From Owenia fusiformis (Eukaryota; Annelida; Polychaeta; Sabellida; Oweniidae): a stretch of 64,000 nucleotides of DNA. The notes under the pieces were generated by a model. It was not told the origin of the DNA and did no database searches. It worked only from the letters and a program-made list of their open reading frames with translations. Shown one piece after another: positions 1 through 64,000 of this stretch; within the stretch, counting starts at the first letter, position 1, and each line of letters starts with the position of its first letter. Made by a program: the position numbers and the translations under genes. The DNA lies in the NCBI GenBank assembly GCA_903813345.2, contig CAIIXF020000007.1, positions 37,534,759 to 37,598,758 of the forward strand, written 5' to 3'.

Positions 1-924
1 GACATATCCCTTCACCAGGGCCTACACCAATATTCTTAACACCACTTATTAAAGGATGCATGCATCAAGGGGTAGACATCATTCAAAAGACATAAACATG
101 ACCGGGTCGGTCAGGGGAAGGTTTGCATACGATGCAATTTGTACATGCAAGCTCATTTTTCACATATAAATTAATAAAGTCGATTCCTTGGGAATACGTT
201 ATTGGGTTTATAAGCGTAACGAGGAGAAGCGGTGGGTTCGCACCCCCTCCTACAAGCAATAAAAGGTACCATAAGGTAGAGGAAGAAGCTTCTAGCTCAG
301 GTTTGAAGGAAGTTGCATCATTTTCGTAAAAATTCAAAACAAATATTTTTTGCCTCATTTATATCACGATCGCACCCCCCGACTGAAAACCTAAAATATG
401 TTGGTGATTGCATCACCCCTCCCCCCGACTAAAAGCTGGCTACGGCCCTGGGGTTTTATCGAAAACTATATCGTCAACATTTTATCATTATGCGGAAAGT
501 CCAATATGAAATCTTAAATGGTAAATATGTTGCATTAATGGAGGGAATTCCACTGTAAACTATAATGTGAATGTTTGATATGAATACTTCCATACAACCA
601 TCAATATCCATTCTTTTGAAATAAGATGTTACAACAAAGGGAATATTGAAAACTACAGTGGTAAGAGCATCTTTCTGACTGCTAATTATGTGTATCAACA
701 TTTTGATTGCACCTCAGCTGGAGATTAAATCTTATAATAATTTGATCAAAGGGATTGTAATTTTCCCCAATTCGCTTATCTATGTTACAATCTGTATACT
801 TGTTATATTGTGAGCGGTATGTGTTGATAAACCAAAAAGATATGTTTTTTGGATATCAACATTTAGAAAAAAGTGTAAGATACCATTCTATATGTTTATC
901 TTAGTGTTTAGCATAGGTAAGAAT
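1..924. other. Intergenic, no gene seen
   Basis: AT-rich sequence with only short, compositionally random open frames. There is no splice-bounded coding block and no clear repeat except short C-runs near 375 and 420. It could be the unseen downstream part or an intron of the receptor gene to the right, but no receptor exon is recognisable. Confidence 0.5.
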
Positions 925-1040
925 GGGGGATGGGCTGGCGGGGGTCCGTCTTTGAATAATTCCAAGGGGTTCATATATTATCACAATTTTGCTACAAAAT
1001 CACTTGGAAAGTGCATGATTTGAAAGATTATTTGGCCAAG
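925..1040 (+). mobile_element. Decayed fragment of the 'GGCCCGTAGCC' hAT-like MITE family
   Basis: The stretch shares the diagnostic interior of the better copies at 4,958, 8,411 and 16,771: a G-run, then text resembling 'cacttggaaagtgc', 'gcatgattt' and 'tttggcca'. Both terminal inverted repeats are lost. It is assigned by internal similarity only. Confidence 0.45.
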
Positions 1041-1390
1041 GCGTCCGCTATTAACATGAGCATGAATTTTATAAAAAAAATACTTGAATCAAAATCGAAG
1101 AATTCCTTGCCCCGTGTGTTCACCATTCACCCCGGGGGTTCACACTCGGCTCAGGTGGGGTACCCTTTTTACATTTGGTATGTCAAGCCAATGGACCCAC
1201 ATTTTAAGACAGATTTTTCCATTTTCAGGTTTAAGAATCGGTGTGGAAAATATGTTACCCCTCAATTGTGGTACGGCATTGGTCCCGGGGCATTGGTCTA
1301 GTTGTTACACATATCCTTCATTTGAGGTTGTTTTATGATCATTTTACTCAAAGACTTGCCTTCTTCTCGGGGCATTCGATATTTCGAATG

Positions 1391-1500
1391 GCCTTGGTCT
1401 TATATTCTGGATATTTGGTACCCGGGGGTATGGCATTGGTTCTATATTTGGATGTTTGACATGGCATTGGTCTTGTGTTTGGACATTTGATATGGCTTTT
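1391..1500 (+). repeat. Short degenerate 31-bp tandem repeat
   Basis: About three tandem units begin with 'ggcattggt' or 'ggccttggt' followed by 'tatatttggat'-like text, spaced 31 bp apart. An insertion of 'cccgggggtat' separates the first two. Noncoding; diverged copies extend back towards 1,270. Confidence 0.5.
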
Positions 1501-3360
1501 TGGGGTTTATTTTAGTTTGTATGAGAACACATTTAATGCCACCCCCCCCCCAAATTACAAATCTACATCTATTCTCTCTATCCCAAAGGTGGATCGGAAG
1601 CATGAAAAACAGATGCAGACTCGGGACAGTTGCAAGGGGGGCTATAAGGGAGAAATTCGTTTTGATTTTGAGTCTAACTGAAATATTTTGTCACAAATAT
1701 TAATTAAATACGCAAATAGCCTGTTTTATTAAATGAGACTAGGGCAAAAAATCTATTCATTAAATCTAAAGCCTAGACGATATCTTCTGTAATCGAGGTG
1801 GTTTTGGTACACTTCCGCAATTATAAAAACAAAAACATAGACTAAGTTATCAATCTTTTGTTATCATATCAGATTAAGTCAGTTTTGTCTCCGATTGTTA
1901 TGCAGGTGTGTGTATCGACTCCAGTGAACAACATTAAGTGAATCAATCCTTGAAATTCTCAAATTCATTCCAAATTCTGGCCGTTAACCCCCCCCCCTCC
2001 CCCATGTCTCTTAATTACATTTATTTTGCAAATGATATATAAATTATAGATTAAAATATTTCATTTTCGAATTGCACAAAGGGCAACATGTGAAGATAAA
2101 ACCGCGATCCTAAAGCTACTTGCGAAACAAAGTGGTTTATGGTCCCCAATATCATTATTATATTAATACCAATACAATGTACCTCTATGAATATCATAAA
2201 TTCACTCCTTTTTAATATCAATAGTCAAACAAATTAAGTAGTATGCTACAGTTGGTTATCAATCGGAGTTCACGACCTATTGATTACTCTTTAATACAAA
2301 ATTTAACCATTTTAGAATGGGTAACTCACACCCCCCCCCGTCCATGTCCATGAAGTGCGTAGACTGACATAATAGTGTCATTTATTAATTAAACATCACT
2401 GATTTATGTTGAGACATTCAGTGCGATTATTTCATTTCTTTGTTCAAAAAGTTAAAGCACCAATTAAATACATATTTTTATCACACAAAAGGGGCAGAAT
2501 ACTTGACCTTGTATCAATTCATATCCCAATAATTCTTTACAAGGGAATGTTTCTTATTAAAACATAAGCAGCGCCTAGGCGTCGATTGGGGGGGTCAATC
2601 CAGTGTTCTCAGGCTATGTACAGCCAAGTATCCTGTTTATGTAAAAACCCTACGTTCCCGAATCACAATCAGACAATTAATTAGTATATTTGCTGTGTCT
2701 AGCAATTGATCATAGAATTAGATGTTGCGAAAACTATGGGAACTTGTACCTGTCTGTTTATGGATAGGCTGGGAAAGAACAGCAGAGAAAATGGTACATT
2801 CGATTGAATATGCTTGTTTTGCCCAATTGTGTATTAAAATGCCCCTCATTTATCATATGTAAGGTCACAAGTTAAGTCGGCGATAATTTGTATTGACTTA
2901 ACTTGAAACAAATTACTCCGAAATCCAAACACTCATCGAAAAGTAAGGTTATCTTTATATTAAGCTAATACAAAATAAATATATAAATAGGCCTGATGTA
3001 TCAGTGTTTTCAAAGTTTATTGCACGTTTTATCCTTGAAATGCCTTTCTTTTTCTTATCATGATATGTATTTCCTTCACTTAGGATCAATGCGTCGATTA
3101 GCATTGCCTGTAACTGATTTATATTTTCAAAAGGCGGCATGAAATTGCCAAAATGTTTAAATAAGTCAATGTGTCAGCGTACATACAAAATAGTCTGTTT
3201 AATATTTGCTACATGTACTTGTTCCAAACAGTCTGCGAAAGAATGATTAAAAAATATATCAATTAAAAGTATCAGAGAAAATACTTGCAATCGTTAAAAT
3301 ACTGTATGTATTGCTATTGGTAATTAGGTTAGTTGTTTACACATAATTATGTTGTTCAGT
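1501..3360. other. Intergenic, no gene seen
   Basis: Apart from C-runs near 1,543, 1,990 and 2,330 and a G-run near 2,588, I see neither coding signal nor recognised repeat. The small open frames have no splice or codon support. Confidence 0.45.
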
Positions 3361-3363
3361 GTG

Positions 3364-3570
3364 CCAAGAGCGTGTCAAGAGATTCCATTAATTGTCACAG
3401 GGCGTGTAAAGACTTTTTGACACGGTCTTTACACGTCTTTGTACTGCGTGTGCCAAGAAGTGCAAAGAGGTGTAAAGAGTTGAATTCATCGCGTGTCAAG
3501 AGGTGTAAATAATTGGCACGTCTAGAAACCCGGCGTGTAAAGACCAGTTTCTAGACGTGTCAAGAGTTGG
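3364..3570. repeat. Cluster of direct and inverted 'GTGTcAAGAG' motifs
   Basis: The block repeats the motif 'cGTGTMAAGA' at least eight times in both orientations (for example near 3,371, 3,405, 3,427, 3,470, 3,500 and 3,530). Two stretches near 3,523 and 3,550 form an inverted pair around 'tctagaaac'. This is the structure of a degenerate foldback or mini-repeat. I do not recognise the family. Confidence 0.5.
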
Positions 3571-3700
3571 AATCCCATATTTCACGCAGTGTTTAACGTA
3601 AATAAAAACAACAAAAGGATTTGAAAAAACGAAGACTGTATCAAAACTCGAATTATAGAAATGATTTAGGGTTACTCATACACATGGTTGCTCTTTTACA

Positions 3701-5658
3701 TACACTCCCCTCCATAAGTTTGGCAACCTTTTTTCCCCATTGAACTACGTGTTAAAGCCTCTTTACGTTTGAATTTTTATTTACTTAACCGGCGATGAAA
3801 TAACTTTTAATATTGATAGAAACGTAACTTGACTTTATTTCCAATACCTCCAAATTTTCTCAATTTTTTCCTCAATTACAATAGGTCGAAAATTGATGAT
3901 AAATTTGATGAATTTTTGAAAATCGTCATTCCCATGTAATCCAATGAGAAATGGAGGGTTCGGGGCAAATTTGAAATCAGGATATCTTTTCAGTAAAAGA
4001 TTCAGCAAAAAATATTTTTATATAGAAAATTGAATTGTCTAACTTTTTTGAACACTAAGTGTTTAGTTTATTTGATGAATATTAAAGTTACAGCGCTTCA
4101 ACAGTCGAAATGTTGAGGCATGCGCAGACCTCTATTTAGTGATATTTTCATTTCAAATATGGCGGCCAATTCGATGTCTGACGACCCTTACAAAGAATCT
4201 AGGCAGTTTGCATTTTTACCTCCTGTGAAATAACAAGTGGAATTTAGTAGTTGTTTTGTGCTTTATTATCATTCTGCATCGTAATTCTATGTGATGTGGT
4301 GTTGAAATATCAGCAGAAATACATATCCATACGATAATCGAGTGAATCAGATAACAGATTTTTCGAAAACCCGTCTCGTGCTAAGAGTGTAAAAACTTGT
4401 ATTAACATGCTCAAAAGTGCCAATGTGCACATCAATGTCAAGCTAAATCAATGTTGTGTCTAAAACAGGTAACCGATCTACTCAAAACAGCTTGTCATTC
4501 ACGTATACACGCTTGGCAAACACGGCGAAATGACCTGAATCTTGGAATTTCGTTCGAGAGCTAGTAATGTTTGCTCCGGTCTTCGTCATAAGTGTTCATC
4601 AGACTTCACGCATGCGCAGGAGAAAAACCATCAACCAATAAGGTTTATAAATCAATTTTGCGCATGCGCCTTACAACGGTAAAGAAATTCGTATTTATAA
4701 ACGAACCAGTTTGAGATAACCCGATATCAGTCGGAGAAATCTGACGATCTACGAAACTCACTTCAAAAAATCAAATGCGGACTGACGGCGTATTCTACTA
4801 TGTTTGGATCTAAGATTTTCAGTATAGATAAAGTCTTTTATGATCTTTCGAATGAGGTAAGTCTCTAGTTCGAAAGACAATCGTATCAACTTGAACAAAA
4901 GTTGAGTTTTGACGAAAAATTTTAACATGCGCAGAAGTCCCATTTTCGTTGTACCCTGGCCCGTAGCCAGGATTTGCCAAGGGGGGGGGGTTCAGTTTTC
5001 AAAAATTTCCAGGGGGGGTTCACATTTGACAATTTTGGCCCAAATATGACTAAAATCACTTGAAAAGTGCTCAAAATGGTGAAAAACTGCATGATTTTGA
5101 AAGAACTTTTGGCCAGGGGGGGTTCGCCCGAACCCTGCGAACCCCCCCTGGCTACGGGCCTGGTACCATATTGACTGTCAAAGTCATTTTTGAAAATAAT
5201 TTTTCGCCTCCTGTGTTATTTCAATGGGAGAGGTTTTTGAAAAACAATTTTGACTTTAAAGCCCTATAACTTTGTTGAACCTGAAGAAACAACTCAATTT
5301 TTTGATGAAATAAAGTTAGCAAATTCAATTGCCTGCCTAACTCGTATTTTTGCAAGGACTCGGATTGATGGATATTCTGTCATATGACTTGCGGCAAACC
5401 TACCATTTCTCATTGGTTAACATGGGAATGTCGATTTTCAAAAATTCATCAAATTAATCATCAATTTTCGACCTATTGTAATTGAGGGAAAAAATTAAGA
5501 ACATTTTGAGGTATTGGAATTAAAGTCAAATTACATTTCCATCAATAGTATAAGTATTTTGATCGCAGGTTAAGTAAATAAAAATTCAAAGGTACAGAGG
5601 CTTTAACACGTAGTTCAATGGGGGAAAAAAGGTTGCCAAACTTATGGAGGGGAGTGTA
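3701..5658. mobile_element. Non-autonomous DNA transposon with ~250-bp terminal inverted repeats (TA-flanked)
   Basis: The left end, 'TACACTCCCCTCCATAAGTT', is mirrored at the right end by 'ACTTATGGAGGGGAGTGTA'. The inverted match continues for about 250 bp on each side (3,701-3,960 and 5,400-5,658), with few differences. TA at both outer edges fits Tc1/mariner-type insertion. The interior has no transposase frame, so mobilisation would need an enzyme in trans. A second transposon (4,958-5,161) is nested inside it. Shorter relatives lie at 25,591, 26,484, 33,604, 41,217 and 59,351. Family assignment rests only on the termini. Confidence 0.8.
4958..5161. mobile_element. Nested hAT-like MITE ('GGCCCGTAGCCAGG' family)
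   Basis: Terminal inverted repeats 'GGCCCGTAGCCAGG' and 'CCTGGCTACGGGCC' bound about 200 bp with long G/C runs near both ends. It sits inside the 3,701-5,658 element and so inserted later. The flanks resemble each other around 'GTACC', but I cannot demonstrate a clean 8-bp duplication here, unlike the copy at 16,771. Confidence 0.75.
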
Positions 5659-6530
5659 TATCATATGTGGTCGGTATTTGCCGTTTTGATTTAACCCCGA
5701 GGCTACCTACCTGGGGAGAACATCGGTGGTCGGTTGGCTCGGTATATTTCGTAAACCCGTCTCCCAAGGCTCTCTGCGAGACGAGTTGCGCAAAACAAAT
5801 TACCAGATTTTCATATTCAGAATTAACTCTTAGTTATCAGTGTATGTACAGTGGACACTCTTCACACAGTGTCTTAAATCTGCTCAAAATCTCCATTATT
5901 TTGAATATTAATTCCATTCGTCAAGATTTCAGGGAATAAGTAGCACTCGATCGTTTTAGCATAAATTACTGAGTGTGCCAGAGGTATCGTCACTTTTGTA
6001 TTTTATGACTAGTAAGTGTGCCCAAATGGGTGAACTACAGGGGTAAACTAATACTGGGAAATACAAGACTCGAGTAATTAATTGATTTGAATTTTGGAGC
6101 GATACATCTGGAACCTATTCTAAAGTGAGTTAACAATGGGAATCTACAATTCTGATAAAAAATAAAGTGAACACGTGTTTTCAAAGTGAAACAAGAACTA
6201 AAATCGGAAGACCTCTCTTGGTCTTCATCATAACGTACTTTAATTTTGTTGAAATATTTCTACACAACCTTTAAATGTGACGATCGGTAAATTGTAGCGT
6301 TACAAAGACGTTGCCAAATATCGACAGGAAAATAACCCTTGCTTTCAGAACAACAGACGCACATAAATCACAGCAAAATCAAACGTGGAATAAATCTTCA
6401 CAGTTAGGGTCATCTATAATCGCATTATATTAATTTATCATATGCCATTATACGTTAATAATGTGTGTAAAAAGCCTAATGCGCTTGCAAGCCTTTAATA
6501 CAGACAAAATTAATTTAGAGTATAACTAAC
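5659..6530. other. Probable intron sequence downstream of the receptor's TM1 exon
   Basis: The TM1 exon of gene B ends at 6,531 with a good donor, so transcription continues leftwards through here. I looked on the minus strand for the helix 2-3 exon of a class B receptor (motif around 'LHKNLF') and did not find it. No other coding signal is visible. Confidence 0.4.
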
Positions 6531-6622
6531 CTGTAGTATGAAAATATAACGGTAGCTGGTAAAAGAAGGAGAATACTGATGACGTTACACATAAGGCCGA
6601 TCCAGACTCCCGCTACATGGCC
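6531..6622 (-). CDS. GPCR exon: transmembrane helix 1
   Basis: 92 nt after the acceptor 'actttttccag', ending in phase 2 at 'ACAG|gttagt'. It begins Gly-His and runs through about 22 hydrophobic residues to Tyr-Tyr-Arg. That is the pattern of helix 1 and the start of intracellular loop 1 in class B receptors. It follows the ectodomain exons directly, at the place expected in this family. Confidence 0.78.
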
Positions 6623-8154
6623 CTGGAAAAAGTTTTGATAAAGTAGTATGCGTATTGGATCTGAAGTCCTGCGTTTGGCTAAATAGCTCATTTTTTGCAC
6701 ATACGAGTATATTGAATATTTTCCAATTTGCTCGATTTCAACGTGCTCTAAATTTTTTTTAGTGAATTGAGATCTTTTAAATACTTGTTCAAAAAATAAA
6801 AAATACAAAGAAATGTAAGTTGCCCGAATATGTAATAAAATCGCGTTCAAACAAAACTTCAACGAGATTTCAAAGCTAAAATGCTCCTAGAACTTTATTA
6901 TGATGTACCTACCTGTTTGTCGACGCAGCCAGTGTAATCAGTCCATTCCATTCCAGTTCGTTTTAGCCAATAGGGATGCGTTCCATTGTCGACACAAGTC
7001 TTGGAAGACATTTCTTTAAAAACATTTAGCAAAATGTAAAACAAAAGATGTGATTTGACGAACAAAATAGTTTGAGACACTTTGTATTAATCTAAAACAG
7101 TACTATTTGTGTAAGCATCTAATATCTTATTCACCTGTTTGCTTTGAGACAATTAATCGCCATTTGCAGCCAATAAGCTTATCGTCATAATTTGCAATAT
7201 AGCTTTATTAGCAAAATTAACTCAATTGCCAAGGTTAGCTTAAGCAACCAGATATTGTAAAATATTATCCTAATTACACAAAGGCCTTAATAAAACGACG
7301 ATAGCCTAAAAATCATCAACAGTAACTAGATGTACGATTGGGGACGAATGGGGACACTTGGAGTCGTCATTATGTTACTTTCCAGAAGTGTTATTCAAGA
7401 CTAAATAAACTAAGCCTTAAATTAGTTAGTAAGAATATATAATATTGGCTGATCTCGTGACGCCCTCAATCCAATGTGAAATGACCGACTATACTCAATT
7501 TTATCCAGGGGGCATTATTGTTTGTGAGATTGCACTTTGATTTTAACTTTGATGATCTTAACTTTTATGCATAACACCTATATCTGAGATTTTCGTATAT
7601 CATGCATACATCAGTTCAGATGGGGTGCGTACATATGTAACACCATGTATTTTAGAAAGTACTAACTGTGTATTATTAATGACAATACTACTGCACTTAC
7701 TCATGGGCATCGCATGGGCAATGAAGGTAGGGCAGGTCTCAGTAGCTACGGTGCCTGGTTTTGTATCCCCCCAACAGCCGTACCCGTCCCATGTTCTTGG
7801 GCACATTATACCTTGTCCGGGAGGCTCGACAAGCTGTGTTTTACAACATGCGTACGCAGCTAGGCAACAACTACGCCATCTATTACATTCATCTGCACTG
7901 TCCAATGTTTGACAAATTAAACTGGCGAATGTGTGATTTCGAACATCAGGCACTAGTAATTGATTTGGCGAAAGTGTACCGTTCAATACAAATGAGTACA
8001 TATAATTACGCAGTTGCATTTTCTTAGGAAACAGATGGACGTAACATAATGCGCATGCGCTTCTTTCGAAGTAATCCACTTTGGAATATCCAACTACTCG
8101 ATCTCTGCAAAGTTGAGGTCTTTGTAACGGGCTTGCTAATGGGAGCTCATCTTC
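6531..8154 (-). CDS. Partial class B (secretin/calcitonin-type) GPCR, three internal exons
   Basis: Three exons (8,154-7,701; 7,013-6,913; 6,622-6,531) join in frame and give about 215 residues. They carry the class B hormone-receptor ectodomain: a C-x-R-x-W-D-G-x-x-C-W core, a following PG, a CP pair, then C-x-x-N-G and W-x-D-Y-T-x-C. A first transmembrane helix begins with Gly-His, as in calcitonin-receptor relatives. Members of this family sit in the plasma membrane, bind peptide hormones with the ectodomain and usually signal through Gs and cAMP. The ligand cannot be told from this sequence. The first exon also encodes over 100 residues before the core, including a Cys-rich patch, which is longer than in vertebrate calcitonin receptors. 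Start codon, signal peptide and helices 2-7 are missing, so this is a fragment of a gene that extends beyond both ends. Confidence 0.8.
6913..7013 (-). CDS. GPCR exon: second half of hormone-receptor domain
   Basis: 101 nt, joined to the preceding exon by a phase-1 junction and leaving in phase 0 at 'CAG|gtaggt'. It carries the later landmarks of the ectodomain: Cys, then Asn-Gly-Thr, then W-T-D-Y-T-G-C. This matches the ectodomain end of calcitonin/CRF-type receptors. The acceptor ends in 'tttttaaag', which is acceptable but not strong. The reading phase and domain continuity decide it. Confidence 0.8.
7701..8154 (-). CDS. GPCR exon: N-terminal extension and first half of hormone-receptor domain
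   Basis: 454 nt, entered in phase 0 after the acceptor 'catttttcag' and left in phase 1 at the donor 'gtaagt'. It encodes 151 residues. The first ~85 resemble nothing I know and contain two N-glycosylation sequons (N-G-T, N-H-T). Next comes a Cys-rich patch with two Cys-Cys pairs, then the class B signature W-D-G followed by C-W, then P-G and C-P. The open frame runs 30 nt beyond the acceptor into intron sequence. The in-frame ATG there (8,184) has no signal peptide after it, so I place the true start in an upstream exon. Confidence 0.8.
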
Positions 8155-8410
8155 CTGAAAAATGTAAAATACACGTTTTGACATTTTAAAGAGTAATATG
8201 TATTCATTCCTTCATAAACGGGGGCGGAGGGTTAATCTCCCATATCGTACCGTGAGTTTTTATGTCTGTCATCTCCCAAGCCCCGTGGTTCTCCCTCATT
8301 TTGTCGTTTACTACGCTGGGAAAACAAGATGGACGATTTAAAATTTGGTAAATACGCTTCAACAACTACAAAATGTAATTGTCAATTTTTGGGATAATCA
8401 AAACAATATC

Positions 8411-8600
8411 AGGCCCGTAGCCAGGATTTGCCAAGGGGGGGGGGGGGGGCACCTTTTGAAAAATCCAGGGGGCCACTTGTGACAATTTTGGTCCAAAAAT
8501 GGCCAAAACACTTAAAAAGTGCTCAGAATAGTGAAAACTGCATGATTTTGAAAGACTTTTTTGGCCGGGTAGGGGGGGGGGGGGGGGGGGGTGCGGTGGG
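8411..8600 (+). mobile_element. hAT-like MITE, right end lost in a G-run
   Basis: The left terminus 'AGGCCCGTAGCCAGGATTTG' and the interior ('aagtgctcagaatagtgaaaactgcatgat') match the copy nested at 4,958. The right part dissolves into about 20 G's and lacks the mirror terminus. It lies just upstream of the first known receptor exon and probably within the receptor's intron. Confidence 0.65.
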
Positions 8601-8662
8601 GTCGCTTATATAATTATATGATATCATATCTTGTAATTCTATACCCCAAAAATAGAAAGATA

Positions 8663-9222
8663 TACAGGGTGGTGAAAAAAGGAAACCCGAATACCATTTT
8701 CCTCATATCTTTGTCATTTTGATGAATAACTCCCTGATATTTTACACTTTTGTACATCACTCAATTTGTTACCAGTCTACTTTGTTTCATGACCATCAGA
8801 TTGATAGTCACAATGTTACAGTTCTTTAAAGAACATGCCCAGTGGTCACTATTGTGTTGTGGGGAAACCTGTACTCATCGTCTAAAATGTCCCTACCTGT
8901 GGGGATATGGCAGAGATAGAGTATATGAGAATGACCTCAGGACAATTGCAAACCTCAAAAGTGAGATCCGTGTCATTCAGGCCATACATGCTGAGGAATG
9001 CATTCGGGTCATTGACAACTGTGCAGGTTTGCATACAGCGCGACAATGGCCAAACCTGAAGCATGTTATACAAAGTGCTGTAAAATTGTGACTATCAGAC
9101 TGATGGTCATGAAATATGGTAGGGTTGAATGATATACATATGTGTGAAATATCAAGGAGTTATTTCTTAAAGTGACAAAGATATAAGGAAAATGCAGGAT
9201 TTCCATTTTTGACCACCCTTTA
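8663..9222 (+). mobile_element. Mariner/Tc1-like element remnant with transposase fragment
   Basis: Ends 'ACAGGGTGGTGAAAAAAGGA' and '...TTTGACCACCCT' are inverted repeats of roughly 80 bp. The right copy reads back as 'agggtggtcaaaaatggaaa'. About 560 bp lie between. The plus strand retains a frame (about 8,930-9,090) resembling the C-terminal end of IS630/mariner-family transposases (helical, with an 'R-V-I-D-N-C' stretch). Most of the catalytic domain is missing, so it is dead. A second copy lies in the opposite orientation at 51,131-51,710 within gene A. Confidence 0.75.
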
Positions 9223-10732
9223 TTAAAGAATATGATTATATCGATTTCGATATCAAATAAATGAGTTGTCTTCAGACGATAGAAGGTGGATATTTTGCTC
9301 CAAACAAAGCCCAGCTATGAATTATCGCTTACATCCTCTTGTCTAAGCGTGAGATTTTAGCGATGTGTTATATCTCCGTTGACAAGTTATAAGCTCATTC
9401 CAGCAATTAGTGGTGCTTTATAAAAACTTTAATCGCACTCAAAACGTACAGAAATTAATAACTAACGTAGAGAGTAAATAATGTGTATCATAAAATCCAA
9501 GTAGCAAAAAATTAAAGGCTGGTGTTGATTTACAAAAAGAAATTACAGCACTTACGTTCTATGCCATGCGAGGTAGGTTAATGGGAAGAGGGTGCCATCT
9601 AGGGCGTATGTAGATTGAGGCAATTATCCTTAGTCACGAAATATGAATCGAGTACAATTAGAAGAGAGACCTAATAACCAGAATGTAATAGATGTGAGTA
9701 ACGTCCAAGATATAAGTGGTGCCGATGAAGCATTGAAGCATGACATTCTACTACTCGTAATGGCGGAGTGTAGTGCATAAATGCAATTGTTTCATGCAGT
9801 GTAATTATCTCTCAATGACAAAGCATATGACCTTGGAAAAAGGCGTGCGCAAAAACAATATGGCTGAAGCTCTGTTTTACTATGATTTACCTTAGCATGA
9901 AACATAAGCGATAAAACAAACTCAGTATAGGAATAGTTGGGCAATTTAAATCTAATCTAATTTTTCAAAAGGTCAAAGATTAAAACACTATCAACTCTTG
10001 TACAAATTTGAAGCTGGTTTTGGAAAGACCGCGTGATGTCTCACTGTACAGGCTAGACATATCGACTAGGCTACTAGATATAGTATCCAGTTTTCTCCCG
10101 AAGGGGAAACCTCTTAGCTCGATGCCGCTCCTCGCATTTTTATATAGTTGTTTGTATTTTATACCGCTGTATTTGTAAATAGGTTCGAAATGCCTTATGG
10201 CTGACGTTACGAGAACAACAAAAAAACAGGATATTACAGATCGTGCATAAGTTTATTGGCAAATTGCATTGGCCGATATTTTAATAACGACTTCTAATTT
10301 TGTGATACTTGCATATTCTGAATGCACGACGGCGTATGATATGTTTTGACAAGATTTAATCAGAACTAGACTCTTGGGTGTAATAAGCAATACTTTGTGC
10401 TATTTTCAACAATCTAGATATATCACTTTCTTTGGTTAGTTCAAAACATAGGATAAAATATATGCAATCCTTTCACGATTCTAGCAATAATATCGTCATA
10501 GAAAATAGATTGTTGACATACATTTGTTGCTTATATTGACACGTGAATGAACCTTCTACAGGGTCAATATTCTTACATAAACCAGTGAGTAATAATCATA
10601 TTATTACCCTGATAAAGGTTGATGGTTATATGTTTTGCTTATATATAATTTTTAAAACGGAATACTTATATCCACTTAATTTCCAACCAAATAGTTGCAT
10701 TTAGTGATAATCCCTATGGTGTCGTATGCAGT
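9223..10732. other. Intergenic or receptor intron, nothing recognised
   Basis: Neither coding blocks nor tandem structure are visible. The receptor's signal-peptide exon could lie here or further right, but no Met plus hydrophobic stretch with a phase-0 donor stood out on the minus strand. Confidence 0.4.
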
Positions 10733-10890
10733 ATAGTCCACCCCTAAAAAGGATCACATGACCTTTACCGATTTGTGTTTGGCGATTTAAAAATATCATC
10801 AAATTTTTCATCAATTTCCGAACTTTTGCATTTAAGAACCAACAGTAAGATCCAAATATTGACAGGCTTTACTACGCTGTCAAATGAAAA
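10733..10890 (+). mobile_element. Relic of the 'CACTCCCC...TTTGGCAAC' MITE family
   Basis: The interior ('tgtttggcgatttaaaa', 'tttccgaacttttg', 'attgacaggctttactacgctgtcaa') matches the interior of the copy at 26,484-26,718. Termini are degraded. A similar interior fragment lies at about 13,597-13,670. Confidence 0.5.
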
Positions 10891-10924
10891 CGTCCAGCTT
10901 TAATTTAACACTTTCGTGGACATA

Positions 10925-11070
10925 TAATGCCCGGGTCACATTTGCCCCGATCCATTTGCCGGCGCCCGGCCGATTGAGTGTCTTGTTCAATATTGTATTC
11001 AATTTTGAACAAAATACTCAATCGGCTGAGCGCCGTGGTGAAAATCGGAGCAAATGTGACAAAGGCATTA
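10925..11070. mobile_element. Palindromic MITE, 146 bp
   Basis: 'TAATGCCCGGGTCACATTTG' at the left is mirrored by 'CAAATGTGACAAAGGCATTA' at the right. An inner pair, 'CCGATTGAGT' and 'ACTCAATCGG', extends the foldback, so almost the whole element can form a hairpin. No coding capacity. A sister copy with similar termini is at 32,933-33,109, and a core fragment at 60,053-60,120. Confidence 0.75.
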
Positions 11071-14000
11071 TAGTGTGTCATCTGATTTGAATTTTACAAC
11101 ATAACTCTAGAATATAGATGATAACTAGAAATGTGCCTTCTCAAAAGGAATTCTCTATCACCGATTGCCAGCGCAGGAGACTTTGAAGTTTGTGTTGACC
11201 TTTACATGATGATTTCATTATATCGGTCAAGCCAAGTAACTTAGTCAACATTCGATATTCGTATGTTCATCAATATTAACTAAGAATGGTGCCACAATTG
11301 AAGTAAACCTCTGTTTAATTATTTTCAATTAACCTATCAGCAAACGTGTAAATGATAAATTTGATGTTCTGTTACATATTGGTGAAGCAATCTTGGGGAT
11401 ATGGCCTAAATTTCTGAATTTCCACTATGTCCCTGTATACCCCTACTTCAAAAGATGTATGTTATTGGTCATTTTTCATTATGAATCAACCATTATGTAT
11501 TTTTTCTTGTTTACATACAGAATGAACTTTCTGTTTTCAAATATTGAAAGATGGTACTCCATCTATTTTTTCATGATATGGAGCAAACAAATGCGTGTCA
11601 ATTTACACTGTAATATCCCACATACTTATATTTCAAGGGTAATTTTGAAGAATAATCAAGAAAATCCATGTTTTCAAATGAATGCATCCTTGTTAAAGAA
11701 CGTAAATGAGGATGTGCGGTTTGAAAAACTAACAACATGTTTTAAGTTCTTACAATTCTTGGTTAAAACAAATATTTTGAAAGTTGTGATTTCGAATGTA
11801 ATATCAAACTCAATGAAATTTGTTGATATTTGTGAATTTTTTCTTTCGGAATGTACATTGCTGGATCACACAACATTGCCTCTTTCGAGATGCACGAAAA
11901 GTTTATTGCTAATACTTGACGTCGTTCGGATATTTGGATGTGATTGACGTTTTTGTTAATCTCCAACCACTGTAACTTCCAACTTAATTTTTAAAGCCAA
12001 ATATGATAGTCACGAATAGATATTTAAGTCACACGTTGATGCATACATCATGTGTGTACATTAATTGTCAAATGCATGCCGACTTACATTTATATAAATA
12101 TCCACAGTTAACTCAAATCATCAACTCTCGAAACTGTTTATCAAATAACCTGGTGAGTTTAATGTTTCATTTTAATTCATAATTATGGTATCGGATTTGA
12201 GTATGATATTAGTCGAGGCTTAAACAAAGCAATAAAATTGTGTGAATCATTTTGTGAAAATTTGAACGATTTTTCAAGAATCCTCCTTCAAAGTGTTACC
12301 ACAGTGCTCCCCGGGAGTAGAAATTTCGTCTTGTGTAATCAAAATAATAGCGGGTGGTTTGAATTTTTGTTTGAGTTTATAGCCCAGCATCTATAAATTT
12401 AAAAACGTGTCGCCTCATTGAGAGGTACATGCAGATTTTGGCGATCTATCATTCTAAAAGGCTAAATTTTGTGCAAAAACAGGAGTTGACACGCTTACAT
12501 TTGGAATTGAAATTTCCTACATAATTGTCGACTCATGTTTAAAAGTCATGCAAACAAGGTTGAACACAAAACAATGACCTAATTACTGTCTATTTAGCAT
12601 GGGATCACTTAGGGAAATATTATTAATGACTTAAATCGTTAACAGTTAAGTTGAATCCCAAGAAACTTATCAATTTAGAAATGCAAAATGTTCAATTTTG
12701 TTTTCAATTATAAAAATGGCACCTGTAGAGAACAACGTTTACAAAATTATTTAAAACGGAGATATTTACTAATGTAACATTCGTTGGCATGTGTCAGCGA
12801 GTAAACAAGAAGAATATGCATATGATTCTATATCTTGTTCCCAAAGGAGTTTGTTAAGGAGCGGTATATCTTAACGTACTTTTATCATCCCGAACTCAAA
12901 TATTTCGAACACTTATTTCGAGAACGCTTTGTTGAGAATGGATTCGAGATGTACTCAAAATTAATACGTTAAAATGTGTATTATCGTCTTAATAACCACC
13001 TCACAAATTATTTTGAAAATCAAAGATGTACGATTTTTGAGATTTTTATTTTCGAATGTTGACTTACTTACTCAGCTTGACTTTGTGGGGACCCCTTTGG
13101 GGGTATTGGACCAACCAGAGGGCCCTCACATCACCAATTGATCATGGTTTATTTTTCCACTTATCTACAGGAACGTAAAGGAACAATGAACTTTGTATAC
13201 ATGGTCTCTATGACTGTTTATTTTGCATTTAGTAAGTTTACATTGAAAATTGAATATTTTGTTGAAAAATGAATATTTTGTATACATGTACCATATGGTG
13301 TCTCATAAGCCGGCATCGGCTGGAAGCAAATGTTTTTAAAATGTTTTAAATGTATTTTAACATGCTTGTGACACAAAAATAAACTATATTAAACTTAAAC
13401 TAAACTGATATTATTGTTTCGGATCTCGGTTTCCGCAACATAAATTCCAGCAAGCAGGTAGCTAGTGCTTAGCTTTTACTATATATGTGACAGTGATTCG
13501 GATTGACTTACGTAGATATATCAAATCAAGCAATTAACACTCTAGTCCATAATTCGGAAGTCTTGACAAACAGAAGTCTTCTTTTTGATCATTTATTAAA
13601 GCCTGTTTGCGTTTGGCAATTAAAAAACATCAAATAATTGTTCATAAATTTCCGAACTATTACAGGGCGTTTAATAAGTATTTCAATAATGTATTTTTCA
13701 TATATCTTAATAATTTTTCTGGAGTGCATTGTAAAGTATTATACTGATGTACTGTGAAAATTACAGGGCTGTACTCAAACAGGAAGATGGTGCTGGGCCG
13801 AGCCAAAGATGGTTAGTGGTGGATCAGGTCTGCACCGAAAAAAGTCTCAAAATGACCAACTTATTAGAATGTGAATGTTGCTCGTCAGTCAATTGCTTGC
13901 GCACCAACTTATCACACATCAATGTTACCTCTAAATCATTATGAGTTACATGGTATGTGCAACTAACACTTGAATCAGTCATGTCTGCAATTTTACCAAT

Positions 14001-14756
14001 ATGAATTCATTCAATATTCATTTTATTGTATTAATCTGACTAGGGGAAGTTGCAGTCTTTGGTCACCCGTGTCTGGGTTCATCTTCAACTGACTTTCTCC
14101 CTCTTTGAAATAGAGGTACCAACGATATATGCCAAGGGCAGATATAGTGTCCTTTCCATAAGCTCCATGAATGTATCCTTTATTGTATCCTGATTTGATT
14201 TACCTAGAAGTATATAGAACTTGTTGCTACTTCTAATTTGATGCTGAATATTATTGATATTCTGTTCAGCAGTCATGTTGATGACATAATTTCTGCTGAT
14301 CAGTTCGTGCAATGTAATTTCTCCATGAAGTCATCCGATCTTAAATTGCTCTATGATATCATGGGCTCACCGTGACATGTAATTGTATTCTTATGAATTG
14401 CTCCGTGCTGTCATTTCCACCTTACAATTTGCTCTTGGATGTCATTAAGGTACCTACCAAGGTATCTTAGAACCAGTGTTTATTTACCAACTGTCAAAAT
14501 GGATTCAAAAATAAAATTATGCATGAAAATATTCAGATTTTATGTCAGTTATTTTGAAAAAAAATTCGTGCAGACCTGAACCACGACGAACCATCTTAGG
14601 CTCCACCCAGTACCAACTTCCCGTTAAAGAACATTCTTGTTACTCTCACAGTACATCGATACAATACTCAACAATATACAGGAGAAAAGTTAGTCAGAAA
14701 TATAAAATATTAAAAAGGTTACAACATGTTATCAGTACTTATTGAACGCCCTGTAC
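11071..14756. other. Intergenic, no gene accepted
   Basis: A 184-codon open frame on the plus strand (11,393-11,947) is very AT-rich and has no recognisable domain, so I do not call it. A relic of the 'TTTGGCAA' MITE family is at about 13,597-13,670. Around 13,310-13,405 an A-rich stretch with 'aataaac' looks like an old retroposed tail. Otherwise I see nothing. Confidence 0.4.
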
Positions 14757-15175
14757 AATTAGAAAACGGCAACTCCACGGAGTAGCAAATCCCAACGGAC
14801 ACTAAAACATGTATGAATTTGTATTTGTCACAAAAATCCGAACATTAGAGATATATCAGAATTTTTACTTTAAGCATTTTGTTGGCCATTTAATTATAAT
14901 TGTGATCTACCCAAAATTTCCTTCAATTTGAGAATAATATAGTAGCCACACTTTGAAGAGATCAGAAAATTATTGTGAAATTCCTCATAAGGCGGTCATT
15001 TTGAATTTTACGAGGCCAAAAATAAAAAAAAACGATACAATATTTGCAATCTACTCTAAATTGCCTTTATTTTGAGTATAATAAAGCTATACTTCTGAGA
15101 GATCTCAAAATTAATTGCAAATTGATGTTTTTCCGACACCCAATCTCTGGCCCCTGGGCGTCAGTGTGAAAAACA
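14757..15175 (+). repeat. Dispersed repeat with internal ~140-bp subrepeats, copy 1
   Basis: Begins 'tagaaaacggcaactccac' and carries two diverged subunits with 'ttgtgatctaccc', 'cttcaatttgagaataatat', 'gatcagaaaattattgtgaa' and 'ggtcattttgaatttta'. The same order recurs at 56,738-57,505 in a gene A intron. No coding capacity or clear termini; the class is unknown. Confidence 0.65.
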
Positions 15176-16762
15176 CAGAATATATGCGAAATAGATAGAT
15201 GTTGTGAATATACTACCAACATTTCAAATAATAATATATATTACTTTGGTTTAAAATGAAAAAGACATTGTTTTATTTATTACTTTGGTTTAAAATGAAA
15301 ACCATGAAATGAAAAATGAAAAATTGGTAAAAAGACATTGGTTCTGTAATGAAACTCAACACCACAGCACGTGAAGCCAAGTGGATTGCTCCCAGGGGAA
15401 ATCCAATACCGATCATTACATCATTTTCATTTTAGAAAGCAATATAGGAATAAAGATTATTCAAAATCCTTTGATCGTCAAAACTATAAGACGCCAGCAT
15501 TGATAACATGAACATAATAGTTCCATAAACCCATAAACGACGCCATTCTTCCTACCAAAAAAGGATATTGGATCGATTTATGATGTTTTATATTGTAGGT
15601 GACAAGGAGCTCGAAACGTTTTCAAGGAAGAAAACAGAATCAAGTCGTCCTTCCAAATGGTACCACCTTTATCACTAAAAATGGGTAATGGAAAAAATGA
15701 ACAAATCACATGATAGGGTGACAATGCTACATATATGGGTTTAGAGGGGGATACATATATAGAAAACACACTGTACCTAAGTACTATGACAAAACGAATC
15801 TTCCTTAGATCTCTCCTCTGAACTGGCAAACCACTTGATTAAGCATGTACACTGTACGAAAAGGCGTGTTTTTACTTCACTCTATTCGATTAATTCAAAT
15901 GTATTATTGGAAATTATTTAATTGAAAATTCGGTTTGTAAGTGTTGACTTCAAACTATGGCACATACCTATTAATCATTCTGTTCTCAGGTGATACGAGA
16001 GGAAGATGTATATTTTATCTCAACTTGTTATGAATAATAGCTTAATAATGATTATTTTGCAACGTTTGAACGAGTGAACTTGAGTTATGTCTATGGATAT
16101 GAAGTACGCAAGCACTTAGCCGATTGGTGATGGGAAGGAAGCAGGGACCGGGTCAAAATACCGATCCTCCGATTCACCCATCAGACTGTCTACTTGACAT
16201 CTGATGCCAACTCACTCTCTGTCAACTAATATATAGTTGACTATTCCTTACCAAATTATGAAAATCTTTGGAGTGAAAACATTGAATGTTAAAAATCGGC
16301 GACCAAAAGAATAACATAAGTTTGAACTGAAAAGGATATCCTGGAAGAACCATAAAGTTGTGAGAAAATCAATGATCATTATAAATACACGTATGAGGTC
16401 CATCTACTTAATTAAATAGTACACATTTAGAGGATATGCTTTTTTGTGTTATCCTAATGTACATAATTTAGAACAACATTTGCTATTCATGTGATATATG
16501 TATAATTCTGATATAGATAAAATTTTTATGAAGTAGTAATGTGCATACCCTCATCGAAAACTCATAAAAGATACAGATGATGGCGTATTGCTTTCCTACA
16601 CGATTTTTCTCCGTGTCCTCCCTTGTCTTAACCCATCCCCCTTTAAACGTAATTTGTTTCGTGTTTAAAACGAAACAGACATTCTGACAGTATCCCTAAA
16701 TATTATAAATTGTTTCAAAATACAATATATGAGAACACATTCAGAATATAACGTTTAGTGAA
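15176..16762. other. Intergenic, nothing recognised
   Basis: Only a small direct duplication ('ttactttggtttaaaatgaaaa' at about 15,240 and 15,282) is visible. There are no coding blocks with splice signals. Confidence 0.4.
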
Positions 16763-16992
16763 GATGTGCAAGCCCGTAGCCAGGGGGGGGATCGATGAGT
16801 TCGAGCGAACCCCCCCCCCCCTGCCCCCCTGGCCAAAAATTCTTTCAAAATCATGCAGTTTTTCATCATTCTGAGCACATCTTAAGTGATTTTGGCCAGT
16901 TTTGGACCAAAATTGTCAAAAGGGAACCCCCCTGGAAATTTTCAAAAAGTGAACTCCCCTTGGCAAATCCTGGCTACGGGGCCTGATGTGCA
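16763..16992 (-). mobile_element. hAT-like MITE with intact 8-bp target-site duplication
   Basis: The element (16,771-16,984) has the family termini 'AGCCCGTAGCCAGG' and 'CCTGGCTACGGGGCCT'. It is flanked on both sides by GATGTGCA (16,763-16,770 and 16,985-16,992). An 8-bp duplication is the mark of hAT-superfamily transposition, so it classifies the whole family. The interior is inverted relative to the copies at 4,958 and 8,411. It has long C-runs and no transposase. Confidence 0.85.
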
Positions 16993-17745
16993 AAGAGTAC
17001 CTATCAGTTACCGTGCTTCTGTCAATACAATTCATGTCAAGAGTCAACAAATACGTACGCTTGTCACCTTCTCTAAGATTACACACCTACATATTACAAC
17101 AACAGCCTCGGGGAGACCAAATGAAATTGTTTTTATGACGTGTTATTTCTAATTTATCAGCTTTCAAATAAAGATATTGCATGTTGAGTAAATGACTTTT
17201 CCAAGAATTAATATGAGAAGCAAAATACCTTAGGTGGATCGATTGACGCGACCAAGACACATTGAAGATAGCACAATAGCGTAAGCCAAGTATAATCCAT
17301 TCTTCAAACGTTCAGACTCCAGTTGACTTCTGGATCACGTAAGAATCATTGTCTGCAGTTGTAGCGTAACTGAAAGCAAATAGAACAATAAATATGAGAT
17401 TATTAATGATACAATAAGATATTTTTCATCTCGATTTACAACTCACAGGGTCCCCATTGTTTGCAATTGGATGTTTCTCAAATAAAGATTCAATAATCTG
17501 AATAGATATTAAAGTCAATGAGAAACAGAACGTGTACATGTATTTAGTCCTAAAATTTCTTGTTTCCTATATAGGTGTAAAAGGGTAGATGGTCCTATCA
17601 AATGTCGGTCATACTCTCTTCTGATTTATATGGTGACATAATTACAATTATTTTCCTTATTACCTATGCGAAGGGCCAGTAAGGGCCGTACGGAAAGGGG
17701 ATCATAATCCGCAGGGGACCATCATTTCTTCGAAAGAACTAGAAC

Positions 17746-17815
17746 TGTTAGATAGCTGTGTAGCAGTAGGTCTTTTTCTGGTATTTGAGGTTCCAGGTTC
17801 GATTCTAGGTTCAGA
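17746..17815 (+). repeat. Possible tRNA-derived SINE head or tRNA pseudogene
   Basis: 'GATAGCTGTGTAGCAGTAGG' resembles a tRNA A box. About 40 bp on, 'CCAGGTTCGATTCTAGG' resembles the B box with T-arm pairing. No acceptor stem can be drawn, so it is not a functional tRNA. It could be the decayed head of a SINE; chance resemblance is not excluded. Confidence 0.35.
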
Positions 17816-18202
17816 CGAAACATTGGCAAAGCAATAATGAATGATACGGTATGGCATAGTGGTCCACAAAATACAATAATGCTAAAATTTGAAAATTACT
17901 CTAAGTTTGTTTTGTAAAACTCTTTTTCTATCAATATACTTTGCTCAAACCCAAACAGTTGTATGTTGTATGTGTATTCACTTCATCGGAATTTAATAAA
18001 AGACACCAATACACGTGTTCTACAGATGTTTATGAATAAGGCCTTCAAGACAAAGCAAAATAGGCCAATTAAATGGATTGTTGTATTTAACACTGCGTCA
18101 AAAGCACTCAAATCTCCATGGGATTTATAAAATATTTAGCGATTATTAAGAAAAATAATTCAACAATCACCGTAAATAGTTGACCTTCGTTTAGATAGAT
18201 AT

Positions 18203-18610
18203 CACTAAATACCAACTAGGTATTTAAGTCATATACCGTTTTTCAAATAACCCATGAATAGTGTTGGTTATTTATGATGTATTTATTTACTGCTTGGAAT
18301 GTATTTGTAGTTTATTAGCGTGTATTTATCATGTCATGTAAATACACAGGGGTATCCATTTGGGTATTAATGCCATCTGACCCGAGTTACGTCATCCATC
18401 TTATTTGATACCAATGAGTATTTATGGTATTTATAACGTAATGTTGATACTCTGATTGGATTTATTGAGTATCAATGGTCATTTAGCCCCAGTTTCGTTA
18501 CGCTATTGGATTAATGATATAAATACCTGAACGCATTTGCGCTAGATTATGAAGTATTTTCAAATTATTAGTCTGATCATCAATTTTTATGATAAATACA
18601 TCAAGTGCTT
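18203..18610. repeat. Left flank of minisatellite region, AAATACC/GGTATTTA-rich
   Basis: The block repeats 'AAATACC', 'GGTATTTA' and 'TTATTTACTG' motifs in both orientations. It shares a 21-bp stretch (18,264-18,284) with 23,666-23,686 in inverted orientation, 20 of 21 identical, and a 13-bp exact inverted match ('TTATTTACTGCTT'). It may be one end of a large element enclosing the minisatellite. Confidence 0.45.
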
Positions 18611-18950
18611 ATTTAAGGGTACTAATAGCATAAAACAGGATTTCTTAATGGATGGGGGGGGGGGCGCTGAGGTATATACTCTGTCCTGGTTATAATACTG
18701 AAGCATATTAATGCGATATGACCTTGCTTCACTTTCATAAATGTGGCAAAAATGTACAATTTATTTTTAATAGCTTTATTAATAATCTATATCATGATTT
18801 TACATTAATTAAGCTTTAATTGACATATAGGCCGGACATATAATCAGGCATTTACAGTCCATATTATGTTGTATATGAATGATGTAAAATTATACTACAG
18901 TATGAATCTACAGATTCACTGAATCCAAACCTCTTCATTATGTCGTAACT

Positions 18951-18985
18951 ACAGGGTGACTAAAAGTAGGAGCAACCCGTAACAC
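18951..18985 (+). mobile_element. Solo Tc1/mariner-type terminus
   Basis: 'CTACAGGGTGACTAAAAGTA' has the 'ACAGGGTG' start seen at the ends of the mariner-like elements in this window. A mirror 'CACACCCTGTAG' occurs at 24,074-24,085, on the other side of the minisatellite. I cannot show that the two belong to one element. Confidence 0.35.
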
Positions 18986-19527
18986 AGTTAATACATAAAT
19001 AAAACAATAAATACTATTGCTTAACGTTAATATTTTACCCATAATGAAGCTAAGGTAATCAAATTCCCTGAGTTTCATGTCTCTCATTCAAACGGTTCTT
19101 CTTTATTGTCTTTCAAAGACTATGTTCGGTTTCGCCTACTTGACCACACCAGAGTATTTCGTTTAACAGTTCTTTGATCTATCAGAGGGTCCTATACAGT
19201 ACGCTTTCTCTCATGGCTGCATGGACGTAATCTCCAAGTTTACAGTCCTGAATCCTTTTAATGCTTTTATCTTTGATCTTGATTAAAGCCTTCTGTTCTC
19301 CATCGTGGAGTTCTCAAGTTGACCGGCTTTGTCTCACTTTCGAACTCCTCGTCAGACACTATTTCGGTTGTTCCTCCAATACTCCACATATGGAATTGTC
19401 TCATTTACTGACCTTCTTTCCTTCCCCCTGTAATGAAATGGGAGGTTAACAGTTAACAGAACTAAGGGGAAAAGCTTGCATAGCAATAACGTTACAATAA
19501 AATGTAGTCACAGGATTGTAAATATTT

Positions 19528-22500
19528 ATTGACACAGGTGTGCACCTACTTGTTGCCATATAATTGTACCTTCTTATTGCCACAGGACGGTACCAACTTA
19601 ATGCTACATGATTACCACAAGATTGTACCTTACCTTTAAGCTTGCATAGCAATAACGTTACAATAAAATGTAGTCACATGATTGTACAGGTTTGACACAA
19701 GAGTGTACCTACTTATTAATTGCCATAGAATTGTACCTTTTTATTGCCACAAGATTGTACCTACTTATTGCCACAGGTTTGTACCTACTTATTGCCACAG
19801 GTTTGTACCTACTTATTGCCAAAGGGTTGTACCTACTTACGGCCACATAATATTTACCTACTTCCTGCCACAGGATTGTACCTACTTACTGCCTCATGGC
19901 TGTACCTACTTACAGTCATAAGTGTACCTTCTAATTGTACCTACGTATAGCCACAGGGTTGTACCTACGTATAGCCACATGATTGTACCTACGTACAGCC
20001 ACAGGATTGTACCTACATATAGCCACAGGATTGTACCTACGTATAGCCACAGGATTGTACCTACTTATTGCCACAGGATTGTACCTACTTATTGCCACAG
20101 GATTGTACCTACGTATAGTCACAAGATTGTACCTACGTATAGCCACAGGATTGTACCTACGAATAGCCACAGGATTGTACCTACGTATAGTCACAGGATT
20201 GTACCTACGTATAGCCACAGGACTGTACCTACGTATAGCCACAGGATTGTACCTACGTATAGTCACAGCATTGTACCTACGTTTAGCCACAGGATTGTAC
20301 CTACGTATAGCCACAGGATTGTACCTACGTATAGCCACAGGATTGTACATACGTCTGGCCACAGGATTGTACCTACGTATAGCCACAGGATTGTACCTAC
20401 GTATAGCCACAGCATTGTACCTACGTATAGCCACAGGATTGTACCTACATATAGCCACAGGATTGTACCTACGTATAGCCACAGGATTGTACCTACGTAT
20501 AGCCACAGGATTGTACCTACCTTCGGCCACAGGATTGTACCTACGTATAGCCACAGGATTGCACCTACGTATAGCCACAGCATTGTACCTACGTATAGCC
20601 ACAGGATTGTACCTACGTATAGCCACAGGATTGTACCTACTTATTGCCACGGGATTGTACCTAAGTATAGCCACAGGACTGTACCTACGTATAGCCACAG
20701 GATTGTACCTACGTATAGTCACAGCATTATACCTACGTATAGCCACAGGATTGTACCTACGTATAGCCACAGGATTGTACCTACGTATAGTCACAGCATT
20801 GTACCTACGTATAGCCACAGGATTGTACCTACTTATTGCCACAGGATTGTACCTCTTTACTGCCACAGGATTGTACCTACGTATTGCCACAGGATTGTAT
20901 CTACTCACTGCCTCATGATTGTTCCTACTTACTGCCACAGGATTGTACCTACGTTCTACCACAGGTTTGTACCCTCTTATTGCTACAAAATTGTACCTAC
21001 TAACTGTCATAGGTCTGTACCTTCTTATTGCCACAATAGTGTACCTACTTACTCCCACAGGTTTGTACCTACTTACTGCCACAACATTGTATCTACTTAC
21101 TTACTTAATCACAGGATTGTACCTACGTATAGCCACAGGATTGTACCTACGAATAGCCACAGGATTGTACCTACGTATAGCCACAGGATTGTACCTACGT
21201 ATAGCCACAGGACTGTACCTACGTATAGCCACAGGATTGTACCTACGTATAGTCACAGCATTTGACCTACGTATAGCCACAGGATTGTACCTACGTATAG
21301 CCACAGGATTGTACCTACGTATAGCCACAGGATTGTACCTACGTCTGGCCACAGGATTGTACCTACGTATAGCCGCAGGATTGTACCTACGTATAGCCAC
21401 AGCATTGTACCTACATATAGCCACAGGATTGTACCTACGTATAGCCACAGGATTGTACCTACGTATAGCCACAGGATTGTACCTACGTCTGGCCACAGGA
21501 TTGTACCTACGTATAGCCACAGGATTGTACCTACGTATAGCCACAGGACTGTACCTACGTATAGCCACAGGATTGTACCTACGTATAGTCACAGCATTTG
21601 ACCCATGTATAGCCACAGGATTGTACCTACGTATAGCCACAGGATTGTACCTACGTATAGCCACAGGATTGTACCTACGTCTGGCCACAGGATTGTACCT
21701 ACGTATAGCCGCAGGATTGTACCTACGTATAGCCACAGCATTGTACCTACATATAGCCACAGGATTGTACCTACGAATAGCCACAGGATTGTACCTACGT
21801 ATAGCCACAGGATTGTACCTACGTATAGCCACAGGACTGTACCTACGTATAGCCACAGGATTGTACCTACGTATAGTCACAGCATTTGACCTACGTATAG
21901 CCACAGGATTGTACCTACGTATAGCCACAGGATTGTACCTACGTATAGCCACAGGATTGTACCTACGTCTGGCCACAGGATTGTACCTACGTATAGCCGC
22001 AGGATTGTACCTACGTATAGCCACAGCATTGTACCTACATATAGCCACAGGATTGTACCTACGTATAGCCACAGGATTGTACCTACGTATAGCCACAGGA
22101 TTGTACCTACGTCTGGCCACAGGATTGTACCTACGTATAGCCACAGGATTGTACCTACGTATAGCCACAGCATTGTACCTACGTATAGCCACAGGATTGT
22201 ACCTACGTATAGCCACAGGATTTTACCTACTTATTGCCACAGGATTGAACCTGCTTACTGCCACAGGATTGTACCTACGTATAGCCACAGGATTGTACCT
22301 ACTTATTGCCACAGGATTGTACCTACTTATTGCCATAGGATTGTACCTACGTATAGCCACAGGATTGTACCTTCGAATAGCCACAAGATTGTACCTACGT
22401 ATAGCCACAGGATTGTACCTACGTATAGCCAGAGGATTGTACCTACGTATAGCCACAGGATTGTACCTACTTACTGCCACAGGATTGTACCTACGTATAG

Positions 22501-23238
22501 CCACAGGATTGTACCTACGTCTGGCCACAGGATTGTACCTACGTATAGCCACAGGATTGTACCTACGTATAGCCACAGCATTGTACCTACGTATAGCCAC
22601 AGGATTGTACCTACGTATAGCCACAGGATTGTACCTACTTATTGCCACAGGATTGTACCTACTTACTGCCACAGGATTGTACCTACGTATAGCCACAGGA
22701 TTGTACCTACGTATAGCCACAGGATTGTACCTACGTATAGCCACAGGATTGTACCTACTCATTGCCACGGGATTGTACCTACGTATTGCCACAGGATTGT
22801 ATCTACTCACTGCCTCAGGATTGTTCCTACTTACTGCCACAGGATTATACCTACGTTCTACTACAGGTTTGTACCCTCTTATTGCTACAAAATTGTACCT
22901 ACTAACTGTCATAGGTCTGTACCTACTTACTGCCACAACATTGTATCTACTTACTGGCAGGGGATTGTTCCTACTTACTGCCACAGATTTGTACCTTCTT
23001 ATTGCTTCTTCTCCTTCTTATCACCTTCTTAGATTTTATCTACGTACTGTCTACTTACTGGTTTGTACCTTCTTATTGTCATAGGTTTGTACCTTCTTAT
23101 TGCCACAAGATTATACCTACTTGCTGCCGTAGGTTTGTACCTTCTAATTGCCACAAGATTGTACCTACTTATTGCCACAGGATTGTATCTACGTATTGCC
23201 ACAGGTTTGTACCTACTTACAACCACGGGATCGTACCA
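19528..23238 (+). repeat. 24-bp minisatellite, about 150 units
   Basis: The consensus unit is GTACCTACGTATAGCCACAG followed by GATT. The core from about 19,930 to 22,830 is highly uniform. Units are degenerate at both edges, with variants 'cttattgcc' and 'cttactgcc'. Because 24 is a multiple of three and the consensus lacks stops in most frames, open frames of up to ~720 codons appear on both strands, with periodic 8-residue peptides. I treat them as artefacts: there is no start context, splice signal or domain, and the edges decay as noncoding repeats do. A 40-bp stretch before the array is duplicated (19,474 and 19,636). Confidence 0.95.
21261..22170 (+). repeat. Higher-order repeat within the minisatellite (12- and 14-unit blocks)
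   Basis: A marker variant, 'agtcacagcatttgacc', occurs at 21,261, 21,597 and 21,885, which are spacings of 336 bp (14 units) and 288 bp (12 units). Between markers, the order of secondary variants (an 'ACGTCTGG' unit, an 'agccgcagg' unit, a 'catatag' unit) is the same. So blocks of units were duplicated together, as unequal exchange would produce. Confidence 0.8.
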
Positions 23239-23649
23239 GCAAACTAAATACATGAATAAAACTAAACTAAATACAAATGAAGCATCAAACTGCAATCGAC
23301 TTTTTGTAGACGGTTTATTTATATTGTCCAGATTTATAAAATGGTAATACTTACTGTTTACGGAGAAGATGAAGATAAATTCCATGTATACATCATTCCT
23401 CAAATATTTCATAGCATCGGATTTCGAAGCACGAATGGTGTGGTTATAAAGTGGTAATGTAAAATGTTTGATATTATGTGTATGACCGTTTTCGGAACTG
23501 AAAAACAAGACAAAACGTCTCCCCATCTTAACTGAAACTATTTCAAATCTTCATATGACTGTATCATACATTAGCATTGTGACCTACTTAGACATCCGAC
23601 TGACACTTGTAATCTGATACTGCTACCTACTGATACGCTTGTATTTTAT

Positions 23650-23945
23650 TAATGGTTATTTACCGAAATATATCATAAATAACCAATGGGGTATTAAAAG
23701 GATTTAAGTGAATTCCCTAAATCAGATAAATACCACGAGGTATTGTTGCATGGTTGAAATAAGCAGTAAATAACCTAACTCATCGATGATATTTTGATAA
23801 ATCGGGTAAATACGCATAAATAACCGAATAGATATAAACGTATAAATACAAACGTGTCCATTAATGTTCATTAAAGCGATTTTCGGGTTTAATAACCAAC
23901 TAGCGGTTTGCGGGATTTAGTGGTATTTACTTTATTTCACACAGT
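23650..23945. repeat. Right flank of minisatellite region, related to left flank in inverted orientation
   Basis: Rich in 'AAATACC', 'AAATAACC' and 'GGTATT', with the inverted 21-bp and 13-bp matches to 18,264-18,295. The order of matched motifs differs from the left flank. The relation is therefore either a rearranged terminal inverted repeat or shared local repeat units. Confidence 0.45.
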
Positions 23946-24935
23946 GTAAGTTATGTTAGTGGTATATATTTTAACTTCCAAAGCTTTTCCGTATTCATGT
24001 ACCTTGCATGATTAAAAGAAATGGAAAAATGCAAGAAATGAAAAAATTCAAAGATGGGCAGTTTTGTTTAGCACACCCTGTAGTTCAATCACAAACTTCG
24101 TGTATGAATTATATGAGTAATGTATGACAAGAGTCCTTATTAATTCATGCCGAAAATAACCTCGTGAGAAATGAGCAGTTGTTTTACTTAGGATCATGGT
24201 ATAATTGTTACACAATGCACGAACATGTTGACTTTCATCTCGTGTGTCAAGTACTTCTTCAAAGGAAGTATGAAGCGTTATGGCATAAATGTCTCTGCTT
24301 ATATCTCTATCGATCGATTCGTTTGAAATGTTAGTCTTTGATGTTTTTACACGTATCTGGTCGGTGTCGAATCTGTCGCTGAAGCTAAATTATGTCCGAG
24401 TTTTCAGCTCAAATTACTTTCGGATGTATATCTGGTTTTACTTAGAGAATCCAAAGTTGATATTGCCTTTTATTGTGGAAACAAATGGTTAAATTCCCTC
24501 TGACCACGGACATGCGAGCAACAACGAGTGTTGCCGAGCTAAGTACAATGGGGTCAAAGCTTTTTTGTTTTGTTTCCATTAAAATTTCTCTTGGGCAATG
24601 CCATTGATGTCAAAGCCTGCTAAATTTGGAGATGAGGTTTTATTTTAAAAACGCAAAATCAAACAAATGATAAAAGAGTTGTTTCGCAACTCCTCAAACT
24701 CAAACTCCTCGCAACTCCTTAAACTCATTTACATATTGAGGTACTCTTAAAAAGATTTGCTTGAATAAAATTTTCTTCGCCTCGTGATCATCGGTTGCCT
24801 AGAACGTTTTACAAAATAATTCCTCGTTAAATATATTTTGAACTTGGATGATCTTTGCAATGATATATAACAATCATTTCTGAAACACCTGCGCTGAATT
24901 TATGAGTTTCAAGAAGTGATGTATATGTTTTTATT
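23946..24935. other. Intergenic, nothing recognised
   Basis: Contains the mirror mariner-type terminus 'CACACCCTGTAG' near 24,074. No coding blocks, tandem repeats or RNA-like structures otherwise. Confidence 0.4.
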
Positions 24936-25222
24936 ATATCACTATCTATCTAGCTAGCGACAGTATGATTGGTCAAAGCCGGGTCACATGTCGTGGGATA
25001 TCTGGCGATATTCAATGGCAATGCTAATCAGATAAGACAACCGTGAGATATCTAGCGATATCCCACGCTCCCGGGAATTTTCAAAGAATTTGTTTTCGTT
25101 CAGTGTAAATAATTTACTTCAGTTTAAGTCAAAATGGCAGACGAACCGAGTAGATTCGTAAAAATATCTGAAGCCTTAATGACTTAATAATATTAGGGAT
25201 GTTTAGCTAGACAGTGATATAA
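24936..25222. mobile_element. Foldback/MITE element with 'TTATATCACT...TAGCTA' ends
   Basis: 'TTATATCACTATCTATCTAG' at the left is mirrored by 'CTAGACAGTGATATAA' at the right, with an AT-rich noncoding interior. The interior holds further inverted pieces around 'GGGATATCTGGCGATAT' and 'ATATCTAGCGATATCCC'. It abuts the large hairpin at 25,229. Confidence 0.65.
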
Positions 25223-25228
25223 TAAAAC

Positions 25229-25362
25229 AAATATTTCACTCTATTTTCGGTGAATACCTGTAGCACTTTCACAAGGTGATATTCCACTTGCCCTTCGGGC
25301 TTCGTGGAATATCACTTGTGAAAGATGTACAGGTATTCACCTCAATAGAGTGAAATTTTTGT
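25229..25362. repeat. Long near-perfect hairpin, ~60-bp arms
   Basis: From 'AAATATTTCACTCTATTTTC' to the mirror 'AATAGAGTGAAATTTTTG', the two halves pair almost throughout. Inner arms include 'GGTGATATTCCAC' and 'GTGGAATATCACTTG', and the turn is near 25,294 in 'CTTGCCCTTCGGGCTTCG'. It may be the second half of the adjoining foldback element. I see no coding role. Confidence 0.8.
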
Positions 25363-25590
25363 TCAATATTCCATTCTGTAGTTCTTCGCAAGAGTCGAGT
25401 CAAGCTCGATGACATTGCCGAGCATAAGGTAACAATTCTAGAGTCAATTGTCCGGGTAAGAAAATAATCCATTCACCCTATCCATCCATTATCTCATTAT
25501 AACAACTTGATAATCCTAAATGTAGTAATTGAGTAATGCAGGGCAGACACGCATCATCTCCAACCGGAGGCAAATGATTGATGGGATAAG

Positions 25591-25795
25591 TACACTCCCC
25601 TGCGTACGTTTGGCAACTGGGAGGTTTTATTGAATTGGAAACTAAAGACTGTTAATATTTTAATCTTAATTTGGTGGCTTATTAAAATTGTTCGGAAATT
25701 GATGACTGATGATTTTAAATCACCGGACATTAACAGGCTGTGATTCGTGATCGAGAAGTGGATATCCGTTTGCCGAACTCATGAGGGGCAGTGTA
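25591..25795. mobile_element. MITE of the 'TACACTCCCC' family, 205 bp
   Basis: Left end 'TACACTCCCCTGCGTACGTT' then 'tggcaac'; right end 'TGCCGAACTCATGAGGGGCAGTGTA'. The termini correspond to those of the long element at 3,701-5,658, with TA at both edges. The interior also has family text ('gttcggaaattgatga'). Confidence 0.75.
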
Positions 25796-26483
25796 AGTCC
25801 TGTTTAAAGTTAAAGGTTAGCCATATCCTCTTAAATCTACGAGGGGTAGACAAAATTGAAAACAATATGAACAATGGGCTTCCCAAACCAATGACCCAAT
25901 CGTATGAGTAAGAGGTTTTCTAAAATTGAAACAATTTTTTCCTCGCTAGATCTTATTCTCTAATAACGTAGAAATTATGTTTAATCTAGACCCTTCAGGA
26001 CATTTTTGCATATTTCATTCAGTTATAGAATCAATTATTACATTTTAACACTCTTCAATCCCATTTTCAGTATTACAAGATAATTCGTACAGTTCAAGTT
26101 ATAATGTATAAAATCATAAATACCTGGAATGCCTATAGGCAATGAGAGTAGATAATATTATATACCCGAGAAATAAAGGAAATGAAACACTGATGATAAA
26201 ATCAAATGAAATATAAAATAGATCAAGGCACATTGCATTCATTTGAATCATTTTTATTATTCTCTTTAAGCTATATTAGAGTGTTTTAATATTATAATGT
26301 GGCGTTATGATTCAATACAAGTCACACAAAGATCTAATCCTGTTAAAACGTATCTATTTATTAATTATTTCGACATTTTAGATCAAAGGCGCAATTTCCG
26401 AAATAATACAATTATTGAAACAAAATTATGTATGCTTTGATTAATACTTAAAAGGTGGATCACTAGACTTATTGAGGGGATTG

Positions 26484-26718
26484 TACACTCCCTTTCATCG
26501 GTTTGGCAATTTGAACACCAATTTTGGTTAACTTACGAAAGGCCGTTTAAGTTTAGCGTTTAAAACACATCATAAAAAGTCAAGTTATACATTGCTGAAA
26601 AAGTCAAGTCATACATTGCTGAACTTTTGTCGTTAAAGGGCACATTAAGATTTAGACCTTGACAGGCTTTGACACGTTATCCAATACTTCTGATTTCAAA
26701 ACTTATTGAGGGGGTGTA
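26484..26718. mobile_element. MITE of the 'TACACTCCCC' family, ~235 bp
   Basis: Left 'TACACTCCCTTTCATCGGTTTGGCAA', right 'ACTTATTGAGGGGGTGTA', with the family interior between. Immediately left, a further right-type terminus ('acttattgaggggattgta', 26,467-26,485) suggests a second, truncated copy butted against it. A 25-bp interior stretch ('aaaaagtcaagt.atacattgctgaa') is duplicated in tandem. Confidence 0.65.
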
Positions 26719-29700
26719 TCTACAGCTTATAGAGTGAATCTACTTTCTACGCAGATAGCTTTTTATCAGGTGACATTTCTAGACAGATCTCTAGACATAT
26801 CTAAACTTAGCCTACAGATTAGTTCTTTTAATAAAACGATACAAAATGTCAGGTTTCACAGGAATATTTCAAATGCATGTTTAGCATAAAGATTTGTAGC
26901 AAAATAAGCGGTTGGGGATACATTATTTTTGTTTTCACAAAAAGAGGAGAAAATACGACAATATTTAGTTTTTTTACATAATTACCTTTTTTGCGCATCA
27001 CCGTCGTTTGTAACATTTTTTACTAACTACTATCTGAAGAGAAAACGTCGTCGATTTGAGGATTTAATCGATAGTAAACGGTGTATTTCCGTAACTAATT
27101 AAAGTGATGTGGGATAACTTTCTCATTTTAGAAAAATCATTTTGCATCATCAATTTAATAAAATATATTTCATACTTGCCGCTACGACACTGAACGGTCA
27201 TCATCATTTATATTCCATGAAAAGATTCAAACAGGAACTTTACCATAACCGCCACACGGAATACTGAATTTAATATTTTTAAGTATGTTAAGCATTCACT
27301 ATAGAAATGGTGCTAAACGTTTTATTTCTTTGCTTTGTCTTAAATAAGAAAGTATATAGCTAGCAACGTGTATCTATTTCGTCGTTGCTAGGCGACTATA
27401 GCTTTTTATATGTCATAGTTCTTTCTTATCGCCCTGGTAATATCACATGAATAAATGTGTGTTTAAAGTGTTAATTGTTACACATTTCCGTTAACCTCGG
27501 CCCTATTTAACGTCCATCAATTTGAACTAAATATATGTCACATACGTTATTGCTCCAGCCGTGTAATTACCAGAGGAATTTTTCATTGACAATTTTTCTA
27601 ATCAAATTGTCTGATGATCGATATATATTTCAGCGACATCAAATACAATCAGAATTATATCCGACGGCTTCATCTATATTTATCCATGTGCTAACGTTTA
27701 TGATGATAATGTTTCCGAGTTTACTTTTCATGTTACAAAAGGTATTTTCTTTCTTTTGGACATCCGCATCGATCTGTCATTCTTGTAAGAGTTGAATATT
27801 GTTTCCATTTTGTCTGTTCAACTTGAATGCTGATTGAGACCCCCCCCCCCCCCATCAAGCAAAGCGCAGGACCAAGAATACTAGTCTGGCAAAAGAGAAA
27901 TTCTATTTTAGGCCTAGTAATACTTAGATAGTCAAAGTTTCATCCTTAAAAGTATGTATAATCACTTTCTCCTGCAGTATACTTTCTACACGTTACTATA
28001 TTACACTACATTATTCTTCATTGCACTACATTGAACAACACTACACTACAAGTTTTGCGATTCACAAACTTCACAAACTTTGCGATTTAGAGATATCACG
28101 TTTTCTGTGGAGGTATGCTCTCGACGAAATTGTCAAAAAATGTTGAAAATACAATCTTCTGAAATTGGGATTTCTGTCTTAGCCATTATTTGAATGTTTT
28201 TGTCAAAGTTGATGAACTGGGTCGCTTATTCGGGAAATTAAAAAAAAGTCAGGCTTTCTAATTAGCATTTTTCATTTAATTTTGTGTTAGAGCATGCCTC
28301 CGCAGAAAATGAGATATCTTCCAATTCCCAAGTTGTTGATGCTATACAAGCATATCAATCTTTCTTCCATTGAACATTCTATCATGAAAAATCATGACGA
28401 TTCCTAATTTCTTGAGAAACGTATTCCAAAATTAGTGCATGACATTTTTGTGTCACTCTGTATGACATCATTAGTGAATGCATGAGTGCATGTATGTATC
28501 TCATATATATTTTTATTATAACACATAAAATAATGTTAGGGGGAATATATGTCATGTACCTTTTTTGCAAGTTTTGAATTTCAAAGTGGCGGTTTATATT
28601 TAAAGGCATGTAGATTAGAATGAGATTATTTTATTTGGATCGTTAACATTTTATTTGTTACATTTAGCAACAGATATGCCAACGTTTGATTTTGAATAGA
28701 TTGTCAGTTTCCAATTTAATTCTCTGAAAACGTCATTCCTATCTCATAACAGTTCTGCTTTCATTTGAATCTATATTAGTTATTATAAAGAGGTTGGTAG
28801 AAATACAGTTTCCGGTATTAGTTCTGTTAAGAAGAACATCTGTAATGCTGTCACATTTCGGTGTTAAAGATCTTTACCGACACAGATAGATTTCTCATCA
28901 CTGTTATACCTATATTAAAAAACGTAGGATATATGTATTAAATCACAAGGCTACCCAGGGGTATCGTCACAGCGGCAGAAAGAAAAGTAAATCAGATCGC
29001 AAAAATATAGGTCTTTGATGATTAAAACTTACCTTTTTCAAGCTGTGCTATTTTCCAATCTCTCATTTATGAAATACCAATTTCCTAACTCTCACAGCAT
29101 CGTTCATTCCAGGTTCTTGGTAATACAATTGTGTATATGGTGGTATAATATGTACCTCGTACACAAAAACGTTTGTTCAAGCACGCCGTATTTGATCATG
29201 ATGTTCGCAAATATACCGGAACAATTTTAAAACCCTATGCAATGTTCTTAATAGTTAATATCAATTTTTATTATTCAATTCAGATATGCCATATTTGATG
29301 TTCGCAAATATACCGGAACAATCCCAAATCTGTTATAATGTTCTTATAGGTCCATTTCTGTGATTGAAAACGTTTTGAAGTATCCCACGAGACGCTATGT
29401 CAATTTACCGACTTATATTGCCCGACTAACATACTTTTGAAGGGTCGGGAATAGCGCAAAATTACAATTAAACCGTCCTACGATTAATACTACAGAAAAA
29501 CACTTCACATAAGTATGGAAGCATGAAAAATAAATTCATCATTGTTATGGTCATAAATATTTGTTTTTAATTTCCAACTGATTTAATATATCATCCTTAC
29601 CTTCATAAAGGCCTTATCATGGTCAGATGCTGTTTTGTAATACTCCCTAGTGTAATTTGCCAACAATAGCGTTTTTCATTAGGTGTCTTTCTGATGAGTA

Positions 29701-30485
29701 ATGTACACAATGAAAAACGATTGAAACGTCGATTAAACTATAACAGTCAATGATTTCTCAACGATTGTTTCCTGGATGTGTCTATGTTTAAATTATGAGC
29801 GCTTCTTTTTTAGTTTGAATTGTTTCACGAAGTCCTTGTTTTTCGTTTTTGATATACCGTGACTTATTTTTGATAAAGTCACACCCAGCTAGGTTCAGAG
29901 CCAGAGTTAAGACTACGGAGATTATCATGGAAGAACATGTCGAAATTATTAATTAGTCCATTGACAGATTTTTACCTGTATTGCAATTACAGTCTCAAAT
30001 CTGTTTGCTTACGTTTTAAAATATTAATTTCGCTAGAGAGACTATTTGTTCTGCTGCCGGCCGTTGCTTCGATGTTCGCTGGTAACGAAGAGCTGGTTTC
30101 GAGAGTAAGCAAGGCTTTACATAAATCTGTCCCTGGGATTTACAACGTGCAAATGTTCTTATCTAAGAGTGCTTTTAACTTGTTTCAGATAGCGAATGAT
30201 TGGGAAATCACTCCATTCTAATTCACCGGCATCCGCGCCACACATAAGGTTTGCGATTTAAGCCAGAACCAACAATTAGAACCGAGAAATTACTTAATGG
30301 ATATTTACCAATGTTTGGCCTTGGCTACATCATCTTTAAAATGAGAAATATTTATCTTAACTTTTTCCCCCGTGGCAATTTGTCATAGATGTTTTGGGTA
30401 TAACTATCAAAATAGTTGCCCAATCGATACTGAACACTTTTATGATGGCATGTTTGTTGAAGATGAATAACAATTTCGTGATATG
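26719..30485. other. Intergenic, no gene accepted
   Basis: Contains a C-run near 27,840 and a small duplicated 'gatgttcgcaaatataccggaacaat' block at about 29,199 and 29,297. An open frame of 94 codons on the plus strand (29,937-30,221) lacks recognisable domains, so I leave it uncalled. Confidence 0.4.
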
Positions 30486-30520
30486 TACAGGGTGACCTTA
30501 AAAACGCAACCTTTCAAATG
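30486..30520 (+). mobile_element. Solo Tc1/mariner-type terminus
   Basis: 'GTACAGGGTGACCTTAAAAACG' has the 'TACAGGGTG' start of the mariner-like ends in this window. No matching opposite end is found nearby. The nearest mirror, 'GGGTCACCCTGTAC', is at about 40,094-40,107 and is too far to pair with confidence. Confidence 0.35.
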
Positions 30521-32932
30521 TGTAGTACTTTCATTGACATTAACCAATGCGACCAATCTCAGTGTTAAAGCGAATTATCTGATCGAATTTATATATGGGT
30601 GAAAACCCGTTAGTCTTCATAATTCCAAAATGGAACCCAAAGAATGCAACACTTAAATACAAAGATGACAAGTCTTCAGGGAGCAGGGCATGGTGCAGCA
30701 AATGGTGCAGCAAAACCAAGAGCATTTAATGGCATAGGCTTCAAAGTTGAATGTAATGTAACGAATGTCATATTGCCAAAATAGAATAGATACTAAAAAT
30801 AGATGTTTCTGTATTTGACAGCCCAGAATTTAAAAGGAATAATTGCCCTTTTGGGCAGTCCCGTTTTTTGATTCGCCCTTTACATTTTCCTTGAATGTTC
30901 GTAGAATTGAATTTTTATCGGATGATTCATGTACATCTACATGGGCGTTTTGATGTGCAGACAGAATAGCTATATATTGTTCATGTTATCGAGAGCTTTC
31001 GTTATAGCCTTTTTTCATTATCAATTTTAAATATGTGTCATGGTTCGTTTTTTGTTGACTCGCATGCCCAAATCTCTTGAGTTTTAGACAATTTTTTTCT
31101 TCAAGAAATCCTAAGCATTATTCCTTGCACCAACGGAATTGCATTTGTATTTGATTACACTTAGAACGGAAAGCAATTCAGTAATTTATCAATTGTATAA
31201 TTATTTGATATCGTGTCTTCGTTCTTCTTTGTTCAACATTGACTCAGACCTTTGATCTGTAATAAAACTACAGAGCTAATGATACCTACTTATTATTCCA
31301 ATCGAATGGGCTGTGTGATAGCATTTCTCTTATTTATTATAATATTAATTCATTATTTTTCTTAAATACACTTTACATTTTATGAGCATTACACTTGTAA
31401 GTTTACATATGACCTGATGAACATTTTCAAAAAGTAATTTCAAAAAGTTTTCTAGAACTATTGCTATCCCCGATTCATTGATGGTTTTTATTTACATGAT
31501 TCAAAAGTTTTTTAATTCAATCTCTATGGTTTTGACCATTTTTCTTCAACTGATGAAATGCTTACTCTATTGATATATACTCTAAAGAATAACGAATGTC
31601 TGAGAACTCCAGTTACAAACCTGTATTAATTCATTAAGTTCTCAAATTATATAATACTTCATCCTCGCTTCCGCTTCATCTTATTTGACCTTGACTGAAG
31701 ATATCGCGTTCTTTTAATCTTTATTTGACCTTGACTGAAAATATCGCGTTCTCCTAATCTCCGTTTGACCTTGACTGAAACCTAGTAATTACATCGGATG
31801 AGAAACTAACTTATATCTCACCTTTTCGCTTGATCAATATTTTTATCGGAGAAAATGAGACAGCATGATCTTCTATAAAATCACCGTGCTATTAATCCAG
31901 GCTTATTATTCCGAGCGAACGTGTTTAAAGACAGTTCTTAATGGATGTAATGTAATTGTATTGTTCCATTTTAAAATTACACCGTATCTATAAGGCTAGG
32001 TGTCAGTTTGAAAGATACAAAAGTGCAATTTCACTGTCAAATGCACAATGTTGCAAAAATATAATGTAGGAGAAATATCGAGGTCACTTTAAGACCCGTC
32101 AAGAAATTATTCTGCTAATTAATAAACAAAAATATTATTTTAACAGAACAAAATATATATTTACAATACTTATACTCAGATGAGAGTAGGTAGTTACCAG
32201 TTTCGCCCCCAGGTGGCTGATTCGGGGGAAATAACAAGGCAGTGTATTACAAAATTCCCTTTAACTTGAATATTCATCAGTTTTAGTGGTTCACTTTTCA
32301 TATTACCCTTATGTCCCTGATAGTTATACAAATTATAATATGTCCAGTAAAAGAAAATATTATCTGCCCAATAAAACACTAGAAAATATATTTCACTTTT
32401 AGTGAATTTACAACATGGAGTCTATGGGGAATCTTTCCGACCTAAAAGTCACATTTTTTAAAGAAAATTAAATTTTCATAGTTGATAAACTCTTTTCAAA
32501 ACCACATTTCTAGATTTAATTTTACATGCTGATTCCAAATATGACATCAGTTTGACTGAATTTTGATTTTTAATGACCTAAATGAAGATTATTTCTACTC
32601 GCATCTTGGATATTGTACTGTACAAAAATAACAAATTTTCTTCTGTTAAAAGAATTGTTCAAAATAAGGCAAATTGTTGGAAAATGTGTTTCATAATATT
32701 CAACATACTTATATTCTATTAATAAATGTAGCAAAGGAAATCCAAATCAACACCTTTTAGCAATGTGCGCTAATTAAGCTACAAAGTACCATCGATTTTG
32801 CAAAATAGCTTTTATTGCATTTTCACTTAGAGCAACCTTTGTGAACATGGGACTTGAGGACTTGAGGAAAGCGACAACAATTAAGATTGATTTTAGTGAA
32901 AAAAGGATTTCTGTTAAAAATACATTTCAATT
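30521..32932. other. Intergenic, otherwise empty
   Basis: Apart from the 40-bp repeat at 31,684 this stretch is AT-rich, with no coding block, RNA signature or mobile element that I can recognise. Confidence 0.4.
31684..31795 (+). repeat. 40-bp tandem repeat, ~2.6 units
   Basis: 'TTTGACCTTGACTGAA' recurs at 31,684, 31,724 and 31,764, exactly 40 bp apart. The intervening 'atatcgcgttct..taatct' is conserved between units 1 and 2. Confidence 0.8.
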
Positions 32933-33109
32933 AAAGCCTTGATCACATTTCCTCTACGGCGGGCGTGTGGTGACCGTAGCTTCGCAAAATATAGAAAATC
33001 GACACCTACTGGTTATCCCTATATTTTATGCTGCATATAATTTCTCTTGATTTTGGAAGGCTACGGCCGCCGTACGGTTACCGTAGATTAGATGTGAGCG
33101 AGGCATTAA
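32933..33109. mobile_element. Palindromic MITE related to 10,925-11,070
   Basis: 'TAAAGCCTTGATCACATTTC' and the mirrored 'GATGTGAGCGAGGCATTA' form the ends. Inner inverted stretches 'ACGGCGGGCG..GTGACCGTAG' and 'CTACGGCCGCCGTACGGTTACC' are partly mutual mirrors. No coding capacity. Confidence 0.65.
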
Positions 33110-33603
33110 GATTGAGCTTTCTGCTGCTGTGTAATTGTGCAAGATAAGTCAGTATGGTCACCGTGTAGATAAGTAATTTATAAAAAACATCATGGTAGTC
33201 TGACGGCATTCATGTATCATTTCTTAACACTATTGATGGTAACTTCCGTGTTGTGATTGATTGCCTTGATATCTTAAGGGACTCAACAAAAGAGACGAGA
33301 ACCCGGTGACCTGTACCTTTTATTAAGTTTATTTTCGCTAACTGTCTTTTGTAATCGTATTTCCAAGTCTGGGTTTCAAGCGTACGAAGGATATTTACAA
33401 GATAAGTCAATTATGTGTTTCATCCCCGTCGTGAACCGTTGGTGTATACGGGCTACGGGGTGTTCGCTTGGCCGTCCCTTTGTCCGTTCGTTCGTCTATA
33501 TATTCCTCTTTTCTACAGTCAGAATTTTAACATGTGCAAAAATGGACATTGTAGTGATGTAAATGCAAAGTAGGCTATGGACCAAATTTCACAAATTGTA
33601 AAA

Positions 33604-33805
33604 GTACACTCCATTTTATAAGTTTAGAAACCAGTAATTGTCATTGAATAGCATATCAAAGTCTCAATGTCTAAATCTTAATTCCGTCCCTTTATTACAA
33701 AAGTTCTAAATTGTATAACACATCGTGAAACCGCCGAATTAGCTTAAGGGATTCAAAAGGGGGATTCAGGATTACAAACTTTTTGAGGGATGGGGGAAGG
33801 GGGGG
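33604..33805. mobile_element. Decayed MITE of the 'TACACTCC' family
   Basis: Left 'TACACTCCATTTTATAAGTTTAG'; right 'acaaactttttgagggatggggg', a decayed version of the family's 'AACTTATGGAGGGGAGTGTA' end. It is preceded by 'gtccgttcgttcgtctata' (33,478-33,496), a C/G-rich tract like the GGAC repeats ending the 56.7-kb dispersed repeat. Confidence 0.5.
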
Positions 33806-35402
33806 GGTCTTATCGGAATAATTAAAATGCATTAAAAGTGTATCTGATTCTATATATCAATGCTAATTCGACAGAAAATAGATAGAAAACGATAATTTAT
33901 ACAAGATGATCCGTGATACGATATTCGAATCAAACAGGCCGAATATTGCAATATTTCGATATAAAGTAGAATCCATGTTATGCAATATGTTCGTATTTTT
34001 AGTTTATCCTTAAGCTTTTGTTGTTTGAATTCATGTTGAGATTACGATTCACCAAACACACTTTTGGAAAGGCATAGGTGTAAGAATGTTATACTTAGTA
34101 ACAAATATGTTCGAAAACTGATTTTCTTATCGAAGATAGACCAATGACATGGATGTTTCTATTTGTGCCTGACATTGACCTTAAGTCTTTAATAATATAC
34201 TACATAGATTAACGCAATCGCTTTAACATCTCCTAAATTTGGTTATTTATGGGAAAATGTTGCGTTTGACTGCTTAATTTTTCCGATAAGGGAAGGTAGT
34301 AACACTTGAAAGAGGCTATACTTCAGGTACCTTTCTTCCGGAGTCAATGGGATTACCACATACAGAATGTTCGCTACTTTACTTATGCCAAAGATTGCTT
34401 CAATGGCGTTGAAAGAAGAGAAATATGGCTTGTAGCATTTCTTGCTTTTTCTGCTGCACTTTGCTATTCGTTAGTACAATCTATGCATTTATTCATTAAT
34501 CTTTACACGTTGAGGTGTTGGTAAATGTTCTTATTTGAGCTTAAAACAATCACCTCGTAACTAATCAAACGCTACAAATAGTCTTGTCGATTCCGTGATG
34601 GCTTTTTCAGCCTGTAATAGATTGGACGCATACATCAAAATACTTATCGACTCAAGTCTAGAAGTGAATCCAAACGGACAATAGAGGATTGTGAAACAAT
34701 CATTTCTTGTAATGAAAGAATGTTTGGAATTTTCCCGTCGTGATTTTGCAGTATATCAATCGACAATGTCGAAGTATTTCCAAATCCTTCAATAACAAAG
34801 ACCCGTAAACTTTGTTGACACGCAATTGCGATGTCTCCAAATTTTCGATAATGAGACAATGTTCTTTTAGGGGTGATGACCGTAAGCTTTAAGCAAACAA
34901 GTATTTAAAGTTGTTTTTCACCACACCTGTCACCGGATAAACGATGCTTCCATTTACGAGCTGGCTTGTTCGAAAAGGCCCTTTTGATCTAATTCGGCTT
35001 TCTTTTATTGCAGCTTATACTATAATATTGAAATCGAATAAAATAATTGCAAAAATAATAGAAGTTCTTGAACATCCTTGTATGTTCAACTTCTTTCACC
35101 TTTTAACAATTGCTTAGACATGATGTCGAATTGCAAATAAGAAATATTTGAGTTTTGAGTTTTGAATATCTCTCAAAATATGTTTATGTTCATGTTGCGG
35201 CTCCATTTCCTATTTTTCAAACAGTTCAACGCAATTTAAAGATATAACATTCACGATGTTAAAATGTTCACAAGTTTTCCTAACAAGCAAATTAAGAGTG
35301 AAATATCAATTGTGAGCTTAACATTTCGAAATTGTACAAGGTGTTCACGTTCTTTTTGTTGCGTAAATGTCCTCATGTTTAAAAATGAACAAATAAGGGT
35401 CT
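33806..35402. other. Intergenic, nothing recognised
   Basis: No credible coding exon. The short open frames around 34,306-34,524 and 34,644-34,859 have no splice or domain support. Confidence 0.4.
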
Positions 35403-35600
35403 AATTTCCCTTCATTTACCACCATACATACCATAATTTCCCTTCATTTACCACCATACATACCACAATTTCCCTTCATTTACCACCATTAGTACCATAA
35501 TTTCCCTCCATTTACCACCATAATTACAATATTTTTCCTTCATTTTCCACCATAAGTACCATAATTTCCCTTTATTGACCACCAAAAGTACTATCATTTT
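35403..35600 (+). repeat. 32-bp minisatellite, about six units
   Basis: 'AATTTCCCTTCATTTACCAC' plus 'CATAcaTACCAT' recurs at 35,403, 35,435, 35,467 and 35,499, then in degenerate form to 35,600. The minus strand is open across it only because stop codons happen to be absent. Confidence 0.85.
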
Positions 35601-38600
35601 CAAGGTACCATAATTGGTAAGGGGGGGGGGGTTGAGAATTACATAACAAACAAAAACGAAATAAAATAAACACTTGTTTGACCGATCCATTGTAAAGGAT
35701 TTTTACATATGTTAAATAAACATATACGAATTTTCTGATGAACTTTATCTACATGTACTTAGAATAAAATAGCGATTTTCAAGAAAAAACAAAGAATCCC
35801 GACTTCTTTTTTAGACTAATGAATACAAAGTGTTGACTTGAAAATGTGTCTCCTATAGCTAATCCTAAATCGATAAATATTTGTGATGGCATTTAACTGT
35901 GTCAGTGAGTCTATTTATCTTTCTTTATCTAAGAGTGTGATAAATTAGAGCGTTCGATTTGTGAATAGTAATAGCGATAAAGTCCTAAACTCGCTCAAAT
36001 TGATATATTCGATTCCATAACATAAATGTTCAATTAAGAGGTATTTTTTCAGATATCTAGCAAAGGGGTGACCAATTTAAGCCAATCAGAAGACGCTATT
36101 TCATATTGAACTGCATTGCAATGCACTGCTCTAATGCATCTAAGGTCATTTTAAGATTCTAGTGAAACTAATGAAATCCGTAAGCTGATCAACTTCATAA
36201 TTGAGTAAACGTTTATTAATAGTATCATAGGGAATAGCAAGCCAAGTGCTTATGAATGTCAAATGGTAAGCGTTGAATGGTTGTCAAGGTGACAACTTGA
36301 CCCTTGCAAAACGTTTCCTCGAAAATATGTTCTTTTAAATCATTTCGAACCTTCAAGTGATATTGTGTGAAATATTTTGCAATGTGTAAGAATAATTTCA
36401 ACCCAATGACTGATTCATTTCACTCGGGCGTTATTTGCTAAGCTTGGCTGGGCGAGAACTGCCTGTTGGCACTCTACTGCCAGAGGGGGGGGGGGGGGGT
36501 GGCAAGTTCGAAACATAATTATCTAAATCTGACACTAGATAGACACGGTTAAATCATTACTCTCTTTCGGATGGCATTCCACCTAAGCCTGCCTTTTGGA
36601 AATACCAATTACATTACTTGGACGTGTCATTCAGTTCTGTAACATCTTTGGAAAGTGATTGTTTAGCCTGATCCTCGATGTCCCTGGGGTTAAAACATAT
36701 ACTGCTATGATACTCGTTTTTGTCATACGAGGGTACCAACATGAAATAAGCGTAAAAGATCTTAATGGCACGCCAAATTATTAAGTATGCTACTTCGTGC
36801 AGACTTAATCAAGCACTTTAAATCATGTTCAAATAATAAAGTGACTTCGATATACCAAAGTGCCTATCCGGGGTAATATTCACGAGGAAAACTAAATCTT
36901 TTTTTCGAGACTGACAGGAAGTGATGTCGATTAAGCCCTGGACTCAGTGCATTGTTTGCTGAATCATACCATGAAGGTGTTGTTTTCAAATCTTTGAATG
37001 ACCGCGGCTAGGTTTATTCAAGATAAAATAACATTACTTGCTCAGATCAAGATATTCTTATTCATAATTGTTCAATAAACAATATAAGCAAAAACAATAG
37101 GGACATCTTTCTTAAAACCAGGTTACTTACGGTGTTTTAAATATGGCCAATTGAGTTCAATTATTCTTTCTCAAAAGAACGCATGAAAAAATTAAAAATA
37201 TTTGTATGTCTAATTATAATTATAATTGTATCATTAAATATATATTTTGTTAATTACATATTCATTATAACATACGGTTCGCTGTTTAATTGAATATAAA
37301 AGATCTGAATAGCAACGTGTCAACGTACACTCGAGTTGACAACGTACAAAACGGGTTTTAAAAAATTGCAAAAACGTAAATAGTTATTAAATCTTCAAGC
37401 GTCCTAAATTGTGTAGTTTACAGAAGCATATTATTATAAAAATAATCGACACTCTAAGATGCTAGAGGAAAAACTGATTAATGGAAATGTGGATATAACC
37501 ATCATTTTCCATTCGGTCAATTACGTGGGAAGAATTACCACGAAAAAACTCGAGCACTACTCGAGAATCTGTTTACGTAATTAGAAAGTTAAAAGTCTTC
37601 CCAAGATCATGCACAAGAAATTATACATGAAATACTTCATTATTTCCTCAAATAAATCTTTTGAAACGTACATCACATTTTTTCTTTTAAATCGTTTAAA
37701 TATGACAACGTACATCCAAAGTGTACACCCATATGTTATGTCACTATACGTTGTCGATGGTTAGGCGTGTCTACGTACATTGCGCCGTTTACCAAGTGAA
37801 TGTTTGATCATAAAATGTCGTATTACAATATCGAGAATAAGAATAAAACCATTATCAAATAAAATGATTAATGTTTTTTTGGTTCAGTTGAACTGAGATA
37901 TTGGATTTTTTTGTATCCATACATTTCGCAGATTAAACATCGAAGCTATTTCTGTATAAATGATAATTACATATTTAAATAATCTAATAAAAATTGGTAT
38001 TCTCAACTATGTATCTAGGGTTGTTGTCATGGACTTATTTGTGTAATATGTATTTGTGAACCCTTGGCCGTCTGTCGTCTTCCCAAGTCTATTCTCCGAT
38101 TGAATATGTATGAGATTGTTAAATTGGATTATCATCCACGTATTTGTTTAAGATAGGTAATGAATATGAATTACTAAGAGAACAACAACAAGCTAAATAC
38201 TTGAAATGATATCCTTGTATCCCGCCCATATAGATTACATCGTTCATATCAGAGATCTATAAATGAATAATGGCACGTCAATACGCTCGCAAAGTCAACA
38301 AAAATCAAATTAAAATTAGCATCTCTGCACAAATTCATCTTATTCAAGATAAAAGGAGCGTTTCTGTGATTAGCCCTTCGATCTGGATGAAAAATGTCAA
38401 CGTTGATTGTATTTACGAGCGCATTGTACCTTTTAACATCGCAAATTCAAGTCATCTTGTAATACTGATGTTCGAGTACATATTGAAATATAAATATCAT
38501 ATATATGTCAAGAATCAATTCGGATGAGAGTTTTGATTTCTTTATCAATAGTTAAGAAATAAAGGATCCTGTATCATTCCTTAAAATTTAAATTCAAAAG

Positions 38601-41216
38601 CATGACTACGTGTACAAACCCATACACATGATGCATAATGACGTCACTCTTTTACCAATAATAGCGCTGCTGATCAGTTCATTATGTAACCATAATGCAT
38701 TGTAAAATAGTGTAACTGCTGACCATATAACTGAAACTGATTCATGGTTGATCACACTTAGCGTTTTTGAATGATAAATATCCCATGTATAATGTTTGGG
38801 AAATTAATATCACCGATCTAGTATACTGCGGAGGGAAAATAATTAAAAAAATCAAAAATATTATTCCAACACGTTGACATTTAATGACAGCATAAATATA
38901 TAAAGCATTCCACGAAAGCCGGATCGTGCAATTTTAAAGTCAATGCTATATTTAACATTTCGGTGGTGTGATTTACACATAGATTATATTGGAATCTGCG
39001 TCAAATATCACGATGACTTATAATACTTGACTCATTACTAATATCAATATCACAGTTCAAGGCCATGCCAAGGGTTATTGTTGGGGTTGTTAACGTTGAT
39101 GTCACATATGGTCAAGGTCATGTGTATAGGTCATGGTCACCCTAAATCTCAGTACGTACTTGGAGAATCCATACTATTGTACTTTTTACCCTCAGAAGGT
39201 CATGCAAGGTCGATTTCACTCTGAAAGGTAAATGGTTTGTCACAAGTAAAATGTTTGTCATGTTTTAGGGAATCCAGGCTCTCCGAAAATATAGCGTATT
39301 ATAGGTTTATTTTAATGATTATAATGGTTAGTTTGATTATTCAATATCAAACTAAAGATGCACATATGTACCTATAGCGTATTTTTATAAATCGGATATG
39401 GTTTGGGACACAACTTGTACATGTGCACTTACGCAAACATAAATCTGGAACTGGAGTAATTTGCTTTTTCTTAGAACTACTAATTACCCTAATCAGGAAT
39501 AATCTTGAACCACTAAATAGTTTCATCGTTTTTCTTCAAACGTTCAATTCTGTCCTGCTTAATCATATTATTTATATTAAATTATCATATGAAAATGCTG
39601 CAAAGAAGGTTGAAAGTTAATATGTGAGTGAGAAACATTAGTGTACTCTAACAGAACACCTTATCTCCTATTTTCTTGCGAGATCTCATTATGTCAACTG
39701 CGAGAATTGACGCCATTTTGGACTTTGAAAGGATCTGTCACTATAAATAAGGTATAAATCCAATGTACGATCATATGTTAAACTAATAAATAATAACATA
39801 ATCTATATGTTATTCTTATGAAATAATAAAGGTATAGTCTTAACTCACTGATGCCATACTTATTTTGAAATTAAATCAACCTTTGAATTTCTCATGAAAT
39901 CTCAAAATATGATTTTGTCTCAATTTTCCGAAAATCGGGCACATTCTAAGATCATCCATAATATTACAAATAATCAATTTTGTGTTATACACTTGATACC
40001 ATATTGTCAACCATAGATTCTAGTTTATGTACATTAGGTCGATAGGATGGGTATTTAGGAAATAATTACATTTTTAGAGAGTTCTGTTTTTTTGGGTCAC
40101 CCTGTACATTAGAGACTTAAATGTCATCAGCTAAATTATCATTCTTTCATTATTCAATTTCTTTCTGATCAACAAGTAACTGGTTGGATATTCCATATCC
40201 GTGTATTTTCAATAGATAATTGGTTATAGATTCCAAATCCTGGTGTGTTTAGATAACTACATTAAGTCAACAAGGTTGCATCCTTCATAAAACAAAAACA
40301 CGTACGATCGCTTGTATCATGAAGGGTATCGAATAATGATCAGTTTGTTCTTGAAATATAAAGTTATATTGGATAGTAAACGGCCATTTTTCTCTGCTTA
40401 TTGCATTACATATTTGCATACACGTTGGCGTGATTATTAGGAAAATGTACGCAATATACCAATACGCAATAACGTTTAATTTAGTTCAGTTTAGCTACCT
40501 CACGTTTGCAGAGCTCTCATGTATGGTACAACTTCGTCTACATCCGGGTTCTTTCCCATAGAACTACACAGGGGTGCTATTTTCAATGCCGCACTGCGAC
40601 TCTTTTTAACATTTATGTAGAGTTTCATTTGCACCAACGATAGGTATTTACATGTATCTAATTAAGATATATGACAAAGCTTTTTCAACTATAATCCCCA
40701 AATCCGAAGAAATTTGTATTTGAAAATGCCGTCTAATTCCAGTGACGTCACTGATATCCCAAAAATTGCTCAGACGCCATCGAAGATCGAAAAATACAAA
40801 TAATGTTACTTTGAATCTCCGATTATCTTTCTGATTATTGAAGAGATTGGATCATATAACTATGCTTGAGTGCTGATGGAAGATCAGAAGCTGAGAAACG
40901 TTCAGAGTAATCGACTCGTTCGGCGGGACAATGAAAATGTGTCCCTTCCAAAACGATGCATTATGGGAGATATTTATGTAAATTACCACCTGAACTCTTA
41001 TCGCGAATAGGAGTATTCACTTGTGTCGAGTAAATCTTTTTCAAAGGTGCCACCATAGATTATGAGTTGTCAGGAAAAAAGTCAGTCGTTCAGCTAAAAC
41101 AGCCTATTTTCAGGTGTTTTTAAGGGATTATTTTGGAACCAAGTTTTTAGGTAAATCATGGAAGAATCTGAGTAATTGGGCGTGTTTGTTTATACGTGTA
41201 TAGTGTATAACCAGTT
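35601..41216. other. Intergenic, largely featureless
   Basis: Holds a G-run at 35,619 and another at 36,486, and a mirrored mariner-type terminus ('GGGTCACCCTGTAC', about 40,094-40,107). I found neither splice-bounded coding blocks nor tandem arrays. Confidence 0.4.
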
Positions 41217-41394
41217 GTACACCCGCTCTATAAGTTTAGTAATCGAAAGTTTTAATTGAAAAGCATATCAAAGGCTGTTATTATTTGAATCTTATAATGT
41301 TTAACCTTAATTTCAATAATTCTGGATTTCATAAGTAATTTAGGGGGGGGGACTTTCGGTTAACAAACTTATAAGGATGAGGGGGGGAATGTAT
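41217..41394. mobile_element. Decayed MITE of the 'TACACTCC' family
   Basis: Left 'TACACCCGCTCTATAAGTTTAG' and right 'ACAAACTTATAAGGATGAGGGGG' are mirrored, diverged versions of the family ends, with the typical ~180-bp AT-rich interior. Confidence 0.6.
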
Positions 41395-41578
41395 GACGTC
41401 ATACCACTTAACTAGATCAACCTCAAAGCAAACGTCCAATTATATTATAGCCGCTGTAGCTTATGAGTTGATAAAACAATTGCGTATGTTCTTCATCCAT
41501 GCATTTTTTAATCTGAATAGCTTTGGTTCGATTTCATGTTTTCTCATCTCTCCTACTTCTTTGTAAATATTAAATGCA

Positions 41579-41868
41579 TACGGTGACTATCCAGGCCCCG
41601 TATATCGCCAGCAAGTTCCCGCTGACATCGCGAGTAATGAGCTCATGTTAGAAGCGGGGTTTGAGAGACAAAATATAGGTATAATTGAAGAACGTCGTTA
41701 CCCTGCAAATGAAATGGCCATTGTACTATGAAATAAAGTTGTACTGAGTTCCACTTACTAGAATTCATTTATATTTCAATTTTATCATATCTCTCAAGGC
41801 CCCGCTTCTAACATGAGCTCATTTTTCACGATGTCAGCGGGCCCTGGATAGTCCCCGTGAATACAGTT
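41579..41868. mobile_element. MITE with ~90-bp terminal inverted repeats
   Basis: 'GGTGACTATCCAGGCCCCGT' ... 'GAGCTCATGTTAGAAGCGGG' at the left is mirrored by 'GGCCCCGCTTCTAACATGAG' ... 'GGGCCCTGGATAGTCCCCGT' at the right. The arm sequence also contains 'CCCGCTGACATCG'. About 110 bp of unrelated AT-rich sequence separates the arms. No transposase; superfamily not assigned. Confidence 0.8.
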
Positions 41869-41913
41869 GTCAAGTGGTAATATAGAATTGCATCAAGTCC
41901 GGTCCCGATTACA

Positions 41914-42060
41914 AGCCCGTTGTCAGCTTTTGCCAAGAGGAATCACTGTTAAAAAAGACATTCAAAATCAAAATCATTCAAATCACTTGAAAAGTGCTAG
42001 AAATGGTAAAAACTGCATGATTTTGAGTTAATTTTTTGGTCAGGGGATGGAAGGGGGATT
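41914..42060 (+). mobile_element. Decayed hAT-like MITE fragment
   Basis: Starts 'AAGCCCGTTGTCAGCTTTTG'. The interior 'aatcacttgaaaagtgct' and 'aaaaactgcatgattttga' is that of the 16,771 family. The right terminus is gone. Confidence 0.55.
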
Positions 42061-42570
42061 AAAATAATTTTGATACACAAATGACCACGATGACAATTAT
42101 TTTACGAGACATTTCCCCTAAAATAGGTGATACGTCATCATTTCAAGAGACATCCACCGTAATAAAGAACACGTTCTTTTTTGTTGTTCTCAATCAGAAC
42201 TAAAACTAGCTCGATCTCAATATCTCAGTAAAATAAAAAGTATAAACAATAGTTTTTCTCATTTAATACAAGTAGTCTATTTTTATACTCCCTGTTAGCG
42301 CACGATGATGCAATTAATGAAATAATTGGTGATTATTTTACAAGAGTTCACAATATCACCAAAGAGTTGTTAAACAAAACTGATGTGAAATCATTTTATG
42401 CTGTTTAGTAAAGTACTTAGTAATTGTTAAAATTAGATTGTAAGAATTGTTTTGCCATGCATGTACATGAATGTTTTATTTGTTATTTGCTTTATTGGAC
42501 TTATCTCGATGTACATTACATGTTCAAGAGACCAATAAACTATTATTATATTAACTAAAATAAAACAAAT

Positions 42571-42867
42571 ACGTCATGATAAAATACAAAACACAGTCCT
42601 CGGAGGATGGCAGAAATCTCATGCTGACAATCATTTTACAAGATATTTAACCTAATACAAATGATACGTCATCATGCAACGAGACATTTACCCTAATATA
42701 GCCGATACGTCATGATAAAATACATACATGTAACACAGTTCTCGGAGGATGGCAGAAAGCTCATGCTGACAATCATTTCACAAGACATTTAACCTAATAC
42801 AACAGATACGTCATCATGCAACGAGACATTTACCCTAATATAGCTGATATGTCATGATAAAATACAA
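42571..42867 (+). repeat. 142-bp tandem repeat, two units plus partial
   Basis: 'CTCGGAGGATGGCAGAAA' at 42,599 recurs at 42,741, and the whole block ('catgctgacaatcattt', 'gatacgtcatcatgcaacgag', 'catgataaaatac') repeats with few changes. A diverged version of the 'gatacgtcatcat' part occurs at 42,080-42,170, so the array was once longer. Confidence 0.85.
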
Positions 42868-43896
42868 AAGTAGAATAAATCACACGACTTATCTGCTCCG
42901 CGGTTATAATGTTAGCCAAGATGTTTCTGAATGTAAACTGACCTAGATTTGTAAATTGCTGATAGGAAGAGAAAAATCGTTTGTCAGACTGACTTACCGC
43001 AATCGTAACCACAATAACGTGACGTTTAACCTTATATCCCACAAATGTAAACCAGAGGAAACACAGCACTACATGAATACCACAGAAACGTTACTGTCAG
43101 AAAAAGGATGCAATAAGGTATATTTATCACAGATTGCGATTTCGAATTATCTATTTTATAGTTTCACAGATCGTAAAAACTTCGAAAAATATCCAAATTC
43201 TACACAAATTGCCTTTGCTTCTCTGTGATCTAAGATTAAATGTCCAGAATCAGATATTTACGGATTTGTATTCATCCTCGAAAATAAGTTTAGCAAATAA
43301 ACATAAAATAAGACCGCATTATTTCAAATTTGTTCTCACAAAAGAGCAGAAATTTTTTGATATAATAACATTATTATTTGAATAAGTAATGTTAACCTTG
43401 GATGTAAATAATGTTAATATGTAATCCAGAATACATGTCATTTCCAAATTTACTTCAAGGGGTGTAACGATTGTTTAATTTGTCTACTGCAAAACGATTT
43501 AAACGATCCACATTAAGAGAAAAAGCTTTAGAGTCTAATTAAGCATCAAACGCTACTTCTTGTGATCTCACATTTAGGTTAAGGTAATGGAGTTTCTAAT
43601 GAGCTTCCCTCCGAGAATACTGATACAGCGATGGATTGTACCATTGGGTTGAATACTCGAAGGGAACAATCCCTCTATGTCATGTATATTTCTTATTGAT
43701 TGTGATTTCGAAGCATTCCAATTTTTCAAAATATGACGAAATTTTACTTTTTTTATTTCAATCGAAGTCGCATAATAGAGAGGTTTTGACGTGTGATATA
43801 CATATCATATTATATAAAGCTCAAGATCCAGTAATGTTACATACTTTCGGAGATACATTTAAGAATTAAAACGATAGCGCAACAGGTGAAATCAAT
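42868..43896. other. Intergenic, no gene accepted
   Basis: Several overlapping 77-90 codon open frames near 42,956-43,870 show no shared domain, splice logic or compositional shift, so none is called. Confidence 0.4.
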
Positions 43897-44059
43897 AATG
43901 CACAAAGGGATAGAGAAAAAACAAAAGGATTCAAAGAACCTTCAATCGATTGTGCATTCATATATTCAAACAATGAGGCATGAATGCACAAAGGGATAGA
44001 GAAAAACAAAAGGATTCAAAGAACCTTCAATCGATTGTGCATTCATATATTCAAACAAT
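43897..44059 (+). repeat. 86-bp tandem duplication
   Basis: 'AATGCACAAAGGGATAGAG' to 'TATATTCAAACAAT' occurs twice (43,897-43,974 and 43,983-44,059), nearly identical. Each unit starts with 'TGCACAA' and carries the mirror 'TTGTGCA' in its second half. High identity suggests recent duplication. Confidence 0.9.
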
Positions 44060-44283
44060 TTTATATCTGCAATGGAATTTGAAATCCGAGGTCCGACTGA
44101 TTTTTCTAATGAAACCTAGCCTGTTGATATTCAGGTGATTACAATATATAAAGGCGCCGTGGAATAAAATATTTCGATGCCATCATGAAAATAGAAAAAA
44201 GTGAAATATATGAAATTGAAATGAATTACCTTTACTGGACACCACCTCTGCTTACAATCAGTCCTATAAGATATATGATATAT

Positions 44284-44640
44284 GACAACTTCTCCCGATT
44301 TTCAATGTATTGTATCCAGACTTATTCCGATAGTCAATGAATTTTAAACTAAACCTCCTCAATTGTCAATGTATTGTAACCAATTTGTCCAGATTGTTCA
44401 TGAATTATAACTAAACTCCTCCAGATTGTCAATATATTGCAACCAAACTTTTCCGATTGTCAATATATTGTAACCAAATTTCTCCCGATTGTCAACGTAC
44501 TGAAACTAGACTTCTCCGATTGTCAATTAATTGTAACCACACTCCTCTCTATTGAGGATGTATTTTACTAAACTCCTCCAGATTGTCGATATATTGTAGC
44601 CAAACTTCTCTAATTGTCATTGTATTCAATTGTAACCAAT
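44284..44640 (+). repeat. 31-bp degenerate minisatellite, about 11 units
   Basis: The unit is close to GATTGTCAATATATTGTAAC plus CAAACTTCTCC. It recurs with 5-30% divergence and small indels across the block. No coding capacity. Confidence 0.8.
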
Positions 44641-45557
44641 GCTTTGAATTGTAAACACAAAACGCTTTTTGAAATATCCTACTAAGTATTAAGTCTTAGA
44701 TATGGTCATGTATGGAAAGTAATATTAACTCCGAATATTCACTTAAGAATCATACATCCACTCATAAAGATTCAAAATTAAGTATTAAGTGCGCAGAAAT
44801 TCAGAACTTCATGTAATTTAAGAATATGACTTTAATTTAACTTCGTGATATTTTCCGATATTATATTTGTACAGGATCTCCACGTCAGACTTAACACAAA
44901 ATGTATAGACTAATATAAGAAATATATTTTATTGATCGGTTGTCTCTTTGTTATTTCGAATTGCAATTCATATCTGTTATTGCAGTTGTGACTATAAAAG
45001 TCGAGTATGTTATCGTTCATCATAATATGAGTAATCATAAAGACAAATATAATGCCCTATATTCTCGATTGGTCAGTTAGCATATCGTATTATTAGCCAA
45101 TTTACGGAGCCATTGGACAATTGTAAACGTATTCACATAATCTGTCATTCCTAAAGTAATTATCTTATTTAACCGTGTACCCTATTTATTTTCAAATAAA
45201 CGACCTTCAAACGCGATTGAAATATCGTGGATAAAATACGATTTCAATCGTTAATTCTGAGGCGCAATTGCCTACGAACGAACATAATATATCATTCTGT
45301 AATCATGATGGACTCTTCCCCTGGGATTCCAAATAAAACCTGGAATGCTTCATGCACGAATTAAGAAGCACAAACAAATGAATATTTGTTGCCTACTCCA
45401 AAAAGGTATCTAAATTAAAATAAGTCTATAGGGAATCCGATAATTTACCTGCTGAAGCAGCATTAGTAAAATCCAGAAAGGTTAATAAAAGGTATGCTGG
45501 TATACATTGTATATGAAGCGCTCACCTACAATAATTCGAGTATGGAATATTTTACTA
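44641..45557. other. Intergenic, nothing recognised
   Basis: AT-rich sequence between the 31-bp array and the SINE. I see neither coding nor repeat signal. Confidence 0.4.
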
Positions 45558-45675
45558 AATGAATAAACGCACGGAGCACACCGCGTCTCGAACTCGCAAC
45601 CTCGTAGTTACGGCGCCCAATCGCCTAGCCTGAACGTGCTGGCGCCTAAGCCCTCTCAGCCAACTCGACAACTAA
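45558..45675 (-). mobile_element. tRNA(Leu)-like SINE, copy 1
   Basis: Read on the minus strand, 'GTTGGCTGAGAGGGCTTAGG' followed by 'CGCC' resembles the A-box half of a tRNA-Leu. 'GAGGTTGCGAGTTCGAGACG' about 45 bp on resembles the variable arm and B box. A second copy of the B-box half is at 63,556-63,634 with about 80% identity. A tRNA-like head present at dispersed sites is the signature of a SINE. A T-run on the minus strand (A-run on plus, at 45,691) lies on the upstream side. Confidence 0.7.
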
Positions 45676-45759
45676 TACTATACCATTAGAAGAAAAAAAA
45701 AAATCATTTAAACATGTTACTCACACACTCGCTCAAATATGACACAAAGTTTGATTTGC

Positions 45760-46487
45760 TTAACCTACTATCACACCAAACTAGTTCTCACTACGTTCTC
45801 GAAAACGGGCTTCAACTGTGTACGAACGGACTGGACGTACTTAGAACCGTTTGGGGTCTATTTACAAACTTCATCGAACGTACTCGAACGGGTAGGTCCT
45901 CTAGAACTTAGAATTTGCTCAAAATGTTCTCGTGGTTGTCACGTTCTACAATAAGAACGAGTGACAACGTACTAACGACGAGCTGGACGTACTACGAACG
46001 GAACCGTCGTACTTCAGGACGTATTGAGAACGAGGTAGAACTAATTGCAAACGGGTTTAAACTGACTAAGAACGTATTAAATACTGCTTATGAACGAGTT
46101 GGCAAAATATAGCTATCACACCAAACAAGTTGTCACTGCGTTCTTCAAAACTGGTTTTAAACTGTGTGCGAACGGAATGAACGTAACTGCAACTTTCTAA
46201 GGTCTATTTAAGAACTTCATGAACGTTTTCAGACGGGAAGGTGATTTTAAAAGTTTGAAATGATTCAAAATTCGATGGCGACCATACCGTTCTGTAATCA
46301 GGTCATGATGACCTTCTAGACTAACGAACTGCGAATAAGATGGACGTATTGAAGACTGTTTATGAACGAAGTAGCTAATTATTTTAGACATATTTCCCGA
46401 CCACAGCCAGATTGAGCCAGTTTTACGACGTTTTCGTAGGACTGGCAAGAACGGGTAAGAACTAGTTTGGTGTGATAGGGGGGTTAA
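45760..46487. mobile_element. piggyBac-like MITE bounded by TTAA
   Basis: TTAA at 45,760-45,763 and 46,484-46,487 flanks a 720-bp element. Its ends are 'CCTACTATCACACCAAACTA' and, mirrored, 'CCCCCCTATCACACCAAACTA', extending to '...GTTCT'. TTAA duplication with C-initial termini is characteristic of piggyBac-type elements; Kolobok also uses TTAA. A third copy of the terminus ('CTATCACACCAAACAAGTTG') lies inside at about 46,112, so the element is composite. The interior is full of 'GAACG' and 'CGTAC' words. A 100-codon minus-strand frame shows no transposase motif. Confidence 0.8.
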
Positions 46488-49128
46488 ATATTGAACCAAG
46501 AAAAAAATAACTCACATAGAAAAAAGCTTTTGAAGTTCAGAGATCATTAGACATGCATGCACATGTTAAACATAAATCCACACCAATTGTTTGCAGGTAC
46601 AGTCTCCAAAATGATGAATGCTGTCTAGCTTGATTAAACTGAAATATTGCCATGGAATGTCAAACGCAAATTATAAAGAAACACTAATTATCCCCCTGCC
46701 TTTTGTAAAAAATACTCAAATAAAATAAACTGAATACGGATGTTGTATCGACCGTATTGCGCAAACAAATAAATTCAAATCGGATGTTGTCCCCGCTAGT
46801 CGTGCCAGACAACTGCGTATAGAATATTTTCACTCCCGCCTGATACATACGTTTTCATTAAAGCGTTAAACAAAAAATTGGACAGATCCGCTCTGATCTG
46901 CTCAAATGTAATATTTTACTGATGTGCAAACCAAACACTCTGGCAGGACATATCCGAGAATCCGCGCTAAGTTTTATTAATCATTTATTCCCTTGAGGGT
47001 AGATATCGAGAACCATGAATACATGGTTAGTCACGTTCCAGCTAAGCTTTACCAATTACGCATTTAGTGCCAAAAATGTCAATCCAAAATGCAAGTCTAT
47101 CAATCTTCATTCTAAACGATATTAGATAATTTTCTCGATATTTTTTAGATAATTAGAAAGTACACACACACCATTTTCAAACACGTTCAATACGACCCTG
47201 CAAGAACCAATCATGAAACATTGCATCAATAGATTTCTGTAAAATTACTTGTTAAATTGGTCTGCCCTTTGTGTATGCCTAAGAGTTCTAAGCTTACTAA
47301 TAGAGAAATTTCGCTCATAAGTGAAAGCACAACTTATGTTTATGCATACTTAGCTATAAAGTATTCAGAAAGTTGCCATTCTGCAAAATATACGTAGTTA
47401 TACGTATAGAAATAAATATTTCATCGATCGATTCTAATGTGAATTTCAACAAGAACTAATTATTTTTTCTCCAAATTCCTCGTTTATAAGTTGGATTGGA
47501 TAGTAATATATCTTCATAACAAGTATCGCCATGATTCCCTTTCAATAACTATGCCTAAACGAGAAAAATATTTAGTTATAAATAATGTGATGACTCCTTA
47601 TGAATTGAAAAAGGTTGAGCAACAATCATGACGTAGTACAAACGCTTTATAAGTTATAAACATAAGGGGTTTACAAACACGCTACAAGTGCATCGCGAAA
47701 TCTATTATAACCTTTCATGGATGTGTCGAATAATCTGAAAAACTGATATATTGTAAAAAAACTCCAACGGCTCAATTTTGGATTAATGTAACTTTTGATT
47801 GCAATGGTTATAAGTGTGTAGAAATGTTTCTATTTGTAATAAAGGTACAGGCATGACGTCATAGCTAAGAAACTGGTCATTACTTCAGTATGAATTGAGT
47901 CAGTCTATATGCTGGTGATTTCGTCGTATGTTAGTCATATTAGAAAATAATATATTACATTGTTCATTTTCTAATATTGACAACTTCTTTTATGTGTCGA
48001 CGTCACAGTAAAAGCCCTTTAGATTGGAATTTGTTATACCATTTAACCCCATTACACCAACTTTGAGTTAATCTCACCAAATTAGTACTTACAAAGTGCA
48101 TTTCAAATATGGTATCTAAAAAGTAGAATAAATCTGAATTATTATTAGATTAATCTAATTGTCATGCTTCATTTACTATTTTCTTGAGTATTTACATTTA
48201 TATGTACTATTGGGTTTCGAGGGGTTAAATGTTACGCCGTGGTGCTAAATACTGACGTCAAATCAGTATATCAAATCGAAATCTAGTTGTTATTTCTTAC
48301 CGGGCTGTTAATCATCTTATACCATATTTCATCATTTTTTATTACTAAGCGATTTTCGATCAGGAAAGATGTGATAAATCACAGAGTTTATCTAATGTCA
48401 CGTTATATCCTTTTAAACGTCGCATACATCCTTATGTATTTTAGACAAATCAGCAACAAAGCCAAGCCAAAAACACCGTCTAGTTAGAACCAAACTGGTG
48501 AAATTGGAATAGGATATATGGCCAAAGTTTGACTTAACCAGACTTAGGGTTGAGGTGGCTTCAATTAAGTTGACGTGGTGTAAGGACGACAAGGAAATGT
48601 CTAAGACATAAAAATATAGATGGCATAAGCTGCAAAGTGTGTTTCTCTATTTCTCGAAATAGGGCGTTCGCCATGTGGCTTAACACGGTAGAGTTACAAA
48701 TAAAATCAGATTATATGATTAAATTAAAAGTAATTACAACTTAACATGGGGTTTCAAGTCGCTTGAAATCCCATAATTTCATAAATCCTCTTGGGTAGAT
48801 AATTACATAACTATATGCAACGGTTTTGATCACTAGCGTATGATAAGTCGGAGAGATGATTAGATTGTCACTTGTGGTCCTTCATGGATCATATGTATGT
48901 CACTATATAGCCTAGGTATAACACCAACAGATACCCAGTAATGAACATCCACTTGCTAGTATTTAACTGAAATTAAAATGACATGCGTGATCAATGCCAC
49001 AAAGGTGTTATCTAATGGTATAAGCGAGAATAAAATGAGAAAATAATAATGTTATTGACAAATAGCAAAATGAATATATTCGTAAAAATCGAGATTCATG
49101 GACGAATCAAAAAATAATGTTATATGTG
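46488..49128. other. Region 3' of gene A, no gene seen
   Basis: If gene A ends at 49,129 its 3' UTR starts here. I find no AATAAA on the minus strand in the next ~400 bp, so either cleavage lies further on or the gene continues through exons I cannot see. There are no clear repeats. Confidence 0.4.
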
Positions 49129-49193
49129 TTATCTTAGTCCGGGATTATTCGGCATACTCACGTTACTTCTTCCGGAATTTCGGAGTCCGAACT
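49129..49193 (-). CDS. Gene A candidate terminal exon 18
   Basis: After the acceptor 'tctttttag' the phase-1 frame gives about 20 residues and a TAA at 49,131-49,129. Inside it a fair donor ('AAC|gtgagt', near 49,162) could instead splice on to exons further left. No AATAAA follows closely. So this may be the end of the gene or a penultimate short exon. Confidence 0.45.
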
Positions 49194-52100
49194 CTAAAAA
49201 GATAAAAAGCATGTATTAAATCGTTAACGTAAAATATGAGTTCCATGCGATATCCTGACAGCCCTAACTTGGCGTGATTGCACAAAACAACTCAACGTGG
49301 GGACACAGTGCATATTGTTGTTAATGGTGCATACCATACCTCTTCCCCCACAAGCCCCCGCGTCGCAAGTCCTTGTTATTATTGTAGGACCGTCGCAAAG
49401 GGCCCCACCGCCTGCAGGTTTCGGAGAATTACAGTCACGTGATCCCAACTCTGACCCGGAACCACAGGTCACAGAACATCTCGACCATTGTGTTACACTC
49501 CATCCACCATCAACTACAATTATCAAATTACATCGGAATTATTTTATTGTACTGGAATTATGTATCTCATAAAATATGATATTGGTATCGTGAAAAACAA
49601 TGCCTATAATACAATGTGAAGTACCGTAATACAAAAAACGATGTATTAATATGACCAGTTATTTTTTCTTCATTTAAACCGATTTCTCCGTTGATTTCCT
49701 CAATAATCGTACATGCAGTTTTCGCATAATTTCTAGTACGAGATTGTGATACCAGAGGCACATAGACACGGTTTCTTTGGATTTCTACACCTCCAAGTAT
49801 AATATAAATGCTTACCTTTCCGTTCACCATCGGGTGTATCGACCTCTTGGCTGTTTATTTGTCCACCTTTACTACCATCACCGTCTGATTCCTCGCTAGC
49901 TTTGCTGTTATCGTCATCAGTATCAGCACCACTTTGATCGGATTTGCCTTCTACACTTGCACTGTCTTTACTTTCAGTACTCTTACTACTTGCGCTTTTG
50001 CTACTTTTGCTACTACTACTGCTGCTGTCGTGCATATGACAATGTCGTTCGCCTACACCCCTTGTACAGTTGAAGTTACACCTAGCCAAATCCTTTTGGC
50101 AGAATATTTGGACTCCAGATGGACATCTCCAGTTGAATTCGGTGGCTAATTCACTCCAGCCATCTGGACACACTTCTGGCCGACAGACATATTGCCTTGG
50201 AATGTCTAAAATTATGGAGGGAACGTGTAATCGTGATTGTAGAGGAATCACATGAAATGATATTTGGGGTTGTAAGCCAAATTATGTTAAGTTAAAGTTC
50301 AAGATATCCAATTGTTATATGCATAAGTAGATGTAGGACTTATGGAGAAAACAAAGAAAACATGATATACTGAACTGGGATTTTATTTGACCTCCCGCAC
50401 AATTTGTTAGATGACAAGTTTAAGAATATGCTACAATACTAACCTAACGTTCGATCAATCGGATTGCTCGAAGAGCTCTTTAAAAAACAGAAAAGCACAA
50501 TGTACAACAAATTACATTAACATATCGTATCGCTGTAGAGAACTTAATACTCACTCCGACGACAGAATTTCCTTCTCTGGTCGGGAAGACTGTGGCTACC
50601 ATGGCTGCTGCTCTTACTACTCTTGCTTGCTTTACTATCCTTGCTAGCTTTACTACTCTTACTGGTTTTACTACTCTTGCTCGCTTCACCTCCATTGTTT
50701 TCACTTGATTTGCTTTCTTTGGCTTCCTTTGAGTCTTCTAGTGTCTTCCCGTTGCTCCTACGCCTCCTTCGTCCCTTTGACTCCTTACTCGTTTGTGATG
50801 ATTCAACACCCTTAGCCTCTTTGCTCTCCGCTGAATCCTCTTTACTCTCAGTTGAAGTGCCCTTACTTTCCGCTGATGTGCCTTTACTTCCCTCGCTCGT
50901 TGATTTTCCACCACTGCTTTTAGTACTTTTGCTTTCTTTGCTGGATTTTGAACTTTCACTGGACACCGAGTCATAACAGTCTTCGCTCTTCCATATTAGT
51001 TCTCTGTACCCACATGGTTCAATTTCATGACACTCAGTTGTGTCATTACAATCAAGCCAAACATCGTCAACAATATCAGCTAAAAATAGTCAGACTTGTA
51101 CATACAAATACAGTGACATATAAAGTGGTGTATGGGTGGTCAAAAAAATGGAAACCCTGCATTTTCCTAATATCTTTGTCATTTTAAGAATCTACTCCTT
51201 AATATTTCACACATATGTACATCATTCAATTTCCTACCACCCTTCCAAATTTCATGACCATCAGACTGATAGTCACAATTTTACAGCACTTTGATATAAC
51301 ATGCTTTAATTTTGGCCATCATCACGCTGTAATCAAACCTGCACAGTTGTCAATGGGCCGAATGCATTCCTCAGCAGGTATGGCCTGAATGATACGGATG
51401 ATCTCACTTTTGAGGTTTGTGATTGTCCTGAGGTAATTCGCATACACTTTTTCCTTGCCATATCCCTACAGGTAGAGACATTTTGGATGACAAGTGCAGG
51501 TGGCCCGAGAGTGCAATAGTGGCCACTAGGACACGTTCTGTAAAGTGCCGTAACATTGTTACTATCAATCTGATGGTCATGAAATAAAGTAGGCTGGTAG
51601 AAAATTGAATGATGTACAAATGTGCAAAATAACAGGGAGTTATTTCTTAAAATGACAAATTTATGAGGGAAATGGTGTACGGGTTTCCATTTTTTTTGAC
51701 CACCCTGTATATGTAGAATTAATATTTTAATACATTAATGTAACTGCAGCATGTAGGGAAGATGGCAACAAATTATACCAGCCTTACATGTTTAAGACAT
51801 AAACCAATTCTCTGTAAGGTTACACATATGGTCAAGGAGGCAAGGTGGACAAGAATAAAATTTCCGAGTATGCAAAGAGCAGTTACATTAATGTCTTAGG
51901 CATATGTTTTGTTAGAGAAACAAAAAGGTATCCTTTTTTTATTAATCATCTTTATTATATTCCATAAAATACAGATGTACAAACTTAAACAATTGCCAAA
52001 ATCTAGTGACATTGACGGCAATTTTGAGTGAAATCCAATGGAATGTTATTAAATTTTTACATAATAAGTTATTTTTATGTCATGTTATTGTTAAAATAGA

Positions 52101-55100
52101 TGAAAGAAAAAAGTCAATAAAGGTATCCTAACAACTTACGCGTGCATACAGCTTCATGTCCTGTCCAATGGCCATCGTGTAAGCATTTTCTGGTAACACT
52201 ACCACTCAGGGTTGCAAATGGACCACATCCGAAGTGAACGTGAGCTCCGAAATGTTGATGCAATATCGTCATGTGTCCACCATCAGGTTTGTATAGCACA
52301 GGACAAATAGGATGCTCTATAATAGTAAGATAAGAGAGTAAAGGAAGCAAGAACTTGATTTAACACACAAACTCATTACCATTTACTATAAAGAGATAAG
52401 TTTACCAAAGAGCAGACCAGTAAAGGGAAAAGCCTTGCAAAAAACTATTTGGAAAGGATGTGCTCATTACTTGCATCAATGCAGTAGGTATGGAAGCCCG
52501 TCCATATTCCACTATAGAGGCATTCTCTTTGCGCACTGCCCTGTAGCATGTATCCTTCATTGCAACTGAACTTAGCAATGCAACCAGGGGCGGTACAGCC
52601 GTCATCAAGTCGTTGACCATTATCAGGTATGACAAGCTCGTGGCATGGTTTTGCTGCGAAAGGGAAAATAGAAATGAATATATACAGGGTGGGCCAAAAA
52701 AATGCCACTTTTTTTTCAAGACACTATTACTTTTTTATTTTGCAACCTACATACCCCAAATTTTGCAGTTATATAGTGCCAAGGGTTCTTAGTAAGAATA
52801 TAATGTAACAAGTCCTTCAACTGGGATTGTATTTGATCTAAAAGAGGAGTTCAATTGGTCCGCAACCCTATTTGATGATAGATTTTAGTTTTAGTCGCCT
52901 TGCTGATTTGGCAGTATCAATGAAATGTTAGCTATATTTTTTCAACGTGTCTTAATTGCCAACTTTAGTTGAGCAATTTTTTAGATTGGGTGCCTTCATA
53001 CCATCTCCTGGAGACCTCCCCATACCCTATACTCACTTGGGTTTGCATCAGGGCTATTAGCTTGGCGGTCATCAGGGCGTATCAGTTAAGAACATTTTGC
53101 AAATCATGCTTATTTCTCATGGAACGCCACATGTTTAAGTGAGACGCTGGTGACATATTTTATTCTAGTAAAAGTGTATTCATGATCCATGGCTAGATAA
53201 CAACCTCAAGTTTCATTTGATTTTGTATCAAAAATTAAAAAAAGTTATAGCATTTTGAAAAAAGTGGCGTTTTTTGGCCCACCCTGTAGTAGTAGGCGTT
53301 CTACGAATACAAGAAATCGAATGATCCTTTCAATGTTGTAACATTTGAATAGCAAAACCCAGAAATCCATTGTCGCGGTGATTTGGTATTAGCCTGAAAA
53401 CGTTACTGTTTATAAAGAGCAACACTTGTCTAGTTTTAGAGGAATATAAAAAATATTCTGGAAGTGGGAGATTCTCAACATTTCATTCTCTTATTTTAAT
53501 CACTAATGCACATAAATATATGGTGACGTCATTATTGGTTTGGCTGCTCGGCTGTAAGTTTGTGTAGGAAAACGGCTTTTGCTTACGACATTGATGAGTG
53601 TTGCAAAAGTCTGTTTTTGTTCGTGGTTTTATACAGTTGAACTCTTTGTCATCCGGGCCGTAGCACACCTTCTCATAGAGTTGTATCCCTCCGTCACATG
53701 TTCGAGAGCAGACGCCTATTTGTTTCCATTCCACAGTAGTTCCATTCTCTATAAATACATTTGCTGTTTATAATCAATAAGGAAATAAATAGCATCGACC
53801 AAAAACAAAAGATGGCGTTTCTATTACAATTAATGAGGATATATAGTTATGGATATCTGATACAATAAAACAGAAATGACAAATTGCACATATCACACTT
53901 TGCTTGAATGTAATTCGAAAAATATAGAAAGTTTCCATACCTTGTTCGCATCGATTGCCATAGAATCCCGAAGGACAACTGCATGAATAAGTGTGAGGTC
54001 CGTTTGCATCTTCCGTACATACACCACCATTTCTACATGGATTCGGCCAACAGTTTACAACTTCATCTGTTTAAAAAGATCAATCACTATATTCTGTCCC
54101 AATGGTGAATGGTACATTTACATTTATTTATATTTTATAGACTATTTTGAAATTCGTTCGTATCGTTACTGTTGACAACTTTTTGACGAGCCCATTATTG
54201 ATAGCAACATACTACACATTATTGTCAAAAAAAAACAGTTTCTTATTTCAAAATTTATGTTTACTTTAAGTTTAATTATGTTTGCAAAATTCATGAACTG
54301 TAGATTAACAAACATGCTTCACATTAATGTCAAATACCAAAAGTTAAATTTTAGTCAAATTATATTTTCAAATGTTTAAACCGTAGGTCTAGTTTACGTA
54401 CCCATTTTCTTGTACTTGGTTCTTTTAATCAATACAGGTACTTGGTGAACGTGGTTGTAACGATACTCGTAAAGTATCTTATCTTTACAAGAATGGAAGC
54501 CATGGTAGTGTCTGTATTTGTACATGTCGTAGTGATTAAAGTCGGGTCTGAAATAGCCATAGTCGTCATAGGGATGACGTATTTTGTTGTTCTTTTCCTT
54601 AGAATGGTGGCTGGATCCCTTAGATTCCTTTGACTTTTTCCTTGCTTTGGACTTTCCGCTCTTTGCATTTTTGGCGCTTCTTTTTCCAATATTACGTAGC
54701 GTTTTTTTGCTGCTCTTACTTCCGCTTTCCTTGTCAACTCTGCTATTACTGCCATCTATTGATCCACTCGAACTATGGCTAGTGTGTTTCGGGTGCCAGT
54801 AGTAATGTTCAGAATGATGATGAGAATCCTTTCTTGGAATATCATTCCCGTATTTTATCCTTTCATCATCATTGTAAAAGTATCTTACGTCGTGGTTATT
54901 CTGGCCTCTACCATCTTCATGTCCTGCATAGTAACCATTCTCACCATTTCTCGTGTCTCCATAATAGTCACCATAATTTCCTTTATGCTCGTGATCTTCC
55001 TGATGAAAATAATGGTCTAAGTGCCCATATTTTTCATATATATCGTAGTCATAGTGATATCTAGGCAATCTGTATGATTTTTCGTAATTGGGGTCATTGT

Positions 55101-58100
55101 GGTGTTCTTCATGAGAGGAATGCTCGCTATGGTGGTGGTGATGTGAACTAGAACTATGCGAGTGTTTAGAGTGCCCAGGGTTACTTTTATGGCTGTGATC
55201 AGAATGTACATCGTGACTATCATGTAGTGCGAATGTCTCGGCTTTTGAACTTCCCTTGTGACCACTCTCAGAAGCACTTCCATGTCCACTGCCCGATTTG
55301 TGGTGGTGACCACCGTGTGAATGGGAGCTATGGTGACTGTGCACCCACGGTTCATTCCATTTAACATAATCATTGTAGTATCCGAAATTCCAATCGTGCT
55401 CCTTATTATTTTCTGGGTCTACTTTACCACTAGCTTCAGGAGTCCTATCGTCACCGTCACTCTTTGACTCAGAATTTTGATGTGATTTCGATCCATGATG
55501 ATGATGCTGTGATTTTGCGTGAATGCCATGGTTCCAATGGTCGTACTCATCAAAATACGAACTGTATCTTTTCTCTGTGTTTTCAGCATTATGCAAACGT
55601 GTATTGTAATCGTTACCGTTTTGGTCAGGAAATCTGTCAAATCGCCCACCATCACATCTGCCATCCCTACAATAGTCTGGTCTAAACTCAGAGTGATGCC
55701 CTTCGTGTCCATCAAACTTATCACGAACATTGTCATAATTCAGTGTAATGTGAAAGTCCGAATAATAGGATGTAGGAAGAACAAATTTTCCATGTCCGCC
55801 ATCATTTGTACCAAGAATTCCACCAGAACGGACGCAGACATCCGGGTATGTCATCTTCTGATCTGCTGGACACCATCCATAATTACCCTCATAAGCAAAG
55901 CTGTAACTTTCAGGAGATATTTGGAAACAGGGAGAATCGGATGTCGGATAAAGAGTTACAGTTTTTACCGTTTCAATGTCAACCTTCACAATGAATAAGT
56001 GTTCGTGTTGACATTCCATATATGGAAAGACAATTTGAAATGAATCAATGTACATTGCGTCATTAAGGTCATCCGGGTTATCAATCCATCTGTAGTGCAT
56101 CAACCAATCAGGATCTTTGGGCAAACGGAATAAAATGGTCTCTCCTTTAAGTAACTTGTTTAGGTTTATATAACTATCGATACTAGTATATAGACCATTA
56201 GGAGTTGTAGGGATATACGCTCTGTACACAGTTTCTTCTTCTTCCCTAATTACCATTGATATCAGTCGATCAATCTCATCCATAGTAAAGTGGTAATTTC
56301 TGCATATATCTGGTCTGGCCCCTCCGTTTTTAAACTCAATTGCATTACAAAGATATACTGCAGCTCTTTGCATTCTCGCGGAATCCAAGGCTATTAGCAC
56401 AGTCACTGGATAGAGGTTTATTTGTGTTGCTGATGTACCTATAAATGAGCCATAGACATCCGCTAAGTGCGATCTCACAATTCTTGACATAACCTCCATC
56501 TTTCTTTCTTGGAAATCTAAAATGGTCGTTAAAGCTTGGTCAAGTTCTGTTATATTTGCGAGCATGTCAGGGCAGTCTGTTTCAGCCCAACGTCTCAACC
56601 CAGATTTGCTTGCTGTTATACTTTCAGCTATCACTTGCCCAGTAGAGAAAAGCTCACACATCTTACTGGCAGTGTCTTTCAGTTTAACGGTCACTGCTGC
56701 GATCTGTGCACCAACAACCTTGAAAGCAAATCATCATCTATATTAGAAAACGGCAACTCCACAGATAGAGTAGCAAATTCCAACGAACACTATAACATAT
56801 ATGAATCTGTATTTGCACAAATAATAAAGACAATATATTTTAGATCTAATAAAGTATCATGTAACCATACTTCAAATGACCATACTTCAAATATCTAAGT
56901 AACAGTGAATTCCTGCTTGGCAGCAATTTGGAATTTTCTGAGACATCTTAGAAAAACAATACAATAGTTGTGATCTGACCTATATTTCCTTCAATTTGAG
57001 TATAATATAGCCATATTTTGAAGGAATCAGAAAATGATTGGGAAATCCAGCATAAGGCAGACATTTTGAATTTCACGAGGCTCAAATCAGAAAAACAATA
57101 CAATATTTGCATTCTAATCTAAATTACCTTTCATTTGGGTATAATAATTTAAAAGCTATATTTCAGAAAGATCTCAAATTAACACAATTTTCTGTTGGCA
57201 GCCATTTTGAATTTTCTGAAGAACAAATCAGAAAATCAATACCATTATTGTGATCTACCCTAAAGTTTCTTCAATTTGGGTATAATAAAGCTATACTTTG
57301 AAAAGATCAGAAAATTATTTCGAAATCCCACAAAAGGCGGCCATTTTGAATTTTATAAGGCTAAGATAAAAAAAAACTATGCAACATTTGCAATTTTCTC
57401 AAACTTGTCTTTCATTTTAGCATTATAAAGCTAAACGAGTTTTCTTTCGGACAGACGGACGGACGGAGGGCTTAACTATATCCCTATCGAACTTCGTTCG
57501 TTGGTATAATAATGAAATCTGGATTCTTATCACAACATTATACTCTACCCTACCTCGTTTGATTTTATCCCATACGACTGTTTAATATATCGACTGCTTC
57601 TCGAACGTTTTAAATTTTTCAAATAATTGATATGTCCTAATATAAGTCACTGAATCTGAAAAGTTGATCAATACAAGACACAGGCAATGAAAACTGTTCA
57701 ACAGCACAAATTGCCGGAAAATAAGCTGATGTATGCGGCAAGAATTCATGGCTTTAGAGCAAAAAATACGATCATGTTTTATACAAGTGTGCAATGGGAC
57801 ATTTGTGAATGTAAATGGACCTAATTTGAATTCCCAGATGAGAAAATAACAGTAAGGACATACATATGGTAATGTGATGTAAACAGATTTATCATAAATA
57901 GTATAAGTTAGTTTAAATATTGAGCCGATTTACAAGTAAGTCTGAAATAGTAACATTAATTAGTAGAGTAAAAGTCACAGGCAGTTAGTAGAATTCAGTT
58001 GACCTCGGAGATAGAGTTAGAGAGTGAGGGTATAATGAGAACCTGAGCTGAGATTAGTTCAATATAGGTATAATATATGCCAAATCATAATTTTCATACC

Positions 58101-61100
58101 AAATTAATACATATAATCCAAGTTGAAGGACCCGTTACTTATGTTATTATCTAGAGCCCTGGTACTATATAACTGCAAAATTTGGTGTATGTAGGTTTGA
58201 AAATAAAAAAGTTATAGTGTCTTGAAAAAAGTGGCGTTTTTGGCCCCACTTATATAAAAAAGAATTACTCGTCTTCATCATTAACAAGAACATGTTAAGT
58301 ATGTCGTTTAAGGACCTACTTACCTTGGGTTCGTAGGTTCCATATTTGTCAACAAAGTCTTGTTTCAGATTGTCAACGATTGAAGAATTTAGATCAGGAA
58401 ATGGACTGTAGGGTGGATGGTGCTTCCAGAGAATATCAGCGTATGAAATGGTGTTATCGGCTGCAGTGTATGCTTCGACTAAGGCTTTCATCTCATCGAT
58501 TTGATCTTTGTTGTCATTAAGTAGGGTTGCGAGGTCGCCAACCTCGTTTATAAACGGCGAGACAGCACTTCCAAGTTTTGAAATTTTGTCTTTATTTTTG
58601 TTGGATTGTTCCCTGATTCTCTTTATCGTCCGATCGATGTCTTTGGTACAAGGGTCTGAGGCTGGAAGTCCACCAACGGGCACAGGGAAATCTGGAAGTC
58701 CCAGTCGAGGTAAGCAATCCGCCTTCAATATTAAATCAAAAGCTGTAAGGCCAGCTGTACCTGCCATTGCAAATCCAGTCAGTGTACCTTGAACTGCAGT
58801 TAAAAGTGTTTGTGTGCTAGTTTTTAGTCCATCTATACTATTTCGTAAGGTATCTAATGCAGTGCTCAATCGGTTCTTGTCTTTTTCATTTATAGATCTC
58901 TCATAGTCTGCCAAGGTTCGAAAATATGTGCTCAGACGAGTAAATTCCCACGTAGTCTGATTCATTTCAATATTCATGCCTCTATAAACATCAAACAACT
59001 GTTGATGCCTGAGGTAACGCTGCTTCAACTCTGACATGTACGCTTGGAGTCCAATTGATTGAAAATCAGATGCGGTGACGTATCTTATATCTGCCTGAGT
59101 TTTTTGTTTCGCAACACGAAACATTGCTACTACCGCCAATAGATCTCTGGTGTGGCAAAACTTTATCTCTCCGTCGTTACATTTTATGGATGCAGTGTCA
59201 AGAAGGTCTTTGTACGTGTTGTCAAATAATTCAATGTCCCTACCAGAATCAGCCAAAAGCGCTCTCTGTATTTCACTAAATATCTCATGAACACCACCAG
59301 GGTGCGCATCGAATGCTTAAATAACCAAAATATGTGGTAATGTATCATAACAGTCCTTTCCATAAGTTTGGTAACTGGAGGCTTGAAATCGTCAAACATA
59401 AACAGATTTTGATAAATGTTCCAAAAGGGACCTATGGTTGCCAAACCCATGGAGGGAAGTGTATACATGGATGTATTTAGACAAATATTTAACAACGACA
59501 ACAACTTTACTGGAAAATATGTATCAAAGATTAAAATCACAAACCTGAACATGGGAAATCGTTACAAGGAAACACATTCTCTGAAATGCCAACGCAATCC
59601 ATTCCTCCATGCTGGGGATACGGATTGTTGCAAACTCTTGCACGTGTCCTCGTTCCCCCGCCACAACTCTCAGAACAGCTACTTGGGTTTTCCCATTTAC
59701 CCCAGTGCCCATGCACTAAAAATGACAAAATGGCAGCGTTTTACAATAATATTACAATATTTCAATAAAAACATAGCGATGATTACAGATTTGAATGTGC
59801 AATTGGTAATTGCTTTTGTATTTGGGGATTAATAGGCGTCGTTTTTACAAGTAAGATCACAGTTGAGGGTTGTTATCTTCAATGCTTAATTTTTGCTCTG
59901 TTTTGTAGCATTTCCAATTGGCCCCTGTGCATGCATAAGAAATATTTCCAAGAAAAACATAAAATTGGGGAAGGATTCGAATAACATGTAATTTTGATAT
60001 AGATTGGGGTTATAAAATTCCCGAGAAAAATCAAACTAAGACGCTAATGTCAGACCTCCAACCGGCGCCGGGCTGATGTGTATTTTGTTCAAAACTGAAT
60101 ACAATTTGGCATAGGACGGGCTTAATTCTCTGAACCATTTTTCAATATTCATATAGTACATTACCTGGACATGGGTCGGAACCACATCCTTCTTCATACA
60201 TTATGTTTGGTCCAGGACAATTTAGAAATTTGTTTCGACCTTCATATGTACACTTGCGAGTGAACGTATATACACCCCCTCCGCAAGTGACGGGACATTC
60301 GCTTTTGCGCCATTCTGTCCAATAACCTGTAAACCACAACATACAGCTGTAAACCCCCCTAAATAAGTTTGACATCCGAAAGATATATTTTTGATTACTC
60401 ATCAACGACGACGTATTTATGCCGTATGAGAGGAATAAATGAGAAAAAATGAATAACTTGCAAAATATTCATAAGGAGTAGATTTTTTTGCAAAATAGTT
60501 TTTGGTCATTTCATCTAAATGCAAAAGTGATAGCAAACATCATCATAGTGTGTGTTTTTCAGAAGTTTCTTGTTTTGCAAATGCCATTTTGTAAAAATAA
60601 ACATGCCAATCTCCGATTTTAAAATTTTGTTTTCAAGGTTATGAGAAAACTAGAGGTCTGGATATTGTAAATTGTATCATTGACATGCATTTTAATACGA
60701 ATCATTATGTCAAGGTTAGCAAATACCATATATCATTCAAACATGTTCAATAATATTTACTGACATGCAACTGAGTATATAATCTGGGCGGGGAGTAAAT
60801 ATTTATAATATTTATAGCTACTTACTGCAGTAAATCTCCACATTGTCTACTTGAACGCTTTGAGATCCACCTCCTTCAAACACCAGGTCAAACGCCCCAT
60901 AGGGTAACTTAACCGTCTGTAGTTTCTCCTCGACGACTGAGGAAAGCAAAGTTGATCAGCCAATGCAAATAAAAACTTCTATTTATAGAAAACCGGTTGT
61001 TATCTTAAGTAGAGGGTGTACCTGACATGTCTATAGGTGCTTTACCCTCATTGTGGAGGTACGGGGATGGGAGGGGGTAATTGACCTGAATTTTTCCAAC

Positions 61101-63745
61101 TAGCTCAAGGCATTGTTAAGCTGTTAGTCTTGATATAAACAAAAAACAACCGAATGAGTTCAATCGTTTACAATGCTTTTTTGCACAGGCTTTCAAAAGG
61201 TACCATTGATTTAAATATCCAAGAAGGTGTCAAATTTTGAGGGGGTTGGATTTCCTCTTTGTCCGTGTCAGGAATAGTCACATTGTCTTCATTAGGCTGT
61301 GGGGAAAAGGTAAGTACAAGCATGTTGCAATTGCAATGATTATCAAGCTAATTTGAATTTTGCCTAAACTAGGAACCACGCATGGCTATCATTACGGGTT
61401 CTTACTTGGATGATCGTTTGTCCATAGTATAGTTTTGGTTTGGTTTCCATCCCTGCTGTATAGTTTAAGACCATTTGGTTCTGGCGATTTAAAATGGAAA
61501 TTCACATAAAGTATTTTATTTGATTGGACGTTGTGTATTGTTGGTAAGACGAACGAATTAGACGAAACACTCGTTGGTTTATACGCCATATGGCAATCTA
61601 AAATAAATTAAAAACATGTGATTGTTTCTATGAAAAAAAGGTTTGATATTCATAAATGTTTCTCCATTTTAATGTCGCTTATAAATGATATAAAGGGTGT
61701 CCCGAAAGTATGCCCCCCCCCTAGGCAGACATACACCAATGTCCCCATAGTATGTATCATATATCATTTTAAAGTTTGTCCAAAGTTACATTGATTTGCC
61801 AAGTATTATGGTTCAACTCACAAACGGGAAAAAGTTACACACATTTCAAAATGTAGTGTTTTACCAAAATTAAAGTTTTGTTTTACACAAAATTAATAGT
61901 CGCTGTGTCTCCCTTGGCCATGTTAACAGCAGCAATTCTTTCCAGATATGACCTTAAATACACTGCAAATAGGGGTATGGCATTTAATAATTATCATAAA
62001 ACCTTTTTAAGGCATTTTAGAAGAGTTTCCTTGGTGTATCTGGCCTTACCGACCTCTTTTTACAACTCAATATCCATCCTCTCTTTAACGATAGCACCCA
62101 TATTTTTGGTCACATTCAGTTAAGCGGTGTTTCAATGATACTGAATTTAACTTACATTTTGGCCCAACACTAAGTTTTGAAATGCCTGCAACTTGTTCCC
62201 ATTCGTAAGTTGAACGATGATACTTGGCAAATCAATGTAACTTTTGATGAGCTTTAAAATGATATATGACACATACTATGGGATCATTGCTGTATGTCTG
62301 CCTAGGGGGGGGGGGCATACTTTCGGGACACCCTGTATATAATAGTATGCATGTACCAGCGAATAGTTCAAAATTATTTTGCCTGTAGAATGGAATTTTC
62401 AATATGTTATGAATAAATTTAAATATAAACATATATGAACATATTATAAACGAAATGAAAAAGTGAAGTGCATATTCGTGTTTTATACAATGACGTACCA
62501 GTGACATTATTAATTGTATTACATTCCCTTCTCCAATCTGAACTCACTTCATAGTCGCCACAAATACCATCGTCGAATGTACAGACAACTACTCCAGGAC
62601 AATACCCTTAAAATATAAATGTTCTCCTATGGTCCGTCGGTAAAACAAGCTATGAACAAAATGTTCTCCAAATGTACACTCATTCCATATGTTAGGCAAT
62701 ATGTAGTTTACAATGCAATTTTGGCAAAAATAAACTCTTTACAAGCGATATTTTTTTTCGATTTTCAGTTTTTTAAGATTACCTCTGTGGTATGGTTGAA
62801 ACAATGAGTAATGTATCGGGTGTTCGTCATCGTTATGCCCCGTGTACCAATGGTGATGATGGTGACCACTGGAACTGCTGCCTGATGACGAGCCTGACTG
62901 TTTCCCTTTTGAGCTATTTCCTACACACATGTAACGTACTGTGTACACATGTAATTGTCAAATCAACATTTTGTGAACGTCAGCAATTTGGATTTTTAGG
63001 GCCAATTGAAGGTTGACCCAACTACTTTTTTATATACTTTATTCTGTGATCATAATTATCATTGTTTATTTCATTTAAAATGTTTTCTTACCTTTGCTAT
63101 CTGATTTTGCAGATGTTCCTTTGCTGACTGGAAATTGAAATTCATATTGAAACGTTTGATGAAACGGTTGGTGGGTATTGTTCTTGGAATAACTATGACA
63201 AATATGAATGTTATACACGTTTATAAGTACAATATTTCTTTAGAAGGTCGCATCATACAAATATAATACGTTTGAAGATGGATATTTACACGGGGAATAT
63301 AAATTACTAATTTGTGACCATTTATTTCGACACTTTCGACACGGTGTCAAACGTGTTCTATGTCAAGTATTCAGTGTATCAAGACAAAATGTTGACAATA
63401 CATTTAATTAAGCCCTTCTTAACAAAAGCATCTTAATTTGTGTGCCAAGAAGTTATATCTCGATCTTCACGTAAGTTTAAACGTTCTCGATGTGAGCATA
63501 TTGTAAAAGATCATCTTAATTACTATTTGTTTGTATCGATAAAGCTTGAAACGATTAAATGAGTAAACACAAGGAACACGCACGTCTCGAACTCGCAACC
63601 TCGTGGTTACGGCGACCAATAGCCTAGCCTGAAGGTATTAAGAAATATTACCTTTTGACTGAGTTCCGCCATCGCTATCTTTCTTCGCTAAACAGAGCAC
63701 GAGAAAGAAGGGTATTAAAAACAAAACACCTCTGGCAAACTCCAT
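49129..63745 (-). CDS. Large secreted mosaic protein: MAM, TSP1, novel module, His/Ser-rich, EGF, CCP (18 exons)
   Basis: Exons 63,745-63,652, 63,127-63,092, 62,920-62,783, 62,606-62,499, 61,597-61,406, 60,936-60,826, 60,326-60,165, 59,715-59,545, 59,315-58,324, 56,718-54,402, 54,066-53,941, 53,748-53,587, 52,653-52,471, 52,316-52,140, 51,079-50,555, 50,205-49,816, 49,513-49,340 and 49,193-49,129 join in one frame of about 2,040 codons. All have GT donors and AG acceptors, and all internal introns are phase 1 except the phase-0 intron between exons 9 and 10. The product has a signal peptide and no later membrane anchor that I see, so it is probably secreted. TSP1, CCP, EGF and MAM domains mediate binding in extracellular matrices. 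The His-rich and phospho-acceptor-rich Ser segments recall mineral- or metal-binding and adhesive proteins; that role is inferred. I do not recognise the gene as a whole. Confidence 0.85.
49340..49513 (-). CDS. Gene A exon 17: thrombospondin type 1 repeat
   Basis: 174 nt, phase 1-1. [17 protein letters not shown] and four further Cys: a textbook TSP1. The last recognisable domain of the protein. Confidence 0.93.
49816..50205 (-). CDS. Gene A exon 16: Cys-rich patch plus Ser-rich/acidic segment
   Basis: 390 nt, phase 1-1. The first ~60 residues hold seven Cys and two Trp in a pattern I cannot assign. It probably folds with the last Cys of exon 15. Then come a Ser run, S-S-K repeats and an acidic stretch (D-T-D-D-D, E-E-S-D-G-D). 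It ends E-R-K at a strong 'gtaagc' donor. Confidence 0.82.
50555..51079 (-). CDS. Gene A exon 15: Cys-containing lead and Ser/Lys-rich S-x-E segment
   Basis: 525 nt, phase 1-1. A 35-residue lead with four Cys is followed by ~125 residues dominated by Ser, Lys, Glu and Gly in S-S-K and S-K-E-S-K patterns, with one R-R-R-R-R cluster. I count at least ten S-x-E motifs, the consensus of the secretory-pathway kinase Fam20C in animals, so heavy phosphorylation is plausible. The complementary strand shows a long Leu-rich frame, which is only its shadow. The exon ends K-F-C-R-R, leading into the Cys-rich part of exon 16. Confidence 0.85.
51131..51710 (-). mobile_element. Mariner/Tc1-like remnant in gene A intron 14
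   Basis: Termini 'GGGTGGTCAAAAAAATGGAA' and 'TTTTTTTGACCACCCTGTAT' bound a 580-bp copy of the 8,663-9,222 element, here in the opposite orientation. The transposase remnant is on the minus strand and broken by stops. Confidence 0.8.
52140..52316 (-). CDS. Gene A exon 14: CCP/sushi domain
   Basis: 177 nt, phase 1-1. Four Cys with V-H-F-G-C-G, then R-K-C, then G-H-W-T-G, then V-C. A standard CCP of about 58 residues, with an unusually His-rich middle loop. Confidence 0.9.
52471..52653 (-). CDS. Gene A exon 13: CCP/sushi domain
   Basis: 183 nt, phase 1-1. P-C, then F-S-C-N-E-G-Y, then R-E-C, then G-x-W-T-G, then Y-C: the four Cys and Trp of a complement control protein module. Two extra Cys in the N-terminal loop (G-C-T-A-P-G-C) could form an added disulfide. 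Confidence 0.9.
52683..53288. mobile_element. Second mariner-type family in gene A intron 12
   Basis: 'TACAGGGTGGGCCAAAAAAA' and 'TTTTTTGGCCCACCCTGTA' form terminal inverted repeats; 'TGCCACTTTTTT' and 'AAAAAAGTGGCG' extend them. The ~600-bp interior has no transposase frame. A solo end is at 58,119-58,252. Confidence 0.8.
53587..53748 (-). CDS. Gene A exon 12: divergent TSP1 repeat
   Basis: 162 nt, phase 1-1. [14 protein letters not shown] and four later Cys fit TSP1. Only one Trp is kept and the Arg ladder is weak (L-Y-E-K-V-C). One sequon (N-G-T) precedes it. Confidence 0.85.
53941..54066 (-). CDS. Gene A exon 11: EGF-like domain
   Basis: 126 nt, phase 1-1, a complete EGF domain: C[11 protein letters not shown], then Y-x-C-x-C-P-x-G-F-Y-G-x-x-C, with all six Cys. 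There is no D-x-N/E calcium-binding signature at the start, so a non-calcium EGF is likely. Confidence 0.93.
54402..56718 (-). CDS. Gene A exon 10: rest of novel module plus giant His/Ser/Tyr-rich tail
   Basis: 2,317 nt, 772 residues, phase 0 in and phase 1 out. Residues ~1-130 continue the helical module of exon 9. Residues ~180-335 look beta-rich and folded, with several Cys and Trp. From ~335 on the composition changes to His, Ser, Asp, Gly, Tyr and Lys, with runs of three to five His, S-H-x-H patterns and Tyr clusters. A Lys/Arg/Ser stretch with a G-K-R dibasic site (residue ~679) is followed by a Tyr/His-rich end. The tail is likely disordered and metal-binding. A single exon this large among small shuffled domain exons is unusual and may reflect local repeat expansion. 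Confidence 0.85.
56738..57505 (+). repeat. Dispersed repeat with ~140-bp subunits, copy 2 (gene A intron 9)
   Basis: Begins 'tagaaaacggcaactccaca', like the copy at 14,757. It carries about four subunits with 'tcagaaaaacaatacaat', 'cttcaatttgagtataat' and 'gccattttgaattttc'. It ends with 'GGACAGACGGACGGACGGAG' and 'cgaacttcgttcg'. The start abuts the exon 10 acceptor by only ~20 bp. Confidence 0.7.
58119..58252 (-). mobile_element. Solo end of the 52,683 mariner-type family
   Basis: 'agttgaaggacccgttac', 'actatataactgcaaaattt' and 'gaaaaaagtggcgttttt' are the mirror of 52,690-52,825. The opposite half is missing. It lies ~70 bp below the exon 9 donor. Confidence 0.7.
58324..59315 (-). CDS. 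Gene A exon 9: long helical module with one hydrophobic segment (unrecognised)
   Basis: 992 nt, 331 residues, entering phase 1 and leaving phase 0 at 'AAG|gtaagt'. The sequence looks almost wholly alpha-helical, with heptad-like Leu/Ile spacing and charged residues. In the middle (residues ~171-197 of the exon) is a run of about 27 mostly small or hydrophobic residues. It is followed by a Pro/Gly-rich loop bracketed by two Cys, then another long amphipathic helix. That layout (helix bundle around a hydrophobic hairpin) is shared in outline by alpha-helical pore-forming proteins, but also by ordinary coiled-coil proteins. I claim no homology. It forms one module with the start of exon 10. Confidence 0.8.
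59351..59463. mobile_element. Short MITE of the 'TACACTCCCC' family (gene A intron 8)
   Basis: 'CCTTTCCATAAGTTTGGTAAC' and 'GGTTGCCAAACCCATGGAGGGAAGTG' are the mirrored ends, only ~110 bp apart. The element stops about 35 bp from the exon 9 acceptor and so may overlap its branch-point region. Confidence 0.7.
59545..59715 (-). CDS. Gene A exon 8: thrombospondin type 1 repeat
   Basis: 171 nt, phase 1-1. H-W-G-K-W, then S-C-S-E-S-C-G-G-G, then a R-T-R-A-R-V-C strand and three more Cys. A canonical TSP1 with a good Arg ladder, directly following the TSP1 of exon 7. Confidence 0.92.
60053..60120 (+). mobile_element. Core fragment of the palindromic 10,925 MITE
   Basis: 'CAACCGGCGCCGGGCTGATG' and 'tattttgttcaaaactgaatacaattt' match the centre of 10,960-11,020. 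Termini are not preserved. Confidence 0.45.
60165..60326 (-). CDS. Gene A exon 7: thrombospondin type 1 repeat
   Basis: 162 nt, phase 1-1, a whole TSP1 domain of 54 residues: W-x-x-W, C-P-V-T-C-G-G-G, aromatic/Arg-Lys strand, and six Cys in the usual spacing. The Arg-ladder is partly conserved. TSP1 repeats bind glycosaminoglycans and matrix proteins and are often C-mannosylated on the first Trp. Confidence 0.9.
60826..60936 (-). CDS. Gene A exon 6: MAM-like domain, end
   Basis: 111 nt, phase 1-1. It ends with F-D-L-V-F-E-G-G-G, then V-D-N-V-E-I-Y-C. This matches the MAM terminal pattern (F-E-G, then I-D-D-I..C). Direct joining of exons 5 and 6 keeps phase and rebuilds the expected domain length (about 135 residues from exon 4). 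Confidence 0.82.
61406..61597 (-). CDS. Gene A exon 5: MAM-like domain, middle
   Basis: 192 nt, phase 1-1. It encodes alternating hydrophobic strands ([15 protein letters not shown]) as in the MAM jelly-roll core, followed by T-I-L-W. One N-Q-T sequon. The donor 'CCAA|gtaaga' is strong. The next intron contains a mariner-like element (61,691-62,338) upstream and a possible unused exon at 61,204-61,296 downstream. Confidence 0.8.
61691..62338 (-). mobile_element. Third mariner-type family in gene A intron 4
   Basis: 'AGGGTGTCCCGAAAGTATGC' and 'GCATACTTTCGGGACACCCT' are perfect mirrored ends. The match continues for ~130 bp ('tcatatatcattttaaag' and 'ctttaaaatgatatatga'). A transposase relic may be present on the minus strand but is not intact. 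Confidence 0.85.
62499..62606 (-). CDS. Gene A exon 4: MAM-like domain, first part
   Basis: 108 nt, phase 1-1. After a Y-C-P-G lead it has C-T-F-D-D-G-I-C-G, the hallmark start of MAM domains (C-x-F-E-x-G-x-C-x). W-R-R and a sequon (N-V-T) follow. The domain continues in exons 5 and 6. MAM domains mediate protein adhesion on extracellular proteins. Confidence 0.8.
62783..62920 (-). CDS. Gene A exon 3: Ser-rich and poly-His linker
   Basis: 138 nt, phase 1-1. It encodes a Gly/Ser/Lys run, then five consecutive His and a Trp, then an Asp/His/Tyr-rich stretch. This is the first of the low-complexity segments that separate the globular domains. Composition points to a flexible, possibly metal-binding linker; no domain is recognised. 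Confidence 0.75.
63092..63127 (-). CDS. Gene A exon 2: 36-nt microexon (Ser/Lys linker)
   Basis: Twelve codons between the acceptor 'tttcaatttccag' and the donor 'AAAG|gtaaga', encoding [12 protein letters not shown]. The open frame extends upstream to another AG at 63,193, but starting there breaks phase with exon 1. The acceptor at 63,128 restores it and has the better pyrimidine tract. Confidence 0.7.
63556..63634 (-). mobile_element. tRNA(Leu)-like SINE fragment, copy 2 (gene A intron 1)
   Basis: Matches 45,558-45,635 at about 80%, including 'GTCTCGAACTCGCAACCTCG' read on the plus strand. Only the B-box half is present, ending about 15 bp from the exon 1 donor. Confidence 0.7.
63652..63745 (-). 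CDS. Gene A exon 1: start codon and signal peptide
   Basis: 94 nt from ATG to the donor 'AAAAG|gtaata'. It encodes a classic signal peptide: Met, one Arg at position 5, then about 14 hydrophobic residues ending C-L-A, with predicted cleavage after Ala20. A Lys/Ser/Asp-rich start of the mature chain follows. The start context has a purine at -3 and G at +4. A SINE fragment lies about 15 bp into the following intron. Confidence 0.85.
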
Positions 63746-64000
63746 CTCCTTCCTGTCGCGTACATATACCCCAATAGCCTTGAACTTTTATTTGATAAAC
63801 TTATAAGCACAATTATTTTAAGATGCATAAATAAAAAACATTCAAATATAGATTGATACGATGTCAAAATTAATTGAAGATGTTTTATTACCTCGTTGAA
63901 TACATCAAACAACAAAATACAAAACGAAACTAAAAATCTTAAATAGACGTTATAGACTTCAAATACAAAATCGATCATAATTCCATCATATATTTGTTTA
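63746..64000 (-). other. 5' flank of gene A
   Basis: Immediately upstream of the start codon on the minus strand lies a short GC-richer stretch, then AT-rich sequence. A 'GTATATGTA' lies only ~20 bp before ATG, too close to act as its TATA box unless transcription begins inside exon 1. No promoter element is claimed. Confidence 0.3.

Follow-up and report, generated by a model that had tools for sequence, protein, structure and literature searches.

The window analysed here, a 64,000-nucleotide stretch of the Owenia fusiformis genome, contains a minus-strand gene that would encode a secreted extracellular-matrix scaffold, with the tube or the cuticle as its likeliest place. We hold this reading at somewhat below even odds (roughly 0.45). 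Marine invertebrates often have lineage-restricted secreted mosaics, and taken alone this gene is therefore only moderately surprising: a secreted mosaic of shuffled domains is already known, and what is new is a sister gene in the same genome and a long unmatched module. A protein of this domain order was not recognised in the literature searched. An annelid source is in line with four genomic matches to the erythrocruorin linker C-terminal family, named for annelids (E 5e-7 to 0.0023); one of the four contains a stop, and another attains the cut-off only when scored with its neighbours. Hemerythrin, a further annelid marker, had no match, nor did COX1.

A mosaic gene of 18 exons

The gene opens with an ATG at 63745 and closes with a TAA whose last base is 49129 (Table 1). 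Its coordinates and its 18 in-frame exons, as given in an initial annotation made from the letters of the window, were recovered exactly when the chain was rebuilt by script: the CDS counts 6165 nt and 2054 residues (~230 kDa), it holds no internal stop, and all introns of the 18-exon model are GT-AG. Fifteen of the 17 introns are in phase 1 and the other two in phase 0; mostly phase-1 introns are the expectation for shuffled extracellular domains. From its N terminus, the product comprises a predicted signal peptide, a His/Ser segment, a MAM-like domain, two TSP1 domains and a module of ~663 residues. There follow a His/Ser/Tyr stretch, an EGF domain, a TSP1, two CCPs, two successive pairs of a Cys patch and a Ser-rich stretch, and a last TSP1.

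The openness of the long exons goes well beyond what chance would give. Exon 9 (330 codons), the core of exon 10 (332), its His/Ser/Tyr stretch (424), exon 15 (174) and exon 16 (129) are all stop-free in frame, and 2000 Markov resamples of each of these five stretches held 8-25 stops on average, with not one resample free of stops. For exon 9 the GTAAGT donor after 58324, in phase 0, was preferred because it keeps the junction with exon 10 in frame and because the sister gene on C6 (see below) has a phase-0 intron at the corresponding position. Counterparts of exons 1, 2, 3, 5, 15, 17 and 18 were not seen in the sister gene; these exons are predicted from splice signals and phase, exon 17 also from its TSP1 match.

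One further candidate exon, 51537-51339, was dropped because it broke the phase; a counterpart of it was not seen between the second CCP and the Cys patch of the sister. By eye, its surroundings resemble 8738-9091. The translations of 51333-51734, in the intron before exon 15, and of 8738-9091 are similar by the same inspection (NLKSEI..IQAI.AEECIR.IDNCAGL), and the two are probably dispersed copies of a mobile element. A short GCCACTTTTTTCAAGACACTATA-like element, also noticed by eye, is common to two introns, where it lies in opposite orientations (58240-58200 and 52730-52690).

Table 1. Exons and subregions of the gene model, with positions in the window.
Feature	Position	Strand	Evidence
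Exon 1, start codon and signal peptide	63652..63745	-	ATG at 63745, hydrophobic N terminus, donor GTAATA
Exon 2, Ser/His-rich N-terminal segment	62783..62920	-	Phase 1-1; 46 aa, S 23.9%, H 19.6%
Exon 3, MAM-like first part	62499..62606	-	Phase 1-1; MAM resemblance by eye, outside hhalign columns
Exon 4, MAM-like second part	61406..61597	-	Phase 1-1; second half in hhalign match; sister counterpart
Exon 5, MAM-like third part	61204..61286	-	Phase 1-0; hhalign match partly gapped; weak acceptor, least certain boundaries
Exon 6, MAM-like last part	60826..60916	-	Phase 0-1; in hhalign match; sister counterpart
Exon 7, TSP1	60165..60326	-	Pfam TSP_1, exons 7-8 jointly 55.5 bits, cut-off 21.6
Exon 8, TSP1	59545..59715	-	Best TSP_1 stretch of the exon 7-8 piece
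Exon 9, N-terminal half of module	58324..59315	-	Sister alignment; helical by low-confidence prediction; donor GTAAGT
Exon 10 first part, C-terminal half of module	55723..56718	-	Sister exon: 41% over query residues 65-329, E 1.8e-63
Exon 10 middle, 424-residue His/Ser/Tyr stretch	54451..55722	-	Composition; 0 stops; absent from sister exon
Exon 10 end, conserved end of module exon	54402..54450	-	VPVLIKR vs sister VPFVIKR
Exon 11, EGF	53941..54066	-	Pfam EGF 22.9 bits, cut-off 21.5
Exon 12, TSP1	53587..53763	-	Pfam TSP_1 24.2 bits, cut-off 21.6
Exon 13, CCP/sushi	52471..52653	-	Pfam Sushi, exons 13-14 jointly 31.1 bits, cut-off 20.7
Exon 14, CCP/sushi	52140..52316	-	Second Sushi stretch in the exon 13-14 piece
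Exon 15, Cys patch and Ser/Lys stretch (50975-50589)	50555..51079	-	Composition; RRRRR at residues 1774-1778
Exon 16, Cys patch and Ser/Asp-rich stretch (50029-49844)	49816..50205	-	VC..CPDGWS in both genes by eye
Exon 17, C-terminal TSP1	49340..49513	-	Pfam TSP_1 41.9 bits, cut-off 21.6; not seen in sister
Exon 18, last residues and stop codon	49129..49193	-	Splice signals and phase

Recognised domains and a divergent MAM-like region

The initial annotation had described a secreted mosaic protein, and both parts of this description found support. In a hydropathy scan the highest 19-residue value of the whole protein (2.07) falls at the N terminus, where a signal peptide is predicted. The first TSP1 pair, the EGF domain, the TSP1 that follows it and the C-terminal TSP1 score above their Pfam cut-offs, as do the two CCPs by their joint Sushi score.

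The MAM domain of the same annotation held in part. In the Pfam listings a PF00629 match to this region was absent at E<=0.1 and at E<=10, a setting at which the HMMER filters still discard most weak matches. The region had no match among PDB sequences by phmmer, and it was not among the at least 140 PF00629 matches listed genome-wide, from 150 scored candidates out of 276. Six near-full-length domains among those matches were made into a reference MAM profile. Comparison of the region with this profile by hhalign gave 92.8% (E 3.8e-7); the 73 aligned columns lie in the second half of the region, and the controls gave 0.1% (TSP1 pair) and 0.2% (module). The domain is thus best called divergent MAM-like: its second half is supported by profile comparison while lying below Pfam detection, and its first half was read by eye. 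Large clusters of recognised MAM domains, separate from this gene, lie at C6:23.63-23.68 Mb, C7:30.21-30.23 Mb and C11:27.36-27.38 Mb.

A sister gene that keeps the order of parts

Single-protein searches of the same genome, with both module halves and then with the sister module, located a sister gene at C6:8.47 Mb. Two full members of the family and one partial third copy were found in the genome, a count that may miss weak matches; the search run to E<=10 gave, in addition, two matches no better than chance (E 0.66 and 4.4). As read from frames and alignment, the sister gene carries MAM-like exons, two TSP1 domains, the module, an EGF domain, a TSP1, two CCPs and a Cys patch, in this order. 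Its identity to the window copy is 35% in the module, 49% in the TSP1 pair, 39% from the EGF domain to the Cys patch and 29% in the MAM-like part. The module is spread over seven exon matches in the sister and over two exons in the window copy. MAFFT set the sister Cys patch mostly against exon 15; by eye, the shared VC..CPDGWS marks it as the counterpart of exon 16.

Since the sister gene keeps the same order, there is strong evidence that, between the MAM-like region and exon 16 inclusive, the window model represents a single gene, and the single-gene model of the initial annotation comes out strengthened. The sister frame is closed by a stop codon immediately behind the Cys patch, and exons 17 and 18 are for this reason unconfirmed by it; the last TSP1 was not seen in the sister gene.

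The two copies differ in their biased stretches. In the sister module exon, the module is directly joined to the VPFVIKR end, without the 424-residue His/Ser/Tyr stretch, and a counterpart of exon 15 was not seen between the second CCP and the Cys patch of the sister, nor was a Ser-rich stretch. This suggests that the biased stretches lie outside the shared core of the two genes; they would have been gained in the window copy or lost in the sister, a comparison of two genes being compatible with either.

The partial third copy lies at C6:28.68 Mb, and its main shared exon is 97% identical to that of the sister. In the segment C6:28671000-28690800, part of the sister's 3' half recurs almost identically, and a fragment of one of the module exons lies inverted beside it; the segment may have arisen by recent partial duplication or may reflect an error of assembly. 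Long open frames beside it look, by eye, like those of a LINE-type retroelement and of a transporter.

A long module unmatched in the searched libraries

The module spans residues 347-1009, that is, exon 9 and the first part of exon 10. It has no match above curated cut-off in Pfam or NCBIfam, and nothing convincing was found in PHROGs or among PDB sequences, the latter searched also with a two-member profile. Its best sub-threshold Pfam match, to FDX-ACB (E 0.0012, 19.7 bits, cut-off 31.1), was made by the window copy and was not repeated by the sister module; a GldL match (E 0.0042) was made by the sister module only. Other best E values were 0.038, for the PDB binder 7xad, and 0.09 in PHROGs, and no NCBIfam family was matched by both sister modules.

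AlphaFold models computed without alignment gave a mean pLDDT of 42.1 for exon 9, in a form ~18 residues too long and helix-rich at low confidence, and of 32.7 for the whole of exon 10 including the His/Ser/Tyr stretch; we treat both models as uninformative. Relatives of the module were also sought in bacterial, archaeal and viral contigs and in the genome itself, a scope that has no bearing on other animals. Scans of bacterial and archaeal contigs yielded 80 candidate stretches and scans of viral contigs 96 and 95, none of which was confirmed.

The ~660-residue unknown module of the initial annotation thus stayed unmatched in Pfam, NCBIfam, PHROGs and PDB sequences. From these comparisons it appears to be an undescribed module, conserved between two genes and, in one block, strongly so. 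This makes it worth studying for its structure and its function.

Composition and motifs of the biased stretches

The His/Ser/Tyr stretch (424 residues) contains 14.9% H, 13.4% S and 8.5% Y; the Ser/Lys stretch of exon 15 (129 residues) contains 34.9% S and 18.6% K, and the Ser/Asp-rich stretch of exon 16 (62 residues) 35.5% S and 14.5% D. The His/Ser/Tyr and Ser/Lys stretches look disordered and were seen only in this copy.

S-x-E is the target motif of FAM20C. In eight motif-by-stretch tests, taken without correction, an excess of S-x-E appeared in two: the Ser/Lys stretch has 10 sites against 5.16 in shuffles (20 of 2000 shuffles reach 10), and the second Ser stretch, in exon 16, has a weak excess of 4 against 1.72 expected (80 of 2000). 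Exon 15 contains 18- and 21-base tandem repeats, and its excess arises in part because the 21-base repeats carry the motif. No excess of S-x-E was found in the His/Ser/Tyr stretch (3 against 3.61 expected; 1464 of 2000 shuffles), the N-terminal segment has no such site, and CK2-type sites were in excess in none of the four stretches. Twelve matches to FAM20C-type kinase exons were found in the genome, on C9, C3 and C11. The RRRRR at residues 1774-1778, which we take to be a furin-like site, may allow cleavage within the Ser/Lys stretch.

Proposed role and alternatives

The initial annotation had proposed a matrix, mineralisation or adhesive protein. A matrix role can fairly be inferred from the domain content; a mineralisation or adhesive role stays putative, what speaks for it being compositional only, namely the S-x-E excess, set beside the FAM20C-type exons in the genome. 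In the scaffold that we favour, the folded modules would bind cells, glycans or other matrix proteins, and the ~663-residue module would be the specific functional unit of the family. The extra stretches would give this copy a polyampholyte character, allowing it to condense or cross-link in a secreted matrix. Cross-links could form through phosphoserine and Ca2+, through His-metal bonds or through Tyr, partly as proposed for tubeworm cement proteins. The tube of Owenia collaris is described as having a sediment-grain texture and secreted micro-ridges (PMC4375521).

Passages on sabellariid cement describe phosphoserine-rich proteins, His-rich basic proteins and FAM20C kinases (PMC12621633). 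What recalls the present gene in these cement proteins (Sa-1 to Sa-3B, Pc-3 to Pc-5), made by tube-building annelids, is their Ser-rich phosphorylated and their His-rich basic sequence (PMC12621633). Sa-1 is given there as a protein of 231 aa with no conserved domain (PMC12621633), whereas here the biased stretches sit inside a multidomain protein of 2054 residues; the likeness would be one of composition, not of descent.

A bolder form of the scaffold reading is that the module stands at the start of a new domain family of annelids and that this copy, by gaining the biased stretches, became a self-condensing phosphorylated protein of tube or cement; we find this distinctly unlikely. If true, folded binding modules and coacervating linkers would be combined in one chain, with an unmodified sister kept for comparison. 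Should the tube or cement reading hold, the sisters would be a natural experiment, a folded core that they share being accompanied by charged, His-rich and Ser-rich stretches in one copy only, and would offer a direct test of how a matrix protein gains adhesive chemistry.

Some members of the thrombospondin superfamily carry TSP1 and EGF domains, as this gene does, and the superfamily is defined by its C-terminal region. The thrombospondin C-terminal domain was not among the Pfam matches at E<=0.1 in the seven pieces scanned (exon 18 lying outside them). Members of this superfamily are metazoan extracellular-matrix proteins (PMC6526912), a class to which the product of the gene would also belong.

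Against the scaffold reading, the domain content suits proteins of immunity or development almost equally well. A secreted recognition protein of the body fluid, acting in innate immunity, clotting or encapsulation, would use its domains to bind microbes or damaged surfaces and its His- and Lys-rich stretches to bind polyanions. The combination of CCP, TSP1 and EGF is typical of complement-like proteins, and Pfam finds the three together here; however, protease, lectin and MACPF-type domains are absent from the Pfam matches at E<=0.1. Immune recognition families also commonly show large expansion, whereas just two full members were found in this genome, weak matches being possibly missed. We consider a recognition protein somewhat unlikely.

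It is unlikely that the gene encodes a matricellular or reproductive protein, a component of basement membrane, axon guidance or egg coat in which the module would be a receptor-binding domain. Mixtures of TSP1, EGF and MAM are common in such proteins, and the strong conservation of one module block between the sisters would suit this role, but long His/Ser/Tyr and Ser/Lys stretches, as present here, are unusual in them.

Two adjacent genes could also have been joined in the model, the first ending with the module and the His/Ser/Tyr exon and the second starting at the EGF exon. Within a few bases beyond the exon 10 donor there is indeed an in-frame TAA (frame ending at 54394), at which an unspliced reading would end; the intron between exons 10 and 11 is a predicted one, and several outer exons have no sister counterpart seen. 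Yet the gap between exons 10 and 11 measures 335 bases, the donor is GT, the acceptor is AG and the phases agree, and the sister gene has the same neighbours in the same order. Such a split appears very unlikely.

It is extremely improbable that an animal gene acquired the helical module as a pore-forming domain of toxin type: the module is helix-rich at low confidence and has one NCBIfam match below threshold, to alpha-xenorhabdolysin subunit A (E 0.1-0.15), but this match, at 11.4-11.8 bits against a cut-off of 125, was made by one of the two sister modules, relatives were encoded in 0 of the 80 bacterial or archaeal candidate stretches, and no such protein is among the six PDB profile-search matches.

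Elsewhere in the window, 19922-23084 is a tandem array of ~3 kb with VPTYSHRI-like repeats, open in several frames on both strands; GC is 0.45 in 20001-22000, inside the array. It is probably a minisatellite rather than a gene.
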